Shown: piece after piece, positions 1 through 64,000 of the stretch
Numbering within the stretch: position 1 is the stretch's first letter
How the letters are laid out: every line of letters begins with the position of its first letter
Assembly (NCBI GenBank): GCA_903829945.1
Contig: CAIKRV010000066.1
Location: 1-64,000, forward strand
Source: an uncultured bacterium
GTDB lineage: Bacteria; Bacteroidota; Bacteroidia; CAILMK01
Reading direction: 5' to 3'
DNA: 64,000 bases
Translations under genes and position numbers: made by a program
The notes under the pieces: generated by a model
Told to the model about the DNA's origin: nothing
Seen by the model: only the letters and a program-made list of their open reading frames with translations
Databases searched by the model: none

Positions 1-19
1 AAATAATAATTAAAAAAAA

Positions 20-58
20 TAAGGAGAACTTAATAATTTGGTTCTCCTTATTTTTTAG
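20..58 (-). terminator. Intrinsic terminator downstream of the DPP5 gene
   Basis: A 9-10 bp stem (AAGGAGAAC at 21-29 pairing with GTTCTCCTT at 41-49, 11-nt loop) is flanked by an A tract on the left and a T tract on the right. It can therefore act on either strand. It lies directly after the stop codon of the minus-strand DPP5 gene; on that strand the stem is followed by a T-rich run. Confidence 0.8.
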
Positions 59-75
59 GCATATCCGGCAATTAT

Positions 76-2109
76 TTATTTCAGATATTTATCCAGCCAA
101 TCATAAAATACGCGGTGCCATAATACACTATTTTGAGGTTTACTTACCCAATGATTTTCATCCGGAAAGTATAAAAATCGACTGGGAATATTCATTTGCT
201 GAGCGGCGGTAAATGCTTCCATACCTTGACCAAGTGGCACACGAAAATCTTTTTCATTATGAATTACGAGAATGGGAGCGTCCCAATTTTTTACAAAATT
301 ATGGGGTGAAAATTTAGCGTAGTTTTCAGGATTCTGCCAATAGGAGCCTCTTTGGTCAAAATTTGCAAACCATTGTTCTTCCGTGGTACCATACCAACTG
401 GTAACATTAAACATACCACAATGAGCAATAAATGCCTTAAAACGCTTTTCATGATGGCCAGCCAAATAATAAACGCTATAACCTCCAAAACTAGCGCCAA
501 CACATCCCATTTTGTCCTTATTTACATATGATTCTTTGGAAACATCATCTATGGCACTTAAATAATCCTTCATACAAGCCCCGCCATAATCACCAGATAT
601 TTCATCATTCCATGCCTGGCCAAAACCCGGTAATCCTCTACGATTAGGTGCTACAACTATATATCCATTGGCAGCCATCAATTGAAAATTCCAACGAGCA
701 GACCAAAATTGACTAACCATACCTTGTGGACCACCTTGGCAATATAATAAGGTTGGGTATTTTTTTGATTTGTCAAATCCCGGAGGATAAATAACCCAAA
801 CTAACATATCCTTACCATCATAAGTTTTCACCATTCTTTTTTCAACTTTTCCCCAAGAAATAGAATTATGCAAATCTTTATTTACAAAAGTTATTTGAGT
901 TTCTATTCCTCTATCGTCAACACTGAATAATTCTGTAGGGTTAGAAAAATCCACTCTACTTCCAAGAATATAATTTTGTTTGCCCTTTACCCCAACTTCA
1001 ATGGCATTATAATCATGCCAATCCTTTGTAATCTGTTTAAAATTGTTCGTTTTAAATGAATAACAAAAAATTTGATTTGCGCCTTGATAAGGCGAGATAA
1101 AATAAATCATATTCCCGTCAGCTGTCCAAGAAAAACCCTCAGTAGTAATGTCAATATTAGCAGTGAGGTCTTTTGCAGTTTTAGTTTTAAAATCATAACA
1201 CATTAATCGATTTTTATCAGCTTCAAAACCCGGTGTTTTCATAGAATGATATACCAATTTGCTACCATCCGGACTAAATTGCGGATCTTGATCATAACCC
1301 AAGTTATCCGATGTAATATTATTTGTTTTACCAGTGGCCAAATCATATAAATAAATATCTGAATTGGTGCTATTAGCATAAGCGGTTCCAGTCAATTTTC
1401 GTGAAGTATAAGCGATCCATTTGCCATCGGGGCTCCAAGCTAATTGATCCTCTCCACCCATGGGCTTTACAGGTGCATCATAAGGTTCATTACTCATTAT
1501 ATCAATAGCCTCTGAAGAAACTTTTGCATCAGAATAGTTTGCATAAAAGACATGCGTATATGAACCATCGCTCCATGTATCCCAATGGCGATACATCAAT
1601 CCGTCAAAAATTCTTCCACTTGTTTTATCCAAGTCATGAAATAGCTTTTCCGGACGTAGGTTATCTATTTGGACATCCTGAGTAAATAAAACGTGTTTCA
1701 TGTCCGGAGCATATTTTACATTATCCATACCACCCTTGATGGAACTAATCTTTATTTTCATGGTGCCATTCATCTCCATTTCCCAAAGTTGGTGTTCACC
1801 TCCCTGGGTAGAATAATATGCAATTTTCTTTCCATCAGGTCTCCAGAAAGGGCCGGAAGCAGAATCTGCAGGTCCGGCAATCAGTTTTGGATTCATTCCT
1901 GAAGAATTCATTAAATAAATACTTGTGGTACTTTTATTTTCTTTCAAATTAGGCGTTCTAACTGAATAAACTATCCAATTGCCATCAGGGGATAAATGTG
2001 CATCGCCTACCCTGCCCATTTGCCATATCAACTCAGGACTAAGGTTTTGTTGTGCAATTAATGGGAAAGCATAAAATGCTAAAGTTAAAAGTAAAGCTAG
2101 TTTCTTCAT
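76..2109 (-). CDS. dpp5: Dipeptidyl-peptidase 5-like serine peptidase (family S9)
   Basis: Secreted prolyl-oligopeptidase-family exopeptidase that removes dipeptides from oligopeptides in the periplasm. The N-terminal half (about residues 30-410) holds WD40-like PD40 beta-propeller repeats (SPDG motifs near 48, 233, 287). The C-terminal alpha/beta hydrolase domain has nucleophile motif GASFGG (Ser547), Asp628 in the EKDFR segment and His660 in DENHW, numbered on the full 684-residue ORF. Length and conserved stretches (CQGGPQ, ISGDYGG, LAGHH) match Porphyromonas DPP5. The ORF opens at 2130, but I prefer the ATG at 2109 because it starts a clean signal peptide (MKKLALLL...IAQQ) and a -7 promoter box sits at 2132-2139, leaving the upstream ATG at or before the likely transcript start. 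Confidence 0.92.
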   Translation of the reverse strand: MKKLALLLTLAFYAFPLIAQQNLSPELIWQMGRVGDAHLSPDGNWIVYSVRTPNLKENKSTTSIYLMNSSGMNPKLIAGPADSASGPFWRPDGKKIAYYSTQGGEHQLWEMEMNGTMKIKISSIKGGMDNVKYAPDMKHVLFTQDVQIDNLRPEKLFHDLDKTSGRIFDGLMYRHWDTWSDGSYTHVFYANYSDAKVSSEAIDIMSNEPYDAPVKPMGGEDQLAWSPDGKWIAYTSRKLTGTAYANSTNSDIYLYDLATGKTNNITSDNLGYDQDPQFSPDGSKLVYHSMKTPGFEADKNRLMCYDFKTKTAKDLTANIDITTEGFSWTADGNMIYFISPYQGANQIFCYSFKTNNFKQITKDWHDYNAIEVGVKGKQNYILGSRVDFSNPTELFSVDDRGIETQITFVNKDLHNSISWGKVEKRMVKTYDGKDMLVWVIYPPGFDKSKKYPTLLYCQGGPQGMVSQFWSARWNFQLMAANGYIVVAPNRRGLPGFGQAWNDEISGDYGGACMKDYLSAIDDVSKESYVNKDKMGCVGASFGGYSVYYLAGHHEKRFKAFIAHCGMFNVTSWYGTTEEQWFANFDQRGSYWQNPENYAKFSPHNFVKNWDAPILVIHNEKDFRVPLGQGMEAFTAAQQMNIPSRFLYFPDENHWVSKPQNSVLWHRVFYDWLDKYLK

Positions 2110-2131
2110 TCTATTAAATAAATAATTCATG

Positions 2132-2139
2132 CAAAGCTA
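2132..2139 (-). promoter_or_regulatory. Bacteroidetes -7 promoter element for dpp5
   Basis: On the minus strand the sequence reads TAGCTTTG, matching TAnnTTTG. Transcription would start around 2126, which favours the inner ATG at 2109. I see no clear -33 TTG at the usual distance. Confidence 0.4.
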
Positions 2140-2160
2140 ATAAAGGCAATTGTAATTTCG

Positions 2161-2168
2161 TAATTTTG
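2161..2168 (+). promoter_or_regulatory. Bacteroidetes -7 promoter element for the holin-like gene
   Basis: TAATTTTG matches TAnnTTTG and lies 25 bp before the ATG at 2194. It is back to back with the dpp5 element, so the two promoters share about 60 bp. The -33 element is not obvious. Confidence 0.35.
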
Positions 2169-2193
2169 TATTATAATCCGTATGAGGCAGTAA

Positions 2194-2580
2194 ATGGAAA
2201 CTCCGAAAGAGGATATTTGGCAAACTGAAGAGCTCAATAACATCAAAAACCGTGTTAATGAGTATATTAATACCAGACTACAAATTTGGAAATTATCAAT
2301 TATTGAAAGTGCTGCCAAAATTATCGGAGCCTTAATTTTAGCAATTCTGCTTTTTTGTATTTTACTTACCGGACTAATCTTTGTATCAGCTGCCGCCGCT
2401 ATATATCTTGGACATATTATAGGGTCTCCGGCTTTAGGTTTCTTAATAATTTCATTAGTTTATCTTGTATTAGCTTGGGGCCTCTATTCCTATCGAAAGA
2501 TAATAATTATTGATCCATTAATTCGCTTAATTTCAGGAATCATGAATTCCGATAATGACTATGAAGACACCCATCAATAA
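2194..2580 (+). CDS. Holin-superfamily-like small membrane protein (phage holin family / YqjE-type)
   Basis: 128 residues: a charged amphipathic N-terminus (about 1-40), then two long hydrophobic segments (about 42-75 and 80-101) and a charged tail. This layout resembles the Phage_holin_3_6/YqjE-like families, which are common chromosomal genes in Bacteroidetes and are usually not prophage genes. It overlaps the next gene by 26 bp, suggesting a two-gene operon. The role is unknown; envelope stress or membrane physiology is a guess. Confident as a gene, moderate for the family. Confidence 0.7.
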   Translation: METPKEDIWQTEELNNIKNRVNEYINTRLQIWKLSIIESAAKIIGALILAILLFCILLTGLIFVSAAAAIYLGHIIGSPALGFLIISLVYLVLAWGLYSYRKIIIIDPLIRLISGIMNSDNDYEDTHQ

Positions 2581-2920
2581 TTTAGACTCACTTAAAGCTG
2601 AAAGGGCGCGTTTACATGCGAAAAAATTAGCATTAGAAACCTCATTAAAAAACGATGTTACTTTTATTAAAGAACAATATTTGAGTACAAGTATTGTGAG
2701 TAAAGTGGCAGCAAGTATGGTTCCGGCATCTATCCGACATTCAAAATGGATAAATAACCCCATTAATTATATTGCAAAATTAATTACTCCTGCAAAAGAA
2801 GAAGTAGTACATACCGGTGCAGACAATAGCAAAGGTGATAAGATTAGAAACATGGTTCTGGCAATTGCACAAACTGCAGCACCGGTCCTAATTAGTACTT
2901 TACTAAAAAGAAGGAAATAA
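2555..2920 (+). CDS. Conserved hypothetical protein paired with the holin-like gene
   Basis: 121 residues. The N-terminus (about 1-45) is charged and helical, the middle is polar, and the C-terminus has a short hydrophobic stretch (about 101-116) followed by a basic KRRK end. I do not recognise a domain. The start overlaps the upstream gene by 26 bp; a second in-frame ATG six bases later is equally possible. Translational coupling to the holin-like gene is the main clue: a membrane-associated partner is an inference from position only. Confidence 0.65.
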   Translation: MTMKTPINNLDSLKAERARLHAKKLALETSLKNDVTFIKEQYLSTSIVSKVAASMVPASIRHSKWINNPINYIAKLITPAKEEVVHTGADNSKGDKIRNMVLAIAQTAAPVLISTLLKRRK

Positions 2921-2932
2921 AAAATTAGATAA

Positions 2933-3843
2933 TTATTTCCTAAGATTTTTTAGTTCACGAAATAATTCAAGTTCTCGTTCAGTTAAGTTTTGCGGTAATT
3001 CAATCTCAAGGCGTAAATATAAATCCCCGTATGAATTTTCCTTTTCATAATATGGGAATCCCTTATTTTTCAAACGTAATGTTGCTCCATTTTGACTACC
3101 CATTGGGATTTTCATTTTAATGGTACCGGAAAGAGTTTCAATATTCATTTCCCCACCAAGTAAAGCAGTATATAAAGGTACTTTTACATCCTTATAAATA
3201 TTCACGCCTTCGCGCTTAATCTCAAGCTGTGGAAGAATATGAACAATAATCATAATATCTCCATTAGGCCCTCCATTAATTCCTGATCCTCCTTTCCCTT
3301 TTAATCTTAAGGTTTGGCCATCTTCAACACCGGGTTTAATTTTAATTTTTAATTGTTGCCCGCTAACATTTAAAATTCGTTCAGTGCCAGTATATGCTTC
3401 ATTTAGAGTGAGTTCTAAATCTGCTTTAAAATCTTGACCTTTTCTGGAAAAACGATTATTCCCTTTGCGACCTTGTGAGGCACCGAAAATATTCTAAAAA
3501 AATCGGAAAAATGGCTTCCGCCAAACATTTCATCCTCCTCGTCACCTGCATAACCTTGACGAGACTGAGCATATTTACCCCAATCAAAACCACCTTGTTG
3601 TGCTCCTGCTTGTTCATACTTTTGCCAATCTGAACCTAAAGTATCGTACTTCTTCCTTTTTTCCGGATCTTCTAGCACTTCATAGGCCTCACTTATTTCT
3701 TTAAATTTATCTTCCGCAGCCTTGTTATTAGGGTTAGCATCCGGATGATACTGTTTAGCAAGTTTCCGATAAGCTTTACGGATCTCATCAGCACTTGCAT
3801 TTTTTGAAACACCTAATGTTTTATAATAATCTTTAAATTCCAC
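2933..3843 (-). pseudogene. DnaJ/CbpA-type J-domain co-chaperone, disrupted by a frameshift
   Basis: The 5' part encodes a J domain with the HPD motif (residues about 5-70) and the start of a Gly/Phe region. The frame then leaves the family sequence at about 3491-3495 and stops at 3415. The remainder, including the substrate-binding beta domains (KIKPGVEDGQTLRLKGKG, then the 106-residue ORF 2933-3253), continues in another frame. Adding one base after the AGA codon restores a typical FFRNIFGAS segment and an uninterrupted protein of about 304 residues without a zinc finger. The start is GTG; an in-frame TAA lies upstream and no in-frame ATG exists. It could be a true mutation or a sequencing/assembly error. 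Confidence 0.85.
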
Positions 3844-3899
3844 TTTTTTCCATTTTTAACATGCTACAATTTTGAACTTAAAATAGTTTTCATTTTTCC

Positions 3900-3932
3900 T
3901 TAAAAATTAAAAAGGCCTTCAATTGAAGGCCC
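3900..3932 (-). terminator. Palindromic terminator after the first CotH gene
   Basis: A perfect 18-bp palindrome GGCCTTCAATTGAAGGCC (3914-3931) sits just beyond the stop codon of the minus-strand CotH gene. On that strand it is followed by TTTTTAATTTTTAA, the usual form of an intrinsic terminator. Confidence 0.8.
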
Positions 3933-3939
3933 ATTTAAT

Positions 3940-6657
3940 TTATTTTATTAAAATCAGTTTTGCATTACTAAAACTTCTATCCGTTTGTAATTTTAAGGTA
4001 TAAATTCCGGAAGGGTAATCTTCTAAATGTATCATACTATTCCAACCATTATATACATCAAAATGAAATTGTGATATTTCTCTGCCGGTAGCATCGAGCA
4101 AGGTAAGCATAGCACGATTGGCATATTTTAAATGCACCTGCACATTAAATAATCCATTGCCCGGATTTGGATAAATACTGATATTAGCATCAGGATTTAA
4201 GGCCGGATAAATTCCGGAACTGGTATCTTTATTGACAGTGATGACACGTCCAATAATATTACTTTTATTTTTACTTTGGTCTTCTGCCTGATAGGTAACC
4301 GTAAACACCCCAATCATACTAGTATTTATATAAGAACCTCCTATTAAAATTATTGGCTTTTTGTCATAATTATCAGTGACAATATAGCCAGGGTCCACAT
4401 ATACACTATCCTGAAAAACGCTTACGCTATCTTTACCTAATCGAGTAATTCTAGGCGCAATGCTATCAATCACATTGATTATTCTCCTTATTGAATCTGA
4501 ATTTCCTGAATGATCCTTACCAATATACCAAATGCTAAAAATTCCTATACTATCAGTTGTATAGTTTTTCAAATTACTATGTATACTGAGCTGTGGAATG
4601 GTATCGTAATTATCTTTAATATTCACGGAAGAATCAGAATAAGTTGCAAACACTTCCAAGGTAACTGTATCCTTACCTTTCAAAGTTAAAAGCGGAGCAA
4701 TTGTATCTACCACCTTAATGACCCTCAATACAGAATCTTTATTGAATGATTGGTCCTCCTCTTTGTACCATAAATAATAGTACCCTAGCGAATCCGGAAT
4801 ATTATTTTTGAAGTTAAAATTACCGTAGGTACTTAATAAAGGAGAAGGATCATAATTATCACTTATAACTAAATTGTTTTCCTTGTATGGAGTATTCACT
4901 TCAACCAATGCAGTGTCGCCTACACCAAATGAAATTATTGGAGCTATGGTATCCACCACATGAATAACACGGTCAATATTTGTCCTATTACCGGCTTTAT
5001 CACTTAAGAAGTAGGAATAGTAATAATATCCTAAAGTAGATGAATCTAAGGAATTACCTTGAATAATTTTAACATTAGAATCACCATAGTTATCATGATA
5101 AATAATACCTGAATCAATATAGTGCGTATTAACTTCCAAAAGTACGGTGTCCTTCCATCGCAATTTCACAGTAGGCGGATCAATATCCCTCCGGCAAGTA
5201 CCGGGTAAATATTTATCTAGCCATGCAAAACGACGATGAATAAAGCCCTTCATTGTATCGCATTCTTGTTTGAAATTCTTAGCTAAGAAAACTTGTGCAT
5301 TCCAAAATGAGGTACCAAAAACCGGCCACCTCGTAAAATTTCTTTTCACTGCACCGGTATGGGTTTTTGTTATTGGGCCATCCAAAAGTAAAACAGCATT
5401 GCTATCTATCCACCTATCCATGCTAGAATCACTGGCAAAACTTCTACGATAAATGGTCCAATTACATTTCAATTCACTCATCCAAAGTGAATCTCCGGGG
5501 CCATAATTCAAACTTGATAATTTGCTCTTTTTCAAACCTGGTGGCTTATTACCCATTAACTTAAACCACCAAAACGAAGCTTGAGTACTACCTGAAGATG
5601 CATCACCCGCGCAATATTCGTAACCTGAAAATAAATTTGCTTCGTAAAAACCTGCATTATACCAAGTAATATCAAAATCCCAAACCGGGCCGCAATGTAT
5701 TCTCCTATCACGACTATTCCTATCTTTCCACATAAAAAAACTTGCACGGTAATCATCCAAATTCTTACTCATTTCTTGGGTTAAGAAATAATCTCCAATA
5801 GATTTCATATCACCAAATCTCCTCCAATTGGTATCTGGGGGATTGGTGGCCTTTTTATTATATAAAATTGATTCAAAACTATCAAAATATGCCTTGATGT
5901 ATTTTTGTTGAGCAGCTACAGGTGCTCCCGGATCATCATATCCAAATAGTTGATATGATCCATCTATTGGTTTGGGATATTTTGAATCCCAACCAACTGT
6001 ACTATTCCAATCTGTTTTAATAATATATCCCCCAGTCAATGCATCTCCACTTACATCAGTAGGGTTTAATTTTTGGATATTAATACGCGTTGCTCCTCTT
6101 TTTGCCTTTTCAATAACAGTATAAACGCCTCTGTAATCCCCATTATACATAATTTCTACATGTTTAAATCGTGGGCTATAATTACCCATACTTTGAAATA
6201 CATGTTGACTCAATGCATTTCGCATCAAGCTACGGTCCATATAATTGGCAATAAAATCCCAATCATGTTCTTTGGGCAATCCAATAAAAGTTCTATCGGC
6301 TACGGTCCAAGTGGAATCTTCCGCTTGCATAGCATATGATTTTTTATCAAAGGATAATGAACTTGCCCCATGTAATTTTATTGAACAATAACCACGAAAC
6401 TTTGCTGAATCCTTTACATGGTTAAATTTACCGGGTCCATTATCAATTACCCACATATAACATTGCACATATGAGGAATATGCAGTATCAATATCTTGCG
6501 TTTTAACTTTAGTCTTTAAAATAATGATTGGCAAATTCGAACTATCTAATTTTACCGAAGTTGCACTGCAATATTGTGTTCCAAAAAGAATCACAATAAA
6601 AAGAAGTATTAATGGACGAAATGGCATGTTTGTATGTTTTGTTTTGGTATTTGGCAA
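3940..6657 (-). CDS. Secreted CotH-kinase-family protein with Ig-like repeats and T9SS sorting domain (paralog 1)
   Basis: 905 residues. Signal peptide at the N-terminus; an inner ATG at 6627 (MPFRPLILL) gives a more typical one than the ORF start. The CotH domain spans about residues 35-480 and shows HDWDFIANYMDRS, GVYTVIEKAKRG, NLDDYRASF and GPVWDFD, the last two carrying the acidic residues expected for CotH atypical kinases. Four tandem repeats of about 80 residues (about 487-809) follow; they resemble DUF5011/HYR-type Ig-like domains with DNYD and VVDTIAP signatures. The last about 80 residues (YPNPGNGLFNV...) are a T9SS type A sorting domain, so the protein is predicted to reach the surface. 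Unlike its two neighbours it lacks the P domain. It starts 11 bp after the upstream paralog and is probably cotranscribed. The substrate is unknown. Confidence 0.85.
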   Translation of the reverse strand: MPNTKTKHTNMPFRPLILLFIVILFGTQYCSATSVKLDSSNLPIIILKTKVKTQDIDTAYSSYVQCYMWVIDNGPGKFNHVKDSAKFRGYCSIKLHGASSLSFDKKSYAMQAEDSTWTVADRTFIGLPKEHDWDFIANYMDRSLMRNALSQHVFQSMGNYSPRFKHVEIMYNGDYRGVYTVIEKAKRGATRINIQKLNPTDVSGDALTGGYIIKTDWNSTVGWDSKYPKPIDGSYQLFGYDDPGAPVAAQQKYIKAYFDSFESILYNKKATNPPDTNWRRFGDMKSIGDYFLTQEMSKNLDDYRASFFMWKDRNSRDRRIHCGPVWDFDITWYNAGFYEANLFSGYEYCAGDASSGSTQASFWWFKLMGNKPPGLKKSKLSSLNYGPGDSLWMSELKCNWTIYRRSFASDSSMDRWIDSNAVLLLDGPITKTHTGAVKRNFTRWPVFGTSFWNAQVFLAKNFKQECDTMKGFIHRRFAWLDKYLPGTCRRDIDPPTVKLRWKDTVLLEVNTHYIDSGIIYHDNYGDSNVKIIQGNSLDSSTLGYYYYSYFLSDKAGNRTNIDRVIHVVDTIAPIISFGVGDTALVEVNTPYKENNLVISDNYDPSPLLSTYGNFNFKNNIPDSLGYYYLWYKEEDQSFNKDSVLRVIKVVDTIAPLLTLKGKDTVTLEVFATYSDSSVNIKDNYDTIPQLSIHSNLKNYTTDSIGIFSIWYIGKDHSGNSDSIRRIINVIDSIAPRITRLGKDSVSVFQDSVYVDPGYIVTDNYDKKPIILIGGSYINTSMIGVFTVTYQAEDQSKNKSNIIGRVITVNKDTSSGIYPALNPDANISIYPNPGNGLFNVQVHLKYANRAMLTLLDATGREISQFHFDVYNGWNSMIHLEDYPSGIYTLKLQTDRSFSNAKLILIK

Positions 6658-6668
6658 TTTTAATCTAA

Positions 6669-9600
6669 TTATTTAGTCAATATAAGCTTTGAATTTACAC
6701 TTATATTTTTTGCAGTTAATTTGAGTGTATAGACCCCGGAATTTAATTGTTCCATATGTAAAATTTTAGTTATACCGTTTTCAACGGTGCAGGTAAATTG
6801 GGGATAAATTCTTCCCAAATCATCATACAAGCTAAGTATTGCTTTTTCATCTTTCTTTAAAGCAACTGAAACATTAAATATCCCTGAACCCGGATTTGGA
6901 TAAATATTTAAATATGAATTCCCGGAATTCGGCTCAGAAATTCCTACGCCTTGCTTGATATTAATAATTCTACTAACATAAGTACTTTTATTTCCTGATT
7001 GGTCAGTTGCAGAAAAATCAATGGTATAAATTCCGGCGAGCGATGTATTAATAAAAGTACCCGAGGTATCTACTCTCGGATGTTTATCATAGTTATCTTT
7101 TACAACGTATCCAGTATCAACATACACATCGTTGGTATGAATAAAAACACTATCAGGGCCAAGAAGTGATATACTTGGCGGTATGGTATCTATTACTTGT
7201 ATTGTACGAGCAACTGAGTCTTTATTTCCGGAGTGGTCCATTGCTTTATACCAAAGCGTAAAGAAGCCCAAACTATCTGTTTTGAAATTTTTTAAATTGC
7301 CAAAGTGTGATAAAATTGGGTATTTATCATAGTTATCACGGACAGTAATATCAGAATCATTATATTTATTATACACCTCAATTTTTACGGTGTCTTTACC
7401 GTTAATTAAAATCTTTGGAGCGGTGGTATCTACAACGTGAATGTATAATAAAGCTGAATCTTTGTTTCCACTTTGATCCATAGCATAAAACCATCGAGTA
7501 AAATAACCTAAAGTATCAGGAATATTATTTTTAAAATTAAATGACCCGCCATACCTAACTATAGGTGATAAATCATAATTATCACTAATTATAACACTGC
7601 CGTCTGTGTATTGAGTATAAACGGAAAGTTTGATTGTATCACCTTTACTAAATAAAATGTTAGGCGCTATCGTATCAATAACTTTAATCACCCGCTGAAT
7701 GCTTACTGAATTTCCTGCCTTATCGTATAGGAAATAAGAATAAACATAATATCCAAGTGTAGAGCTATCCAAATTAGAACCTATTACAACTTTCACATTT
7801 GAATCACCAAAATTATCATGATAAACAATTCCGGTATCCTTATAATGTGTATTTACTTCTAATAATACCGTATCCTTACCGATAAGTTTCACCGTAGGAG
7901 GATCAATATCTCTTCTGCAGGTACCCGGCATAAAACGATCCATCCATTTCATTCTACGATGGAGCCATCCTTTTAAAGAATCAACTTCACCCGTATAGTT
8001 TTTAGTATTGAATGGATTCCCTAAATATAAAGGCCAACCCCATACCGGCCATTCTTTAAAATTTCTAACCTGTGCATCTTTTAATAATACAGCATTGCTA
8101 TCAATCCAATGATCCAAATTTGTTTGGCTTAAAAGTCCGCGACGATGTAAAGTCCATCTACATTTTAATTCATTTTTGAAAGATGTATCACCGGTTCCAT
8201 AATTGTACCAAGCTTTAGTTCCTTTGGGTACCAGCGGGTATTTATTCCCTAACAACTTAAACCACCAAAATTCACCATTACTACCTCCACTATTAAAAAA
8301 CCAACTGCACCAACTTCCCCAATAATCACCCATCGTAATATCAAAATCCCAAACCGGGCCCATATGAATTAACCTATTTCTACTATTTCTATCCTTCCAC
8401 ATATAAGAACTGGCGCGGTAACCATCAATATTCGTCGTTATTTCTTGAGTAAAGAAATAATCCATGAGAGAATATTGGTCCATATAATTTCGCCATGTGG
8501 TACCTAAAGCAGATGAATTCGTTGCTCCATGTAATATCGTTTCAAAGCTATCATAAAATTCATGGATATATTTGGCTTGATTAGAATCAGGCATAGAGGG
8601 ATTATCGTATCTGAAATATGCATGCCATGAGGTATCATCCGGTTTGCCATATTTAGAATACCAGCCCCATGAACCTTTCCAATCTTGTTTAATAATATAG
8701 CCACCGCTTACTGAATCCCCATGATTGCAATTACTGTCCATTTTGACAATATTTACTCTGGTCTTTTTTACTTTTATTTTTTCAATAAACAAATATACAC
8801 CTTGGTACTGCCCATTTAAAATTAACTCCACATGTCTAAAACGTGGAGAATAATTACCCATGGAGGTAAATAAATGTTGAGCAATGGCATTTCGCAATAA
8901 ACTTCTATCTAAATAATTTGCAACCAATGCCCATTCTTGTTCTTTAGGGAAGCCTAAAATTGCGGTATCCTTGGTTGCAAAATTTGAATCTAAGGTATTA
9001 ATGGAATAAGAAAGTTTAGGAAATGACCTCGACCAATTGCCATGCAATTTAATCCCGCAATAAGTTTTAAATTTTAAAGAATCCTTAGCAAAATTCATTT
9101 TCCCCGCGCCGTTGTCTACAACGCAAAATTGACTATTCGTTGGGATATTTCCATTTGGCACTGCCTGTCCAAAAGTATTAATCACACAAATTGGTAAATT
9201 AGAACTATCAATCCTTGCATCGCGATTTGGATTTGTACCCAAGCCTAAACTCCAATTTACTAATATATCCTTTCTACTAGGATTATAATCAAAAACCACC
9301 AAATACCACATCCCTGTATCAACTTGATTTTGATTAATTTGCCTCAAAAAAGACTCTGAAATATAAGACCCCTTATAAGGTGGCTTTCCAAAGTGAATAG
9401 GGGTAAGCGCGGTGTCCGTAAAAAAGGTGCTGTCATAATTTCGATACATCCCACCGTTATAATAGGATATTTGATAATAACCACCTGAAGGAGTATATAA
9501 ATATATGCCAATATCACCGGTATATTGACATTTAATATTTACATTTAAATACTCAAATCCAAAAGAATCACTAGTATATGCCGGCACACCCGTAACATGA

Positions 9601-9725
9601 ATCGGGAACCAATTCCCTTTTGAGAAAGTGTCAATTTTTGATCTAGCACCAACAAAAACAGTAGTACTACCCTGGACATGATAAGTTGCCAATAGGAGAA
9701 GTAAGCTAAATAAATATCTTTTCAT
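6669..9725 (-). CDS. Secreted CotH-kinase-family protein with P domain, Ig-like repeats and T9SS sorting domain (paralog 2)
   Basis: 1018 residues. A signal peptide (about 1-19) is followed by a beta-rich segment (about 20-170) that resembles the P/Homo-B domain of proprotein convertases (WYLVVFDYN...VNWSLGLG). The CotH domain (about 175-600) has EWALVANYLDRSLLRN, YQGVYLFIEKIK, NIDGYRASS and GPVWDFD. Four Ig-like repeats of about 80 residues and a type A T9SS domain (YPNPGSGIFNV) complete it. Close architecture to paralogs 1 and 3 shows tandem duplication, but the proteins have diverged well beyond recent copies. Probably cotranscribed with paralog 1 downstream. Likely surface or secreted; substrate unknown. 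Confidence 0.85.
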   Translation of the reverse strand: MKRYLFSLLLLLATYHVQGSTTVFVGARSKIDTFSKGNWFPIHVTGVPAYTSDSFGFEYLNVNIKCQYTGDIGIYLYTPSGGYYQISYYNGGMYRNYDSTFFTDTALTPIHFGKPPYKGSYISESFLRQINQNQVDTGMWYLVVFDYNPSRKDILVNWSLGLGTNPNRDARIDSSNLPICVINTFGQAVPNGNIPTNSQFCVVDNGAGKMNFAKDSLKFKTYCGIKLHGNWSRSFPKLSYSINTLDSNFATKDTAILGFPKEQEWALVANYLDRSLLRNAIAQHLFTSMGNYSPRFRHVELILNGQYQGVYLFIEKIKVKKTRVNIVKMDSNCNHGDSVSGGYIIKQDWKGSWGWYSKYGKPDDTSWHAYFRYDNPSMPDSNQAKYIHEFYDSFETILHGATNSSALGTTWRNYMDQYSLMDYFFTQEITTNIDGYRASSYMWKDRNSRNRLIHMGPVWDFDITMGDYWGSWCSWFFNSGGSNGEFWWFKLLGNKYPLVPKGTKAWYNYGTGDTSFKNELKCRWTLHRRGLLSQTNLDHWIDSNAVLLKDAQVRNFKEWPVWGWPLYLGNPFNTKNYTGEVDSLKGWLHRRMKWMDRFMPGTCRRDIDPPTVKLIGKDTVLLEVNTHYKDTGIVYHDNFGDSNVKVVIGSNLDSSTLGYYVYSYFLYDKAGNSVSIQRVIKVIDTIAPNILFSKGDTIKLSVYTQYTDGSVIISDNYDLSPIVRYGGSFNFKNNIPDTLGYFTRWFYAMDQSGNKDSALLYIHVVDTTAPKILINGKDTVKIEVYNKYNDSDITVRDNYDKYPILSHFGNLKNFKTDSLGFFTLWYKAMDHSGNKDSVARTIQVIDTIPPSISLLGPDSVFIHTNDVYVDTGYVVKDNYDKHPRVDTSGTFINTSLAGIYTIDFSATDQSGNKSTYVSRIINIKQGVGISEPNSGNSYLNIYPNPGSGIFNVSVALKKDEKAILSLYDDLGRIYPQFTCTVENGITKILHMEQLNSGVYTLKLTAKNISVNSKLILTK

Positions 9726-9733
9726 GGTAATTA

Positions 9734-9741
9734 CAAATGTA
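9734..9741 (-). promoter_or_regulatory. Possible -7 promoter element for CotH paralog 2
   Basis: The minus strand reads TACATTTG (TAnnTTTG), 8 bp before the ATG at 9725. The leader would be only a couple of bases, so this is a weak call. It would separate transcription of paralogs 1-2 from paralog 3, consistent with the hairpin at 9915-9950. Confidence 0.25.
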
Positions 9742-9914
9742 CCATTTTATTAAATATCATGTTCCCCATATTATCAAATGATTATGAGAATATTCTTTAG
9801 CCCCTTTTAAATTTAAATAGCTAATTTTCTTAAGCTTACATTTGGCTATATGTTATTGTAAGTAAAAAACCGGATTTTATGCTAAAACTATTGGATGATT
9901 AAGGAAATAAATAG

Positions 9915-9950
9915 CTAAGTCCCACCTACTTTAATTAAGGCGGGACTTAG
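9915..9950 (-). terminator. Hairpin terminator after CotH paralog 3
   Basis: A 12-bp stem with one mismatch (CTAAGTCCCACC / GGCGGGACTTAG, 12-nt loop) lies 12 bp beyond the stop of the 9963-13001 gene. On the minus strand it is followed by the moderately T-rich CTATTTATTTCC. It indicates that paralog 3 is transcribed separately from paralogs 2 and 1. Confidence 0.65.
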
Positions 9951-9962
9951 CGATTTAATAAT

Positions 9963-12900
9963 TTATTTTATGAGAATCAACTTATAAATTGCAACCGAAG
10001 TACCACTTTGAATTTTTAAGGTATATACACCTTGAGATTCTTTAGACATATTTAAATTGCCATTCCATTCGTTAATTATTTCATGATTTAAATATGATAA
10101 TTCCTGACCAAATTCATTGAACACTTTAAATTCTCCAAAGCCGTTTTTGTTTAATTTTATTTTAACGTTAAAAAGTCCGGAACTTGGATTGGGGAAAATA
10201 CTAACCTTAGCATCCAAATTACTCATACCATCTATTCCGGAACCTTGCTCAACTGTAATTACCCTTAATACGACATTACTTCGATTTCCACTTTGGTCAT
10301 GGGCTGCATATATTCTTTGGAAAACGCCTGCATTTAAGGTATTGATAAAATTACCGGAGGTATCAACTTTCGGATGTTTGTCATAATTATCGCTTACCCA
10401 ATATCCGGAATCAGTGTACATGCTATCAACTTTTACACTTACGCTATCTTTAAATCGTAAATGTAATTGAGGAGCAATGGTATCTACAACCCACAAAAAT
10501 CTAGTCAAAGAATCCTTATTTAAAGATTGGTCTTTAGCTACATAATATATTGGAAAAATACCTAAAGTATCAGGATAATTATTTTTAAAAGGAGATACTA
10601 TTTTTACAGATGAAGCAGTATCAAAATTATCACTAACCTTAAAATCAGAATCATGATAAGCATTGTACACCTCAACCTTAATAGTATCCAAGCCTAATAA
10701 TTGCAATTTAGGAGCAATACTATCAATTACGTGAATATATTTAATGGCTGAATCTTTATTATTAGATTGATCTACGGCTAAATACTTACGAGTAAAATAC
10801 CCCAATTGAGTAGGAATATTATTCGTAAAATTAAAGTTGCCACTAGTCGAAACCTTTGGGCTAACGTCATAATTATCAGCAATATGTGTATCTGTATCCA
10901 AATAAGGCAAAAGCACTTCTGCATCCACGGTATCTCCTTTTATAAAAGTTATCGTTGGTTTTATGGTATCAATAACGATAACCACCCTTTGAATGCTACT
11001 ACGATTCCCTGCTTTATCGCTGAGAAACCATGTTAATTGATAGGTTCCAAGTGTGGATGAATCTAAATTACTTCCTCGTACAACTGTTACGTTAGTATCA
11101 CCATAATTATCATGGTAAGTTATACCAGAATCTCTATATGCAGTATTTACTTCTAAATAAACAGTATCAAAACCATTTAATTTTACAGTTGGTGGATCTA
11201 TATCTCTATTACATGTACCTGGCACGTATTTGTCCAGCCATTTTAAACGGCGATGAATCCAACCTTTTAAGGTATCCACTTCTTGAATCCATGTTTTAGC
11301 CAAACGAGGTTCAGCAACATTTAATACTCCTGAAGTCATACCTAATTCAGGCCACTCCTTAAAGTTTCGAACTTGTGCATCTTGTAATACTACTACATTA
11401 CTATCTATAAAATGATCCAACGAAGTGGAATTCAATCCATTTCTTCTATAAACCGTCCATTTACATTTTAATTCATTTTTAAATGCTGCATCACCTTTAC
11501 CATATCCTTGACCAGTTGGACCTAATAATTTAAACCACCACATAGAAGCTTGATAACCGGCTGTATATAGCCATCCATAAAAATTGGGCAACCAATAATT
11601 ATCATACATTGTCCAGTCAAAATCCCATACCGGCCCCAAATGAATGTGTCTATCTATGCTATTTTTATTTTTCCACATATAAAAACTTGCACGATAACCA
11701 TCTAAATTCATAGTTATTTCTTGAATGAAAAAATAATCATCCACTGATTTTTCATCCATGTAGTTTCTCCAGTTACCCGGTACCGAATTAATTTTACTTC
11801 CGTAAATTGCATTTTCGAAACTATCGTAAAATGATTGTATATATTTTTGCTGGGCTGCGTTTGGAATGACCGGATCATAATACCGGAAGTATTGATAATA
11901 TCCAGCATTATAAGGAATTACATAATTCGAATACCATCCAACGGAACCTTTCCAATCTGTTTTAATCATGTAACCTCCGGTTAATGAATCTCCGGTGGTA
12001 GGTGCACTTAAGGAAGTATCCAATTTTGTTATATTTACAAAATTCTTCCCCCTTTTAATTTTCTCTATCATCAAAAACACCCCCATATATTTTCCGTCAA
12101 GTATTATTTCCGCATGCCTCCATCGCGGACTGTATGCTTGTCCCATGGATGAATACATATGCTGGGTAATTGCATTTCTTAATAAGCTCCGGTCAGAAAA
12201 GTTGGCAATAAATGCCCACTCATGCTGTGCAGGCCAACCTACAATTGCAGTATCGAATTTATTACCTGATTTATCGAGAGTTTGAATATTGTAAGATAAC
12301 TTAGGAAAATACCTGGAATAATTTCCATGTAAACCAATTTCACAATTCAGAGTATTATGAATAGAATCTTTTACATGATTATACTTTCCTGTACCATTAT
12401 CAATAATATGCATGGTTGCAGTTAAACTTGGAACACCTACATTATGGGTATTCACAATTATAATAGGTAAATTACTGCTATCCAATACATAATCTGCCAT
12501 TGGATGGGTGCCAAACCTTAAGCTCCAGCCTTTACAAACATCCTTTCTTACCATGTTTCCATCATAAACCACCAAAGTCCAATGTCCATTAATATTTTGA
12601 CCATTATTAATCTCGCGTAAAAAACTTTGTGATCGATAAACACCCCTATACGGAGGTTTTCCTTGATGAATAGCGGTTAAACCTGTATCACTAAAAAAGG
12701 TACTGTCAAAATTTCTACCGGTACTTTCGTTTGCATAGAGCAAATACGAATTTCCACTTGGATCATTCAAATAAATGGATATATAGCTATTATCTTGACT
12801 AGTAATTTTAACGTTGATAGATTCTAAACCAAAAGAATCGTTTACAGTTTTTGGAGTCATTCCAGAAATGTAAATATCAAAAACATTACCCCTTGCGAAG

Positions 12901-13001
12901 GTATCCATCTTTGCACCTTTGCCAACAAAAACAGTATCCGAGGCATAGGTTAAAGTTGAAAATAATATTAACACCGAAAAGCTTAGTAATTTTCGCAGCA
13001 T
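9963..13001 (-). CDS. Secreted CotH-kinase-family protein with P domain, Ig-like repeats and T9SS sorting domain (paralog 3)
   Basis: 1012 residues with the same plan as paralog 2. It has a signal peptide (about 1-20), a P-domain-like segment (about 21-170, ending VYDGN...CKGWSLRFG) and a CotH domain (about 170-600; EWAFIANFSDRS, MGVFLMIEKIKRG, NLDGYRASF, GPVWDFD). Four Ig-like repeats and a type A T9SS sorting domain (FPNPSSGLFNV...) follow. It has its own promoter-like box at 13104-13111 and its own terminator. The secreted location is unusual for a kinase fold because ATP would have to be available outside; this is known for CotH in spore coats, but the function in Bacteroidetes is not established as far as I know. 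Confidence 0.85.
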   Translation of the reverse strand: MLRKLLSFSVLILFSTLTYASDTVFVGKGAKMDTFARGNVFDIYISGMTPKTVNDSFGLESINVKITSQDNSYISIYLNDPSGNSYLLYANESTGRNFDSTFFSDTGLTAIHQGKPPYRGVYRSQSFLREINNGQNINGHWTLVVYDGNMVRKDVCKGWSLRFGTHPMADYVLDSSNLPIIIVNTHNVGVPSLTATMHIIDNGTGKYNHVKDSIHNTLNCEIGLHGNYSRYFPKLSYNIQTLDKSGNKFDTAIVGWPAQHEWAFIANFSDRSLLRNAITQHMYSSMGQAYSPRWRHAEIILDGKYMGVFLMIEKIKRGKNFVNITKLDTSLSAPTTGDSLTGGYMIKTDWKGSVGWYSNYVIPYNAGYYQYFRYYDPVIPNAAQQKYIQSFYDSFENAIYGSKINSVPGNWRNYMDEKSVDDYFFIQEITMNLDGYRASFYMWKNKNSIDRHIHLGPVWDFDWTMYDNYWLPNFYGWLYTAGYQASMWWFKLLGPTGQGYGKGDAAFKNELKCKWTVYRRNGLNSTSLDHFIDSNVVVLQDAQVRNFKEWPELGMTSGVLNVAEPRLAKTWIQEVDTLKGWIHRRLKWLDKYVPGTCNRDIDPPTVKLNGFDTVYLEVNTAYRDSGITYHDNYGDTNVTVVRGSNLDSSTLGTYQLTWFLSDKAGNRSSIQRVVIVIDTIKPTITFIKGDTVDAEVLLPYLDTDTHIADNYDVSPKVSTSGNFNFTNNIPTQLGYFTRKYLAVDQSNNKDSAIKYIHVIDSIAPKLQLLGLDTIKVEVYNAYHDSDFKVSDNFDTASSVKIVSPFKNNYPDTLGIFPIYYVAKDQSLNKDSLTRFLWVVDTIAPQLHLRFKDSVSVKVDSMYTDSGYWVSDNYDKHPKVDTSGNFINTLNAGVFQRIYAAHDQSGNRSNVVLRVITVEQGSGIDGMSNLDAKVSIFPNPSSGLFNVKIKLNKNGFGEFKVFNEFGQELSYLNHEIINEWNGNLNMSKESQGVYTLKIQSGTSVAIYKLILIK

Positions 13002-13103
13002 AGTTTCTTGTTGTTAGCAGGAAGTTTCAAAAAAATTTAAGCTCGTCATCTACAGATAAAACTGAAAGATTTATACTTAAAATTTCCTTCAACATCCTGA
13101 ATA

Positions 13104-13111
13104 CAAAGTTA
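13104..13111 (-). promoter_or_regulatory. Bacteroidetes -7 promoter element for CotH paralog 3
   Basis: The minus strand reads TAACTTTG, a perfect TAnnTTTG, in the 344-bp gene-free stretch between paralog 3 and metH. The predicted 5' leader is about 95 nt. The flanking 13002-13200 holds nothing else I can identify. Confidence 0.45.
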
Positions 13112-13227
13112 ATAAATTATAAACTTTAAAAAAATCTATCTGACTTTTATGTTATATAATTGATAATTAATAATTTATGATTTACAAATGAATATCACAT
13201 TTTGTTAATATTTGCTTAAGTGCATAT

Positions 13228-13235
13228 TAACTTTG
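13228..13235 (+). promoter_or_regulatory. Bacteroidetes -7 promoter element for metH
   Basis: TAACTTTG matches TAnnTTTG exactly. A TTTG at 13201-13204 could serve as the -33 element with a long 23-bp spacer. Transcription would begin near 13241, at the left arm of the potential leader structure described separately. Confidence 0.45.
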
Positions 13236-13236
13236 C

Positions 13237-13328
13237 AGTTTGGAACTCTTCTAGATAATAAGAGTTATTGTACCATAGCGGCACAATGCTTGCAAAGAAG
13301 TACCGCGAACAGGTTCAAAAGCCAAACT
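13237..13328 (+). promoter_or_regulatory. Potential structured 5' leader of metH (riboswitch-like, unassigned)
   Basis: Three nested or adjacent stems fit perfectly: AGTTTGG (13237-13243) with CCAAACT (13322-13328); AACTCTT (13244-13250) with AAGAGTT (13260-13266); and ATTGT (13267-13271) with ACAAT (13283-13287). An alternative helix, GCGGCAC (13278-13284) with GTACCGC (13300-13306), has 6 of 7 pairs and excludes the third stem. The element ends 17 bp before the metH ATG. I find neither SAM-I conserved boxes nor a cobalamin B12 box. A regulatory role is inference from position and pairing only. Confidence 0.35.
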
Positions 13329-13345
13329 CAAAATGCTAATTTACA

Positions 13346-16300
13346 ATGGGAAATAATACATATCATCAATTAAAAGCACTACTTCAAAAACGTATTTTAA
13401 TTATTGATGGTGCAATGGGCACTATGATTCAACGTTTTAAACCTACAGAGGAAACTTATAGGGGTGAACGTTTTAAGGATTGGCATCGCGATTTAAAAGG
13501 ATTTAATGATTTATTGGTGCTAACTCAGCCCGAAATGATCAAAAATATTCATCTTGAATATTTAGAGGCAGGTGCCGATATAATTGAGACCAACACGTTT
13601 GGCTCTACTTCCATTGCCATGGAAGATTTCGGGATGGAGGAATTAGCCTATGAGATGAATTTTGCAGCTGCAAAATTAGCCAAAGAAGCTTGCTTAACTT
13701 ATAATGCCAAAACACCAAATAAACCTCGATTTGTAGCTGGTTCAATAGGGCCATTAAATAGATCTTTATCGCTTTCCCCGGATGTTAACGACCCGGGGTT
13801 TCGCTCTGTTAATTGGGATCAGGTAGTAGAAGCTTATACCGAACAAGTACGTGGACTTATTGATGGAGGTGCCGATGTATTGCTATTAGAAACTGTATTT
13901 GATACCTTAAATTGCAAAGCAGGTATTTTTGCCATTGATGAATATTGCCGAAAAAATCATGTTCAAATTCCGATCATGATTTCCGGTACAATTGTAGACA
14001 TGAGTGGTCGTACACTCTCCGGACAAACCACAGAAGCATTCTGGATTTCAATTTCTCATACAAAAAATTTAATTTCTGTTGGATTAAATTGTGCACTGGG
14101 TGTAGCTCAAATGCGTCCCTTTATTGAAGAATTATCTAAACATGCCTCTTGTTTCACTTCTTTATATCCGAATGCCGGATTGCCAAATGCCTTTGGCGGA
14201 TATGATGAAACGCCATCCCAAATGGCAGAAGTGATGGAAGATTATATCCAAAATGGCTTTGTAAATATTATTGGAGGTTGCTGTGGTACCACCCCTAATC
14301 ATATTCGGGAAATGGTAAAAGTAGCCGAAAATGCAGAACCTAGAATTCCATCACCACAACTTCCATTTTTGCGTTTAAGCGGATTAGAACCGGTGATCCT
14401 TCGAGAAAATGCAAATTTTATGAATATTGGTGAACGAACCAATGTAACCGGATCCAAAAAGTTTGCTCGCTTAATTATTAATGGAAATTATGAAGACGCT
14501 TTGAGTGTGGCACGAGACCAAGTTGATGGCGGTGCGCAAGTACTAGATATAAACATGGATGAAGGCATGTTGGATTCTGAACACATCATGCAAAAGTTCA
14601 TCAATTTAATGGCTGCTGAACCTGATATAGCAAAACTGCCTTTCATGGTGGACTCTTCAAAATGGAGTGTTATTGAAGCAGGATTAAAATGCACCCAAGG
14701 GAAAAGTGTAGTTAATTCCATCTCTCTTAAAGAAGGGGAAGAGGTATTTAAAAATCAAGCTCGAAGAATTCTTCAATATGGTGCCGCAGTAGTAGTGATG
14801 GCATTTGATGAAAAAGGACAAGCAGATAATCTTGAAAAGAGAATTAAAATATGTGAACGTGCCTATAAAATTCTAACAGAAGAAGTAGGATTCCCTCCAC
14901 AAGATATTATTTTTGACCCGAATATTTTAACCGTTGCCACGGGTATTGAAGAACATAATAATTATGCAGTTGATTATATAAATGCCACAAAATGGATTAA
15001 AGAAAATCTTCCTCTTGCTAAGGTTAGTGGTGGTGTATCCAATGTTTCCTTCTCTTTCCGAGGTAATGATACTGTACGTGAAGCTATACATAGCGCATTT
15101 TTATATCATGCCATCCGTGCCGGTATGGATATGGGAATAGTTAATGCTGGACAATTAGAAATTTACGAACAAATTCCAACCGATCTTTTAGAACGAGTTG
15201 AAGATGTATTGCTCAATAGAAGGCCAGATGCCACCGAACGCTTAGTAGATTTTGCAGAAACCATCAAACATAAAGGTAAAGCAGAAATTGTAACCGAAGA
15301 ATGGAGAAATGGCAGTGTGCAAGATAGATTAACACATGCCTTGGTAAAAGGAATTGTAGATTATATTGAAAAGGATACTGAGGAAGCAAGATTAATGTCC
15401 GATCGCCCTTTGGATGTCATTGAAGGACCCCTGATGAAAGGAATGAATGTAGTTGGAGATTTATTTGGTGCCGGGAAGATGTTTTTACCACAGGTAGTAA
15501 AAAGTGCCCGTGTAATGAAAAAGGCAGTGGCATATTTATTCCCATATATTGAAGCTGAAAAAGAAAAGAATCAAAGCAAAGGTCCGGCAGGCAGAGTTTT
15601 AATGGCCACCGTAAAAGGTGATGTGCACGATATCGGAAAAAATATTGTGGGAGTTGTATTGGGATGCAATAATTTTGAAGTGATTGACCTTGGTGTTATG
15701 GTACCTGCCAATAAAATATTAGAAACCGCCAAGGAAGTAAAAGCTGATATTATTGGATTAAGTGGGCTCATTACTCCTTCCTTGGATGAGATGGTTCATA
15801 TTGCCAAAGAAATGACGCGCCTAGGATTTGAATTGCCACTTTTGATTGGTGGCGCTACTACTTCCAAAACACATACAGCTGTTAAAATTGCTCCCCATTA
15901 CAAGTATCCGGTAGTGCATGTTTTGGACGCTTCACGCTCAGTACCGGTCGTACAAAGCTTAATCACTGAAAGTCAAAAAGATCAATTTTTTCTTGATCTT
16001 CAGAATGAATATCAAGAAATAAGAGAACAACATTCTAAGCGTCAGGACACCAAAGAATATTTAAGTTTGCAAGAAGCAAGAGCTAATAAATTTAATTATT
16101 CCGCATCAACACCTGATATTATTACTCCTGCGAAATTAGGAATTACTGTTTTTGATAATTTCCCATTAGCTGAACTAAGGAGCTATATCGATTGGACTCC
16201 ATTTTTCTTGGCATGGGAATTACGAGGCAGATATCCTTCAATTTTAAAGGATGAAATTGTTGGTCATGAAGCAACACAATTATTTAATGATGCAAATAAA

Positions 16301-17053
16301 ATATTAGATAAAATTATCAGTGAAAAACTGCTGACAGCTAAGGCTGTCATTGGAATATTTCCCGCCAATTCAATTCCTGAAATGGATAATATTGAAGTGT
16401 ACACTGATGAGAGTAGAAAGGAAATTTTAACTACTTTCCATACTTTAAGACAACAAGGTATTAAAGCAAAAGGTGTTCCCAACCTCGCTATATCTGATTT
16501 TATTGCCCCAAAAAATAATGCTAACGATTACATGGGCGGTTTTGCTGTAACAGCCGGCATTGGCATTGAAAAACTTGTTGCACAATTCGAAGAAGAGCAT
16601 GATGATTATTCGTCTATAATTGTAAAAGCATTAGCTGATCGATTAGCAGAAGCAATGGCAGAAATAATGCATGAAAAAGTTCGTAAAACCATCTGGGGAT
16701 ATGCCCCTAATGAACATCTAAGCAATGAAGAATTAATTCGAGAAAAATATAGAGGAATACGACCTGCTCCCGGCTATCCGGCTTGCCCGGAACATACTGA
16801 AAAACGAATATTATTTGATTTATTAGAGGTTGAACGAAATACTGGAATTACACTTACTGAAAGCTATGCCATGTATCCTGCCGCCTCTGTTAGCGGGTTT
16901 TATTTTGCACATCCTCAAAGTAAATATTTCCCGGTTGGAAAAATTTGCAAAGATCAAATTGAAGACTACGCCCAAAGAAAACAAATGTCAGTGCTGGAAG
17001 TTGAACGTTGGTTAGCGCCTTATTTAGAATATGAACCTGAATTAGTCAATTAG
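13346..17053 (+). CDS. metH: Cobalamin-dependent methionine synthase, full length
   Basis: Cytoplasmic enzyme transferring the methyl group of 5-methyltetrahydrofolate to homocysteine through methylcobalamin. All four modules are present in 1235 residues, the usual family length. The homocysteine domain has zinc-ligand cysteines (Cys249 in GLNC; Cys312 and Cys313 in GGCCGT). The pterin-binding domain starts at about 350 ([11 protein letters not shown]). The cobalamin domain has the axial ligand His761 in DVHDIG. The activation domain has an AdoMet-binding RPAPGY motif near 1139-1144. Some Bacteroidetes split this gene in two, but here it is fused. It stands alone on the plus strand with its own promoter-like box. 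Confidence 0.97.
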
Positions 17054-17308
17054 TATTAGTTTGTTTTTTGGTGTATTCCTTGCTAATTAAACTTAGTTTG
17101 AAATATCTAATCTAAATTAATGGGAATCTTGATGATATAAAAATTTAGACCAGTGTGATTTAAAAATCTGAAGATGAGCTTTATAGTTTTTTGTAGACAA
17201 AATTTATAATTATTTGACATATAACAGGAATCAAATTTATTTTTATTGGAATTCAAAAAAAAGCAATGCCGACTAAAGCGATCATGCTTTATTTTTTATC
17301 GCATATAT
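17054..17308. other. Gene-free AT-rich stretch between metH and the hydroxylase gene
   Basis: No ORF, RNA gene or clear terminator found. A weak AAAGCA/TGCTTT pairing with a loop of more than 20 nt followed by TTATTTTTT (about 17255-17299) might end metH transcription, but it is not convincing. Confidence 0.4.
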
Positions 17309-17338
17309 TTTGAAATTTACTTTTCCTTTTTAACTTTG
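17309..17338 (+). promoter_or_regulatory. Complete Bacteroidetes-type promoter for the hydroxylase gene
   Basis: TTTG at 17309-17312 and TAACTTTG at 17331-17338 are separated by 18 bp, close to the known -33/-7 arrangement of Bacteroidetes housekeeping promoters. The ATG follows 22 bp after the -7 box, giving a short leader. Confidence 0.55.
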
Positions 17339-17360
17339 ATAGATAATTAAGCAACACTTC

Positions 17361-18122
17361 ATGCACTTGTTGGAAACATCAAACGCAATTCAAATTGCTA
17401 CCTTCTTCTTAATGGTTCTTACTTTCGGTTTGTTGGAAAAATTTCGGCCGGCTAGGGAATTAAATATTTGGAAAGATTTAAAAGTGGATACTTTGTCTTT
17501 TGCCTTAGGGGTTTCTCTTAGCATGCTTTGCTATACGTGGACATATAATTTTTGTACTATATATTTTCCAAGTTCTGCTATTAAAATTTGGGACACCTTA
17601 GGATCACTTCCATCCTATTTGAAAATAATATTTGTTATTATTACAGTTGACTTCTGTTTGTATTGGCTGCATAGAGCACAACATAGTACTGAGTTCCTTT
17701 GGAGAACTCATGTATGGCATCATTCCATTACAGAATTGTATTGGTTTTCCGGATTCCGAACAAGTTTTTTACATTCTCTATTATATAATATCCCTCAAAC
17801 AGTGATTCCAATGTTTGTTTTCAAACTTACACCTATTGAAGCGGGAATAGGATATTCAGTGGGTATACTAGTTCAATTTTGGGAACATACCAATATTGAT
17901 GTAAATATTGGATTCCTAAAATATATTTTTATCACTCCGGCTTATCATAGAGTTCATCATTCTATTAATGTGAGAAATACCAATTATGGTACTTTCTTTA
18001 GTATTTGGGATCGAATATTTGGCACCTACCATAACCCAAATTCAGTTCCTAAAGATGTAAAATTAGGCTTGGATGAGGAATTGACTCCCGGCAAAGTAGC
18101 TAGGATGCTAACAGGATTATAA
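17361..18122 (+). CDS. Sterol desaturase / fatty acid hydroxylase superfamily membrane protein
   Basis: 253 residues with about four to five membrane segments and the histidine boxes of the di-iron membrane hydroxylases: HRAQH (about 96-100), HVWHH (about 108-112) and HRVHH (about 196-200). Members hydroxylate or desaturate lipids in the cytoplasmic membrane; the substrate here cannot be told from sequence. It is monocistronic by appearance and converges on the YwbE-like gene with a 6-bp overlap of the 3' ends. Confidence 0.88.
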   Translation: MHLLETSNAIQIATFFLMVLTFGLLEKFRPARELNIWKDLKVDTLSFALGVSLSMLCYTWTYNFCTIYFPSSAIKIWDTLGSLPSYLKIIFVIITVDFCLYWLHRAQHSTEFLWRTHVWHHSITELYWFSGFRTSFLHSLLYNIPQTVIPMFVFKLTPIEAGIGYSVGILVQFWEHTNIDVNIGFLKYIFITPAYHRVHHSINVRNTNYGTFFSIWDRIFGTYHNPNSVPKDVKLGLDEELTPGKVARMLTGL

Positions 18123-18323
18123 TTTATTTTGTTCAGGTATAAATGTTACCCGACCAACCTCACCGGTTTCCAGCCTAACTTTAATGCCGTGCGGATGGAA
18201 TGATGAATTAGTTAAAATATCCTGTACAAAACCTCTGGTAAGCAAGCCTGACCTTTGGTCTTCCTTCATAATTATATCAACTTCCAAGCCTGGTTTGATA
18301 TCCTTTTTATATTTCCCGTTCAT
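18117..18323 (-). CDS. YwbE-like protein (DUF2196)
   Basis: 68 residues matching the small YwbE family almost end to end: ISPGLEVDI-like start (KPGLEVDIIMKEDQRSG), then TRGFVQDILTNSS, HPHGIKVRLE and GRV. The fold looks like a small beta-barrel domain of KOW/OB type. The family function is unknown. It overlaps the hydroxylase gene 3' end by 6 bp in convergent orientation. Confidence 0.88.
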   Translation of the reverse strand: MNGKYKKDIKPGLEVDIIMKEDQRSGLLTRGFVQDILTNSSFHPHGIKVRLETGEVGRVTFIPEQNKL

Positions 18324-18465
18324 ATTTTCTCGATAAATGCAGTTTTTTGTATTTCGGACCTAAACATAATTTTTAGAATTTTGAATCGTTGTTGTTTGAA
18401 AAACATTTTGGCAAAAATTGTTTTCATGTGCTAATTAATATTGTTTAGAAATGCCCATTTCACCT

Positions 18466-18495
18466 AAAGGTCGCTATTGCTATGGCGACCTTTTT
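18466..18495. terminator. Hairpin beyond the first SGNH gene
   Basis: A 9-bp stem AAAGGTCGC (18466-18474) / GCGACCTTT (18485-18493) lies just past the stop of the minus-strand gene at 18497. The longer T tract is on the plus strand (TTTTTGTTATTTTC), so its efficiency for the minus-strand gene is uncertain. Confidence 0.5.
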
Positions 18496-18496
18496 G

Positions 18497-19726
18497 TTAT
18501 TTTCTTTGATCCAAATAATTGTCAAAAGCAGCCACCAGTGCTTCCATAAACAAATCACCTTGGATCATATATCCATAAAAATTATAATGTATTTTATCGC
18601 CTGCCCCCATTCCGGCCTTTTGCCATAATTGCATTGCGCCTAAACCTCCCATAGTCGTAAAATAATCCCATACCGCACAATCATTTTCTTGAGCCAATTT
18701 AAAAATAACTTCGCGAGCCAATAAATTAGAAATATTAGGGTTTCTGTTTTTCAAATAGCAATCCCCCGGAGTAGTCAGTAAAATTTGTACATCGGGTATC
18801 TGTTCTCTAATATTATGAATTAATTTAGCATAATGTAAATGAAAAGCAGCAGAATCAAAATCCAACATATATGCATCGTTTGTTCCTAAAGATATTATAA
18901 CCAAATCAGGATATAATTGAACTAATTGTTGCGGCAGTAATTTACATTTTAAAAAGGAATTTACTTCTGCACCATTTACCCCGACCGCATGGTAAACAAT
19001 ACCCGGATCTCGAGTTTCCATACTTAATCCATACAATGTAAAACTTGCGTTTATTCTTCCTTTTTTACTTAATATTATTTCAAATGACTTAACCGGTTTA
19101 GATAAGTTCCATTCCACTGCTCCATTGGTATAATTTTCACTTTGTACTATTTGTGAATCCGAAACCATTAATTTGAGTTGATAAGTACTATCAGGACAAG
19201 AATAAAATAAACGAATTCTATTGCAATCATATCTGGAGCTTGCAATTTCAGACAGAGAAAAATGCAGTTTAGCAAAACTATCATTTGTCGCCACAGAAAT
19301 TCCGGCTAAACCCAATACACAATCTTTATTCTGTACATTTCTACAACTTTCCCATTTCCCTGAATATTCCATCTTATAAGAGTAAGGGTTATTGGTATGC
19401 GCCATAGTATAAGGGAACATAAAGCCCCTACCCCCATTTCCACCAGGGAAAAAATCTTGCAAAGACTGACGCATTCTATTGGTTAAAATATCAGCTTGTA
19501 TATGAGAATCCCCAATTTGAACAATATTAATTTGTTTATCCCCAGCTTTCATTAATCGCTCCAAATTCCTATAAAATGATAATAACACATCAGCTTTGGG
19601 AGTATAAATTTTATTTTTTTCAAATCTTATAAATGGAAATTTACTGCGGTCCACAATTTCAGGTTGTGCCATACTTTGTAAGGCAAAAACTAAACTTATA
19701 ATAATATGTGGTATTGAATTTTTCAT
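18497..19726 (-). CDS. Secreted SGNH/GDSL-family hydrolase (first of a pair)
   Basis: 409 residues with a cleavable signal peptide (about 1-20, ending SMAQ). The catalytic SGNH blocks are visible: nucleophile GDSHIQ (Ser74), block III GTND, and a C-terminal DKIH that supplies the Asp-His pair. A beta-rich insertion of about 130 residues separates block I from block III. Such periplasmic SGNH proteins typically act as O-acetyl esterases or transferases on polysaccharide or peptidoglycan; in Bacteroidetes they often accompany an MBOAT acyltransferase, which is not seen here. It follows the second SGNH gene by 39 bp and is probably cotranscribed. Confidence 0.82.
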   Translation of the reverse strand: MKNSIPHIIISLVFALQSMAQPEIVDRSKFPFIRFEKNKIYTPKADVLLSFYRNLERLMKAGDKQINIVQIGDSHIQADILTNRMRQSLQDFFPGGNGGRGFMFPYTMAHTNNPYSYKMEYSGKWESCRNVQNKDCVLGLAGISVATNDSFAKLHFSLSEIASSRYDCNRIRLFYSCPDSTYQLKLMVSDSQIVQSENYTNGAVEWNLSKPVKSFEIILSKKGRINASFTLYGLSMETRDPGIVYHAVGVNGAEVNSFLKCKLLPQQLVQLYPDLVIISLGTNDAYMLDFDSAAFHLHYAKLIHNIREQIPDVQILLTTPGDCYLKNRNPNISNLLAREVIFKLAQENDCAVWDYFTTMGGLGAMQLWQKAGMGAGDKIHYNFYGYMIQGDLFMEALVAAFDNYLDQRK

Positions 19727-19765
19727 TGCATAAAGCTATCAAGCTAAATGTACCGAAACTTAGGA

Positions 19766-21238
19766 TTAAATTCCTTTTTTCTTTTGTCCTTTATGGTTAT
19801 AATATTCATTCATCAGGGCGTTGAATATCATTTCACCTATTATACGTGCTCCGCGTGCATTAAAGTGTGTATAATCTTTTTCAGCCAAGGCGTCCGGTTT
19901 TGCATCTACCCAACTCGACATAGAATTTTTCCCGCCCATGGCTTCATATAAATCCCAATAGGCACAACCTGCCCTAAATGCAGCCCGCTTTTGTGCATCT
20001 CGAATGCGCTCTATATTAGGATAGGAAACATAATTATTGCCATCCTTTTTCGACATATCTGAAACCCCAATCACTAAAATGCTTATGTCGGGATTTTGAT
20101 CTTTAAATTTTTTCAGATTCGCATAAAACGTTTTCTCATAAAAATCATAATTATCGATTACATATGGTACTACATTTACGCCATATTGAAAAATCATTAA
20201 GCGAACATTCATTCGTTTAATTTGTTGTGTCAGATAATTCAGATCCATTCTCCCAAAATCTGTACCCGAGGACCCGCGCATGGGTACATTATCTACAGCA
20301 ATGCCTTTTTTACTATCTAATGAGATCCCATATACATCAGGACTGTAAACATTTGTAAAATCCAATTCAATATTTTCAGGGGAATTATCCAAATCCAGCG
20401 TTTTAATATTGAATTTATCCGACCCGTCTAAAAATATAATATGCTGTTTTTTATCTGTATTTATAATAATATTGCCCGGTGCGGGCACTTTACCATAAAA
20501 CAAATTCATTCGTTCATATTTTTTAGCATGAGGATAGGCACTAATTAATTTATGATAATGCACCCATGCTTTTACTAAATTATTTGCTTTGGAACTATCA
20601 TTTGATAAATAGTATCGAAAGGCACTGCATAACATGCTATACTTCCTGGAATCATAATTTTTAAATAATCCTCCATAAATAGCATATTTTATCCAATTAT
20701 CAGATTGCGTTATTTGTATGGTATGCCTTGAAGCATTAGGCTCATAAATTGGTATTAATCCTGTACCGCTTCCACCAAATTTTAGTTGCAACATTTCTCT
20801 CAAAGTCGAAGAAATTCGATCTCCTTCAATCTGGGAATCTCCGTAATGCAAAATACGAAAAAGCTTATCATTCTTCTCTAATGAATCTAACGAAACAAAC
20901 AAAGCATCTAATGCATTTTTCCGATCATCCGGATATTGTATTTTGTAAGTAATTTTTGCCATCTGCCTAGGATCATCACGAAGGACTAAGGTATCAGGTG
21001 CACTTTCAGCACTTGCTCCGGAATGATTATGCAGGCTGGAATCTGAAACATTTTTGACAATCTTATCAATGTCCACTTTGCTAACTGTCTTAGGATGCAA
21101 TAACTCTTCTAAACTAATAAACTTAAGTTTATAATTTCCGGCCAAAGGAATCATACCACTTGGAAAAATAAAGATCACCCCCAACAATAGCAGGTTAACT
21201 AAAACAAGTAACAGAAGTATTTTGTGTGGCTTTACCAT
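19766..21238 (-). CDS. Membrane-anchored SGNH/GDSL-family hydrolase (second of a pair)
   Basis: 490 residues. An uncleaved-looking N-terminal membrane segment (about 5-27) should anchor it with the catalytic part in the periplasm. The SGNH blocks are GDSQIEGD (Ser near residue 145), QYGVN for the block III Asn, and a terminal DYTHFNARG that supplies Asp and His. Like its neighbour it has a long insertion between blocks I and III. Two adjacent divergent SGNH enzymes suggest successive or alternative deacylation of a surface polymer; the substrate is unknown. It ends in a Lys-rich tail. Confidence 0.82.
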   Translation of the reverse strand: MVKPHKILLLLVLVNLLLLGVIFIFPSGMIPLAGNYKLKFISLEELLHPKTVSKVDIDKIVKNVSDSSLHNHSGASAESAPDTLVLRDDPRQMAKITYKIQYPDDRKNALDALFVSLDSLEKNDKLFRILHYGDSQIEGDRISSTLREMLQLKFGGSGTGLIPIYEPNASRHTIQITQSDNWIKYAIYGGLFKNYDSRKYSMLCSAFRYYLSNDSSKANNLVKAWVHYHKLISAYPHAKKYERMNLFYGKVPAPGNIIINTDKKQHIIFLDGSDKFNIKTLDLDNSPENIELDFTNVYSPDVYGISLDSKKGIAVDNVPMRGSSGTDFGRMDLNYLTQQIKRMNVRLMIFQYGVNVVPYVIDNYDFYEKTFYANLKKFKDQNPDISILVIGVSDMSKKDGNNYVSYPNIERIRDAQKRAAFRAGCAYWDLYEAMGGKNSMSSWVDAKPDALAEKDYTHFNARGARIIGEMIFNALMNEYYNHKGQKKKGI

Positions 21239-21251
21239 TAAAAAAGGAGGG

Positions 21252-21259
21252 CAAAGTTA
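21252..21259 (-). promoter_or_regulatory. Bacteroidetes -7 promoter element for the SGNH pair
   Basis: The minus strand reads TAACTTTG 14 bp before the ATG at 21238. It is followed by CCCTCCTTTTT and a very short leader. No clear -33 element. Confidence 0.4.
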
Positions 21260-21396
21260 GGCAATATGCATCGCTCTATAAAGTGGAAAATCAGGAAATA
21301 AGAAAAAACCTTTTGAGCATTGAAAGGATATTTAGAACCATCAAACATCAGAAATAGGAGGATTTATGACGATGTAAAACATGTAATAAAATAAAA

Positions 21397-21520
21397 ATAT
21401 CCACAATTGCTAAATACTGATATACAAATATTTAAGTGTAAATAATAAATAATTGTGGAAAACGTATTTATTTGGTATTCAATATAATAACTAACTTATG
21501 CACAATTAGATTGTGGAAAA
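21397..21520. promoter_or_regulatory. Cluster of DnaA-box-like 9-mers upstream of mraZ
   Basis: Three 9-mers match the TTWTNCACA DnaA-box consensus: TGTGGAAAA (complement TTTTCCACA) at 21454-21462 and again at 21512-21520, and TTATGCACA at 21496-21504. ATATCCACA at 21397-21405 and AGTGGAAAA at 21282-21290 are one base off. All lie in a 379-bp, very AT-rich gene-free stretch between divergent genes. This may be a DnaA-responsive control region or an origin-like element; dnaA itself is not in the window. Confidence 0.4.
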
Positions 21521-21527
21521 GTATAAG

Positions 21528-21563
21528 TGTCGAAATATGTCGGTTTGTGTCGGTTTGTGTCGG
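21528..21563 (+). promoter_or_regulatory. Four 10-bp-spaced TGTCG direct repeats, likely MraZ operator
   Basis: TGTCG occurs at 21528, 21538, 21548 and 21558, each exactly one helical turn apart, with the last three extended to TGTCGG. MraZ of E. coli is known to bind short direct repeats with 5-nt spacers (10-bp period) at its own promoter. Here the array ends about 55 bp before the mraZ ATG and overlaps the expected -33 region, which fits autorepression of the dcw operon. Binding is inferred. Confidence 0.65.
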
Positions 21564-21571
21564 ACTATTTA

Positions 21572-21579
21572 TAATTTTA
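21572..21579 (+). promoter_or_regulatory. Candidate -7 element of the dcw operon promoter
   Basis: TAATTTTA matches TAnnTTTG at seven of eight positions and lies nine bases after the last TGTCGG repeat. Transcription would start near 21586, giving a leader of about 32 nt before the mraZ ATG, which is preceded by AAAGG. Confidence 0.35.
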
Positions 21580-21617
21580 CAGCCGTATTCTAATAAACAT
21601 ATACAAAAATACAAAGG

Positions 21618-22067
21618 ATGTCCTTCTTAGTTGGCAGATATGAATGTAAAGTGGATCCCAAGGGAAGATTTATTTTTCCTTCCGGGCTAAAAAAGCTTTT
21701 GCCGGAAAAGGAAGCGCTTGAATTTGTCTTAGTAAAAGAAAGGGAAGGATACTTGGTTTTATATACCAAAGAATCTTTTGATCAAAAAATTGAAGAGTTG
21801 ATGCGTTTGGATGATTATACGGATGCCAATGAAGATTACAAACGTGAATTCTTTGATACCGTTGCTCTCCTTACTATGGATTCAGCATTCAGATTAATGA
21901 TTCCAAAATCGCATTTGGACGAAATAAAAATTAATAAAGACATAACCTTATTAGGTGTTGGCAAGAAAATCGAACTCTGGGCAACTGAAAATTATCCTAA
22001 ATCTAATCCTGCCAATAAAAGTGTTTTGAAAGACAAATTGATTTGGGACAAACTAGATAAAAAATAA
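21618..22067 (+). CDS. mraZ: Transcriptional regulator MraZ
   Basis: 149 residues, the usual family size, with two tandem SpoVT/AbrB-like (MraZ) halves: GRYECKVDPKGRFIFPSGLK near the N-terminus and a second SAFRLMIPKSHL segment near 90-110. MraZ proteins form rings that bind direct repeats at the dcw promoter and usually repress it. It is the first gene of the operon, immediately downstream of the four-repeat array. rsmH follows after 27 bp. Confidence 0.95.
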   Translation: MSFLVGRYECKVDPKGRFIFPSGLKKLLPEKEALEFVLVKEREGYLVLYTKESFDQKIEELMRLDDYTDANEDYKREFFDTVALLTMDSAFRLMIPKSHLDEIKINKDITLLGVGKKIELWATENYPKSNPANKSVLKDKLIWDKLDKK

Positions 22068-22094
22068 AACACACTAAAAGCATATTCTTATAGA

Positions 22095-23009
22095 ATGACC
22101 CCCACCTATCATATCCCTGCTCTTCTTAGTGAGAGTATTTTGGCACTGGATATTAAACCGGCAGGGATTTATGTCGATGCAACTTTCGGTGGTGGCGGAC
22201 ATAGCAAAGAAATTTTAAAGCATTTAAAGACAGGTAAATTAATTGCCTTTGATAAAGATGTAGATGCACATAAAAACTTGCCGGAATCTGAAAACTTAAT
22301 TTTAATTCCGCATGATTTCATCTTTTTAAAAAATTATCTCCGTTTCCTAAATGTTATTCCGGTAGATGGAATTCTTGCCGATTTAGGTTTATCTTCCCAT
22401 CATATTGATGAAGCCACAAGGGGCTTCTCCTTTAGATTTGATGCAAATTTAGATATGAGAATGGATAAAGAAAATCCATTAACTGCGGAAGAACTCATAA
22501 ATACTCGTAGTCAATCTGAATTACAGCAAATATTTTCTTCTTATGGAGAAATTAAAAATTCTAAAACCTTAGCGGTAAAAATAGTGCAACGTCGTAGTGC
22601 ACAAAGAATTCAAACTACATCACAGTTAGTTGAAATAGCAGAGGAAGTTTTGCCCTATAAAGAGAATTTAAAAAAATATTTGGCAACAGTTTTCCAGGCT
22701 TTACGAATTGCTGTAAATGATGAATTATTAGGTTTAGAACAATTTTTAAATCAAGCTCAAGAAGTACTTGCTCCCGGAGGCCGGCTGGCAGTCATTACCT
22801 ATCATTCTTTAGAAGATAGGCCTGTGAAGAACTTTTTCCAAACCGGAAATTTCGAAGGAAAGGAATCAAAAGATGTTTTCGGAAAAGTCAGCCGTCCCTG
22901 GAAGCAAATAACCAAAAAACCTATTATTCCTACCGACGAAGAAATAGCTGTAAACCCTCGTTCACGAAGTGCAAAATTGCGTGTGGCAGAAAAGATTGAA
23001 ATATCATAA
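22095..23009 (+). CDS. rsmH: 16S rRNA m4C1402 N4-methyltransferase
   Basis: 304 residues. Transfers a methyl group from AdoMet to N4 of C1402 in 16S rRNA, tuning start codon decoding. Motif I DATFGGGGHSKEIL (about 28-41) binds AdoMet; ADLGLSSH and TRGFSFR are family signatures, as is the terminal VNPRSRSAKLRVAE. Second gene of the dcw operon as in most bacteria, formerly mraW. Confidence 0.96.
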   Translation: MTPTYHIPALLSESILALDIKPAGIYVDATFGGGGHSKEILKHLKTGKLIAFDKDVDAHKNLPESENLILIPHDFIFLKNYLRFLNVIPVDGILADLGLSSHHIDEATRGFSFRFDANLDMRMDKENPLTAEELINTRSQSELQQIFSSYGEIKNSKTLAVKIVQRRSAQRIQTTSQLVEIAEEVLPYKENLKKYLATVFQALRIAVNDELLGLEQFLNQAQEVLAPGGRLAVITYHSLEDRPVKNFFQTGNFEGKESKDVFGKVSRPWKQITKKPIIPTDEEIAVNPRSRSAKLRVAEKIEIS

Positions 23010-23024
23010 AATCTAATCTACAAC

Positions 23025-23591
23025 ATGACTAACATAAAACAACTTACAAAAATTGCAATGATGCAAAAAGAAGAAGAAGAATCTAAAGCCAATAAAAATA
23101 AGCCTCTGGGCAAAGGTGAAGATTTTATTCCCCATGCACCTATTGCCAATACCTATAAAACAAGTAGGAAAGAACAAAGCACCATCCGTACAGAAAAAAA
23201 TGTCAGAGAAGTACCTAAAAATACGCCTTCTCAAAAAGAAGAACCTGCAGAACAAAAACCTAAGAAACCGAGCATTTTCAAAAAAATGCACGATTTCAAT
23301 TTTTATATTAATAAGGAAAATGCACCTAAGCATTTACCTTTTATACTATATACTACGCTTTGGATCATGCTATATATTGCCAATCACCATTATGGTGAAA
23401 AAACTTTATTGCAAATAAATCACATGAACAAAGACATGAAAGATCTTAAGGCAGACTATTATACCTCCAATGCCGAATTGAGTAATAAAAGCATCCAAAG
23501 CCAAGTGCTCAAAATGGTAGATACAATCGGATTAAAAGAATTACGTACACCACCCCATCGACTTAAATTAATTAAAGAAGATGAACATTAA
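23025..23591 (+). CDS. ftsL: FtsL-like cell division protein (Bacteroidetes type)
   Basis: 188 residues: a long charged, Lys/Glu-rich cytoplasmic region (about 1-100), one membrane segment (about 104-119, FILYTTLWIMLYIA) and a short periplasmic coiled-coil-like part ending in a TIGLKELRTPP motif. Position between rsmH and ftsI, topology and C-terminal pattern fit the FtsL-like family of Bacteroidetes, which scaffolds FtsI/FtsW at the septum. The cytoplasmic tail is far longer than the short one in E. coli FtsL. Its last 11 bp overlap ftsI. Confidence 0.8.
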   Translation: MTNIKQLTKIAMMQKEEEESKANKNKPLGKGEDFIPHAPIANTYKTSRKEQSTIRTEKNVREVPKNTPSQKEEPAEQKPKKPSIFKKMHDFNFYINKENAPKHLPFILYTTLWIMLYIANHHYGEKTLLQINHMNKDMKDLKADYYTSNAELSNKSIQSQVLKMVDTIGLKELRTPPHRLKLIKEDEH

Positions 23592-25731
23592 GAAATCAAT
23601 TGTTTGGAGGGTGTATTTGTCTTTTGCATTGGTTTGCATGCTTGCGTTTGCAGTCATTTTTCAAATTGTACGCATCCAAACTGTGAAAGGCCATTATTGG
23701 AAACAAGTCGCCGATAGTTTAACCACTTATTACGAAAATATTTATCCTATACGAGGAAATATTTATGCGGTTGATGGTAGCTTACTAGCCACTTCCATTC
23801 CTATTTATGACGTACGAATGGATGTTTGTGAAAAAACTATTGATAAAGATTTATGGAAAGAAAATATTGATTCCTTAGTTTTTTGCCTTAATAAATTTTA
23901 CCATAAAATAAATCCTAAAAAATATTCAGACAAAACTGAAGAAAACATTAAAGAAGATTTACGCATTGCACGTAGAAATAAATCCAGATACTATTTAATA
24001 GCCAGAAATATTTCCCATACGCAATTAAAAGAAATTAAAACATTTCCACTTCTTAGGTTAGGACAATTTAAAGGCGGACTTATAGTAGAGCAACAACCCA
24101 AAAGAATGTTGCCATTTTTCCCAGCTGCACAAAGAACAATTGGTTACACAATAGAAAATAATGATAATGTAAAACCTGTAGGCTTGGAAGGAGGATTTAA
24201 TGAAGTTTTACGTGGTAAAACTGGCAAACGCCTGGTTCAAAAAGTATCCGGCGGTGCTTGGATTCCTATTAATGACCAAAATGAAGTGGATCCTGAAGAC
24301 GGAAAGGATATCGTTACGAACTTGGATGTCAATTTCCAGGATGTAACAGAAAGTGCCCTTGAAAAAGCTTTAAGAATTAATGATGCCAACCATGGATGTG
24401 CTATTGTAATGGACGTAAAAACCGGAGCCATACGTGCCATTGCAAACTTGAGTAGAAGTGTAGATAAAAATGGAGATATCCAATATAATGAAGAATATAA
24501 TTCCGCCATCGGAGAAGCAAGTGAGCCCGGCTCTACTTTCAAGTTGGTATCAGCAATGGCCATGCTTGAATTTGGCGGGATAACCCCAAATACTACCGTT
24601 GATACAAAAGGAGGCGAAACAACGTTTTTTGATAGAGTAATGCATGATTCACATGAAGGCGGATATGGAGTGATCAATCTTAAAAAAGCATTTGCACTAT
24701 CATCCAATGTAGGCATATCTACTTTAGCATATCAAGCATTTGGGAAACAACCTAAAAAGTTTACTGATTATATTTCCAAGCTCAAATTAACTCGAAGACT
24801 TGGTTTACCAATTACAGGAGAAGGCGATCCTTATTTTAAAACACCAAGTAGTCGTGATTGGAATGGTACGACCATACCTTGGATGTCCATAGGTTATGAA
24901 GAAAAAGTAACACCTCTTCAAATATTAACTTTATATAATGCCGTTGCTAATAATGGTGTAATGGTAAAGCCACAATTTGTTAAAGAAATAAAAGAAGTAG
25001 GTAAAATTGTCAAAGAATACAATACTGACATTTTAAATCCTGAAATATGTTCTGCAAAGACTTTAAAGCAAGTGCAGGAAATGTTAGAAGCCGTAGTTGA
25101 GGAAGGTACAGCAACAAATATTAAAAATGATGAATATAAAATAGCTGGTAAAACAGGAACAGCACAAGTTGCAAATGAATCTGCAGGTTATTCAGAACAA
25201 AAAACATATCAAGCTTCTTTTGTTGGTTACTTTCCGGCAGATCAACCGCTATACAGTATTATTGTTGTCATTAATAATCCTTCCAAAGGCCTATACTATG
25301 CTGCATCTGTAGCTGCACCTGCCTTTAAAGAAATTGCCGACAAAATTTATGCCATGACTTCTTCCACGCGTTCATTTGCTGCGTTGTTTGAAAAACACGA
25401 TGACGACGAATTACCACTGGCTGAAAAAATGAGCAGTATGGATCTTAGAGGCATTTTACCTTACACTAATGCGGAAAAAGTATCCTTTGATAATATTGAA
25501 GGATGGTTGAAAATAAAACCCAAAAACAAACAAGTAATAATTAAGGATTATACCTATAATAAAAAAGTAGTTCCTGATGTAAAAGGGATGGTATTATCGG
25601 ATGCTATTTATATTTTAGAAAATAGCGGGTTGCGCGTAAAATTTTCGGGCAAAGGTAAAGTGAGTGAACAATCCATAGATCCCGGAACTAAGTTCTTACC
25701 TGATGAAACAATTTATTTAAAATTAAATTGA
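23581..25731 (+). CDS. ftsI: Division transpeptidase FtsI (class B penicillin-binding protein) with PASTA domain
   Basis: 716 residues. N-terminal membrane anchor (about 9-29), a PBP dimerisation domain (about 55-220) and a transpeptidase domain with STFK (nucleophile Ser about 318), SSN (about 374-376) and KTGTA (about 524-528). A single PASTA domain ends the protein (VPDVKGMVLSDA...), a SpoVD-like feature common in Bacteroidetes FtsI. Cross-links septal peptidoglycan in the periplasm together with FtsW. It overlaps ftsL by 11 bp and murE by 4 bp. Confidence 0.95.
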   Translation: MNIKKSIVWRVYLSFALVCMLAFAVIFQIVRIQTVKGHYWKQVADSLTTYYENIYPIRGNIYAVDGSLLATSIPIYDVRMDVCEKTIDKDLWKENIDSLVFCLNKFYHKINPKKYSDKTEENIKEDLRIARRNKSRYYLIARNISHTQLKEIKTFPLLRLGQFKGGLIVEQQPKRMLPFFPAAQRTIGYTIENNDNVKPVGLEGGFNEVLRGKTGKRLVQKVSGGAWIPINDQNEVDPEDGKDIVTNLDVNFQDVTESALEKALRINDANHGCAIVMDVKTGAIRAIANLSRSVDKNGDIQYNEEYNSAIGEASEPGSTFKLVSAMAMLEFGGITPNTTVDTKGGETTFFDRVMHDSHEGGYGVINLKKAFALSSNVGISTLAYQAFGKQPKKFTDYISKLKLTRRLGLPITGEGDPYFKTPSSRDWNGTTIPWMSIGYEEKVTPLQILTLYNAVANNGVMVKPQFVKEIKEVGKIVKEYNTDILNPEICSAKTLKQVQEMLEAVVEEGTATNIKNDEYKIAGKTGTAQVANESAGYSEQKTYQASFVGYFPADQPLYSIIVVINNPSKGLYYAASVAAPAFKEIADKIYAMTSSTRSFAALFEKHDDDELPLAEKMSSMDLRGILPYTNAEKVSFDNIEGWLKIKPKNKQVIIKDYTYNKKVVPDVKGMVLSDAIYILENSGLRVKFSGKGKVSEQSIDPGTKFLPDETIYLKLN

Positions 25732-27185
25732 AGACCTTAAAAGAAATATTACCCCAAAATTACATTCGTTCTATAAGTGGGAATACGGACATTTCTGTAT
25801 ATGGCTTAACTTTAGATTCCAGAACAGTAAAGGACGGATTTGTATTTGCCGCTATGCATGGCACCCAAACTGATGGTAGCACTTATATAAGTTCTGCTAT
25901 TAAAAATGGGGCGTCAGTTATTGTTTGCAATAATGAATACAGTAACAAAGACGTAGTAATTATTCAAACCGATGATGTGGCCAAAACGATTGCGCTTATG
26001 GCTGCCAATTTTTATGACGAACCAAGTACCCATTTGGATTTGGTAGGTGTAACAGGCACCAATGGAAAAACAACCACTGCATCACTGTTGTATCAAATGT
26101 TTTCACATTTGGGGTATGTCTGCGGCTTAATTGCAACGACCGGAATTGTTATTAATGATGAAAAAATAGAAGCTACCCATACAACCCCGGATAGTATTAC
26201 TATTAATTTATTATTAGATATGATGGTTAAAGCGGGATGTGAATATGCATTTATGGAAGTTAGTTCGCATGCAGTGGTTCAAGACAGAATATTCGGATTA
26301 AATTTTAAAGGCGGAATATTTACTAATTTAACACATGACCATTTAGATTATCACAAAACTTTTGAAAATTATCGCGATGCAAAAAAAGGCTTTTTTGACC
26401 ATTTAGATCTAGAAGCATTTGCACTTACAAATATTGATGATAAGAATGGGAAATACATGCTGCAAAATTCCAAAGCTGCCAGAGTTAGTTATTCATTAGA
26501 ATCTCCTGCTGATTTTAAAGCAAAAATATTAGAATATGATATCCATGGCATGCAACTCATTATAGATGATGAGGAAATTTTTACTACCCTAACAGGAAAG
26601 TTTAATGCTTACAATTTACTAGCAGTATATGGTGCAGCACGAATGTTAGAAATTCCAAAAATTAAAGCACTACAAGCATTAAGCATGTTACATGGTGTAG
26701 AAGGTAGGTTCAGCGCTATTAGAAGTAATGATAATATAACCGGTATCGTTGACTATGCTCACACCCCGGATGCTTTAGAAAACATTTTAAATGCCATCAA
26801 AGAAATAAATACAAAGCATAAAAAAATAATTACAGTAGTAGGATGCGGTGGTAATCGTGATAAATCCAAAAGACCGATAATGGCAAAAATAGCAGCAAGT
26901 TTATCTGATCATTTAATTATTACGTCTGATAATCCAAGGAATGAAGACCCGGAAGAAATACTTAATGAAATGGAGCTTGGCTTAAGTTTCCAACAAAAAA
27001 AAGTTGCCCTTCGAATTACTGATAGAAGACAAGCCATTAAAACGGCGTGCATGATGGCAAATGAAGGGGATATTATATTGATTGCCGGCAAGGGTCATGA
27101 AAAATATCAGGAAATAGCCGGAGTTAAACATTTCTTTGATGATAAAATAGTTTTAGCTGAATATTTAAAAGAAAGGAACACTTAA
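25728..27185 (+). CDS. murE: UDP-N-acetylmuramoyl-tripeptide synthetase (meso-DAP adding)
   Basis: 485 residues. Adds the third stem-peptide residue to UDP-MurNAc-L-Ala-D-Glu in the cytoplasm. The ATP-binding GTNGKTTT is at about 109-116; THDHLDYH and the substrate motif DNPR (about 400) are present, the latter typical of meso-diaminopimelate enzymes. The start is TTG, sharing TTGA with the ftsI stop codon, which implies coupled translation. No murF follows, as usual for this phylum. Confidence 0.95.
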
Positions 27186-27186
27186 T

Positions 27187-28452
27187 ATGTTATATTACTT
27201 ATTTAACTATTTGGAACAACATTATAAAATTCCCGGCGGGCATTTGTTCCAATTTATTTCTTTTAGAACTGCTATGGCTTTTCTAGGTAGTTTAATTATT
27301 TCTTTATTGTTTGGGAAACGAATTATTCAGTTTCTCCAAAAACAACAAGTTGGCGAAATAATTCGTGATTTAGGTTTGCAAGGTCAAATTGAAAAACAAG
27401 GAACTCCAACCATGGGGGGACTAATAATTTTGGCGGCAATTATAATTCCCACATTAATTTTTGCAAAAATTGATAACGTATATATTTGGATGATGCTTAT
27501 ATGTACAGTTTGGTTAGGAATGATTGGATTTATTGATGATTATATAAAAGTATTTAAGAAAGATAAAAAGGGTTTAGCCGGTAAATTTAAATTATTAGGA
27601 CAAGTTGGACTTGGATTAATTATTGGACTAACTTTATTTTTCCATCAAGATGTAGTGATCAGCGAACATATGAGTAAAATCAACGCCGAAACCTACCTTA
27701 AGAATAATCCGGAAGCCCATATAATAACCAAAGAAAAAAGCGATAAAACTGTAGAATATGTAGTAGAACATCGGTCTACCAAAACAACAATTCCTTTTTT
27801 TAAAAATCATGAATTTGATTATGCCAAATTAATTAGTTTTATAGGCCCGGATTATAAAAAATATGCATGGCTAATATATGTACCCATTGTAATATTTATC
27901 ATCACTGCCGTTTCAAATGGTGTTAATATTACCGATGGTTTAGATGGATTAGCCTCCGGGGTATCGGCCATAGTATTAGTAATATTAGCCATTTTTGCTT
28001 ACGTTTCCGGCAATACAATTTTTGCCAATTATTTAAACATAATGTACATCCCAAACTTAGGCGAATTAGTAATTTTTCTCGGGGCCTTTATAGGTGCCTG
28101 TGTCGGCTTTTTATGGTACAACTCCTACCCTGCTCAAGTTTTTATGGGGGATACCGGAAGTTTGGCTTTAGGCGGATTAATAGCTGCAATTGCATTGATG
28201 ATTAGAAAGGAATTATTGATTCCAGTTTTTTGCGGTATTTTCTTAGTTGAAAATTTAAGTGTAATGATTCAAGTGACATATTTTAAGTATACAAAAAAGA
28301 AATATGGAGAAGGCAGAAGAATTTTCAGAATGGCTCCTTTACATCACCATTATCAAAAGAAAAACTACCATGAAGCTAAAATCGTATCTCGCTTTTGGAT
28401 TGTAGCAGTCTTTTTGGGAATATTATCAATCATAACTTTAAAAATTCGTTAA
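27187..28452 (+). CDS. mraY: Phospho-N-acetylmuramoyl-pentapeptide transferase
   Basis: 421 residues, multi-spanning membrane enzyme making lipid I from UDP-MurNAc-pentapeptide and undecaprenyl phosphate. Conserved GTPTMGG, FIDDY (Asp pair for Mg2+), [13 protein letters not shown], [10 protein letters not shown] and APLHHH motifs are all present. It carries a polar insertion of about 60 residues (about 165-225), making it longer than the roughly 360-residue E. coli enzyme, a common trait in Bacteroidetes. Starts one base after the murE stop. Confidence 0.96.
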
Positions 28453-28465
28453 TTTATAAACTAAC

Positions 28466-29818
28466 GTGCTGGAGAACATAAAAAATATAGCTATAATTGG
28501 TGCCGCTGAAAGCGGTGTAGGTGCTGCCATATTGGCTAAAGCTAAAGGATATAATTGTTTCTTGTCGGATTATGGTGCAATGAAGGAATCCTATAAAAAG
28601 GACTTGGAAAATTATGGTTTATCTTATGAGGAAAATGGACATAGTTTTTCAAAAATATTAGATTGTGATCTAATAATTAAAAGTCCGGGAGTACCACATA
28701 AAGCTCCTATTATCCAACAAGCAAATGATAAAAATATTCCCGTTATTTCAGAAATAGAATTTGCAAGTTGGTTTACTAATGGTAAAATTATAGCCATTAC
28801 TGGTACGAATGGAAAAACAACCACTACTTCCTTAATGTATCATATACTAAAACATGCAGGGTTTGATGTGGGATTAGGAGGTAATATCGGAAACAGTTTT
28901 GCTCGAATGGTAGCTGAGGAACCGCATTCCTACTATGTATTGGAGTTAAGTTCATTTCAATTGGATGACTTAATTTCATATAAGAACCAAATTGGGATAC
29001 TATTAAATATTACGCCGGATCATTTAAATAGATACGACTACAAATTTGAAAATTATGTGGCGGCTAAGTTTCATATCACAAATATGCAAACCTCCGAGGA
29101 TTATTTTATATTTAATTATGATGATCCAAATATCCGCACTTTTATGGAGAAAAATAAACCTGAATCTACGCTTTTACCTTTTTCACAAAAGGAAGAAGTA
29201 TTTCCGGGAGCATATATAAAAAATAACGAATTAATAATTGGAATAAACACTAAAAATGAATTTACTATGAACATGGAAGAATTATCATTAAAAGGCAAAC
29301 ACAACCGTTACAACACAATGGCATCTGCTATTGCGGCACGTATTCTTGAAGTACGAAAAGATGTAACCAGAGAAGCTTTAAGAAGCTTTCAAAGCATTGA
29401 CCACCGTTTGGAAACCATAGCCATTATCAGGGACGTTCAATACGTAAATGATAGTAAAGCTACCAACGTAAATTCTGTATGGTTTGCACTGGAAAGCTTC
29501 AATCAACCAATCGTATGGATTGCAGGTGGTGAAGACAAAGGGAACGATTATTCAGAAATCAAGGCCTTAGTGAAAGAACGCGTAAAAGCTTTAATATGCC
29601 TGGGGATAGATAATACCAAGCTACATGAAGAATTTGCTGCAGATGTTTCAAGCATTACAGATGCCGGTTCTATGCAGGAAGCTATTAAAAAAGCTGTGGC
29701 TCTTGCAGAACCAGGTGACGTAGTTTTACTCTCTCCAGCTTGTGCCAGCTTTGATCTATTTGAAAATTATGAAGACCGTGGCAAGCAGTTTAAACAAGCT
29801 GTTCTTACATTGGCTTAA
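28466..29818 (+). CDS. murD: UDP-N-acetylmuramoylalanine-D-glutamate ligase
   Basis: 450 residues. Adds D-glutamate to UDP-MurNAc-L-Ala. Shows the N-terminal Rossmann start (IAIIGAAESGVGAA), the Mur ligase P-loop GTNGKTTTT (about 112-120), NITPDHLNRY and the C-terminal SPACASFDLFENYEDRG family signature. The start codon is GTG, 13 bp after mraY. Confidence 0.95.
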   Translation: MLENIKNIAIIGAAESGVGAAILAKAKGYNCFLSDYGAMKESYKKDLENYGLSYEENGHSFSKILDCDLIIKSPGVPHKAPIIQQANDKNIPVISEIEFASWFTNGKIIAITGTNGKTTTTSLMYHILKHAGFDVGLGGNIGNSFARMVAEEPHSYYVLELSSFQLDDLISYKNQIGILLNITPDHLNRYDYKFENYVAAKFHITNMQTSEDYFIFNYDDPNIRTFMEKNKPESTLLPFSQKEEVFPGAYIKNNELIIGINTKNEFTMNMEELSLKGKHNRYNTMASAIAARILEVRKDVTREALRSFQSIDHRLETIAIIRDVQYVNDSKATNVNSVWFALESFNQPIVWIAGGEDKGNDYSEIKALVKERVKALICLGIDNTKLHEEFAADVSSITDAGSMQEAIKKAVALAEPGDVVLLSPACASFDLFENYEDRGKQFKQAVLTLA

Positions 29819-29895
29819 GCAACAAATATTTTTGCAAAAAAATGCGCACTTATAAAAGATAAGATGATTCTTGGAAATTATTTATTTGAGAAAAA

Positions 29896-31047
29896 ATGAA
29901 TTGGCTGGTAGAAAGAACTAAAGGAGATGTTATCATTTGGATAATTGTCTTATTTCTGTCCTTAGTATCACTGTTGGCAGTATATAGCTCAACTGAAACT
30001 ATGGCCTATAAATTAAGAGGAGGGAATTTTGAATATTATATATTCAAACATTTTTTCTTAATGGCATTTGGACTGGCCATGATGTATTTTGCGCATAAAA
30101 TAAATTATAAATATTACTCTAGGATATCACAATTAGCCATTGTTATATCCGGAATTTTATTGATCATTACTTTATTTTTTGGAGGAAGTGTCAATCAAGC
30201 CCACAGATGGCTAACCTTACCGGGTATAAATTTAAGTTTTCAAACATCAGATCTTGCCAAGCTGGCACTTATCATGTACACAGCGCGAATGCTTGCCAAA
30301 AAACAAGATGTTATTGATAGCTTTTGGAAATCAACTTTACCTATTATGGGAGCTTCCGTAATAATATGTTTTTTAATTCTGCCTGCCAATCTTTCCACGG
30401 CAGCAGTTGTTTTTGCCACCAACTTATTGCTCATGTTCATAGGGCGGATGAATTGGAAACATATTACATTAATAATTATTGCAGGATTATTTTTCCTCAT
30501 TAGTGGCATATATATTTTGCATAAAATTGGAGGCATCGGCCGGGTAGATACCTGGGTAAACCGAGTTGAAAATTACTTTCAGGGCGGTGAAGAAAAAGTT
30601 TTTTATCAAAATCAACAAGCCAATATTGCTATTGCTACAGGCGGTGTTTTTGGTAAAGGCCCCGGTAATAGTGTACAAAAAAATTTCTTACCAAATCCAT
30701 ATGCGGATTTTATATTCGCAATAATAATTGAAGAATATGGTTTAGTGGGAGCCTGTATTTTAATATTCCTATATTTATTATTATTATACCGAAGCATAGG
30801 AATTGTACTAAAAAGTCCCCGAGCATTTGGGGCATTACTTGCAGTTGGTTTAGCTTTTAGTTTGGTGCTGCAAGCTTTAATTAACATGGGGGTAGCGGTT
30901 CATTTATTCCCGGTAACTGGACTTACGCTACCCCTTGTTAGTATGGGAGGTACTTCACTTTGGTTTACGAGTATTGCATTTGGAATTATCCTAAGCGTAA
31001 GTAGAGATATTGAAGAAAAAGAAAATTTGGACGCCATACCTGCATAA
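29896..31047 (+). CDS. ftsW: Septal peptidoglycan polymerase FtsW (SEDS family)
   Basis: 383 residues with about ten membrane segments. SEDS glycosyltransferase that polymerises lipid II at the septum with FtsI. Family features include AHRWL near residue 100, the loop with NPYADFIFAIIIEE and the terminal PLVSMGGTSL. It lies 77 bp after murD, the largest gap within the operon. An 11-codon ORF (29865-29900) ends in an ATGA overlap with its start codon. Confidence 0.94.
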   Translation: MNWLVERTKGDVIIWIIVLFLSLVSLLAVYSSTETMAYKLRGGNFEYYIFKHFFLMAFGLAMMYFAHKINYKYYSRISQLAIVISGILLIITLFFGGSVNQAHRWLTLPGINLSFQTSDLAKLALIMYTARMLAKKQDVIDSFWKSTLPIMGASVIICFLILPANLSTAAVVFATNLLLMFIGRMNWKHITLIIIAGLFFLISGIYILHKIGGIGRVDTWVNRVENYFQGGEEKVFYQNQQANIAIATGGVFGKGPGNSVQKNFLPNPYADFIFAIIIEEYGLVGACILIFLYLLLLYRSIGIVLKSPRAFGALLAVGLAFSLVLQALINMGVAVHLFPVTGLTLPLVSMGGTSLWFTSIAFGIILSVSRDIEEKENLDAIPA

Positions 31048-31065
31048 GTTAAAATTGCATTTTAC

Positions 31066-32190
31066 ATGGAACAATTAAACTCAATAAAAGATAACTTGAA
31101 AATCATCATTAGTGGTGGAGGAACAGGTGGTCACGTTTATCCTGCCTTGGCTATTGCAGATGAAATTCGAACCACCTATCCAAAAGCTGAAATTCTTTTT
31201 ATTGGTGCTAAAGGTAGAATGGAAATGGAAAAAGTTCCTCAACATGGGTATAAAATAGTTGGATTGTGGATTAGCGGTTTCCAAAGGAAAAACATATTTA
31301 AAAACATATTACTCCCTTTTAAAATAATTAGTAGCTTTTATAAAGTTAATTCAATAATAAGTGAATTTAAACCTGACGCGGTAGTGGGCGTTGGCGGCTA
31401 CGCCAGCGGTCCGTTATTATATGTGGCTGCTCGTAGAAAAATCCCTTCCTTAATTCAAGAGCAAAATTCTTATCCCGGTGTAACAAATAAAGTTTTAGCA
31501 TCAAGAGCCAAAAAGATTTGTGTTGCGTATCCCGGTATGGAAGTATTTTTCGCAAAAGAAAAGATTGCTTATACCGGAAATCCGGTCAGGGATTTTTCAA
31601 AAGTTGCAAATATCCCTAAAAAGGAATCGTTTGCCTATTTCAATTTAAACCCTGATAAACCAACTATTTTAGTAGTTGGCGGAAGTCTAGGCGCTCGTAC
31701 TATTAATAATAGTATTATAAAACATATGGACGCTATTATAGATGAAGATATTCAATTAATATGGCAAACAGGGAAATTCTATTATGAGGATATAAAGAAT
31801 CAGGTAGCAACAAAAGTAAATAATCAAATTTGGATCAATTCTTTTATCGAACGAATGGATTATGCCTATGCTTGCGCTGATATTGTAATTTCGAGAGCCG
31901 GAGCCATTTCAATTTCAGAATTATCTTTGGCCGGCAAAGCCTCCATTTTTGTTCCATCACCAAATGTAGCAGAAGATCATCAAACTAAAAATGCAATGGT
32001 ATTGGTGGAAAATGAAGCAGCCTTAATTGTGAAGGATAATGAAGCGGGAGGCAATTTGATACCGGTGGCCATGAAATTAATGAGAGATAAATCACTACAA
32101 GAAAAATTAGCTAAAAATATATTTGCTTTAGCAAAACCCAATGCCGCAAAAGATATCGTTAATGAATTAATTCAACTCATAAAAAAATAA
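31066..32190 (+). CDS. murG: UDP-GlcNAc:lipid I N-acetylglucosaminyltransferase
   Basis: 374 residues, GT-B glycosyltransferase at the inner face of the membrane that converts lipid I to lipid II. Shows the N-terminal GGGTGGHVYPALA loop (about 17-29), VGVGGYASGP, the QEQNSYPG segment, VVGGSLGA and the donor-binding SRAGAISISEL region. Nineteen bases separate it from ftsW. Confidence 0.96.
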   Translation: MEQLNSIKDNLKIIISGGGTGGHVYPALAIADEIRTTYPKAEILFIGAKGRMEMEKVPQHGYKIVGLWISGFQRKNIFKNILLPFKIISSFYKVNSIISEFKPDAVVGVGGYASGPLLYVAARRKIPSLIQEQNSYPGVTNKVLASRAKKICVAYPGMEVFFAKEKIAYTGNPVRDFSKVANIPKKESFAYFNLNPDKPTILVVGGSLGARTINNSIIKHMDAIIDEDIQLIWQTGKFYYEDIKNQVATKVNNQIWINSFIERMDYAYACADIVISRAGAISISELSLAGKASIFVPSPNVAEDHQTKNAMVLVENEAALIVKDNEAGGNLIPVAMKLMRDKSLQEKLAKNIFALAKPNAAKDIVNELIQLIKK

Positions 32191-32194
32191 TATC

Positions 32195-33559
32195 ATGGAA
32201 TTCAAAAATGTTTATTTAATTGGAATTGGTGGTATTGGGATGAGTTCTTTGGCGCGTCACTTCAAAGCCGAAGGTTGTTCGGTAGGTGGATACGATAAAA
32301 CACCATCCGGACTTACTACACAATTAGAAAAAGAAGGAATTGAAATACATTTTGAAGACTCCATAGATTTAGTTGGGGACAATTTTAAAGATAAAGAAAA
32401 CACCTTAGTTATTTATACGCCTGCTATTCCAAAGCAAAATTCAGAATTGAATTATTTTTTTAATAATGGCTATTTAATTCGTAAACGAGCAGAAGTTTTG
32501 GCTTGGCTTACTGAAGGAAAAACTACCATTGCAATTGCAGGGACACATGGAAAAACAAGTACCGCAGCGATTGTGAGTCACTTATTAAAAACTGCAAAAG
32601 TTCCATTTTATGCTCTACTAGGTGGTATCTCAGTAAATTATCAAACTAATTATTTGCGCCCGGAAAACGGAGAAGCATCTATTATTGTAGTAGAAGCGGA
32701 CGAATATGATCGTTCATTTTTACGTCTTCATCCTGATGTAGCTGTTATTACTGCTATTGAGCCAGACCACTTGGATATATACGGAACCTTTGAAAAATTA
32801 CAAGAAGCTTATTCTGATTTTGCCTGTTTAGTAGAACCTAATGGCACCTTAATTGTAAATAGTTCTGCCAGCTTATTGAAGCCGACCTTAGCACATTTAT
32901 GTAGCTATTCCAATAAATTTAAGGCTGATTGTTATTCGGACAATATTCAAATTAAAGATAGAAAATATTATTTCGATGCACATATTCGTGACTTAAACAT
33001 TGAAAATATAGAAATAGGAGCGCCCGGTAGGCATAATATAGAAAATAGTATTGCTGCTATGGCGAGCATTAGAAGCATTTTACCTGAATCGGCCAAATAT
33101 TTTAAAGAAGGACTGGCTAGTTTTAAAGGCGTGTGGAGAAGATTTGAAATTATTGTCCAAAATGATCAACATGTGTATATAGATGACTATGCCCATCATC
33201 CAACAGAAATAGAAGTAACCATTCAAACACTAAAAGAATTATATCCGGATAAAAAAATTACCGGGGTTTTTCAACCACATTTATTTACCAGAACAAGAGA
33301 TTTAGCTTTTGAATTTGCCGAAAGCTTATCCCATTTAGACAACTTATATTTATTACCTATTTATCCGGCTAGGGAATTACCGATTGAAGGGGTAAGTTCA
33401 GCATTAATACTCGATGAGGTAAGCTGCGCAAATAAAAAAATTGTATCAAAGGAAGAATTATTGGATGAAATTAGAAATCATAAACCTGAAGTATTTTTAA
33501 GCATTGGTGCCGGAGATATTGATCGCTTGGTTCCGGAAATAAAGGCGATATTGTCATGA
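32195..33559 (+). CDS. murC: UDP-N-acetylmuramate-L-alanine ligase
   Basis: 454 residues. First amino-acid ligase of peptidoglycan synthesis. Has the nucleotide fold start GIGGIGMSSLARH, the P-loop GTHGKTSTAA (about 112-121), VVEADEYDRSF, YDDYAHHPTE and FQPHLFTRT, all hallmarks of MurC. Its stop overlaps the ftsQ start (ATGA). Confidence 0.96.
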   Translation: MEFKNVYLIGIGGIGMSSLARHFKAEGCSVGGYDKTPSGLTTQLEKEGIEIHFEDSIDLVGDNFKDKENTLVIYTPAIPKQNSELNYFFNNGYLIRKRAEVLAWLTEGKTTIAIAGTHGKTSTAAIVSHLLKTAKVPFYALLGGISVNYQTNYLRPENGEASIIVVEADEYDRSFLRLHPDVAVITAIEPDHLDIYGTFEKLQEAYSDFACLVEPNGTLIVNSSASLLKPTLAHLCSYSNKFKADCYSDNIQIKDRKYYFDAHIRDLNIENIEIGAPGRHNIENSIAAMASIRSILPESAKYFKEGLASFKGVWRRFEIIVQNDQHVYIDDYAHHPTEIEVTIQTLKELYPDKKITGVFQPHLFTRTRDLAFEFAESLSHLDNLYLLPIYPARELPIEGVSSALILDEVSCANKKIVSKEELLDEIRNHKPEVFLSIGAGDIDRLVPEIKAILS

Positions 33560-34350
33560 AAAATATTTTCCAAAAAATAAAACAATATTACTTAATCAGT
33601 AAAAAATACCTACTCCCGGGTATAGCTTCAGTATTGATTTTAATTTTATTGAGTTTTGCAGCAAAAGTTCATAAAAATCGTTCTTGTTTAAGTTTAAATG
33701 TAGATGTTATTGATGAAGAGGAATATCAATTTATAAACAAAAAAGACATCATTAATATTATAACAAATCATGGAACTGACCCCATTGAAGGTACTAACAT
33801 ATCCACAATAAAATTGAAGGACATTGAGAATAGGTTGCTTCAAAATTCATTTATAAAGGATGCACAAGCATATATTAGTTTGAAACCTGAGATGTTTGTA
33901 AAAGTTAAACAAAGGATACCGGTAGCCAGAATTTTTACTTCTAAAAACGAACAATATTACATTGACAACGAGGGTAAAACAATGCCCCTATCTCCAAATT
34001 TTACGGCCCGTGTACCAATTATTATGAGCAGCTTTGCTCCCATCAATAAGGATTCTGCGCGTACTATATTTAATGAAGTGCTATATAAGTTTATCAATTC
34101 CGTAAGGTCTGATGCGTTTTTAAATGCACTTTGCGGTCAAATTACTGTGGATAACCATTACGAGTTTTCCATAATACCCAGACTAGGCAAAGCAGAGATT
34201 TTCTTAGGAGACACTTCTGATTTGCCTAATAAAATCGTAAGATTGAAGTCATTTTATAAGTCATCTTTTCCTCAGGCAGGATGGGATAAATATGAGAGCA
34301 TTAGCGTGAAATATAGGAATCAGGTTATAGCAATAGAAAAAAAAGAATAA
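33556..34350 (+). CDS. ftsQ: Cell division protein FtsQ
   Basis: 264 residues: a short basic cytoplasmic tail, one membrane segment (about 18-37), then a periplasmic POTRA-like domain (about 45-115) and a beta domain. FtsQ links early and late divisome proteins. Sequence is weakly conserved in this family, so position between murC and ftsA is a major part of the evidence. It overlaps murC by 4 bp and its stop is directly followed by the ftsA ATG. Confidence 0.88.
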   Translation: MKNIFQKIKQYYLISKKYLLPGIASVLILILLSFAAKVHKNRSCLSLNVDVIDEEEYQFINKKDIINIITNHGTDPIEGTNISTIKLKDIENRLLQNSFIKDAQAYISLKPEMFVKVKQRIPVARIFTSKNEQYYIDNEGKTMPLSPNFTARVPIIMSSFAPINKDSARTIFNEVLYKFINSVRSDAFLNALCGQITVDNHYEFSIIPRLGKAEIFLGDTSDLPNKIVRLKSFYKSSFPQAGWDKYESISVKYRNQVIAIEKKE

Positions 34351-35628
34351 ATGGAAAATAACGAAATTGTAGTTGGTTTGGATATTGGAACCACCAAAAT
34401 ATGCGCCATCGTTGGTAGAGCCAATGAATATGGCAAAATTGATATCCTGGGAATGGGCAAAAGCGAATCCGAGGGTGTAAAACGCGGTGTAGTTATCAAT
34501 ATTCAAAAAACCGTGAATTCCATCCATTCTGCTATTGAGCAAGCAGCATATACCTCCGGTGTTGATATTAATCGCGTTTTTGTAGGTATTGCCGGTCAGC
34601 ATATCAAAAGCTTGCGTCATAGAGGAATGATTACTCGAAATAACGAGATTGATGAAATAGACAATAATGACATTGAGCGATTAAATAAAGATATGAATAA
34701 GCTGGTCATGCAACCGGGCGAAGAAATTATTCATGTTATCCCTCAAGAATACATTGTGGACAATGAAACCGGCATAAAAGACCCGATTGGAATGGCCGGT
34801 ATTCGTTTGGAAGCAAATTTTCACATTATCACTGGACAAGTAACAGCCATCCGCAATATTTACCGCTGCGTAGAGCGTGCAGGATTGTACGTAGATGGAG
34901 TTATTTTGGAGCCTTTAGCATCTTCTGATTCGGTTTTAACGGACGATGAAAAGGAAGCAGGAGTTGCTTTAGTAGATATAGGTGGAGGCACCACTGATAT
35001 CGCAATTTTTAAAGATGGTATTATTAGGCATACTGCTGTTATTCCTTTAGCAGGAAATATCATTACAGAAGATATCAGAGAAGGTTGTTCTGTTATGTTG
35101 AAACAAGCAGAGGCCATGAAAATAAAATTCGGATCTGCCTTAGCTAATGAAGCTACCGATAATGAAATCATTGCTATTCCCGGATTAAAAGGTCGAGAAG
35201 CTAAAGAAATTTCTGTTAAGAATTTAGCCCATATTATCCAAGCTCGTGTAACTGAGATTTTTGAACATGTAATGTTTGAAATAAAAAACAGTGGATACCA
35301 ACATAAACTAATAGCAGGGATAGTAGTTACGGGTGGTGGAAGCCAATTAAAACATATTGCACAGCTAATTGAATATGTTACCGGCATTGATGCTCGTGTT
35401 GGATATCCTACAGAGCATTTATCCAAAGGCATGACAGAAGAAGTAAGCAGTCCGATGTTTTCAACCGGCATAGGATTGGTATTAAAAGGTCTAAATACGC
35501 CAATCGAGAGCGATATGCCGGAAAAACCTTTAGACAGTGCAAAAAGTGAGAAAAAAAATAATCCGACCGGAAGTTTCTTAGACAAAATCAAAGGTTGGTT
35601 TAATGAAGTGGATGATTACGAACATTAG
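34351..35628 (+). CDS. ftsA: Cell division protein FtsA (actin-like membrane tether)
   Basis: 425 residues. Actin/Hsp70-fold ATPase that attaches FtsZ to the membrane. Shows phosphate loops GLDIGTTKICAIVGR (about 9-23) and VDIGGGTTDIAIF (about 209-221), a VTGGGSQL adenosine loop, and a C-terminal helix (about 408-420, FLDKIKGWFNEV) that looks like the amphipathic membrane-targeting sequence. Confidence 0.96.
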   Translation: MENNEIVVGLDIGTTKICAIVGRANEYGKIDILGMGKSESEGVKRGVVINIQKTVNSIHSAIEQAAYTSGVDINRVFVGIAGQHIKSLRHRGMITRNNEIDEIDNNDIERLNKDMNKLVMQPGEEIIHVIPQEYIVDNETGIKDPIGMAGIRLEANFHIITGQVTAIRNIYRCVERAGLYVDGVILEPLASSDSVLTDDEKEAGVALVDIGGGTTDIAIFKDGIIRHTAVIPLAGNIITEDIREGCSVMLKQAEAMKIKFGSALANEATDNEIIAIPGLKGREAKEISVKNLAHIIQARVTEIFEHVMFEIKNSGYQHKLIAGIVVTGGGSQLKHIAQLIEYVTGIDARVGYPTEHLSKGMTEEVSSPMFSTGIGLVLKGLNTPIESDMPEKPLDSAKSEKKNNPTGSFLDKIKGWFNEVDDYEH

Positions 35629-35648
35629 AAATTAAAGAATAAAAAGAT

Positions 35649-37109
35649 ATGAACTTTCATTTTGATTTACCCAAGGCAGATTCAATCATCAAGGTTTTTG
35701 GTGTAGGCGGTGGTGGAAGCAATGCTGTAAACCACATGTACAAGTTCGGAATCAAGGGAGTTGATTTCGTTATTTGTAATACAGATGCACAAGTCTTAGA
35801 AATAAGTCCGGTACCTGTAAAATTACAAATCGGCACCAATTTAACGGAAGGTAGAGGCGCGGGAAATAAGCCCGAAGTTGGTCAAAAAGCTGCGTTGGAA
35901 AGCATTGAAGAAATCAAAGCTGTCCTAGCGCAACATACTAAAATGATTTTTATTACTGCAGGAATGGGCGGAGGTACCGGAACCGGTGCAGCACCTGTTA
36001 TTGCCCAAGTTGCAAAAGAACTTGGTATACTTACCGTAGGAATTGTTTCTAAACCATTTTTATTTGAAGGTCCGCAAAGAAATATTCGTGCTAAAGAAGG
36101 TATTGAAAATCTAAAAAAACATGTTGATACTTTATTAGTCATCGACAATGAGAAAATTAGAGAAATTCATAGAAGTTTGAAATTTTCCGAGGCATTTGCT
36201 CAAGCGGATAATATCCTAGCTACCGCCGCCAAAGGCATTGCCGAAATCATTACCGTTACCGGTTATGTAAACGTAGATTTTGAAGATGTAAAAACAGTGA
36301 TGTCCAATAGTGGTGTAGCAATCATGGGCTGTGGCATTGGAGAAGGCGAGGATCGTGCATTGAATTCTGTAAAAAGTGCATTAGACTCTCCTTTACTCAG
36401 TGAAAATAACATTCATGGTGCCGCTAATATTCTTTTAAATATTACCAGCGGTATTGATGAAATTTCTATGGATGAAATTTCTCAAATTACTTCCTATATT
36501 CAAGAAGAAGCAGGTATTGAAACAAATATTATTTGGGGTCATTGCTCAGATGAAACATTGGAAGATAAATTAATGATAACCCTTATTGCTACCGGCTTTG
36601 AGGGAAAGTCCCAAGCTCAGGAGGAAAAAATAATCGTATCGCTAACGGACACTCCTGAGCAAAAAAATGAGATTGAATTAATTGTAAATTCTCCGGCAGC
36701 TGCTACGCCGGTGGAAGACAATACTCCATGGGAACCGGTAATAAAGGATGAAAAACCTATCCTAAAACCTCAGGACGTTGCTGCAATGCGCCAAGAACCG
36801 CGTCGAGAAAAGGCGAAAGCAGAAACCCCTTCTCTATTTGAAGAAGAAACTTATATTGAACCGGTTTTAAAACCTGCGCCTCGTGATTTTTCCAACCCTG
36901 CACCGACGCGTATAGAAGATGTAAAAAATCCTCAAAATTTGGAAATCATTGAAAGGATCCCTGCTTACCTTCGCAAAAAGATCAAATTGCAAAACGTAGC
37001 ACATTCCTCTGAGTCCAATATTTCTAAATACAATTTAATGGATGACCCGCAAGAAGAAGGACCAAGTTTACATCCTAGAAATACTTTTCTGCATGATAAT
37101 GTTGACTAA
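35649..37109 (+). CDS. ftsZ: Cell division GTPase FtsZ
   Basis: 486 residues. Tubulin homologue that forms the Z ring. GTP-binding GGGGSNAVN near 20 and the tubulin signature GGGTGTGAAP near 105 are present, with the NVDFEDV T7-loop region near 210. After the globular domain (to about 320) comes a long acidic, low-complexity linker and a conserved IPAYLRKKI segment near 440, followed by a 40-residue tail, as in other Bacteroidetes FtsZ. Last gene of the operon, followed by a strong terminator. Confidence 0.97.
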   Translation: MNFHFDLPKADSIIKVFGVGGGGSNAVNHMYKFGIKGVDFVICNTDAQVLEISPVPVKLQIGTNLTEGRGAGNKPEVGQKAALESIEEIKAVLAQHTKMIFITAGMGGGTGTGAAPVIAQVAKELGILTVGIVSKPFLFEGPQRNIRAKEGIENLKKHVDTLLVIDNEKIREIHRSLKFSEAFAQADNILATAAKGIAEIITVTGYVNVDFEDVKTVMSNSGVAIMGCGIGEGEDRALNSVKSALDSPLLSENNIHGAANILLNITSGIDEISMDEISQITSYIQEEAGIETNIIWGHCSDETLEDKLMITLIATGFEGKSQAQEEKIIVSLTDTPEQKNEIELIVNSPAAATPVEDNTPWEPVIKDEKPILKPQDVAAMRQEPRREKAKAETPSLFEEETYIEPVLKPAPRDFSNPAPTRIEDVKNPQNLEIIERIPAYLRKKIKLQNVAHSSESNISKYNLMDDPQEEGPSLHPRNTFLHDNVD

Positions 37110-37142
37110 ATAATAAGCATTACAAACAAACTAATTATATAT

Positions 37143-37175
37143 AAATAAGGCCGCCCAATTGCGGCCTTATTTTTT
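37143..37175 (+). terminator. Strong intrinsic terminator of the dcw operon
   Basis: A 12-bp perfect stem AAATAAGGCCGC (37143-37154) / GCGGCCTTATTT (37161-37172) with a 6-nt loop, continuing into a T tract, lies 33 bp after the ftsZ stop. Confidence 0.92.
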
Positions 37176-37230
37176 AAATTACTTTTCAAAATTCGTAAAT
37201 AACTAATATTTTAAATACAATAAATTTAAC

Positions 37231-39399
37231 ATGAAGAAAATAACCTTATTTATCGTATGTTCTCTTATTATAAGCTCAATTTGTTATGCCGGCGAAGGGA
37301 TGTGGCTCCCTATCCTTTTGAAACAATACAATGAAAAGGATATGCAAAACCAAGGACTTAAATTAAGTGCAGAGGATATATACGATATTAACCATTCCTC
37401 CATTAAAGATGCCGTAATTGTTTTGAATGATGGTATGTGTACTGCAGAAATTGTTTCAGACCAAGGATTATTATTTACTAACCACCATTGCGGCTATGAA
37501 TCCATAGCTGAACATAGTACCGTAGAGCATGATTATTTAAAAAATGGATTTTGGGCAAAAAATCATGGTGAGGAATTACCAAACCAAGGCATGACTGCCG
37601 CACGATTGGTTTATATGAAGGATGTAACTTCCATCATATTGGATGAAGCAAATAAAATTAAAAATGAAGACGTTCGCGCCATTAGAATAAAAGTACTTAG
37701 AGACTCTTTAGAAAAAGCAGAACCTAATCCTAACAATTATAAAATTCAAATCAATTCATTTTTTTATGGTAATGAATTTTATCTTTTAGCGTATGAAGTA
37801 TTTCCGGATGTTCGTTTGGTTGGAGCACCTCCATCTGCCATTGGCAAATTTGGCGGTGATCAGGATAATTGGATGTGGCCACGTCATACCGGTGATTTTA
37901 GTATACTAAGAATTTACACGGATAAAGATGGGAAACCTGCTAAATTCAGTAAAGATAATATCCCCTACAAACCAAAATATTTTCTTCCTATATCATTGAA
38001 AGGCGTTAAGAAAGATGATTATACTATGATTTTGGGATATCCGGGAAACACGCAACGATATTTAACTTCTGATGAATTCGAATACAATTGCAAAGTGCAT
38101 AATCCGGCAGTCATTGAAGCCATGGCTTTGCAAATAAATATTATGAAGCAAGATATGGATGCGGATAGAGCCGTTGCACTTACCATGGCGGGTGATTTTG
38201 CTTCCACCAGTAATTCTTACAAATATATGCTTGGTCAGGAAAGGCAATTAAAGCAAAATACTTACATCCTCCAGCAAAAAGAAAAAGAAGCAAAATTTAT
38301 GGAATGGGTGAATGCTGATGAAAGTCGTAAATTAAAATATGGTAAAATATTTGACAAGATTCGTGATGCTAATGAAAAGTTAAAAACTATAGAGCCTGCA
38401 TACAGCTATGTAGCTTACGGATTTTTTGGAATAAAAAATATTCAGTATGGGTTAATGTTTTACGGGCTGCATAAAAATTTAGAGAATGATAAATTAAGCA
38501 GGCAGGATATTGATTCCCTAGTTGCACCTTATAAAAATAAAGTTAAAAGTTATTATGAAAAGAACACTGTATCCACTGATAAAAAAGTTTTGGCTTCAGA
38601 AATTTATTTAATTTGTTCTCGAGTGCCGGAAGAAAAACAACCTTCTATTTTAATCAAGGCCTTATCGAAATACAAGAAAAATGATTTGAAACTGGCAGTA
38701 GATAATTATGTAAATGATTTATATGCTAATTCTCCTTTATTGCAATCCGAAGCAAATTGCCATAAATTTTTAGGGAAAATCAGTATGAAGAAATTAGAAA
38801 AGGATCCGTTCTTTAAACTGGTTTCAGGAATGATCAATTATTATTTTGCCACTTTATCTGTAGTTGAATCCAACGTTACCCAAATAAGGAGAGAAAATAC
38901 CCGGTTATATATTCAAGGATTAAGAGAATGGCAAAGTGATAAAAAATTCTATCCTGATGCCAATTCTACTTTACGTGTAACTTATGGAAAAGTTTCACCT
39001 TATATTCCAAGAGATGCCGTATCCTTTAAATATTATACCACTTACCAAGGAATATTAGAAAAATATAACCCGCAAGATCCGGAATTTGATGTGCCTTCCA
39101 GACAACTTGATTTACTTAGAAATAAACAATTTGGCAGATATGCTGAAAATGACACTTTACGTATTGATTTTTTAACCACCACCGATATTACCGGAGGCAA
39201 TAGTGGTAGTCCGGTCATGGATGCTCAAGGTAAGCTTATTGGGCTTGCTTTTGATGGTGATTGGGAAAGTATGATTGGAGATTTAGTGGTTGATCCGAAA
39301 GTTAACCGGACGATCGCCGTAGATATTCGTTACGTACTTTGGGTAATTGATATTTATGCCGGCGCTCAAAATATTATGAGCGAATTAAAAATTGAATAA
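37231..39399 (+). CDS. dpp7: Dipeptidyl-peptidase 7-like serine peptidase (family S46)
   Basis: 722 residues with a signal peptide (about 1-20). Periplasmic exopeptidase releasing dipeptides from oligopeptides. The trypsin-like triad is visible: His86 in FTNHHCG, Asp222 in HTGDF and Ser658 in GGNSGSP. The residue 18 positions after the Ser is Gly676 (LAFDGDW); in Porphyromonas DPP11 this position is Arg and gives Asp/Glu preference, whereas Gly is found in DPP7 and fits hydrophobic P1 residues. Starts after the dcw terminator and ends at a bidirectional terminator shared with the biotin carboxylase gene. Confidence 0.92.
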   Translation: MKKITLFIVCSLIISSICYAGEGMWLPILLKQYNEKDMQNQGLKLSAEDIYDINHSSIKDAVIVLNDGMCTAEIVSDQGLLFTNHHCGYESIAEHSTVEHDYLKNGFWAKNHGEELPNQGMTAARLVYMKDVTSIILDEANKIKNEDVRAIRIKVLRDSLEKAEPNPNNYKIQINSFFYGNEFYLLAYEVFPDVRLVGAPPSAIGKFGGDQDNWMWPRHTGDFSILRIYTDKDGKPAKFSKDNIPYKPKYFLPISLKGVKKDDYTMILGYPGNTQRYLTSDEFEYNCKVHNPAVIEAMALQINIMKQDMDADRAVALTMAGDFASTSNSYKYMLGQERQLKQNTYILQQKEKEAKFMEWVNADESRKLKYGKIFDKIRDANEKLKTIEPAYSYVAYGFFGIKNIQYGLMFYGLHKNLENDKLSRQDIDSLVAPYKNKVKSYYEKNTVSTDKKVLASEIYLICSRVPEEKQPSILIKALSKYKKNDLKLAVDNYVNDLYANSPLLQSEANCHKFLGKISMKKLEKDPFFKLVSGMINYYFATLSVVESNVTQIRRENTRLYIQGLREWQSDKKFYPDANSTLRVTYGKVSPYIPRDAVSFKYYTTYQGILEKYNPQDPEFDVPSRQLDLLRNKQFGRYAENDTLRIDFLTTTDITGGNSGSPVMDAQGKLIGLAFDGDWESMIGDLVVDPKVNRTIAVDIRYVLWVIDIYAGAQNIMSELKIE

Positions 39400-39416
39400 T
39401 AAAATTTAAGTAATAT

Positions 39417-39450
39417 AAAACGGAAGTCAATTGACTTCCGTTTTTTATTA
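39417..39450. terminator. Bidirectional palindromic terminator
   Basis: The perfect 20-bp palindrome CGGAAGTCAATTGACTTCCG (39421-39440) has A residues on its left and TTTTTT on its right. It lies between the convergent dpp7 and biotin carboxylase genes and can terminate both. Confidence 0.9.
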
Positions 39451-39455
39451 GATAC

Positions 39456-40940
39456 TTATCTTTTCTCACGCCGTTTAATCCATGGACTAGTCGTGCTTAA
39501 AGGCGTATGATCACTGTGTTTCTTATTTTGTTTGGAATGTAAAAAAGAAGCCAGAATAGAGGCGACCTCAGCACCTTCATTAGTGCTTTTTTCCAAAACG
39601 GAGGCAGTAAAGTATTTTGGTACAAATCCAGTATCAAAATGACCGGAAATAAAAGCTTCATGCTGCATTACAAACTTTCCGAAAGAAAGTGTATTTCTAA
39701 CCCCTTCAATTTTATAATCATCAATAGCACGCAGCATCTTTGCAATAGCCTCTGTCCGCGTATTGCTATGTACACTTAGTTTAGCAATCATCGGGTCATA
39801 ATACACCGGGATATCCATCCCTTCTTCATAACCGGAGTCAACCCTTATGCCAGGCCCATCAGGCGTACGATAGGTTTTTAAGTTACCAATATCAGGTAAA
39901 AAATTATTAGACGGATCTTCGGCATATATTCTAAGTTCTATGGCATGTCCATGAATCTTTAAATCTTCCTGAGTAAAGGACAAATGTTCTCCTCTAGCAA
40001 TTTTAACTTGTTCTTTTACCAAATCAATACCGGTAATCATTTCCGTAACGGGATGTTCAACTTGCAAACGGGTATTCATTTCCAAAAAGAAGAAATCAAG
40101 ATTTTCATCCATTAGAAATTCAACGGTGCCTGCACCGGCATAATCGCATGCACGGGCAATACGAACTGCTGCCTCCCCCATTTCTTTGCGCTTTTCAGGC
40201 GTTAAAATGGCTGACGGTGCCTCCTCTACCACCTTTTGATGACGACGTTGAATTGAACATTCGCGCTCAAAAAGATATAAATGATTTCCATGCGTATCAC
40301 TAAGTACTTGTATTTCTATATGTCTTGGAGCACCTACGTATTTTTCTAAAAAAACGGAACCATCGCCAAAAGATGCTTGTGCTTCGCTAATGGCACGATC
40401 CATTTGTTCGGAAAGTTCCTCAGCTTTTTGTACCACCCGCATACCTTTACCTCCACCACCTGCAGCTGCTTTAATTAAAACAGGAAATCCAATTTCTATA
40501 GCAATTTTTTCTGCTTCTTTTTTATCACTTATGGCATTAGGTGTACCGGGTAACATTGGAACCTGATAGGCATGTGCTGCCGCTTTTGCTGCCAATTTGT
40601 TTCCCATCATATTAATTGCTTTGGATGATGGACCAATAAAAGTAATTCCTGCCTTTTTAACCTTTTCGGCAAAAATTGCATTTTCAGAAAGGAAACCGTA
40701 TCCCGGGTGAATACCATCCACCGCGAGCTTTAAGGATGCTTCTATAATTTTATCCATGACCAAATAGGATTCGGAAGATGCTGCCGGTCCTAATAATACG
40801 GCCTCATCCGCAAAACGGACATGAGGTGCTATTCTATCGGCTTCAGAATAAACTGCTACCGTTTTTATTCCCATTTCTTTGAGCGAACGCATGATACGGA
40901 GTGCAATTTCTCCACGGTTAGCCACCAAAACTTTATTCAT
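39456..40940 (-). CDS. accC: Biotin carboxylase subunit (acetyl-/propionyl-CoA carboxylase type)
   Basis: 494 residues. ATP-grasp enzyme that carboxylates biotin on a carrier protein. Shows the biotin carboxylase N-domain (VLVANRGEIALRI), GGGGKGM ATP loop (about 163-169), ECSIQRRHQKV, and EMNTRLQVEHPVTE. It is about 45 residues longer than E. coli AccC, with a Ser/Lys-rich tail after about 450, a length more like the carboxylase subunits that work with an acyl-CoA carboxyltransferase. No BCCP or carboxyltransferase gene adjoins it, so the acyl-CoA specificity is open; the symbol denotes the subunit type. Confidence 0.85.
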   Translation of the reverse strand: MNKVLVANRGEIALRIMRSLKEMGIKTVAVYSEADRIAPHVRFADEAVLLGPAASSESYLVMDKIIEASLKLAVDGIHPGYGFLSENAIFAEKVKKAGITFIGPSSKAINMMGNKLAAKAAAHAYQVPMLPGTPNAISDKKEAEKIAIEIGFPVLIKAAAGGGGKGMRVVQKAEELSEQMDRAISEAQASFGDGSVFLEKYVGAPRHIEIQVLSDTHGNHLYLFERECSIQRRHQKVVEEAPSAILTPEKRKEMGEAAVRIARACDYAGAGTVEFLMDENLDFFFLEMNTRLQVEHPVTEMITGIDLVKEQVKIARGEHLSFTQEDLKIHGHAIELRIYAEDPSNNFLPDIGNLKTYRTPDGPGIRVDSGYEEGMDIPVYYDPMIAKLSVHSNTRTEAIAKMLRAIDDYKIEGVRNTLSFGKFVMQHEAFISGHFDTGFVPKYFTASVLEKSTNEGAEVASILASFLHSKQNKKHSDHTPLSTTSPWIKRREKR

Positions 40941-40972
40941 ATACCTATTAATAAGGATTAATTATTAGACTT

Positions 40973-40980
40973 CAAAATTA
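40973..40980 (-). promoter_or_regulatory. Bacteroidetes -7 promoter element for the biotin carboxylase gene
   Basis: The minus strand reads TAATTTTG, an exact TAnnTTTG, 33 bp before the ATG at 40940. The remaining 40981-41131 shows no further recognisable feature. Confidence 0.4.
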
Positions 40981-41131
40981 GAACATTCGCAGGATAAAAC
41001 TTGAAATTAAAGCATCCTGTGTCCCCGTCCTTAAAAAATATCGGTTAAAAAAGATAAGTAGCTCCCATTAATTCCCTGAAATGAAATAATTTTACCAACT
41101 CAGGCAACCCTTAAAATAATATTAGCGTCTT

Positions 41132-41710
41132 TTGAGTAAACTAAGCAATGAAATGCCTTATGAACCGCATCACGAAGAAATTGAGCTTGTGCGAGGATGC
41201 TTACAAGGTAACGCATTATATCAGAAGAAGTTATTTGAAATGTTCTATGGTAAGATGTTGGGTATCTGTTTACGATATGCCAAAGATGCAGATGAGGGCC
41301 AAGACATCCTTCAAGATGGGTATATAAAAGTATTTCAGAAACTTGAGGGCTTTGATTTTAATTGTCCTTTAGAAGCTTGGGTAAGAAAAATTATGATTAA
41401 TACGGCCATTGATAAATATAGAAGCACTGCTCGCCAGCCAATAGCCAATGATATTGATCTAGCTTATGAAATCGTTGATGATAGTAATATATTGAATGAT
41501 ATTAATTTAAATGATTTATTAGTAATGATTCAGAAATTACCTGCCGGATATAGAATGATATTTAATATGCATGTAATTGAAGGTTTTAACCATAGGGAAA
41601 TTGCAGATGAATTACAAATCAGTGAAGGTACTTCCAAATCTCAACTTGCAAAGGCTAAAACCTTTTTACAAAAAATGATTAAGCGCGAATACACTAATAA
41701 TAATGAATAA
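41132..41710 (+). CDS. ECF-type RNA polymerase sigma factor
   Basis: 192 residues with sigma region 2 (about 25-95; YAKDADEGQDILQDGYIKVF) and region 4 (about 130-185; LPAGYRMIFNMHVIEGFNHREIADEL, then EGTSKSQLAKAK). The linker between them is short, as in ECF/RpoE-like factors. The ORF opens with TTG; an in-frame ATG at 41153 (MPYEPHHEE) is an equally good start. The last 8 bp overlap the downstream membrane protein gene, the usual arrangement of a sigma factor and its anti-sigma factor. Confidence 0.93.
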   Translation: MSKLSNEMPYEPHHEEIELVRGCLQGNALYQKKLFEMFYGKMLGICLRYAKDADEGQDILQDGYIKVFQKLEGFDFNCPLEAWVRKIMINTAIDKYRSTARQPIANDIDLAYEIVDDSNILNDINLNDLLVMIQKLPAGYRMIFNMHVIEGFNHREIADELQISEGTSKSQLAKAKTFLQKMIKREYTNNNE

Positions 41711-43019
41711 CTTAGGTAACATAGAAGATTCATTTAAGGATGCCTTCTCCAACTGGGAGCCGGAGCATTCTGCTGCAGATATGAATAAGGCTTGGCAAAA
41801 TGTTAGTCAACATATTCCTACTGCTCCTTCTACCTCCGCTTCATCTCATATTGGACAAGAACTTGCCAAATCAGCAGGTAAGGGACTTTCAGCTATTGGG
41901 AAAATGGCGATTATTAGTGGTATTGCCGGTGGAATTTTAACTACTGTTCTTTTACATTACAACAAAACTTCTGATAATCAAGTACAAATAACTCAAAAGT
42001 CAAATTCTATAGCCGATAAAGCCCATAACGAAATATCTGCGAAGAGTGGAATTTATGAAACTCCTGAATTGAGTCCTTCAACGAATAGCAATGCTAAACA
42101 ACAAAATTCTGGTCAATTCTCAAGATCAAGTAACTTATCTCGTCAAACAAAAAATCCAGGAACATCGTTTTATGATAATCCTTTAAATACAGAGAATCAT
42201 AATTTTAACTCAGGCAATAATACAAATAATCCTCCTGTGCTTTCCGGAAAATCAGTTTCAGATCTTCAAGGTAAAGAAGATAATAATGTGTCTCAAAACA
42301 TTGGATTAGCAGATACCTCAATTTGCGAATCAAATAATTATCAGGTAAATAATGAATCTAACCGTAAAATGGAGATTGAATGGGGAGATAATTCTAAAAG
42401 CTTAGTCTATACAGACGCCATGCATCATTATTCTAAAGCCGGTAATTATCAACTAATCATATACAAAGACGGAGAAATCATCAGCAGAACAGTGAAAGTA
42501 AGAATTTCTCCATCTGCACATTTCTCTTATAATTCCAGTCAAGGTACAACCGCCAAATTCCAAAACATTAGTGAAAATGCTTCAAACTTTCATTGGGAAT
42601 TTGGAGATGGCACTTTTGATGAAACCCATGGAGATGCTGAGCATTTATACAAGGATTCAGGAACTTACAAAGTAAAACTGATTGCAAGCCATCCAAATGG
42701 ATGTAGCAATAGTATTGTCCAAAATATCCATGTTAGTGATAAATCTAAGTTTAATATTCCGAATATCTTTTCTCCAAACGGTGACGGTAAAAACGATTTG
42801 TTTGATATCACCATGGAAGGTCAAACCTATTTTGAATTAAGCATTTACGATTTGAAAATGAATCTGATTTTCCACTCCCTGGACTTAAATAACAAATGGA
42901 ATGGGAATTACAGCAATGGGAATGCTTGTCCTCCAGGAAATTACATAATTATATTACAATATCAATATCCAAATGAAGCACGTGAAGCACATTCGGGCAT
43001 TGTTCGATTAAATAGATAA
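41703..43019 (+). CDS. Putative anti-sigma-like membrane protein with PKD and T9SS type B C-terminal domains
   Basis: 438 residues. The N-terminus (about 1-60; ESFKDAF-like and a Trp-containing helix) resembles the cytoplasmic part of Bacteroidetes anti-sigma-like proteins. One membrane segment follows (about 64-84), then a Ser/Asn-rich linker (about 88-190), a partial PKD-like unit (about 195-270), a clear PKD domain with WEFGDGT (about 275-345) and a type B sorting domain (FSPNGDGKNDLF to the end, about 355-438). Position and overlap with the ECF sigma gene support a regulatory pairing. An inner-membrane anchor plus a T9SS export domain is an odd combination. Anti-sigma activity is inferred. 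Confidence 0.72.
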   Translation: MNNLGNIEDSFKDAFSNWEPEHSAADMNKAWQNVSQHIPTAPSTSASSHIGQELAKSAGKGLSAIGKMAIISGIAGGILTTVLLHYNKTSDNQVQITQKSNSIADKAHNEISAKSGIYETPELSPSTNSNAKQQNSGQFSRSSNLSRQTKNPGTSFYDNPLNTENHNFNSGNNTNNPPVLSGKSVSDLQGKEDNNVSQNIGLADTSICESNNYQVNNESNRKMEIEWGDNSKSLVYTDAMHHYSKAGNYQLIIYKDGEIISRTVKVRISPSAHFSYNSSQGTTAKFQNISENASNFHWEFGDGTFDETHGDAEHLYKDSGTYKVKLIASHPNGCSNSIVQNIHVSDKSKFNIPNIFSPNGDGKNDLFDITMEGQTYFELSIYDLKMNLIFHSLDLNNKWNGNYSNGNACPPGNYIIILQYQYPNEAREAHSGIVRLNR

Positions 43020-43081
43020 TAAAAGAGACAAAACCTACACAAACGAGTGTAAATAGAACTGTTAGATTAGAATATTTTTAC

Positions 43082-43089
43082 TATTTTTG
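43082..43089 (+). promoter_or_regulatory. Possible -7 promoter element for the giant PKD protein
   Basis: TATTTTTG fits TAnnTTTG and lies 19 bp before the ATG at 43109, inside an 89-bp gap. It suggests the giant gene may be transcribed apart from the sigma/anti-sigma pair. Confidence 0.35.
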
Positions 43090-43108
43090 AAACTTCAAAC
43101 ACAATAAC

Positions 43109-46100
43109 ATGAGCAGACTGTCTAAATCGCTAAAAGTCTTACTACTTGCATTTGCGGCCTTGGTAACCGCATCTCAGGCCAATGCACAGTGTCAGATTAA
43201 GATTATCAATGGTACCTCCGACCATGGGTGTGCACCCTTAACCGTTGATTTGGAAATTACTAACACCTCCGGTAAAACCATAAGTTCCGTTAAATGGGAC
43301 TTTGGTGACAAGACTACGAATAGTCACCCGAAAAGTGATAGTACCCTTTCCCACATTTATACCAACCCATCCAATGATACCACAAAGGATTATAAGCCTA
43401 CAGCTACCATCACCTTTTCAGATGGTACCACTTGTAGTGCAACTTATAGTGGTGTAATCAAGGTTTGGGATAATCCAATTGCTAAAATCAATATTCCGTC
43501 CAATACTGTTCAGTGTTTGAAGGACAATAAATATTGCTATACGCAAAATTCCAAACCATCAAAAGATGGTTTTCAAATAGTTAGATATTCTTGGGACTTT
43601 GGTGATGGTACCGTAGATAGTGGTGATGCCAATGGTAAGCCGGCTAAAAATTCCAGTTTAGGAATTGATAGCAATGGTTGCTATACCTACCAATATACCG
43701 GTACTTATGACGTTAAGTTGGTGGTTACCGATACCAGAGGTTGCTCATCTCAAGATAAATTATTAGGTAAAATCAAAATTCTTCCTAACTTAAGTATCTC
43801 TATTAGTGTTACTTCTGTACAAAAATGCGGAAGCACTTTAGGTACCTTTGTTAATGGTATTCCTGATACTACCGGCTGGCATGTTAAAAGTTTCAGATGG
43901 GATTTTGGTGACGGTACTTCAAATACCAAGGATTGGGGTAAACCTAAATTTACTCATAATTATACTGATACAGGTACTTTCTATCCTACCTTTACTATTA
44001 TTACTAAAGATGGTTGTGTTCAATCATCCAAAATAGGTAATTACAAAATTGTAGTAATCAGCGCTCATCTTAAATTAACTTTCCCTGATACACTTTGTTG
44101 GTCAGATGCTAATTCTAAAGGTGTATTATATACGCCTGCTCCATTAGATAATGTTGATACAACTTATTGGAACTTTGGTTTTGATGATAATGGTAAAGCT
44201 CAAAGTGATTGGAAATATAGTCCGGCTACGGCATTTATCGGATTTATTACTCCGGTAACTTATCACTTTGCAAAAGGACCGAAAGATTATACCGGTACTT
44301 TAACTGTTATTCACCATATCTGCGGAAAAATGGATACTTGCTTTGTAACGCACGTTAAAGGTCCGCAAGCTACTATTAATATAACACCTCCCGGATTTGA
44401 ATCTTATCGTCCGCCGGTACCTTTAAATTATTCATATAAAGATACTTCCGGTAAACCTGATCCAAAATATGCAAGCAATGTTTTAAGCATGCAACAATTT
44501 ATGGACCTGATGGATACCGTGCATAAAGTATTTTGTAGTCGTTCTATTGCATGGCAATATTATACTGCAGTATCGCCTAGCAGTACCGCAGATAGCGGAT
44601 ATTGTAATGCTCCGATTGTTTCCACTACTTGGTCAACAAATAAATATTGTACAGGTGATTCAATTACATATATTAGTAGCATAACTAGAAAATCTAACAA
44701 TTATAAGTTAATAGTTACTGATTCAGCGGCCACCAGTGGCGTATTTATTATTGACTCCTTTATTTTAGATCAATTGGATGGCGGTAAAGGCAAACATCAA
44801 AACTCTACCTTCCCATACCAATTTACCGATTATAAAAACTTCGATTATGCTTCATTTATTAAGAGAATGAATGATAAAACGATTTCTAAAACAACTGCCA
44901 ATAGCTTAGCAGATGTAAACAAGAAATCTAAAATGATTTGGACACAACCTTCAGGCTCCTTGTTTGAAAATAACATGAGTGACTCTGATAAATATACTTG
45001 TACTCCTGAACGTTTAGTAAGATTTACAAATAACTCCTCTAAATTTAGGCTGATACCGCAAATAGACGATGCTTCCATGAGTGTGGATCCGGATACTTGC
45101 GCACATGTCAATCCTTATATAAAACATAAACGTGATTCCACAGGTGATAAAAATTCAGGTACTGTAGATTCTTTACCATATGCAGGTAGGAATAACTACC
45201 CTTATTCTTCTGATTCATTAGCTTATTACTGGAATTTCGGTGATGGTATTGATGATATTAACGGTGATGGCATTACAGATACCGCTTATTTCTCACATCG
45301 CAACCAACTTGATGTATTAAAATATTCTCGTGAAGCTGCACCTTGGCACTATTATGACCCTAAAAAGGCACCTAAAAACAGACCATGTTATAGTGTATCC
45401 ATGGTTGTTATGGACTATAAAACCGGATGTAAAGATCAGGCCTCGTTGCAACTACTCTTTGGAAGACCGGTTGCCTCATGGGATAGATCTAAATATTGTA
45501 GGATGAATTATTATATTCAATCTTTCCTACCGGGTGGACTTACCTCAGACTATAATGGTCAAAAAGGCCGTGAATTCAGAGGATTTAAATTAGTGCCTAT
45601 CAGCGGTGGCTCCGGTACCGGTCCATGTGCTGTAACTGATGGTAATGTAGTTCGTTATCGTGTAAATATTAAAGAAACTAAACCTTCTGTGTGCGAAAGC
45701 CCGCAAGGCTATTGGGTATGTTTTGACTCAGCAGCAGCAAAACAATATTCTCAAAGCGAAATACAAGGAGATACTTTCTATGCACACTTCCATAAAGGTT
45801 CTTTACCTGTGAGCGTAACTGCTCCAGGACCGGGCTTAAGTGCAGCTAAAAACTCTGATGCCATTACTTGTTTATATAATGGTCACTTCGATGGTTCAGG
45901 TAATTATTTATTTGATACTGCTTGGAATTATCATTGGACATCTAAAATTCAAATTGAAATGTTTGGTGATGCACCTGCTTATGCTAAAGGCGGATTCGCT
46001 GACGGTAAAGGTAACTGGCAATATTCCGCATCTGATACCGGTTGCAAAACCATTGGTGTAGTAATTAAAAATGGTGATTGTTATGATACCGCTTGGTACC

Positions 46101-49100
46101 ACAATTATATATGCTTTAATAAAGTTGACCCATATGTAGACTTAGTATCTGATGTTACCGGTTCTGAAGTACCGATGAAAATACTTTCCTCATTGTGGTT
46201 CAGAGACACAACAACATATCAACCAAATAGAAATATTGGTACTGCTTACGAAACCTATCCAAAGATTGATACTTTTGAAAATCATCAATATGATTCCCTA
46301 TTGTATCCGGTACTTACTTATGTAACTGCTAAAAACACTTGGCATGCTGATACCCGTACCGTAGAGCCTTTCGCTTTATCCGGCTATCCTGCTACCTCTA
46401 TTTGCCGTGTGAGACCAATGGATAAAAATCAAGCTTTGATTACTAAGTTTGAAGCATCCATTACTCGTTTGCAAATCCCTGGTCCTAACCCTTACTGGCC
46501 ATATGGTAGTACTTTAGGTGATATTGATTATTATTATAATGATAGTAACCATATCTGGCCGGATCGTATTTCTTTAAATACCCAATATTCCGATGTGGAC
46601 TCTATTAATAAAGTTAAAACTACTTTATACTTCCCTAAAGCTGTAGCCTATACTCCTCCTGCTTTACCGGCATTATATATTACTATTGATGATAATGGTA
46701 ATTATGATACAGTGGTAGTCAGTCAGGCTGGAAACAATATTTATATTACTCAGGAAGAATTAGACTCCTTAAATAAAGGATATTCTCCTACGATTCTTAA
46801 AAAAGATGATCGTTATAATTACTTAAATATAACTTGTAACTCCAATGCAAAAGTTACCATACATGCTAATCCTAAAAATGTACCAGTAGCCGTAGGAAGC
46901 AGTATTGCCATTCTAGATTTGGCTGATACTACTTCTACACACTTGGATGATAAATCTGTACCGCACTCTGTATTACGTTTCTTACTACCATGGCCGGGAT
47001 TATATAAAATCACTTCCAATGTAGTAGATATTCGTGGCTGTAGCAACTTGCAAGATTTCTATGTAATTAATGCACACTTTGCTAAATTCGGTTCAACAGA
47101 TTCCGTACAATGTTCTGATAAACCGGTTCACTTTACCAGCTATGTTCGTTATTGGACTACTGACTTCCAGTTAAGACCTTGGTATTTAAATCCTGCTGAT
47201 GGAAATAGATATTGGATGCCTGACGGTTGGGTTTGGACTTATGTACCACAAGATGCAACCATATTAGGACGTTTCTTTGATGCTGATGGTTTACCTGATT
47301 TCAATCCTTGGGATGGTGACCCAATTGGTGTACGTAAAGCTATGTGGAAATACTGGCCAATGAAATGGTTAGCTTCCGATACCAATCACCAAGAAAAAAT
47401 CTGGTGGGACTTTGATAACGATGGTCATATCGATGCCAGCGGACCTAATCCAACTTGGACTTATAAAAAACCGGGTATTTATACCGTTCGTATGATTACT
47501 CGTGATAGTTCCGGTCGTTTACTTCAAACTTTCCGTCGCAACTTTATCAAGATCATTAAAGTTAAATCTGATTTCATAGCTTACGATACTTCAGGAAGAC
47601 CTAATAGTCCTGATAGAGTAGATACTTTGGAATTCTGTTCTCCACATTTATTCCATATATTCGATTCTACTAATATATCCATGGGTGTAAATACCTATCA
47701 CTATTCACCTGAGAAGAAATACATATTTGCTTATCAAGATAGTGTTTATGCTATTGACCCTAAGACCAAGAAGCGTATAATTGTACCGAAAATCATTAAT
47801 TATGATAGCGTAACACAATGGGTTTGGAATACAGGTGATATTTCTCAAAATGTAACTAAAACCAAGTACACTCAACCTTATGATCACATCTATGGTTGGA
47901 ATGATACGTTTACAGTTTCATTAAAAGTAAGCACCTTGCATTCCTGCGGAGATAGTATTACTAAATTAGATTATATCAAGCTCATTGGTTTACAACCTCG
48001 ATTTAAGTTTGTTGCACCATATCCGGGCTATACAGAAAGAGGTTGCTTACCATTTAAAGTTCGATTATTAAATACTAATATTCATGCTTCCAGTAAATCA
48101 AACTATCAGTTTGACCAAAATGATGGAAGAACTGTAGCATCAAACTATACTCAACCATATGTTGACTTATATTACAATCACTTAAAACATGCTGATAGTG
48201 TAGCAGGAAGTGATAGTAGTGTATTTAATGTAACGATGTACGAAACAGGTGATGTATATAATTTCTTAACCGGTAGCACCACTAAATGTTCTGCCAGTTG
48301 GCCAAACCCTGCCAATCCTAAAGATCCGGTCTTCCAAGTAATTGTATATAGACATGATACCTTAATGATTAAAGGTGATACAGATGTTTGCCCTGGTCAA
48401 ACCATATCATTCCATGATAGCTCTACAGATATGAATGTATTCAGTAATATTAAATGGATATTATCAGATCCTTCTGGTACATTTATAGATTCAGCGTCAG
48501 GCCCAACCTATACTTATACTAAACTTACCAGCCCTGGATTGTTCTTATTAACTTCCATAGGAAGATATAAAGACCATTACAATCCTTCTACACAATCTTT
48601 GGAACATTGTAGTGATATGCAAACCCAAAGGTATATTAAAGTAGAAGCAGTGCATGCAGCCTTTAGTGTAGATTCACAATCTTTAGGTGCTTTGGGCAAG
48701 TTTACTTTCTATAATCATTCTTATGGTGGAACTACTTATGCTTGGAATTATAATTATGATCCAACTAAACCAAGTATGGCACCTGATGAAGTTGTAAATG
48801 ATACTTCTGCACGTTATCATGATTATGAAAAAGACCTTAAGCTACAAAATGCTCCAGATTCTCAAGACTATACCTTCATAGTACGTTTGGTAGTTACCAG
48901 TCCTGCTAAGTGCGTAGATATCAAAATTGATACAGTACACTTTAGACGTAATTTCCAAACCTATAATGTATTTACTCCAAATGGTGATGGCAAGAATGAT
49001 GTATTCAAACCTCGTGTACTTGGTGATAAATACTACCATATTATGATATTTAATCGTTGGGGTGAAAAAGTATTCGAATCCACCGATAAGAATTCAACTT

Positions 49101-49231
49101 GGAATGGTCAAAACAGAAATACAGGTTCTGATTGCCCGGCAGGTACTTACTATTATATTGTAAAATATGATTTAATAGGTGCACAAGCCGGATATGGATC
49201 CAAAACAGGAACTGTAACACTGATAAGATAA
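43109..49231 (+). CDS. Giant PKD-repeat surface protein with T9SS type B (gliding-motility-type) C-terminal domain
   Basis: 2040 residues with a signal peptide (about 1-26, ending QANA). PKD-type domains are recognisable from their WDFGD motifs near residues 63, 165 and 265. More diverged versions follow (YWNFGDG near 708, WWDFDNDG near 1430, VWNTGD near 1570), with long unassigned segments between. The last about 85 residues (VFTPNGDGKNDVF ... IFNRWGEKVF ... GTVTLIR) are a CHU_C/gliding-motility-associated type B sorting domain. Likely a cell-surface adhesin or filament; no catalytic domain was recognised. It sits behind an ECF sigma/anti-sigma pair whose second member has the same PKD plus sorting domain plan. 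Confidence 0.85.
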   Translation: MSRLSKSLKVLLLAFAALVTASQANAQCQIKIINGTSDHGCAPLTVDLEITNTSGKTISSVKWDFGDKTTNSHPKSDSTLSHIYTNPSNDTTKDYKPTATITFSDGTTCSATYSGVIKVWDNPIAKINIPSNTVQCLKDNKYCYTQNSKPSKDGFQIVRYSWDFGDGTVDSGDANGKPAKNSSLGIDSNGCYTYQYTGTYDVKLVVTDTRGCSSQDKLLGKIKILPNLSISISVTSVQKCGSTLGTFVNGIPDTTGWHVKSFRWDFGDGTSNTKDWGKPKFTHNYTDTGTFYPTFTIITKDGCVQSSKIGNYKIVVISAHLKLTFPDTLCWSDANSKGVLYTPAPLDNVDTTYWNFGFDDNGKAQSDWKYSPATAFIGFITPVTYHFAKGPKDYTGTLTVIHHICGKMDTCFVTHVKGPQATINITPPGFESYRPPVPLNYSYKDTSGKPDPKYASNVLSMQQFMDLMDTVHKVFCSRSIAWQYYTAVSPSSTADSGYCNAPIVSTTWSTNKYCTGDSITYISSITRKSNNYKLIVTDSAATSGVFIIDSFILDQLDGGKGKHQNSTFPYQFTDYKNFDYASFIKRMNDKTISKTTANSLADVNKKSKMIWTQPSGSLFENNMSDSDKYTCTPERLVRFTNNSSKFRLIPQIDDASMSVDPDTCAHVNPYIKHKRDSTGDKNSGTVDSLPYAGRNNYPYSSDSLAYYWNFGDGIDDINGDGITDTAYFSHRNQLDVLKYSREAAPWHYYDPKKAPKNRPCYSVSMVVMDYKTGCKDQASLQLLFGRPVASWDRSKYCRMNYYIQSFLPGGLTSDYNGQKGREFRGFKLVPISGGSGTGPCAVTDGNVVRYRVNIKETKPSVCESPQGYWVCFDSAAAKQYSQSEIQGDTFYAHFHKGSLPVSVTAPGPGLSAAKNSDAITCLYNGHFDGSGNYLFDTAWNYHWTSKIQIEMFGDAPAYAKGGFADGKGNWQYSASDTGCKTIGVVIKNGDCYDTAWYHNYICFNKVDPYVDLVSDVTGSEVPMKILSSLWFRDTTTYQPNRNIGTAYETYPKIDTFENHQYDSLLYPVLTYVTAKNTWHADTRTVEPFALSGYPATSICRVRPMDKNQALITKFEASITRLQIPGPNPYWPYGSTLGDIDYYYNDSNHIWPDRISLNTQYSDVDSINKVKTTLYFPKAVAYTPPALPALYITIDDNGNYDTVVVSQAGNNIYITQEELDSLNKGYSPTILKKDDRYNYLNITCNSNAKVTIHANPKNVPVAVGSSIAILDLADTTSTHLDDKSVPHSVLRFLLPWPGLYKITSNVVDIRGCSNLQDFYVINAHFAKFGSTDSVQCSDKPVHFTSYVRYWTTDFQLRPWYLNPADGNRYWMPDGWVWTYVPQDATILGRFFDADGLPDFNPWDGDPIGVRKAMWKYWPMKWLASDTNHQEKIWWDFDNDGHIDASGPNPTWTYKKPGIYTVRMITRDSSGRLLQTFRRNFIKIIKVKSDFIAYDTSGRPNSPDRVDTLEFCSPHLFHIFDSTNISMGVNTYHYSPEKKYIFAYQDSVYAIDPKTKKRIIVPKIINYDSVTQWVWNTGDISQNVTKTKYTQPYDHIYGWNDTFTVSLKVSTLHSCGDSITKLDYIKLIGLQPRFKFVAPYPGYTERGCLPFKVRLLNTNIHASSKSNYQFDQNDGRTVASNYTQPYVDLYYNHLKHADSVAGSDSSVFNVTMYETGDVYNFLTGSTTKCSASWPNPANPKDPVFQVIVYRHDTLMIKGDTDVCPGQTISFHDSSTDMNVFSNIKWILSDPSGTFIDSASGPTYTYTKLTSPGLFLLTSIGRYKDHYNPSTQSLEHCSDMQTQRYIKVEAVHAAFSVDSQSLGALGKFTFYNHSYGGTTYAWNYNYDPTKPSMAPDEVVNDTSARYHDYEKDLKLQNAPDSQDYTFIVRLVVTSPAKCVDIKIDTVHFRRNFQTYNVFTPNGDGKNDVFKPRVLGDKYYHIMIFNRWGEKVFESTDKNSTWNGQNRNTGSDCPAGTYYYIVKYDLIGAQAGYGSKTGTVTLIR

Positions 49232-49246
49232 TAGTAAAACATGAAA

Positions 49247-49286
49247 AAGGAAAGGGGCACTTAGTTTTAAGTGCCCCTTTTCTTTT
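49247..49286. terminator. Bidirectional intrinsic terminator
   Basis: A 13-bp perfect stem AAAGGGGCACTTA (49251-49263) / TAAGTGCCCCTTT (49268-49280) with a GTTT loop lies between the convergent giant PKD gene and the YyaL-like gene. It has T-rich sequence on its right and A-rich sequence on its left. Confidence 0.9.
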
Positions 49287-49301
49287 ATAGCTTATTGAAA
49301 A

Positions 49302-51242
49302 TTAAAATTCTTCCGGTAGCCCGCATGTTTTATCTGCACATAAGTACACTAATGTTTTACCATTAACATATTTACCTTGGAGCAATGGAATATTGCTTTG
49401 TTTGGTAGTAGTGCCAAATATTAATGTGTCCGGTGAAAATTTATGTGCAAATTGTTTCCTGATTTCCTTTGCACGCTCCCCCACTATGGCTCTTTCATAA
49501 TAAGGGAAGTTAAATTTCAATAATAACATCCCCCAGTTAGAATAATAAGAGCCATGCTCCACCAAGTTTTCTAAAACACCCATCAACATTTTTCGGGATT
49601 GAGACAGATAAGCATCCTTATCCGTCAATTTTCCCAATAAAAATAAATTATTAGCCATTACTGAATTTGCCGAACTGATGACATTATCTCCTAAGTCGAT
49701 TTTTCTTGATAATAAATCATTATTTTCTTTAGAAGTGAAGTAAAAATACACCCCTTGTTCATCAATAAAATTTTCAAGAACGAATTCAGTATATTTAATA
49801 GCTGCTTGAATATAATCTTCATTAAAAGTAGCACTATATAAATCTATCTGCGCTTGAATGACAAAAGCATAATCCTCAAGGAAGGCGGATATACTAGGCA
49901 GGTCCTTTTTGAGCGTATGGAACAACTTACCATCCTGATTTAATTTAGCGATAATAAAAGAATATAACTGCTCCGCTTCTTTGAGATATTTCTCATCTTG
50001 CAAACAATTATAGGCTTTTACAAAGGCCGATATAAGCATGGCGTTCCAGCTGAATAAAATCTTAGCATCCAAGCCGGGTCTTATTCTTTGCCCTCTGGCA
50101 GATAATAACTTTTCTTCAATTATATTTTGTGTGTGCTCAGAGGCTTCTATCTCATCATTAAACAATAAAATAGAATTTCCATTTTCCCAATAACCCTTTC
50201 CTCCTACTTCGTACAATGCCTTTGCCACAGGCGCAAGCTCGCCCAGAATAAGTTCAAGTTCATTATCTGACCATACGTAATACTTCCCTTCTTCTCCCTC
50301 ACTATCGGCATCTAAAGCACTATAAAATGCCTCACCATGCAATTCCCTTTTCAGGAAATCAAAAGTTTGTTCCACTACTTTTTTAAATCGCTTATCCTGA
50401 GTTATTAAAAATCCTTCAGCATATAAGGCCAATAATTGTGCATTATCATACAACATTTTCTCAAAATGAGGAATTTTCCATGCTGCATCGGTTGCATACC
50501 TGGCAAACCCACCACCAATTTGATCATATATCCCACCCGCTGCCATTTTTTTTAAAGTAAATACAGTATGATTCAATGCATCCTCATTCTTACTATAATA
50601 ATGGTACCTTAGTAAAAATAAGTAATTATCCGGCATTGGAAATTTCGGTGCCCTACCTTTCCCACCATGAGTTTTATCAAAAAGTTGAGCAAAAGATTGA
50701 TAAACCCGCTCTGTAATATGATCCGGAAAGGATTCATCCGGCAAAGAATGATATATTGGATTAAGACCTTTAATACCTGATAACATTTTATCTGCATAGT
50801 CCAAATATTGTTTGGTCCGGTATTTATAACCGGAAGCCAATTCATGCAGTAATCCTTTCCAAGATGTTTTGGGGAAATAAGTACCTGCATATACCGGCCT
50901 TCCGTCCGGTAAGGCAAATGCATTAAGAGGCCAACCTCCTCTACCACTCATAATTTGAGCGGCATCCATATAAAACTGATCCACATCCGGTCGTTCTTCC
51001 CGGTCGACTTTAATGCAGATATAATCCTTATTCATCAGGGCTGCTACCTCCTCGTCTTCAAATGATTCATGTGCCATAACATGACACCAATGACAAGCAC
51101 TATATCCTATACTAATTATAACTAGTTTGTTTTCAGTTTTGGCTAAATCCCACGCCGCCTGCCCCCAAGGCAACCAATGTACCGGGTTATGGGCATGCTG
51201 CAATAAGTAAGGACTACTCTCCTCTGCTAATAAATTTGACAT
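49302..51242 (-). CDS. YyaL/SPATA20-type protein (thioredoxin-like DUF255 plus six-hairpin domain)
   Basis: 646 residues. The N-terminal thioredoxin-like DUF255 domain (about 1-165) shows [12 protein letters not shown], a CHWCH motif in place of the CxxC site, DREERPDV and GGWPLN. The remainder (about 180-600) resembles the alpha/alpha barrel of N-acylglucosamine 2-epimerases, with GGGFARYA and FEKMLYDNA. Cytoplasmic by lack of a signal peptide. The family is widespread from bacteria to mammals but its reaction is not established. Preceded by a small membrane protein gene 42 bp upstream. Confidence 0.88.
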
Positions 51243-51284
51243 GGTAAAATTTTGATAATATATTCGGGAACAAAGTTCCTGAAA

Positions 51285-51812
51285 CTATTTAACAGAAGCA
51301 AAAAACCAATGATGAATGATATCACCAACATTGACATGCAGACTATAATATAAACCACAAAAAACCAAAGAATACATAGTAAATGAGGCTAACATATATA
51401 AAGTAGCTTTCCTGTAATTTTTGGTAATATTAACTGCTAAAAAAGCCCCCACAGGAACCTGCAAAATTAAGGGCGTTAATAATGCAATACTCGTTAAACC
51501 AAATCGTGAACGAATCCAAACCATTCGGCGACTACTTTTATTAAACTTAGGCGGGTGATGTTGTTTCCTTAATATATATTTATGCCATAAAATTCTAATC
51601 TCGGCACCTAGGAGTGCAAAAATAAAAAAGCCGACCATCCCCCCTGCAACGGTAATCATAACCGATGGGAAAAAACCAAGATTGAAAGAAGTGGCACAAA
51701 ATATTCCTGCCATATATTTCAAAGAGGATAAAAACAATACCAACGCAGCATTAAAAACTTTCATGGGAATGTGTATAGCGAGAAAGTAAAACAATTTTAA
51801 ATCTTTTGGCAA
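51285..51812 (-). CDS. Hypothetical multi-spanning membrane protein
   Basis: 175 residues with about three hydrophobic spans (about 20-75, 103-128 and 135-158) and a basic cytoplasmic loop between the first and second (KYILRKQHHPPKFNKSSRR). I do not recognise the family with confidence; a distant likeness to small multidrug-export/DedA-like proteins was considered but is not supported by a clear motif. A second start at residue 17 (MKVFNAAL, 51764) is possible. Confidence 0.6.
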   Translation of the reverse strand: MPKDLKLFYFLAIHIPMKVFNAALVLFLSSLKYMAGIFCATSFNLGFFPSVMITVAGGMVGFFIFALLGAEIRILWHKYILRKQHHPPKFNKSSRRMVWIRSRFGLTSIALLTPLILQVPVGAFLAVNITKNYRKATLYMLASFTMYSLVFCGLYYSLHVNVGDIIHHWFFASVK

Positions 51813-51887
51813 GTTATGATAAGCACAATAGCGAATCAGCCGTTAAATATACGAAAATAAAACGGATGTAAGATTTAAAAGATAATG

Positions 51888-53192
51888 TTAAGAATTCAGC
51901 AGACCTTGAAAAACTTTCTTCCATCCTTTCCATTCACCATAATCACTTAATGATTCATTATGTAAGATTATACTAAAGACTCCATTGTGTAATTTGCAGT
52001 TAGCTATCGCTTTAGAAAGTTCGATGGATGCATCTACCGGACTTAATTTCAAATAATTTTTTAAGGTAACATCCATCAGCATGGATGGATAAATAATTAA
52101 ATCAGTTTTTTCATTGTTCAGAACATCAAACCACGAAAAAGGTACTGCCATAAAATTTTTATACCCCCAAGAATGAATTGGACAGGAGGTATAATCATTA
52201 AAAATTCCAGACTTTAAAAATGATCGTCTCGTTTTTGGTAATGTGTATTTAAGAAAATGCATACGAGCTGCATTAATTACATCTTCACTGATAAATTCTA
52301 ATTGCGTTTTTTCAAAGCGAATCATCCGTTCGCTTTGAAACGCAGTATAGGATGGATGAATTCCAATAGTACAGGAATGATCAGAAAATCTTTTTATCAA
52401 TTCTTGATAGGTTTCAGAATGATAAGTATGTCTTCCGTCTTCCTTGCAATGTCGATCAATGAGAAAAAAAATTGCAAGTGGTGTCTTAATATCTGCTATT
52501 TGATCAAAAACATCAAACGGGTCAGTTCCACTTCTATAATATTTAAAACGAGAGGCAATAGCTGTAATGTTTAGCGTTATGCATTCTTTAATAAAACCTG
52601 CAATATGCAAACCGATACTTTTCCCTTTATACAAATAAGGATGATCAATATCTATAGTAATATGTTGCTGAAAAACATTCTGAATTCTAGTTAAATTAGG
52701 TTTTAAAGCATAACAATAATTCCAAATCCATTCTGCATATTGATGTAAAACAGGTTCGGAATAATATCGCTTATGGTAAAGTTCATAAGCTTCTTCATCA
52801 TATCGGTCATGTTTATCCAATTTGGATTCTTGATAAAACACATACTCACTAATTAAATAAAATGCCGCACTGAACAAATCAAAATCAATATTGTATTCGT
52901 TCATTTCCTTCTCAGAAAAATAAAGCCTCAAAAAATCATTCTTAATAAGCTTAGGATTATTTTTCCTTAGTTCACGTTCCATTAATAAGCCCTCATTTGG
53001 AATACTTAAATCAGCCGGAATAGTGAAATCATTGGTATAATTAATAATAGAGGCATTAGGGTATTTTTCCAAAGCATCCGAAATAGATGATTTCAGAACC
53101 ACCTCATATTGGGTATGCAAAATAGTTTCAAAGAGTATATCAAATATATACTCCAACCTTGATGAGGATTCATTTACTATAATAAGAAACAT
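51888..53192 (-). CDS. Polysaccharide-deacetylase-like protein (Bacteroidetes type)
   Basis: 434 residues, no signal peptide. The central and C-terminal part carries NodB-like signatures: DIDHPYLY for the first metal-binding Asp region, IGIHPSY for the His pair region, RMHFLKY, then YTSCPIHSWGYKNFMAVPF and a terminal ILHNES. An N-terminal about 130-residue extension precedes it. Such proteins remove N- or O-acetyl groups from glycans in cell envelope pathways; here some canonical residues are spread or altered, so activity is uncertain. The start codon overlaps the stop of the Kazal gene (TGATG), so the two are translated together. Confidence 0.72.
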   Translation of the reverse strand: MFLIIVNESSSRLEYIFDILFETILHTQYEVVLKSSISDALEKYPNASIINYTNDFTIPADLSIPNEGLLMERELRKNNPKLIKNDFLRLYFSEKEMNEYNIDFDLFSAAFYLISEYVFYQESKLDKHDRYDEEAYELYHKRYYSEPVLHQYAEWIWNYCYALKPNLTRIQNVFQQHITIDIDHPYLYKGKSIGLHIAGFIKECITLNITAIASRFKYYRSGTDPFDVFDQIADIKTPLAIFFLIDRHCKEDGRHTYHSETYQELIKRFSDHSCTIGIHPSYTAFQSERMIRFEKTQLEFISEDVINAARMHFLKYTLPKTRRSFLKSGIFNDYTSCPIHSWGYKNFMAVPFSWFDVLNNEKTDLIIYPSMLMDVTLKNYLKLSPVDASIELSKAIANCKLHNGVFSIILHNESLSDYGEWKGWKKVFQGLLNS

Positions 53193-53731
53193 CAGAGACT
53201 TTCCTTTACAAAGCGTTTAACTTTAAAATACCCTGTTCCTGTTTTAACTACTATTAAATAAACACCGGTATTCAAATTATCAATGGGAACATTGTAACTA
53301 TATGGAGGCAAGTTCTGATCGATGGTTCCTACATTATAATAATAATATTGATGCCCATAAACATCCATGATGTACACCTGGCAATCAATAGTCGTTTGGA
53401 CGGCTATACTTAAAGTTAAGCCATAATTGCTATTGCTAAATACAGGAATTGGATAAATAATAAAATCCATTGGGGTACACGGACCGGCTGTATAATTCAG
53501 GATTCCGTCCCTATCCGTTGCAAAACAAGAATTATGGTAGGTTTTGCCGTTACAGCCGCAAACCGGCACATAATCGTTATAACAATTGGAATTGGTATTT
53601 ATCTTGGTAGAATCTTGACAACACCCATAACATTGAGCATGAGCATAGTTAGCATACAATACTCCACATATTAGCAGTAAAAGTCTTCCTATGGATTTGT
53701 ACATTCTCGTATATTTTAGCAATCTTTGCAA
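53192..53731 (-). CDS. Secreted Kazal-type domain protein with T9SS sorting domain
   Basis: 179 residues. A signal peptide (ending ANYAHAQ; the inner ATG at 53704 gives the cleaner one) is followed by a Cys-rich segment and a Kazal-like domain (about 48-86: YVPVCGCNGKTYHNSCFA ... GPC), the fold of secreted serine-protease inhibitors. The C-terminus (about 92-179) is a type A T9SS sorting domain. Being secreted by a peptidase-rich bacterium, it may protect surface proteins from proteolysis; this is inference. Coupled to the deacetylase-like gene by a TGATG overlap. Confidence 0.78.
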   Translation of the reverse strand: MQRLLKYTRMYKSIGRLLLLICGVLYANYAHAQCYGCCQDSTKINTNSNCYNDYVPVCGCNGKTYHNSCFATDRDGILNYTAGPCTPMDFIIYPIPVFSNSNYGLTLSIAVQTTIDCQVYIMDVYGHQYYYYNVGTIDQNLPPYSYNVPIDNLNTGVYLIVVKTGTGYFKVKRFVKESL

Positions 53732-53813
53732 TTGGGTTTTTACATTACAAATATCAAAGGTGGTATCAAATGGGAAGATACAACTTTTAATACTTTTTAT
53801 CTAACGCAAATTT

Positions 53814-54560
53814 ATGGGCTTTTTATCCAAATTATTCGGAAATAAAGAAGACAATTCTATGCCGTTCAATCCTATTCAGGTGGATATGCATTCGCATTTA
53901 TTCCCCGGGATAGATGATGGGGTAGAAAATTATGAGGAATCCTTGGCCGTCATTCGCAGCTTACACGACCTGGGGTACAAGAAATTTATCGTTACGCCAC
54001 ATATCATGTCTGATTTTTATAAAAATACACCTGAAGTAATTCATGAAAAATGTGAAGAATTACGCGTTTTACTCAAGGAAAATGAAATAGATGTAGCTAT
54101 AGAAGCTGCGGCGGAATACTATCTTGATGAAGAATTTGAAAAGAAAATTGCTTCGAAAGGACTTATGAGTTTTGGAAAAAACTATGTATTGGTGGAAACC
54201 AATTATATGAATCCCATGCATAATTTCAGAGAAACCATGTTTAATCTGAAAATTGCAGGTTATAATCCTATCCTTGCCCATCCGGAAAGATACATATACA
54301 TGTATGGAGAAGGTTTTGAGAAATATGAAGAACTTTATGATTTAGGTATTTTATTTCAGGTCAATATTTCCTCTTTAATAGGCTACTATTCAAATGAAGC
54401 CAAGTCCATAGCAGAAAAACTTATAAAAAACAAAATGGTGCATTTTATAGGGACAGACATTCATGGCGTCAAACATATAAAGCCTATTGTGGACGCTATG
54501 CGGACTAAAATTTACCAGAGCATACCGGAATTGGAATTATTAAATAACAGTTTATTATAA
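53814..54560 (+). CDS. CpsB/YwqE-type PHP-family tyrosine-protein phosphatase
   Basis: 248 residues. The metal-binding PHP motifs are present: DMHSHLFPGIDDG (about 24-36), TPHI (about 61-64), HPERY (about 157-161) and GTDIHG (about 211-216). CpsB/YwqE enzymes dephosphorylate the tyrosine kinase that controls capsule or exopolysaccharide export. No BY-kinase adjoins it, but a sugar transferase gene follows 42 bp later, in line with a role in surface polysaccharide. Confidence 0.87.
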   Translation: MGFLSKLFGNKEDNSMPFNPIQVDMHSHLFPGIDDGVENYEESLAVIRSLHDLGYKKFIVTPHIMSDFYKNTPEVIHEKCEELRVLLKENEIDVAIEAAAEYYLDEEFEKKIASKGLMSFGKNYVLVETNYMNPMHNFRETMFNLKIAGYNPILAHPERYIYMYGEGFEKYEELYDLGILFQVNISSLIGYYSNEAKSIAEKLIKNKMVHFIGTDIHGVKHIKPIVDAMRTKIYQSIPELELLNNSLL

Positions 54561-54569
54561 CTGTTATTT
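54542..54569 (+). terminator. Hairpin overlapping the end of the CpsB-like gene
   Basis: AAATAACAGTT (54542-54552) pairs perfectly with AACTGTTATTT (54559-54569) across a 6-nt loop and is followed by GTAATTTTACTTT. The stem includes the stop codon of the upstream gene, so translation to the end would compete with folding. It may act as a leaky terminator before the sugar transferase gene. Confidence 0.6.
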
Positions 54570-54602
54570 GTAATTTTACTTTCCCATAAGCAAATAAACA
54601 AT

Positions 54603-55208
54603 ATGTATCAAAGTATCACTAAGCCGTTTTTTGATAAATTATTTGCATTACTGGGGTTAATTGTTTTGAGTCCACTTTTTTTATTTATCTGCCTCATCTT
54701 AATAATTTTCCAACGAGGTGCCGTATTTTTCATTCAAAAAAGAATTGGAAAAAATAATGTTCCTTTTAATATTATAAAATTTAGAACCATGAAAGCGGAC
54801 CGGTTGGATAATATCCAAATGGACGAATCACAACGCATTACACCTATTGGACACTATTTGAGAAGATCCCATTTTGACGAACTACCTCAATTATGGAATA
54901 TTTTAATGGGTCAATTGTCTTTCATTGGGCCCCGTCCTTTATTACCGGAATATTTAGATTATTATACTATTACACAAGCAAGTCGGCATATGGTTATGCC
55001 GGGCATTGCAGGTTTAAGCCAAGTTCTGGGGGGCAATACCCTTCCTTGGAATCAAAGGTTACGATTAGATGCATTTTATGCTAAGAAATGCTCCTTGACA
55101 TTAGACCTAAAAATAGTCCGCTTAAGCCTGATATATATTTTCAAATCCAAGGGTAAGCATGAAAGTATTAGTAAATCCTTTATTGAGGATATAAAAGAGA
55201 GAAGCTGA
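54603..55208 (+). CDS. Undecaprenyl-phosphate sugar phosphotransferase (bacterial sugar transferase family)
   Basis: 201 residues with one N-terminal hydrophobic hairpin (about 13-38) and the cytoplasmic catalytic core of the WcaJ/PglC type. Motifs are KRIGKNNVPFNIIKFRTM, LRRSHFDELPQLWNIL, and FIGPRPLLPEY. It transfers a sugar phosphate to the lipid carrier, the first step of a surface polysaccharide or glycan. The compact single-domain size is PglC-like. Confidence 0.9.
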   Translation: MYQSITKPFFDKLFALLGLIVLSPLFLFICLILIIFQRGAVFFIQKRIGKNNVPFNIIKFRTMKADRLDNIQMDESQRITPIGHYLRRSHFDELPQLWNILMGQLSFIGPRPLLPEYLDYYTITQASRHMVMPGIAGLSQVLGGNTLPWNQRLRLDAFYAKKCSLTLDLKIVRLSLIYIFKSKGKHESISKSFIEDIKERS

Positions 55209-55266
55209 GAATTATGCTTAATATTTCAGTCATTTTTCGGATATTTGAAGCGCAAATTATTAAGTA

Positions 55267-55803
55267 ATGATTTTATCAGACAAAAGAATTTTAGATGAAA
55301 TTTCTAAAGGGACAATTTTAATTGAACCTTATAGAGAAGAATGTATGGGAACCAATTCCTATGATGTACATTTAGGTAAATATTTGGCTTGCTATAAAGA
55401 CCGAGTATTAGATGCTCGTCAACATAATCAAATAGAGGAATTTAAAATTCCTGAAGATGGATATGTTCTTGAACCGGGAACCTTGTATTTGGGCGTAACT
55501 GAAGAGTACACTGAAACCCATGCACATGTTCCATTTTTAGAAGGTAAATCTAGTGCCGGTAGATTAGGTATATTTATTCACGCTACTGCCGGAAAAGGGG
55601 ATGTAGGTTATTGCAATACTTGGACATTAGAAATTACTGTTATTCAGCCTATTAGAGTATATGCCGGGATGCCAATCGGCCAACTTATTTATTTTGATGT
55701 AGATGGTGAAATAAACACTTATTATAAAGATAAGGTAAATGCGAAATATAATACGCGAAGTGTAAAACCAATTGAATCCATGATGTGGAAAAATAAGTTT
55801 TAA
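55267..55803 (+). CDS. dcd: dCTP deaminase
   Basis: 178 residues. Converts dCTP to dUTP for dTMP synthesis. Shows LSDKRIL at the start, GTNSYDVHLG, FLEGKSSAGRLGIFIHATAG with the catalytic Glu in its C-terminal half (WTLEIT), and GMPIGQLIYF. Matches the family in length and conserved positions. Ends at a strong terminator shared with rdgB. Confidence 0.93.
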   Translation: MILSDKRILDEISKGTILIEPYREECMGTNSYDVHLGKYLACYKDRVLDARQHNQIEEFKIPEDGYVLEPGTLYLGVTEEYTETHAHVPFLEGKSSAGRLGIFIHATAGKGDVGYCNTWTLEITVIQPIRVYAGMPIGQLIYFDVDGEINTYYKDKVNAKYNTRSVKPIESMMWKNKF

Positions 55804-55817
55804 GCTTAAATGCTATT

Positions 55818-55853
55818 AAAAAAGCACTGAAGTATGTTTCAGTGCTTTTTTTT
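55818..55853. terminator. Bidirectional intrinsic terminator
   Basis: A 14-bp perfect stem AAAAAAGCACTGAA / TTCAGTGCTTTTTT with a 6-nt loop and further T residues lies between the convergent dcd and rdgB genes. Confidence 0.93.
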
Positions 55854-55854
55854 G

Positions 55855-56439
55855 TTAAATATGATTGGTTTCTCTTAAAAAGGCTACCATTTTTGATAAT
55901 GCGCGGGCCCTATGACTGATTTTATTTTTATCAGACTTAGACATTTCTGCAAAAGTGACCAATAAACCTTTTGGTTGGAAGATAGGATCATATCCAAACC
56001 CATCCTGCCCACGGCGTTCCGTAGTTATTTCACCCTTCACTAATCCTTCAAAAATATATTCTTTACCATCCAGGATTAAGGCAAAAATGGTTCTGAACTG
56101 AGCCTCCCTATTTACCAAACCATCCATAGCTGCCAATAGTTTGTCCATATTTTTTGCAGCATTTCCTGTTTCACCGGCATATCTTGCGGAATAGACCCCG
56201 GGTGCTCCTCCTAATGCAACAACTTCCAAGCCACTATCATCCGCAAAACAATTGTGTCCTGAAAAAGAATATACTTCCCTCGCTTTTATTAATGCATTTT
56301 CTTCCAAGGAGTTACCTGTTTCAGGTATTTCATCTTTAAAAGAAATGGCATCTAAAGTTTTGATTTCCATACCTGCCGGCATAGATGATTGTATTTCAGA
56401 AGCTTTATTAATATTATGACTGGCAAATATGAGTTCCAT
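55855..56439 (-). CDS. rdgB: RdgB/HAM1-type non-canonical purine NTP pyrophosphatase
   Basis: 194 residues. House-cleaning enzyme that hydrolyses XTP, dITP and ITP to the monophosphate and pyrophosphate. Recognised by FASHNINKASEI at the N-terminus, SLEENALIKAR, FADDSGLEV, PGVYSARYAG and DGFGYDPIF, ending with KNKISHRARAL. It converges on dcd and diverges from the IscA-type gene. Confidence 0.95.
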   Translation of the reverse strand: MELIFASHNINKASEIQSSMPAGMEIKTLDAISFKDEIPETGNSLEENALIKAREVYSFSGHNCFADDSGLEVVALGGAPGVYSARYAGETGNAAKNMDKLLAAMDGLVNREAQFRTIFALILDGKEYIFEGLVKGEITTERRGQDGFGYDPIFQPKGLLVTFAEMSKSDKNKISHRARALSKMVAFLRETNHI

Positions 56440-56454
56440 GCTTAAATTTTGCTA

Positions 56455-56462
56455 CAAATCTA
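56455..56462 (-). promoter_or_regulatory. Bacteroidetes -7 promoter element for rdgB
   Basis: The minus strand reads TAGATTTG, an exact TAnnTTTG, 15 bp before the rdgB ATG. Confidence 0.4.
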
Positions 56463-56487
56463 CTTCACAATTTGAAACCTAATTCCA

Positions 56488-56495
56488 TATCTTTG
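56488..56495 (+). promoter_or_regulatory. Bacteroidetes -7 promoter element for the IscA-type gene
   Basis: TATCTTTG matches TAnnTTTG and lies 29 bp before the ATG at 56525. It is divergent from the rdgB element. Confidence 0.4.
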
Positions 56496-56524
56496 TGTTC
56501 TAATCTAGAATTATTCTAAAAAGT

Positions 56525-56851
56525 ATGATTACGATAACAGAAAAAGCTAAACATAAACTTTTATCCTTAAGATCGGATGAAGGTTATGATGAAAACTATT
56601 TCCTAAGAGTTGGAGTTGTTGGTGGAGGATGTAGCGGTTTGTCCTATAAGTTTAATTTTGACAAGGAAATGCAATCCGGCGACCAAATATTTAATGACAA
56701 TGATTTTCAGGTAGTAGTGGATATGAAAAGTTTTTTATACCTGGCTGGCACGGAATTAGATTTTTCCGATGGCCTCAATGGGAAAGGATTTCAGTTTAAT
56801 AACCCTAACGCAACCCGTACCTGTGGCTGTGGAGAAAGTTTTGCCGTATAA
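56525..56851 (+). CDS. A-type iron-sulfur cluster carrier (IscA/SufA/ErpA family)
   Basis: 108 residues, the family length. The three cluster-binding cysteines are present: one in GGGCSGLSYKF (about 39) and two in TCGCGESF near the C-terminus. Carries or transfers Fe-S clusters to apoproteins in the cytoplasm. Which of IscA, SufA or ErpA it corresponds to cannot be told, since no other isc or suf gene is near. Confidence 0.93.
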   Translation: MITITEKAKHKLLSLRSDEGYDENYFLRVGVVGGGCSGLSYKFNFDKEMQSGDQIFNDNDFQVVVDMKSFLYLAGTELDFSDGLNGKGFQFNNPNATRTCGCGESFAV

Positions 56852-56878
56852 ATAGTAAATTAAGTATTAAGATTAGTG

Positions 56879-56907
56879 AAGGTGCGCCCAAGGCGCACCT
56901 TTTTTTT
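56879..56907 (+). terminator. Intrinsic terminator after the IscA-type gene
   Basis: A GC-rich 10-bp stem AAGGTGCGCC / GGCGCACCTT with a 3-nt loop and a run of eight T residues. Confidence 0.93.
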
Positions 56908-56973
56908 GTTTTTTTCAAATCAAGTGCAATTGCTTGAAATTTATTTTGTAATCTTGCTTTAAAATTAAGTGAA

Positions 56974-57387
56974 ATGGTTAGAAAAAGCACCATAAAATTT
57001 TACAGCAGATTTATGATGCTATATGGTAGTATTTTACTTACTATTATCATTTTCTTGTTTTCCAGAGGAAATATTGGAGTTCTCCTTGATGATTCTGCTA
57101 ATGGATCTGATGTAACTATGTTACAAATTATTTGCTTTTTTACATTTAAAATAATCCTAAACATACCTTTCGGCTTTATAAATTGGATGAGCGATAAATA
57201 TTTATGGACCACCGTACTATTCCTCATACCAAACAGCTTATTTATGGCTTGGCTGGTGGCCAAATTATACCCTGCCGAAAAAAAGAATATTATTAAAGCA
57301 TTTTATTATGTTTTCGTAGTTCTGGTTATACTAAACTTCATGTCTATTAGTTTAGGGTTTATCCAAGGAACCATTCCGTTTTTATAA
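56974..57387 (+). CDS. Hypothetical membrane protein
   Basis: 137 residues with four hydrophobic segments (about 14-31, 46-66, 75-95 and 108-130). No recognised family. It ends 5 bp before the alpha/beta hydrolase gene and is probably cotranscribed with it. A TAATCTTG at 56949-56956 resembles the -7 consensus at seven of eight positions. Confidence 0.65.
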   Translation: MVRKSTIKFYSRFMMLYGSILLTIIIFLFSRGNIGVLLDDSANGSDVTMLQIICFFTFKIILNIPFGFINWMSDKYLWTTVLFLIPNSLFMAWLVAKLYPAEKKNIIKAFYYVFVVLVILNFMSISLGFIQGTIPFL

Positions 57388-57392
57388 ATCAA

Positions 57393-58190
57393 ATGCATAC
57401 AAGCATCAATGGATTTGAGATGAGTTACCTTTGTGAAGGTGACCATCATAATACACCTATAATCTTTATTCATGGTTTTCCTTTTAATAAATCCTTCTGG
57501 ACTGAGCAAATATCTTATTTAAAGGATAATTTTTATTGCATCAGTTACGATGTACGCGGACATGGCGAAAGCAGAGATGATGCGCCAAGTTATAACATCG
57601 ATTTATTTGTGGATGATTTATTCGGGCTCATGGATTATTTAAAGCTTCCTAAAGCAATAATATGCGGGCTTTCAATGGGCGGTTACATAGCATTAAGGGC
57701 TTATGAAAGATTTCCTGATATATTTATTTCCATAATTTTGGCAGCAAGCAAAAGTGAACCTGATACCATAGAAGCAAAAACAGGCAGGTTAAAGGCCATT
57801 CATTTGCTTCATGAAAATGGCATCGAAGAATATGCAGAAAATTCTTTAAGAAATTTATTTAGCGAAGCTTCAATTGTTGAAAATACTCCTTCAGTAATTA
57901 AAATCAGGAATATTATCCTCCAAACACCAATTTCCACCATTGAAAAAACTTTATTAGCCTTGGCTGCCCGAAGTGATACTTCTTCTGTTTTATCAAAAAT
58001 AAATGTACCGGCTTTAATTATTGGAGGCACCGAAGATCGCATGATCCCAATGAATGTTTTACAAAATATGGGTAAGCAAATTCCACATGCAAGTGTAAAT
58101 TTTATACCTCATACCGCACATCTGGTTAATTGTGAAAATCCAATTGCATTTAACGAATTGCTTAAAGATTTCTTGATGGGAATAAAATAA
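57393..58190 (+). CDS. Alpha/beta hydrolase
   Basis: 265 residues, full single-domain alpha/beta hydrolase fold. Shows the oxyanion loop IHGFPFNKSFW (about 28-38), DVRGHGES, nucleophile elbow GLSMGGY (Ser about 95), acid Asp in GGTEDRMIP (about 213) and His in PHTAHLVN (about 243). No signal peptide. Sequence resembles the esterase/3-oxoadipate enol-lactonase-like group, but the substrate cannot be assigned. Confidence 0.87.
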   Translation: MHTSINGFEMSYLCEGDHHNTPIIFIHGFPFNKSFWTEQISYLKDNFYCISYDVRGHGESRDDAPSYNIDLFVDDLFGLMDYLKLPKAIICGLSMGGYIALRAYERFPDIFISIILAASKSEPDTIEAKTGRLKAIHLLHENGIEEYAENSLRNLFSEASIVENTPSVIKIRNIILQTPISTIEKTLLALAARSDTSSVLSKINVPALIIGGTEDRMIPMNVLQNMGKQIPHASVNFIPHTAHLVNCENPIAFNELLKDFLMGIK

Positions 58191-58205
58191 ATATTGTTTC
58201 TCCTC

Positions 58206-60224
58206 CTACTCTATTGAAATAGATATAATTTTTCCAATAATATCCTTAGCCGGAAAAGGAATTCTATCCTGCACAAATGGTGAGCCGGGCCACCATTTTG
58301 CATCATGGAACTCCTGAGTAAAAACCAAAATCATTTGATTATTTGGAATAGAAGATACGCTTTCATTGACATAGCCTACTACATGCAATTTGTTTTTCTC
58401 AGGACCAATACTCCAAATAATTTCATTTGGTTTCCACCAGATTTGAAAATAATAATAGGGTTGTTTAAATAAATCATCATCTTTTTCAGGGTGCTTACCG
58501 GTTAATGCCTTATAGTATTGATCCCATCGATGAATGCTATAAAAATGTCCTTGGTATGCTATGGAGTCCGCGCCCATGGTAAATCTTTTAACATCAGGAT
58601 TTGCCATGTCCCAATTGGTATAAGTAACCATAATATTATCAGCATCACTTGATGATTCCGTTGGAATTATTTTTAAATGTGGATACGAAGATTTAGGCCA
58701 ATAATGTGATGCTTTTAAAAGTTCAAAATCAATTTCTGAATATCCCAATTCTTGTTTGCGCTGCGGATGTAATTTATTATCATCTTCCTTAGGAATATAA
58801 CCCCCATGACTGAAACGACGAAAATTCCATTCCTTATTACTCTGGCTAAGCAACCATATAGCATTCGTTAAACCATTCCACAAACCGGAAGCATTTAATA
58901 ATTCCGGCATTTTTACTTTAACAATATATTTCCCATAAGTAAAACCATGACGTGTTGCTAAACCTACATTTTCTTTACTCCACTGACCGGGTAAACTTGC
59001 AGGCGTTTTCATTTCTGCAATACCATTTGCAATTTTCACGGTCTTGCAAGGGCAACAAGAATTTTTAACCGGCGTCTTAATGAACTTATTTAAACTTACA
59101 TTTTTAGCATAATCAGTAACTGTGTAAGCATTTTCTTGCACATCAGCGCAAAGGGCCACATTGTTTAATGGGAACCTTGGATCAATATAGTGGGAATACT
59201 GGGTAAGTGCGGCCTCATTTTTTAATTTTTTTGATGAGCCACAATCTTCACGAAAGAAAGAAGTATCTTGCTCTTCTTGTTTAAAATAATGCGTATTGAT
59301 ATAAATGCCTTTTTGTAAATCGGGATGCGCTGCAACTTGCAAGGTATCCTCGGAAATAATTGTTCTTATTTTATTATTCTTCAATCCCGGGCCATATAAA
59401 AAATAAAAATAAGGATGAATAAAATTTCCTTCATTTTTCATACTGATATTTGCCACACTCTCAGGTATCGTGTTTGCTGTTTCTTCATCGCATACTACTA
59501 ATACAAAACTATATTTCCCAACTCTGGGATTTCTTCTCCAAGCACATGGCAGTGTATCCCTCAATCGTTCTTCTTTCAATACATATATAGCGTCTGCACG
59601 AATTTGTTGATTTAATGATAATTTAGATTTTTGAATCTTCTCATTTATTTGTTTCATCCACTTAATATCGGTGTGAATAAAACTTATCATTTCCCTCACC
59701 TTTTGCTCATCAATATTTATATCATCCAATGGGCCATAATATTTTTTTTCATTGCGAGGATTACCAACTATTTTAAACGAATCCTGAATAGAATGAAAGT
59801 TTTGATCATTGGGAATTTCGGTAGTACTGACAAAAGTTTTATTCACCTCTTCCCAACTTCCATAAAAATTTTCTTGTGCTAAGGGATGTTGTTTTCGAAT
59901 CAAATCAGAAGTATACTCAGGCATTTTATAGGATTCATTCTGATAATAAATCTTGTATTTAAACTTTTTGTTTTTACGTGATAAATTCTTTAGGTCAAAT
60001 TTAAATAAGAATTTACCTCCGGCTGTTTGGGTGATCGATGGAATGACAAAACCATGATCAATGGAACCTTGATAATCTAAAAATAAAGTATCCTTTGTAT
60101 TTCCTTGATTCCAATTTACAAATGGATGAAAATTCTTTATTTCAAAATCAGGTTGGGTTTTGCACGAGCACAAAATAATACCTGAAAGAAAAAGAATCAG
60201 GACTATATTTTTAAGTTTTATCAT
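58206..60224 (-). CDS. Lipoprotein with GH16-like C-terminal domain
   Basis: 672 residues. The N-terminus is a lipoprotein signal with lipobox LCSC (lipidated Cys about 21). Residues about 30-430 form a region I do not recognise; it begins with a beta-sandwich-like part and contains a CPC-type cysteine cluster (NSCCPCKT near 395). The C-terminal part (about 415-672) resembles a glycoside hydrolase family 16 domain: TRHGFTYGKYIVKVKMPE, GLWNGLTNAIWLL, the catalytic ExDxE as EIDFE, and a WWKPNEIIW strand. It would sit in the outer membrane and cleave a beta-glucan- or galactan-type polysaccharide, if active. No SusC/SusD pair adjoins it. Confidence 0.75.
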   Translation of the reverse strand: MIKLKNIVLILFLSGIILCSCKTQPDFEIKNFHPFVNWNQGNTKDTLFLDYQGSIDHGFVIPSITQTAGGKFLFKFDLKNLSRKNKKFKYKIYYQNESYKMPEYTSDLIRKQHPLAQENFYGSWEEVNKTFVSTTEIPNDQNFHSIQDSFKIVGNPRNEKKYYGPLDDINIDEQKVREMISFIHTDIKWMKQINEKIQKSKLSLNQQIRADAIYVLKEERLRDTLPCAWRRNPRVGKYSFVLVVCDEETANTIPESVANISMKNEGNFIHPYFYFLYGPGLKNNKIRTIISEDTLQVAAHPDLQKGIYINTHYFKQEEQDTSFFREDCGSSKKLKNEAALTQYSHYIDPRFPLNNVALCADVQENAYTVTDYAKNVSLNKFIKTPVKNSCCPCKTVKIANGIAEMKTPASLPGQWSKENVGLATRHGFTYGKYIVKVKMPELLNASGLWNGLTNAIWLLSQSNKEWNFRRFSHGGYIPKEDDNKLHPQRKQELGYSEIDFELLKASHYWPKSSYPHLKIIPTESSSDADNIMVTYTNWDMANPDVKRFTMGADSIAYQGHFYSIHRWDQYYKALTGKHPEKDDDLFKQPYYYFQIWWKPNEIIWSIGPEKNKLHVVGYVNESVSSIPNNQMILVFTQEFHDAKWWPGSPFVQDRIPFPAKDIIGKIISISIE

Positions 60225-60238
60225 GGTTATAAAATAAG

Positions 60239-60278
60239 AACATCTGAGGTTTAATTTAAAAATTAAACCTCAGATGTT
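60239..60278 (-). terminator. Long perfect hairpin between two minus-strand genes
   Basis: A 19-bp perfect inverted repeat (AACATCTGAGGTTTAATTT with its complement) around a 2-nt centre. It lies 36 bp after the stop of the CxxCH/PKD gene and before the GH16-like gene. On the minus strand it is followed by CTTATTTTAT. It most likely terminates the upstream gene. Confidence 0.75.
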
Positions 60279-60314
60279 ACAAATATACTAATCTTGGAAT
60301 TAATGCCGACAGGC

Positions 60315-62438
60315 TTATTCCATTTTACTTACTTTAATACTTGAAATATTTTCTTTGCCTTTCAATTGCAAAATATAGGAGCCCGGCATAATATTATTAA
60401 TATCAATTGAAACCATATTATCCCCGGCAACTAAAGTTGCTTTTTTCGAAAACACCATTTTACCATTTAAATCTATTAATGTAAATTCAACATTTTGCTG
60501 ATCTTCACTATTGACATGAATAAATAATTTTTCCTTTGTAGGAATAGGGTATGCACTAAAAGACGAAATACTTTGCGGTACTTGAATGGCACTGATGACT
60601 ATTGCTAGTGTTTTTGTCTCGCTATAAGTACAACCACTTGCATTGGTAACCGTCAATTTAACTTGATAGGATCCGGCTTTATAACTGTGTTTAGGACTTG
60701 CGGTCGTATCCATTTTGGATTTATCACCAAAATCCCAAGTATATGCACTGACAGCACCGGTGGTAGAATCAACAAAACTTACATTACCTTTAGTATCTAC
60801 CCAACCGAAAGATGGTGTTAAATCAGCTGCATAGCTCAAAGGAAGCCCTGTGCTTAAGGAATCACTGCATCCACCGGAATTTGTTCCTTTCACAGTAAAC
60901 ACGTCACCCGAACTAATTAAAGAAGCTGAAAAAGAATAAGTATTTTTCTTGCCCGTATAAATTAACTTTTTATTTTGATAAAAGTTATAGGATGCCAATG
61001 TAGATGGAGAGGCGGTAAGCGTAACCATATCTTTTCCGCAATAAGCAGAACTTACAGAACCACTGGCACCCGAATTGGTGAGGCCGATGGAAATTGGATT
61101 GGAAACCGTAACTCTAACAGCCGTACTTGCCAAACTACTGCATCCAGAGGAACTAATTCCGGTAACGGTTATTTTATGAGTACCACTGCTAAACTTAAAT
61201 GTTAAGACATTACTTGTTTGTTTAAGTGCAAGGATAGTTGCTCCATCCATAAATGTATAATAACTAAATCCGGTACCTGCCGTAAACGTAACTGAACCTG
61301 CAGAGCACAGAAAGGTGTCATTGACGGCTAAAGAAGGACCGGGTATTGAAGCGCTTACTTTTAATTTAAAAGGCGTACCTGAGCCAGAACATCCATTTGC
61401 ATTAGTAACAGTTACAGTATAACTTTTCGAAGTATCCTTTACATATATAGAATCTGCAGTAGAACCATTACTCCATGATACAGATTTCCAAGTTCCACAT
61501 TTTAATAATACAGAATCTCCATACTTACATACTCCGGTTGGGGAAGCAGAAATAACCGGAACCGGTGCCGGCAATACCGTAATCGCAGATTTATAAGTGG
61601 ATTTGGTGCCTTTAGCATCCGTAATGGTAAGTATTGCACTATCATTAGAAGTAGTAGTAAAGGTATATTTCGGATTCTTATTTGTATCCGTAGCAGAAAC
61701 TGTTCCATCCTTAAATAGCCAACTGTAGTGTTTAACTGTTCCTACTGAAGTATCTTTAAAACTTACACTGGAATTTACACATGGAGTACTTGGGCTATAA
61801 GTAAATTTAGCAGCCAATGCAGCCGCCTTAGGTCTGAAATAAAAAGTATCTGACCAAGTGGTATCATTGCCTGTTACTTTTCCATTATTATCTCCGGATA
61901 AAACACAAACAAAAAATGCAACCGTTCCGCCTGAAGTTTTAGGAGGGACCCAATCAAAATTCCAAGTTTTTCCTGCAGCTGCCACAGAGCTTTTCTTAGA
62001 ATGGTTAATATAAGTTCTTAAATATTTACCGCCAACTAATTTTGTAGTCATCTTGGTATTCGCAGTGTCTGTAACAAACATGGTTCCTAATGCAGCACCT
62101 GTGGAGCTATCGATAGCAGTAATTTGCATACCATAACAATGCCCTGTGCCAACATCAGATTTAGGATACGCTAACTGCATACGGAAAGTATCTGAGCTTG
62201 CACCATAACCGTTGGACAAATTTGCACCGCTTACACTTGTGCCATGTAATAAAATGGCCCCTTTGTGTGAAAATAATTTAACTCCCGTGTGACATGAGGT
62301 ACAATTACTTGCTTTTGGATCGTTGGCATAACCTCCAATTAAGGTCGTTAAATTGGCATAGGCATAAAACCAACTGCCCAAGACTACACTTAGTAATCCA
62401 ACTGCAATAATTCTTTTTAGTTGTAAAGTATTTTTCAT
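60315..62438 (-). CDS. Secreted CxxCH-containing (choice-of-anchor V-like) PKD protein with T9SS sorting domain
   Basis: 707 residues with a signal peptide (about 1-28). The N-terminal domain (about 30-205) begins GGYANDPKASNCTSCHTG, a c-type heme-like CxxCH, as in the choice-of-anchor V domain family of Bacteroidetes. Several Ig/PKD-like units follow (about 210-620), including FKDGTVSATDTNKNPKYTF and a clear PKD unit with WDFGDKS. A type A T9SS domain (YPIPTKEKLFIHV...) ends it. Heme attachment would need the cytochrome c maturation system; the motif may be structural instead. Surface or secreted location is predicted; function unknown. Confidence 0.8.
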   Translation of the reverse strand: MKNTLQLKRIIAVGLLSVVLGSWFYAYANLTTLIGGYANDPKASNCTSCHTGVKLFSHKGAILLHGTSVSGANLSNGYGASSDTFRMQLAYPKSDVGTGHCYGMQITAIDSSTGAALGTMFVTDTANTKMTTKLVGGKYLRTYINHSKKSSVAAAGKTWNFDWVPPKTSGGTVAFFVCVLSGDNNGKVTGNDTTWSDTFYFRPKAAALAAKFTYSPSTPCVNSSVSFKDTSVGTVKHYSWLFKDGTVSATDTNKNPKYTFTTTSNDSAILTITDAKGTKSTYKSAITVLPAPVPVISASPTGVCKYGDSVLLKCGTWKSVSWSNGSTADSIYVKDTSKSYTVTVTNANGCSGSGTPFKLKVSASIPGPSLAVNDTFLCSAGSVTFTAGTGFSYYTFMDGATILALKQTSNVLTFKFSSGTHKITVTGISSSGCSSLASTAVRVTVSNPISIGLTNSGASGSVSSAYCGKDMVTLTASPSTLASYNFYQNKKLIYTGKKNTYSFSASLISSGDVFTVKGTNSGGCSDSLSTGLPLSYAADLTPSFGWVDTKGNVSFVDSTTGAVSAYTWDFGDKSKMDTTASPKHSYKAGSYQVKLTVTNASGCTYSETKTLAIVISAIQVPQSISSFSAYPIPTKEKLFIHVNSEDQQNVEFTLIDLNGKMVFSKKATLVAGDNMVSIDINNIMPGSYILQLKGKENISSIKVSKME

Positions 62439-62511
62439 GCTTGTAAAAATTTTAACGAATTTAGCTAAAATTTATATTATCAAGCAGATAGGAGGAAAAA
62501 TTTGATATTAT

Positions 62512-63048
62512 TCAAAAAGGAGAAATGAAATCATTAAAAGACTTAAAAGACAAATCTCTGTCTGACAACACTTTATCGCCTTCAGGCCATGAAAAACCAA
62601 AAGAATCATACCTGATGCCGGTATCTGAAGCAGGATGATGTACCGTACTGGTATTGTAATAAACCGTAGCTAAATCACTCATTGCAAGGAAGCCATGAGC
62701 GCAGCCCTTAGGAATATATACCATGGATCGATTATTTTCATTCAATTGAAAACTTTCAAAATGTCCATAACTCGGAGAATCTTTACGCAAATCAAGAACC
62801 ACATCCAATACCTCACCTACAGTACAAAATACCAACTTACTATGTTCATGAGGTGGTAATTGAAAATGCATCCCGCGAATGACCCCTTTTTTAGAAATAG
62901 AATAAAAAGATTCCTTAAAAGCTACCTCCAAGCCATGCTCCATAAATTCATTTTCATGAAATGTTTTAACAAATGAACCTCGTTCATCACTATGACAAAA
63001 AGGCTCTATCAAAAATACACCGGGAATGGATCCTGGAAAAAATTTCAT
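62512..63048 (-). CDS. rfbC: dTDP-4-dehydrorhamnose 3,5-epimerase family protein
   Basis: 178 residues with the RmlC cupin signatures: DERGSFVKTF, KKGVIRGMHFQ (catalytic His), LDLRKDSPSYG and IPKGCAHGF. Usually epimerises dTDP-4-keto-6-deoxyglucose, but here its start overlaps the stop of a CDP-glucose 4,6-dehydratase gene (ATGA), so a CDP-4-keto-6-deoxyglucose-type substrate is likely. Last gene of a sugar-nucleotide operon that continues beyond the right edge. Confidence 0.9.
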   Translation of the reverse strand: MKFFPGSIPGVFLIEPFCHSDERGSFVKTFHENEFMEHGLEVAFKESFYSISKKGVIRGMHFQLPPHEHSKLVFCTVGEVLDVVLDLRKDSPSYGHFESFQLNENNRSMVYIPKGCAHGFLAMSDLATVYYNTSTVHHPASDTGIRYDSFGFSWPEGDKVLSDRDLSFKSFNDFISPF

Positions 63049-64000
63049 TGAAAGTATGATTTAATTTGAGCTAGAGTAAGTCCTGCAGGATCATCTAAAT
63101 AATTTTTATACCAATTAAGAGTAAGTGCAATGGATTGCTCCGCATTTAATTGAGGCTTCCATCCTAATTCTTTCACTGCAAGTTGTATATCTAATGTTAA
63201 TAATTTAGCCTCATGTGGCGCATTTGGATTTGAAGCGTCAATAAAGCTACCACTTCCCCAATGACCAATAGCTAATTTCACCAAATCAATGACTTTTAAG
63301 TCATCCTCGGGGTAAGGTCCAAAATTATAGGCTTTGGAATATTTCTGAGGATCTTCAGCTAATCGCGCACCTAAGCATAAATAGCCTGCCAATGGCTCCA
63401 GGACGTGCTGCCACGGCCTTACAGACTCGGGGCTGCGTATTTCCAAAGGCACTTGATTAGTAAGTGCTCTTATAAAGTCCGGAATAATTCTATCTTTATT
63501 CCAGTCGCCACCGCCTATTACATTTCCCGCCCTTGCACTAGCTATACCCTTTTGATGTAATTTATATTTTTCCGGATGGAAAAAAGATCTTCTATAGGAG
63601 GAACATACAATTTCTGCACATGCCTTGCTACTGCTATAAGGATCATATCCTCCCAATGCATCAGTTTCTTTATAAGGGAAACCTAATTCATTATTTTCAT
63701 AAACCTTATCAGTGGTTACAATGATGGTATTGCATAATTTTTCCAAATTACGCAAGGCATCTAATACATGCGCAGTGCCTAATACATTGGTTTCATAGGT
63801 TTCAATAGGATTAATATAAGAAGTTCTCACCAAAGCCTGTGCAGCCAAATGAAAAACGAAATCCGGCTGAAAATTTAAAATCGCCTTTGATAATTTAACC
63901 TTATCGCGAATATCGCCAATAATATGCTGACACCTATTAGCTCCCTGAATCATATCAAAAAATGACGGTTGATCAGCTGCAGGAAGCGCATATGCACAAA
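63045..64000 (-). CDS. rfbG: CDP-glucose 4,6-dehydratase, partial (5' end outside the window)
   Basis: Extended SDR enzyme converting CDP-glucose to CDP-4-keto-6-deoxyglucose. Although the ORF track starts at 63953, the frame stays open to the window edge and encodes YALPAADQPSFFDM upstream of that ATG, a family-conserved region, so the true start lies beyond 64000. Visible motifs are GDIRD, FHLAAQALVRTSY, TTDKVYEN, the catalytic YDPYSSSK and RAGNVIGGGDW. The missing N-terminus should hold the NAD-binding glycine loop. Paired with rfbC. Confidence 0.92.
   Translation of the reverse strand, partial: CAYALPAADQPSFFDMIQGANRCQHIIGDIRDKVKLSKAILNFQPDFVFHLAAQALVRTSYINPIETYETNVLGTAHVLDALRNLEKLCNTIIVTTDKVYENNELGFPYKETDALGGYDPYSSSKACAEIVCSSYRRSFFHPEKYKLHQKGIASARAGNVIGGGDWNKDRIIPDFIRALTNQVPLEIRSPESVRPWQHVLEPLAGYLCLGARLAEDPQKYSKAYNFGPYPEDDLKVIDLVKLAIGHWGSGSFIDASNPNAPHEAKLLTLDIQLAVKELGWKPQLNAEQSIALTLNWYKNYLDDPAGLTLAQIKSYFQ

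Follow-up and report, generated by a model that had tools for sequence, protein, structure and literature searches.

Few bacterial regulators are as conserved as MraZ, which stands at the head of the division and cell-wall (dcw) gene cluster. The Escherichia coli MraZ boxes were reportedly described by Eraso and colleagues in 2014 as TGGGN direct repeats with 5-nt spacers. In distant bacteria, the MraZ sites have a GTG repeat in units of 7+3 nt (PMC7761207, PMC8475190). The Mollicutes site consists of AAAGTG[T/G] repeats, according to Fisunov et al. (2016), quoted in PMC8475190. Here, we describe a four-unit repeat array upstream of mraZ in 64,000 nt of DNA from an uncultured bacterium of the class Bacteroidia (the window; contig CAIKRV010000066.1). 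The array is real and very probably works as an MraZ operator, in a sequence variant specific to this lineage. Elements of this kind are known; what is of interest here is that operator and regulator have changed together.

The repeat array and its locus

The array lies directly upstream of mraZ, which is followed by rsmH and then by other dcw genes (Table 1). Copies of TGTCG begin at positions 21528, 21538, 21548, and 21558, and this spacing of exactly 10 bp is far beyond chance. The 64-kb window contains three instances of the pair TGTCGN5TGTCG, all of them within the array; dinucleotide shuffles predict 0.02. Genome-wide (2.9 Mb), the pair occurs four times, and three of these belong to the mraZ array. 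Apart from TGTCG, no 5-mer in the window is repeated four times in succession at period 10, and at periods 7, 8, 9, 11, 12, or 13 no 5-mer at all is. Zero four-copy 5-mer runs were found in 100 Markov windows. The positions and spacing given by the sequence-only reading were thus borne out by the sequence and by both kinds of randomization. The -7-like box and mraZ that it had placed after the array were also confirmed, by the fit to the Bacteroidota promoter motif and by the Pfam match of the frame.

A GTG core is present in three of the four units, the remaining one having ATG. Units 1 and 2 differ at four sites outside TCG, with TCG itself kept in both, and units 3 and 4 are identical. No ordinary GTGG array is left in the window. 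On the minus strand, two neighboring frames at 18497-21238 are divergent from mraZ and have GDSQIEGD/GDSHIQAD motifs; judged by eye, we take them to be probable SGNH-type hydrolases.

Table 1. Coordinates of the array, its boxes, and the adjacent features in the window
Feature	Position	Strand	Basis or remark
Direct-repeat array, four units, period 10 bp: TAAGTGTCGA AATATGTCGG TTTGTGTCGG TTTGTGTCGG	21524..21563	+	Register from comparison with 134 relatives
Box 1, GTGTCG	21527..21532	+	Sequence and relatives' register
Box 2, ATGTCG, A replacing G at the first core position	21537..21542	+	Sequence and relatives' register
Box 3, GTGTCG	21547..21552	+	Sequence and relatives' register
Box 4, GTGTCG	21557..21562	+	Sequence and relatives' register
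-7 element, Bacteroidota type, TAATTTTA, fits TAnnTTTR	21572..21579	+	15 bp past GTG of box 4
mraZ, divergent transcriptional regulator MraZ, 149 aa, sole MraZ of the genome	21618..22067	+	Pfam PF02381 above cut-off
rsmH (mraW), first gene 3' of mraZ, ordinary evolutionary rate	22095..23009	+	

Operators of relatives and the altered half-box

For comparison, 134 distinct mraZ upstream regions besides that of the window were used, 132 from class relatives and two from named Bacteroidota (L035, L036). A box model of three units at 10-bp period, trained without the window, has the consensus AAAGTGG(T/G)AA. Of the 134 regions from relatives, 133 exceed the 99% level of shuffled upstream regions, and about 130 also exceed the highest shuffle score, 8.1 bits; in the approximately four that do not, two boxes can be made out by eye. 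Since the model was trained on the regions it scores, its absolute scores err on the high side, which is immaterial because typical scores of 25-45 stand against a shuffle maximum of 8. When relatives are aligned as the sequence-only reading had suggested, 10-bp-period repeats with a shared core are therefore near-universal, and the absence of such repeats, which it named as a refutation, does not occur. With this survey, the boxes of Bacteroidia mraZ operators have a sequence model, of which a limited search of open papers found no earlier account. A genome-contig search with RsmH returned, within the phylum, just Chitinophaga and one Cytophagaceae MAG and no close relatives. Both mraZ and rsmH are missing from the same-genus G001 and the same-family G002, probably through incompleteness of these genomes.

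Three consecutive units are the usual number among relatives; four occur in 14 of the 134, and five in one. The last GTG is 15 bp from TAnnTTTR in 30 and 16 bp in 44 of the 94 scorable relatives (74/94). Across their units, the G following GTG is 92% conserved. Among 385 units, the triplet after GTG is GTA in 160, GGA in 106, GGG in 28, and TCG in 2. Single TGTC-bearing units lie within otherwise ordinary arrays (e.g., in L012, L096, L097, L125, and L167), which shows tolerance of this variant as a minority unit.

A DnaA-box-like element (AGTT[AT]T[TC]AACA or TT[AT]TCCACA) was also found in 93 of the 134 regions upstream of mraZ, whereas shuffled sequences gave about 3. In many Bacteroidia it adjoins the first MraZ box (e.g., L010, L022, L139), and AGTTWTYAACA, where found, ends mostly at a fixed distance from that box. 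In the window, TTGTGGAAAA (reverse of TTTTCCACAA) occurs twice upstream of the array, at 21453-21462 and 21511-21520. Through this element, dcw transcription could be tied to the initiation of replication.

In the relatives' register, the window units read NNNGTG-TCG-G: the GTG left half is kept and the right half is changed. This register is fixed because two landmarks, the promoter and GTG, agree; the last GTG is 15 bp from TAnnTTTR, matching the 15-16 bp of relatives. The ordinary box model gives the window array 4.6 bits, under the shuffle maximum. In the right half, GTA/GGA is replaced by TCG in 4/4 window units, versus 2/385 units of relatives. By independent unit draws, four TCG of four would have a probability of <1e-7, a guide only, since units 3 and 4 are identical and the units are hence non-independent. 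Part of the uniformity may stem from recent unit duplication, as the identity of these two units suggests.

Thus, the array has the marks of an MraZ operator: a place upstream of mraZ and the dcw cluster, at least three repeats at 10 bp, a repeated GTG, and the relatives' phase and promoter distance. It lacks the ordinary Bacteroidia core GTGG[T/G]A, and because TCG replaces GG(T/G)A in all four units, we class it as a variant and not as the ordinary type. The sequence-only reading had proposed that the geometry was conserved while the recognized sequence changed. The slot and 10-bp period are indeed conserved and the core is unlike that of relatives, but reading the repeat as TGTCG conceals the kept GTG. 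Its further statement that the core is unlike those of E. coli and Mycoplasma applies to the TCG half; GTG is common to E. coli, Bacillus, and Mollicutes sites, and the next T is allowed in AAAGTG[T/G]. TGTCG as a general Bacteroidetes MraZ operator has to be abandoned, since relatives use AAAGTGG(T/G)AA and TGTCG is this genome's version.

The serious rival is that the right half drifted while the specificity of MraZ stayed as it was, although we judge this somewhat improbable. MraZ would then still read mainly GTG and an A/T-rich flank, and TCG would have drifted and become widespread as slippage duplicated the 10-bp units. This agrees with GTG being the part common to distant MraZ sites (PMC7761207), with the lone TGTC units in relatives' ordinary arrays, and with units 3 and 4 being identical. 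However, the strong conservation of G after GTG means that this position is not neutral in relatives, units 1 and 2 both have TCG despite their differences elsewhere, and MraZ itself is strongly diverged.

The TGTCG word alone is unsafe to read because period-10 TGTCG arrays occur in Bacteroidia away from mraZ. Three-copy arrays are present in 13 of 395 class genomes, this genome counted, and of those examined none except that of the window precedes mraZ. A phylum search with GTGTCGN4GTGTCGN4GTG gave two matches with no mraZ nearby; this pattern is too strict to match the window array itself, in which box 2 has ATG. Viral contigs gave 64 matches, none near MraZ. A second genome with a TCG array before mraZ was not found in the class genomes or the phylum search.

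The arrays elsewhere raise the question of whether a different DNA-binding protein or a mobile element owns the window array. Besides the 13 genomes, this explanation can draw on the many intergenic TGTCG arrays within G155 and G238 and on the G290 (L073) array, which adjoins a recombinase-like frame. Yet this genome has one array only, it sits where the ordinary MraZ boxes, themselves absent, would sit, in their phase and at their distance from the promoter, and no other TGTCG array examined precedes mraZ. We regard the explanation as very unlikely and favor MraZ because of position, phase, and the absence of ordinary boxes.

The arrays away from mraZ are of several kinds. Intergenic TGTCG-N5-TGTCG-N5-TGTCG arrays lie between unrelated genes, up to nine per genome. 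One genus has many (L067, L068, L069, L079, L080, L081, L085, L086, L089, and L090 from G155, G238, and G306; L070, L082, L087, and L091 from a further genome, G125). Such arrays may be sites for a regulator or mark where a dispersed element ends. In L073, the TGTCGTTTTG array at 1501 adjoins a frame that by eye resembles a Bacteroidota tyrosine recombinase, and this array may be an attachment site. Tandem TGTCGAAGGG units lie beside CCCTGAGCTTGTCGAAGGG-type dispersed repeats in several Bacteroidia (L062, L065, L066, L071, L074, L075).

The MraZ protein and a possible re-matching

The protein encoded at the locus is a divergent member of the MraZ family by Pfam, context, and fold. Two PF02381 matches over the cut-off correspond to the two MraZ half-domains, with the D-x-x-x-R motifs D13/R17 and D88/R92. 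The NCBIfam equivalog TIGR00242 scored 64.8 bits, short of its 98.35 cut-off, and all families matched are MraZ. The AlphaFold model has a pLDDT of 89.8. The 16 PDB entries that match it best are without exception MraZ structures (TM 0.70-0.77 by query), including the promoter complexes 9r4j and 9sz7; the Mycoplasma genitalium structures matched are a promoter-bound and a four-box-promoter-bound form (9sz7).

Mean identity to the other MraZ proteins is the lowest among 135 (31%; median, 46%), whereas RsmH of the same locus is typical (53%). The MraZ-minus-RsmH difference has a z of -4.4 against the other 53 loci carrying both genes. With members of its own order, this genome shares 52-61% identity in RsmH and just 29-36% in MraZ; the same-family L004 shares 50-59% and 53-64%, respectively, with those members. 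The MraZ tree gives the window protein a branch of 2.64, longer than any other (median, 0.4), and a topology that keeps this protein within its order was not rejected (p-AU 0.926). Horizontal acquisition of mraZ is accordingly unsupported, an argument that the long branch makes weak.

Residues that are 86-99% conserved are changed, among them E7R, Q27L, W54F, and G81T; G41 is changed as well, and the NRG-type loop at 39-41 reads VKE. F91, beside R92 of the second motif, is present in 0/134 relatives, and a class-conserved C-terminal segment is lost. Intact are D13, K15, R17, R76, D88, R92, E119, and W121.

Relaxed selection could also account for the divergence of MraZ. Gene and operator would then be decaying, with the array as a remnant, in line with the very long branch, the changed C-terminal segment, and the changes at Q27, G41, W54, and G81. 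Against decay stand the open frame, the retention of every invariant residue, the confident fold, and four boxes that are regular and not degraded; we find it very unlikely.

Known MraZ proteins autorepress the dcw operon via GTG repeats (PMC8475190, PMC7761207), and on this basis a repressing MraZ oligomer most likely sits on the array. We conclude with considerable confidence that it is the operator by which MraZ would bind, repress, and so autoregulate the dcw operon, the box change and the rapid MraZ change being lineage-specific. In the proposed mechanism, the oligomer would dock on successive boxes, which the 10-bp period places on the same helix face, and would cover the upstream part of the promoter. 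In Bacteroidia, the boxes precede the -7 element, at a place where they are expected to overlie the -33 region. Docked MraZ would repress mraZ, rsmH, and then the downstream division and cell-wall genes.

We lean somewhat towards the view that the lineage re-specified its MraZ, the preference having moved from GTGG(T/G)A to GTGTCG with box spacing and promoter distance fixed. The right half of every box would have gone from GTA/GGA to TCG, MraZ would have changed along, and repressor and operator would form a re-matched pair. Our inference that the changed core and the changed protein are matched comes from their having departed together, in a single lineage; the changes in MraZ would be the cause of the new sequence preference. 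If the pair is indeed re-matched, MraZ of this species should bind AAAGTGGTAA arrays no better than GTGTCGG arrays. Re-specification, if true, would provide a natural pair in which to identify the residues responsible for recognizing the right half-box; judged by rarity, R7, L27, V39-K40-E41-R42, T81, and F91 are the candidates. As boxes and protein moved together at fixed spacing and promoter distance, geometric and base-specific recognition would become separable, with residues to test.

Comparison with described MraZ sites

The structures of MraZ on four-box DNA are very recent (9sz7, February 2026), and our literature search found no paper describing the 2026 MraZ-DNA structures. The sequence-only reading had supposed that a four-unit array could engage four faces of the MraZ ring. 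Four-box binding is already present in the solved structure 9sz7, and for the window array it is a prediction.

Like the E. coli MraZ boxes, the window array consists of direct repeats with a 10-bp period before mraZ as the first dcw gene, but the E. coli core is GTGGGA and the window core GTGTCG. The E. coli and Burkholderia arrays are located downstream of the -10 box (PMC7761207), whereas the window array is upstream of the -7 element. With the Mollicutes site quoted in PMC8475190 and with the M. genitalium four-box complex (PDB 9sz7), it has in common the GTG core, a T allowed after GTG, and four boxes. It differs from that site in a right half fixed as TCG(G) and in a left flank that is mostly TTT or TAA, in contrast to AAA in Mollicutes. 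To the ordinary Bacteroidia operator, usually three units of AAAGTGG(T/G)AA, it corresponds in place, phase, period, promoter distance, and GTG. It departs from that operator in having TCG for GG(T/G)A in all units and in its four units, a number also found in the 14 relatives.
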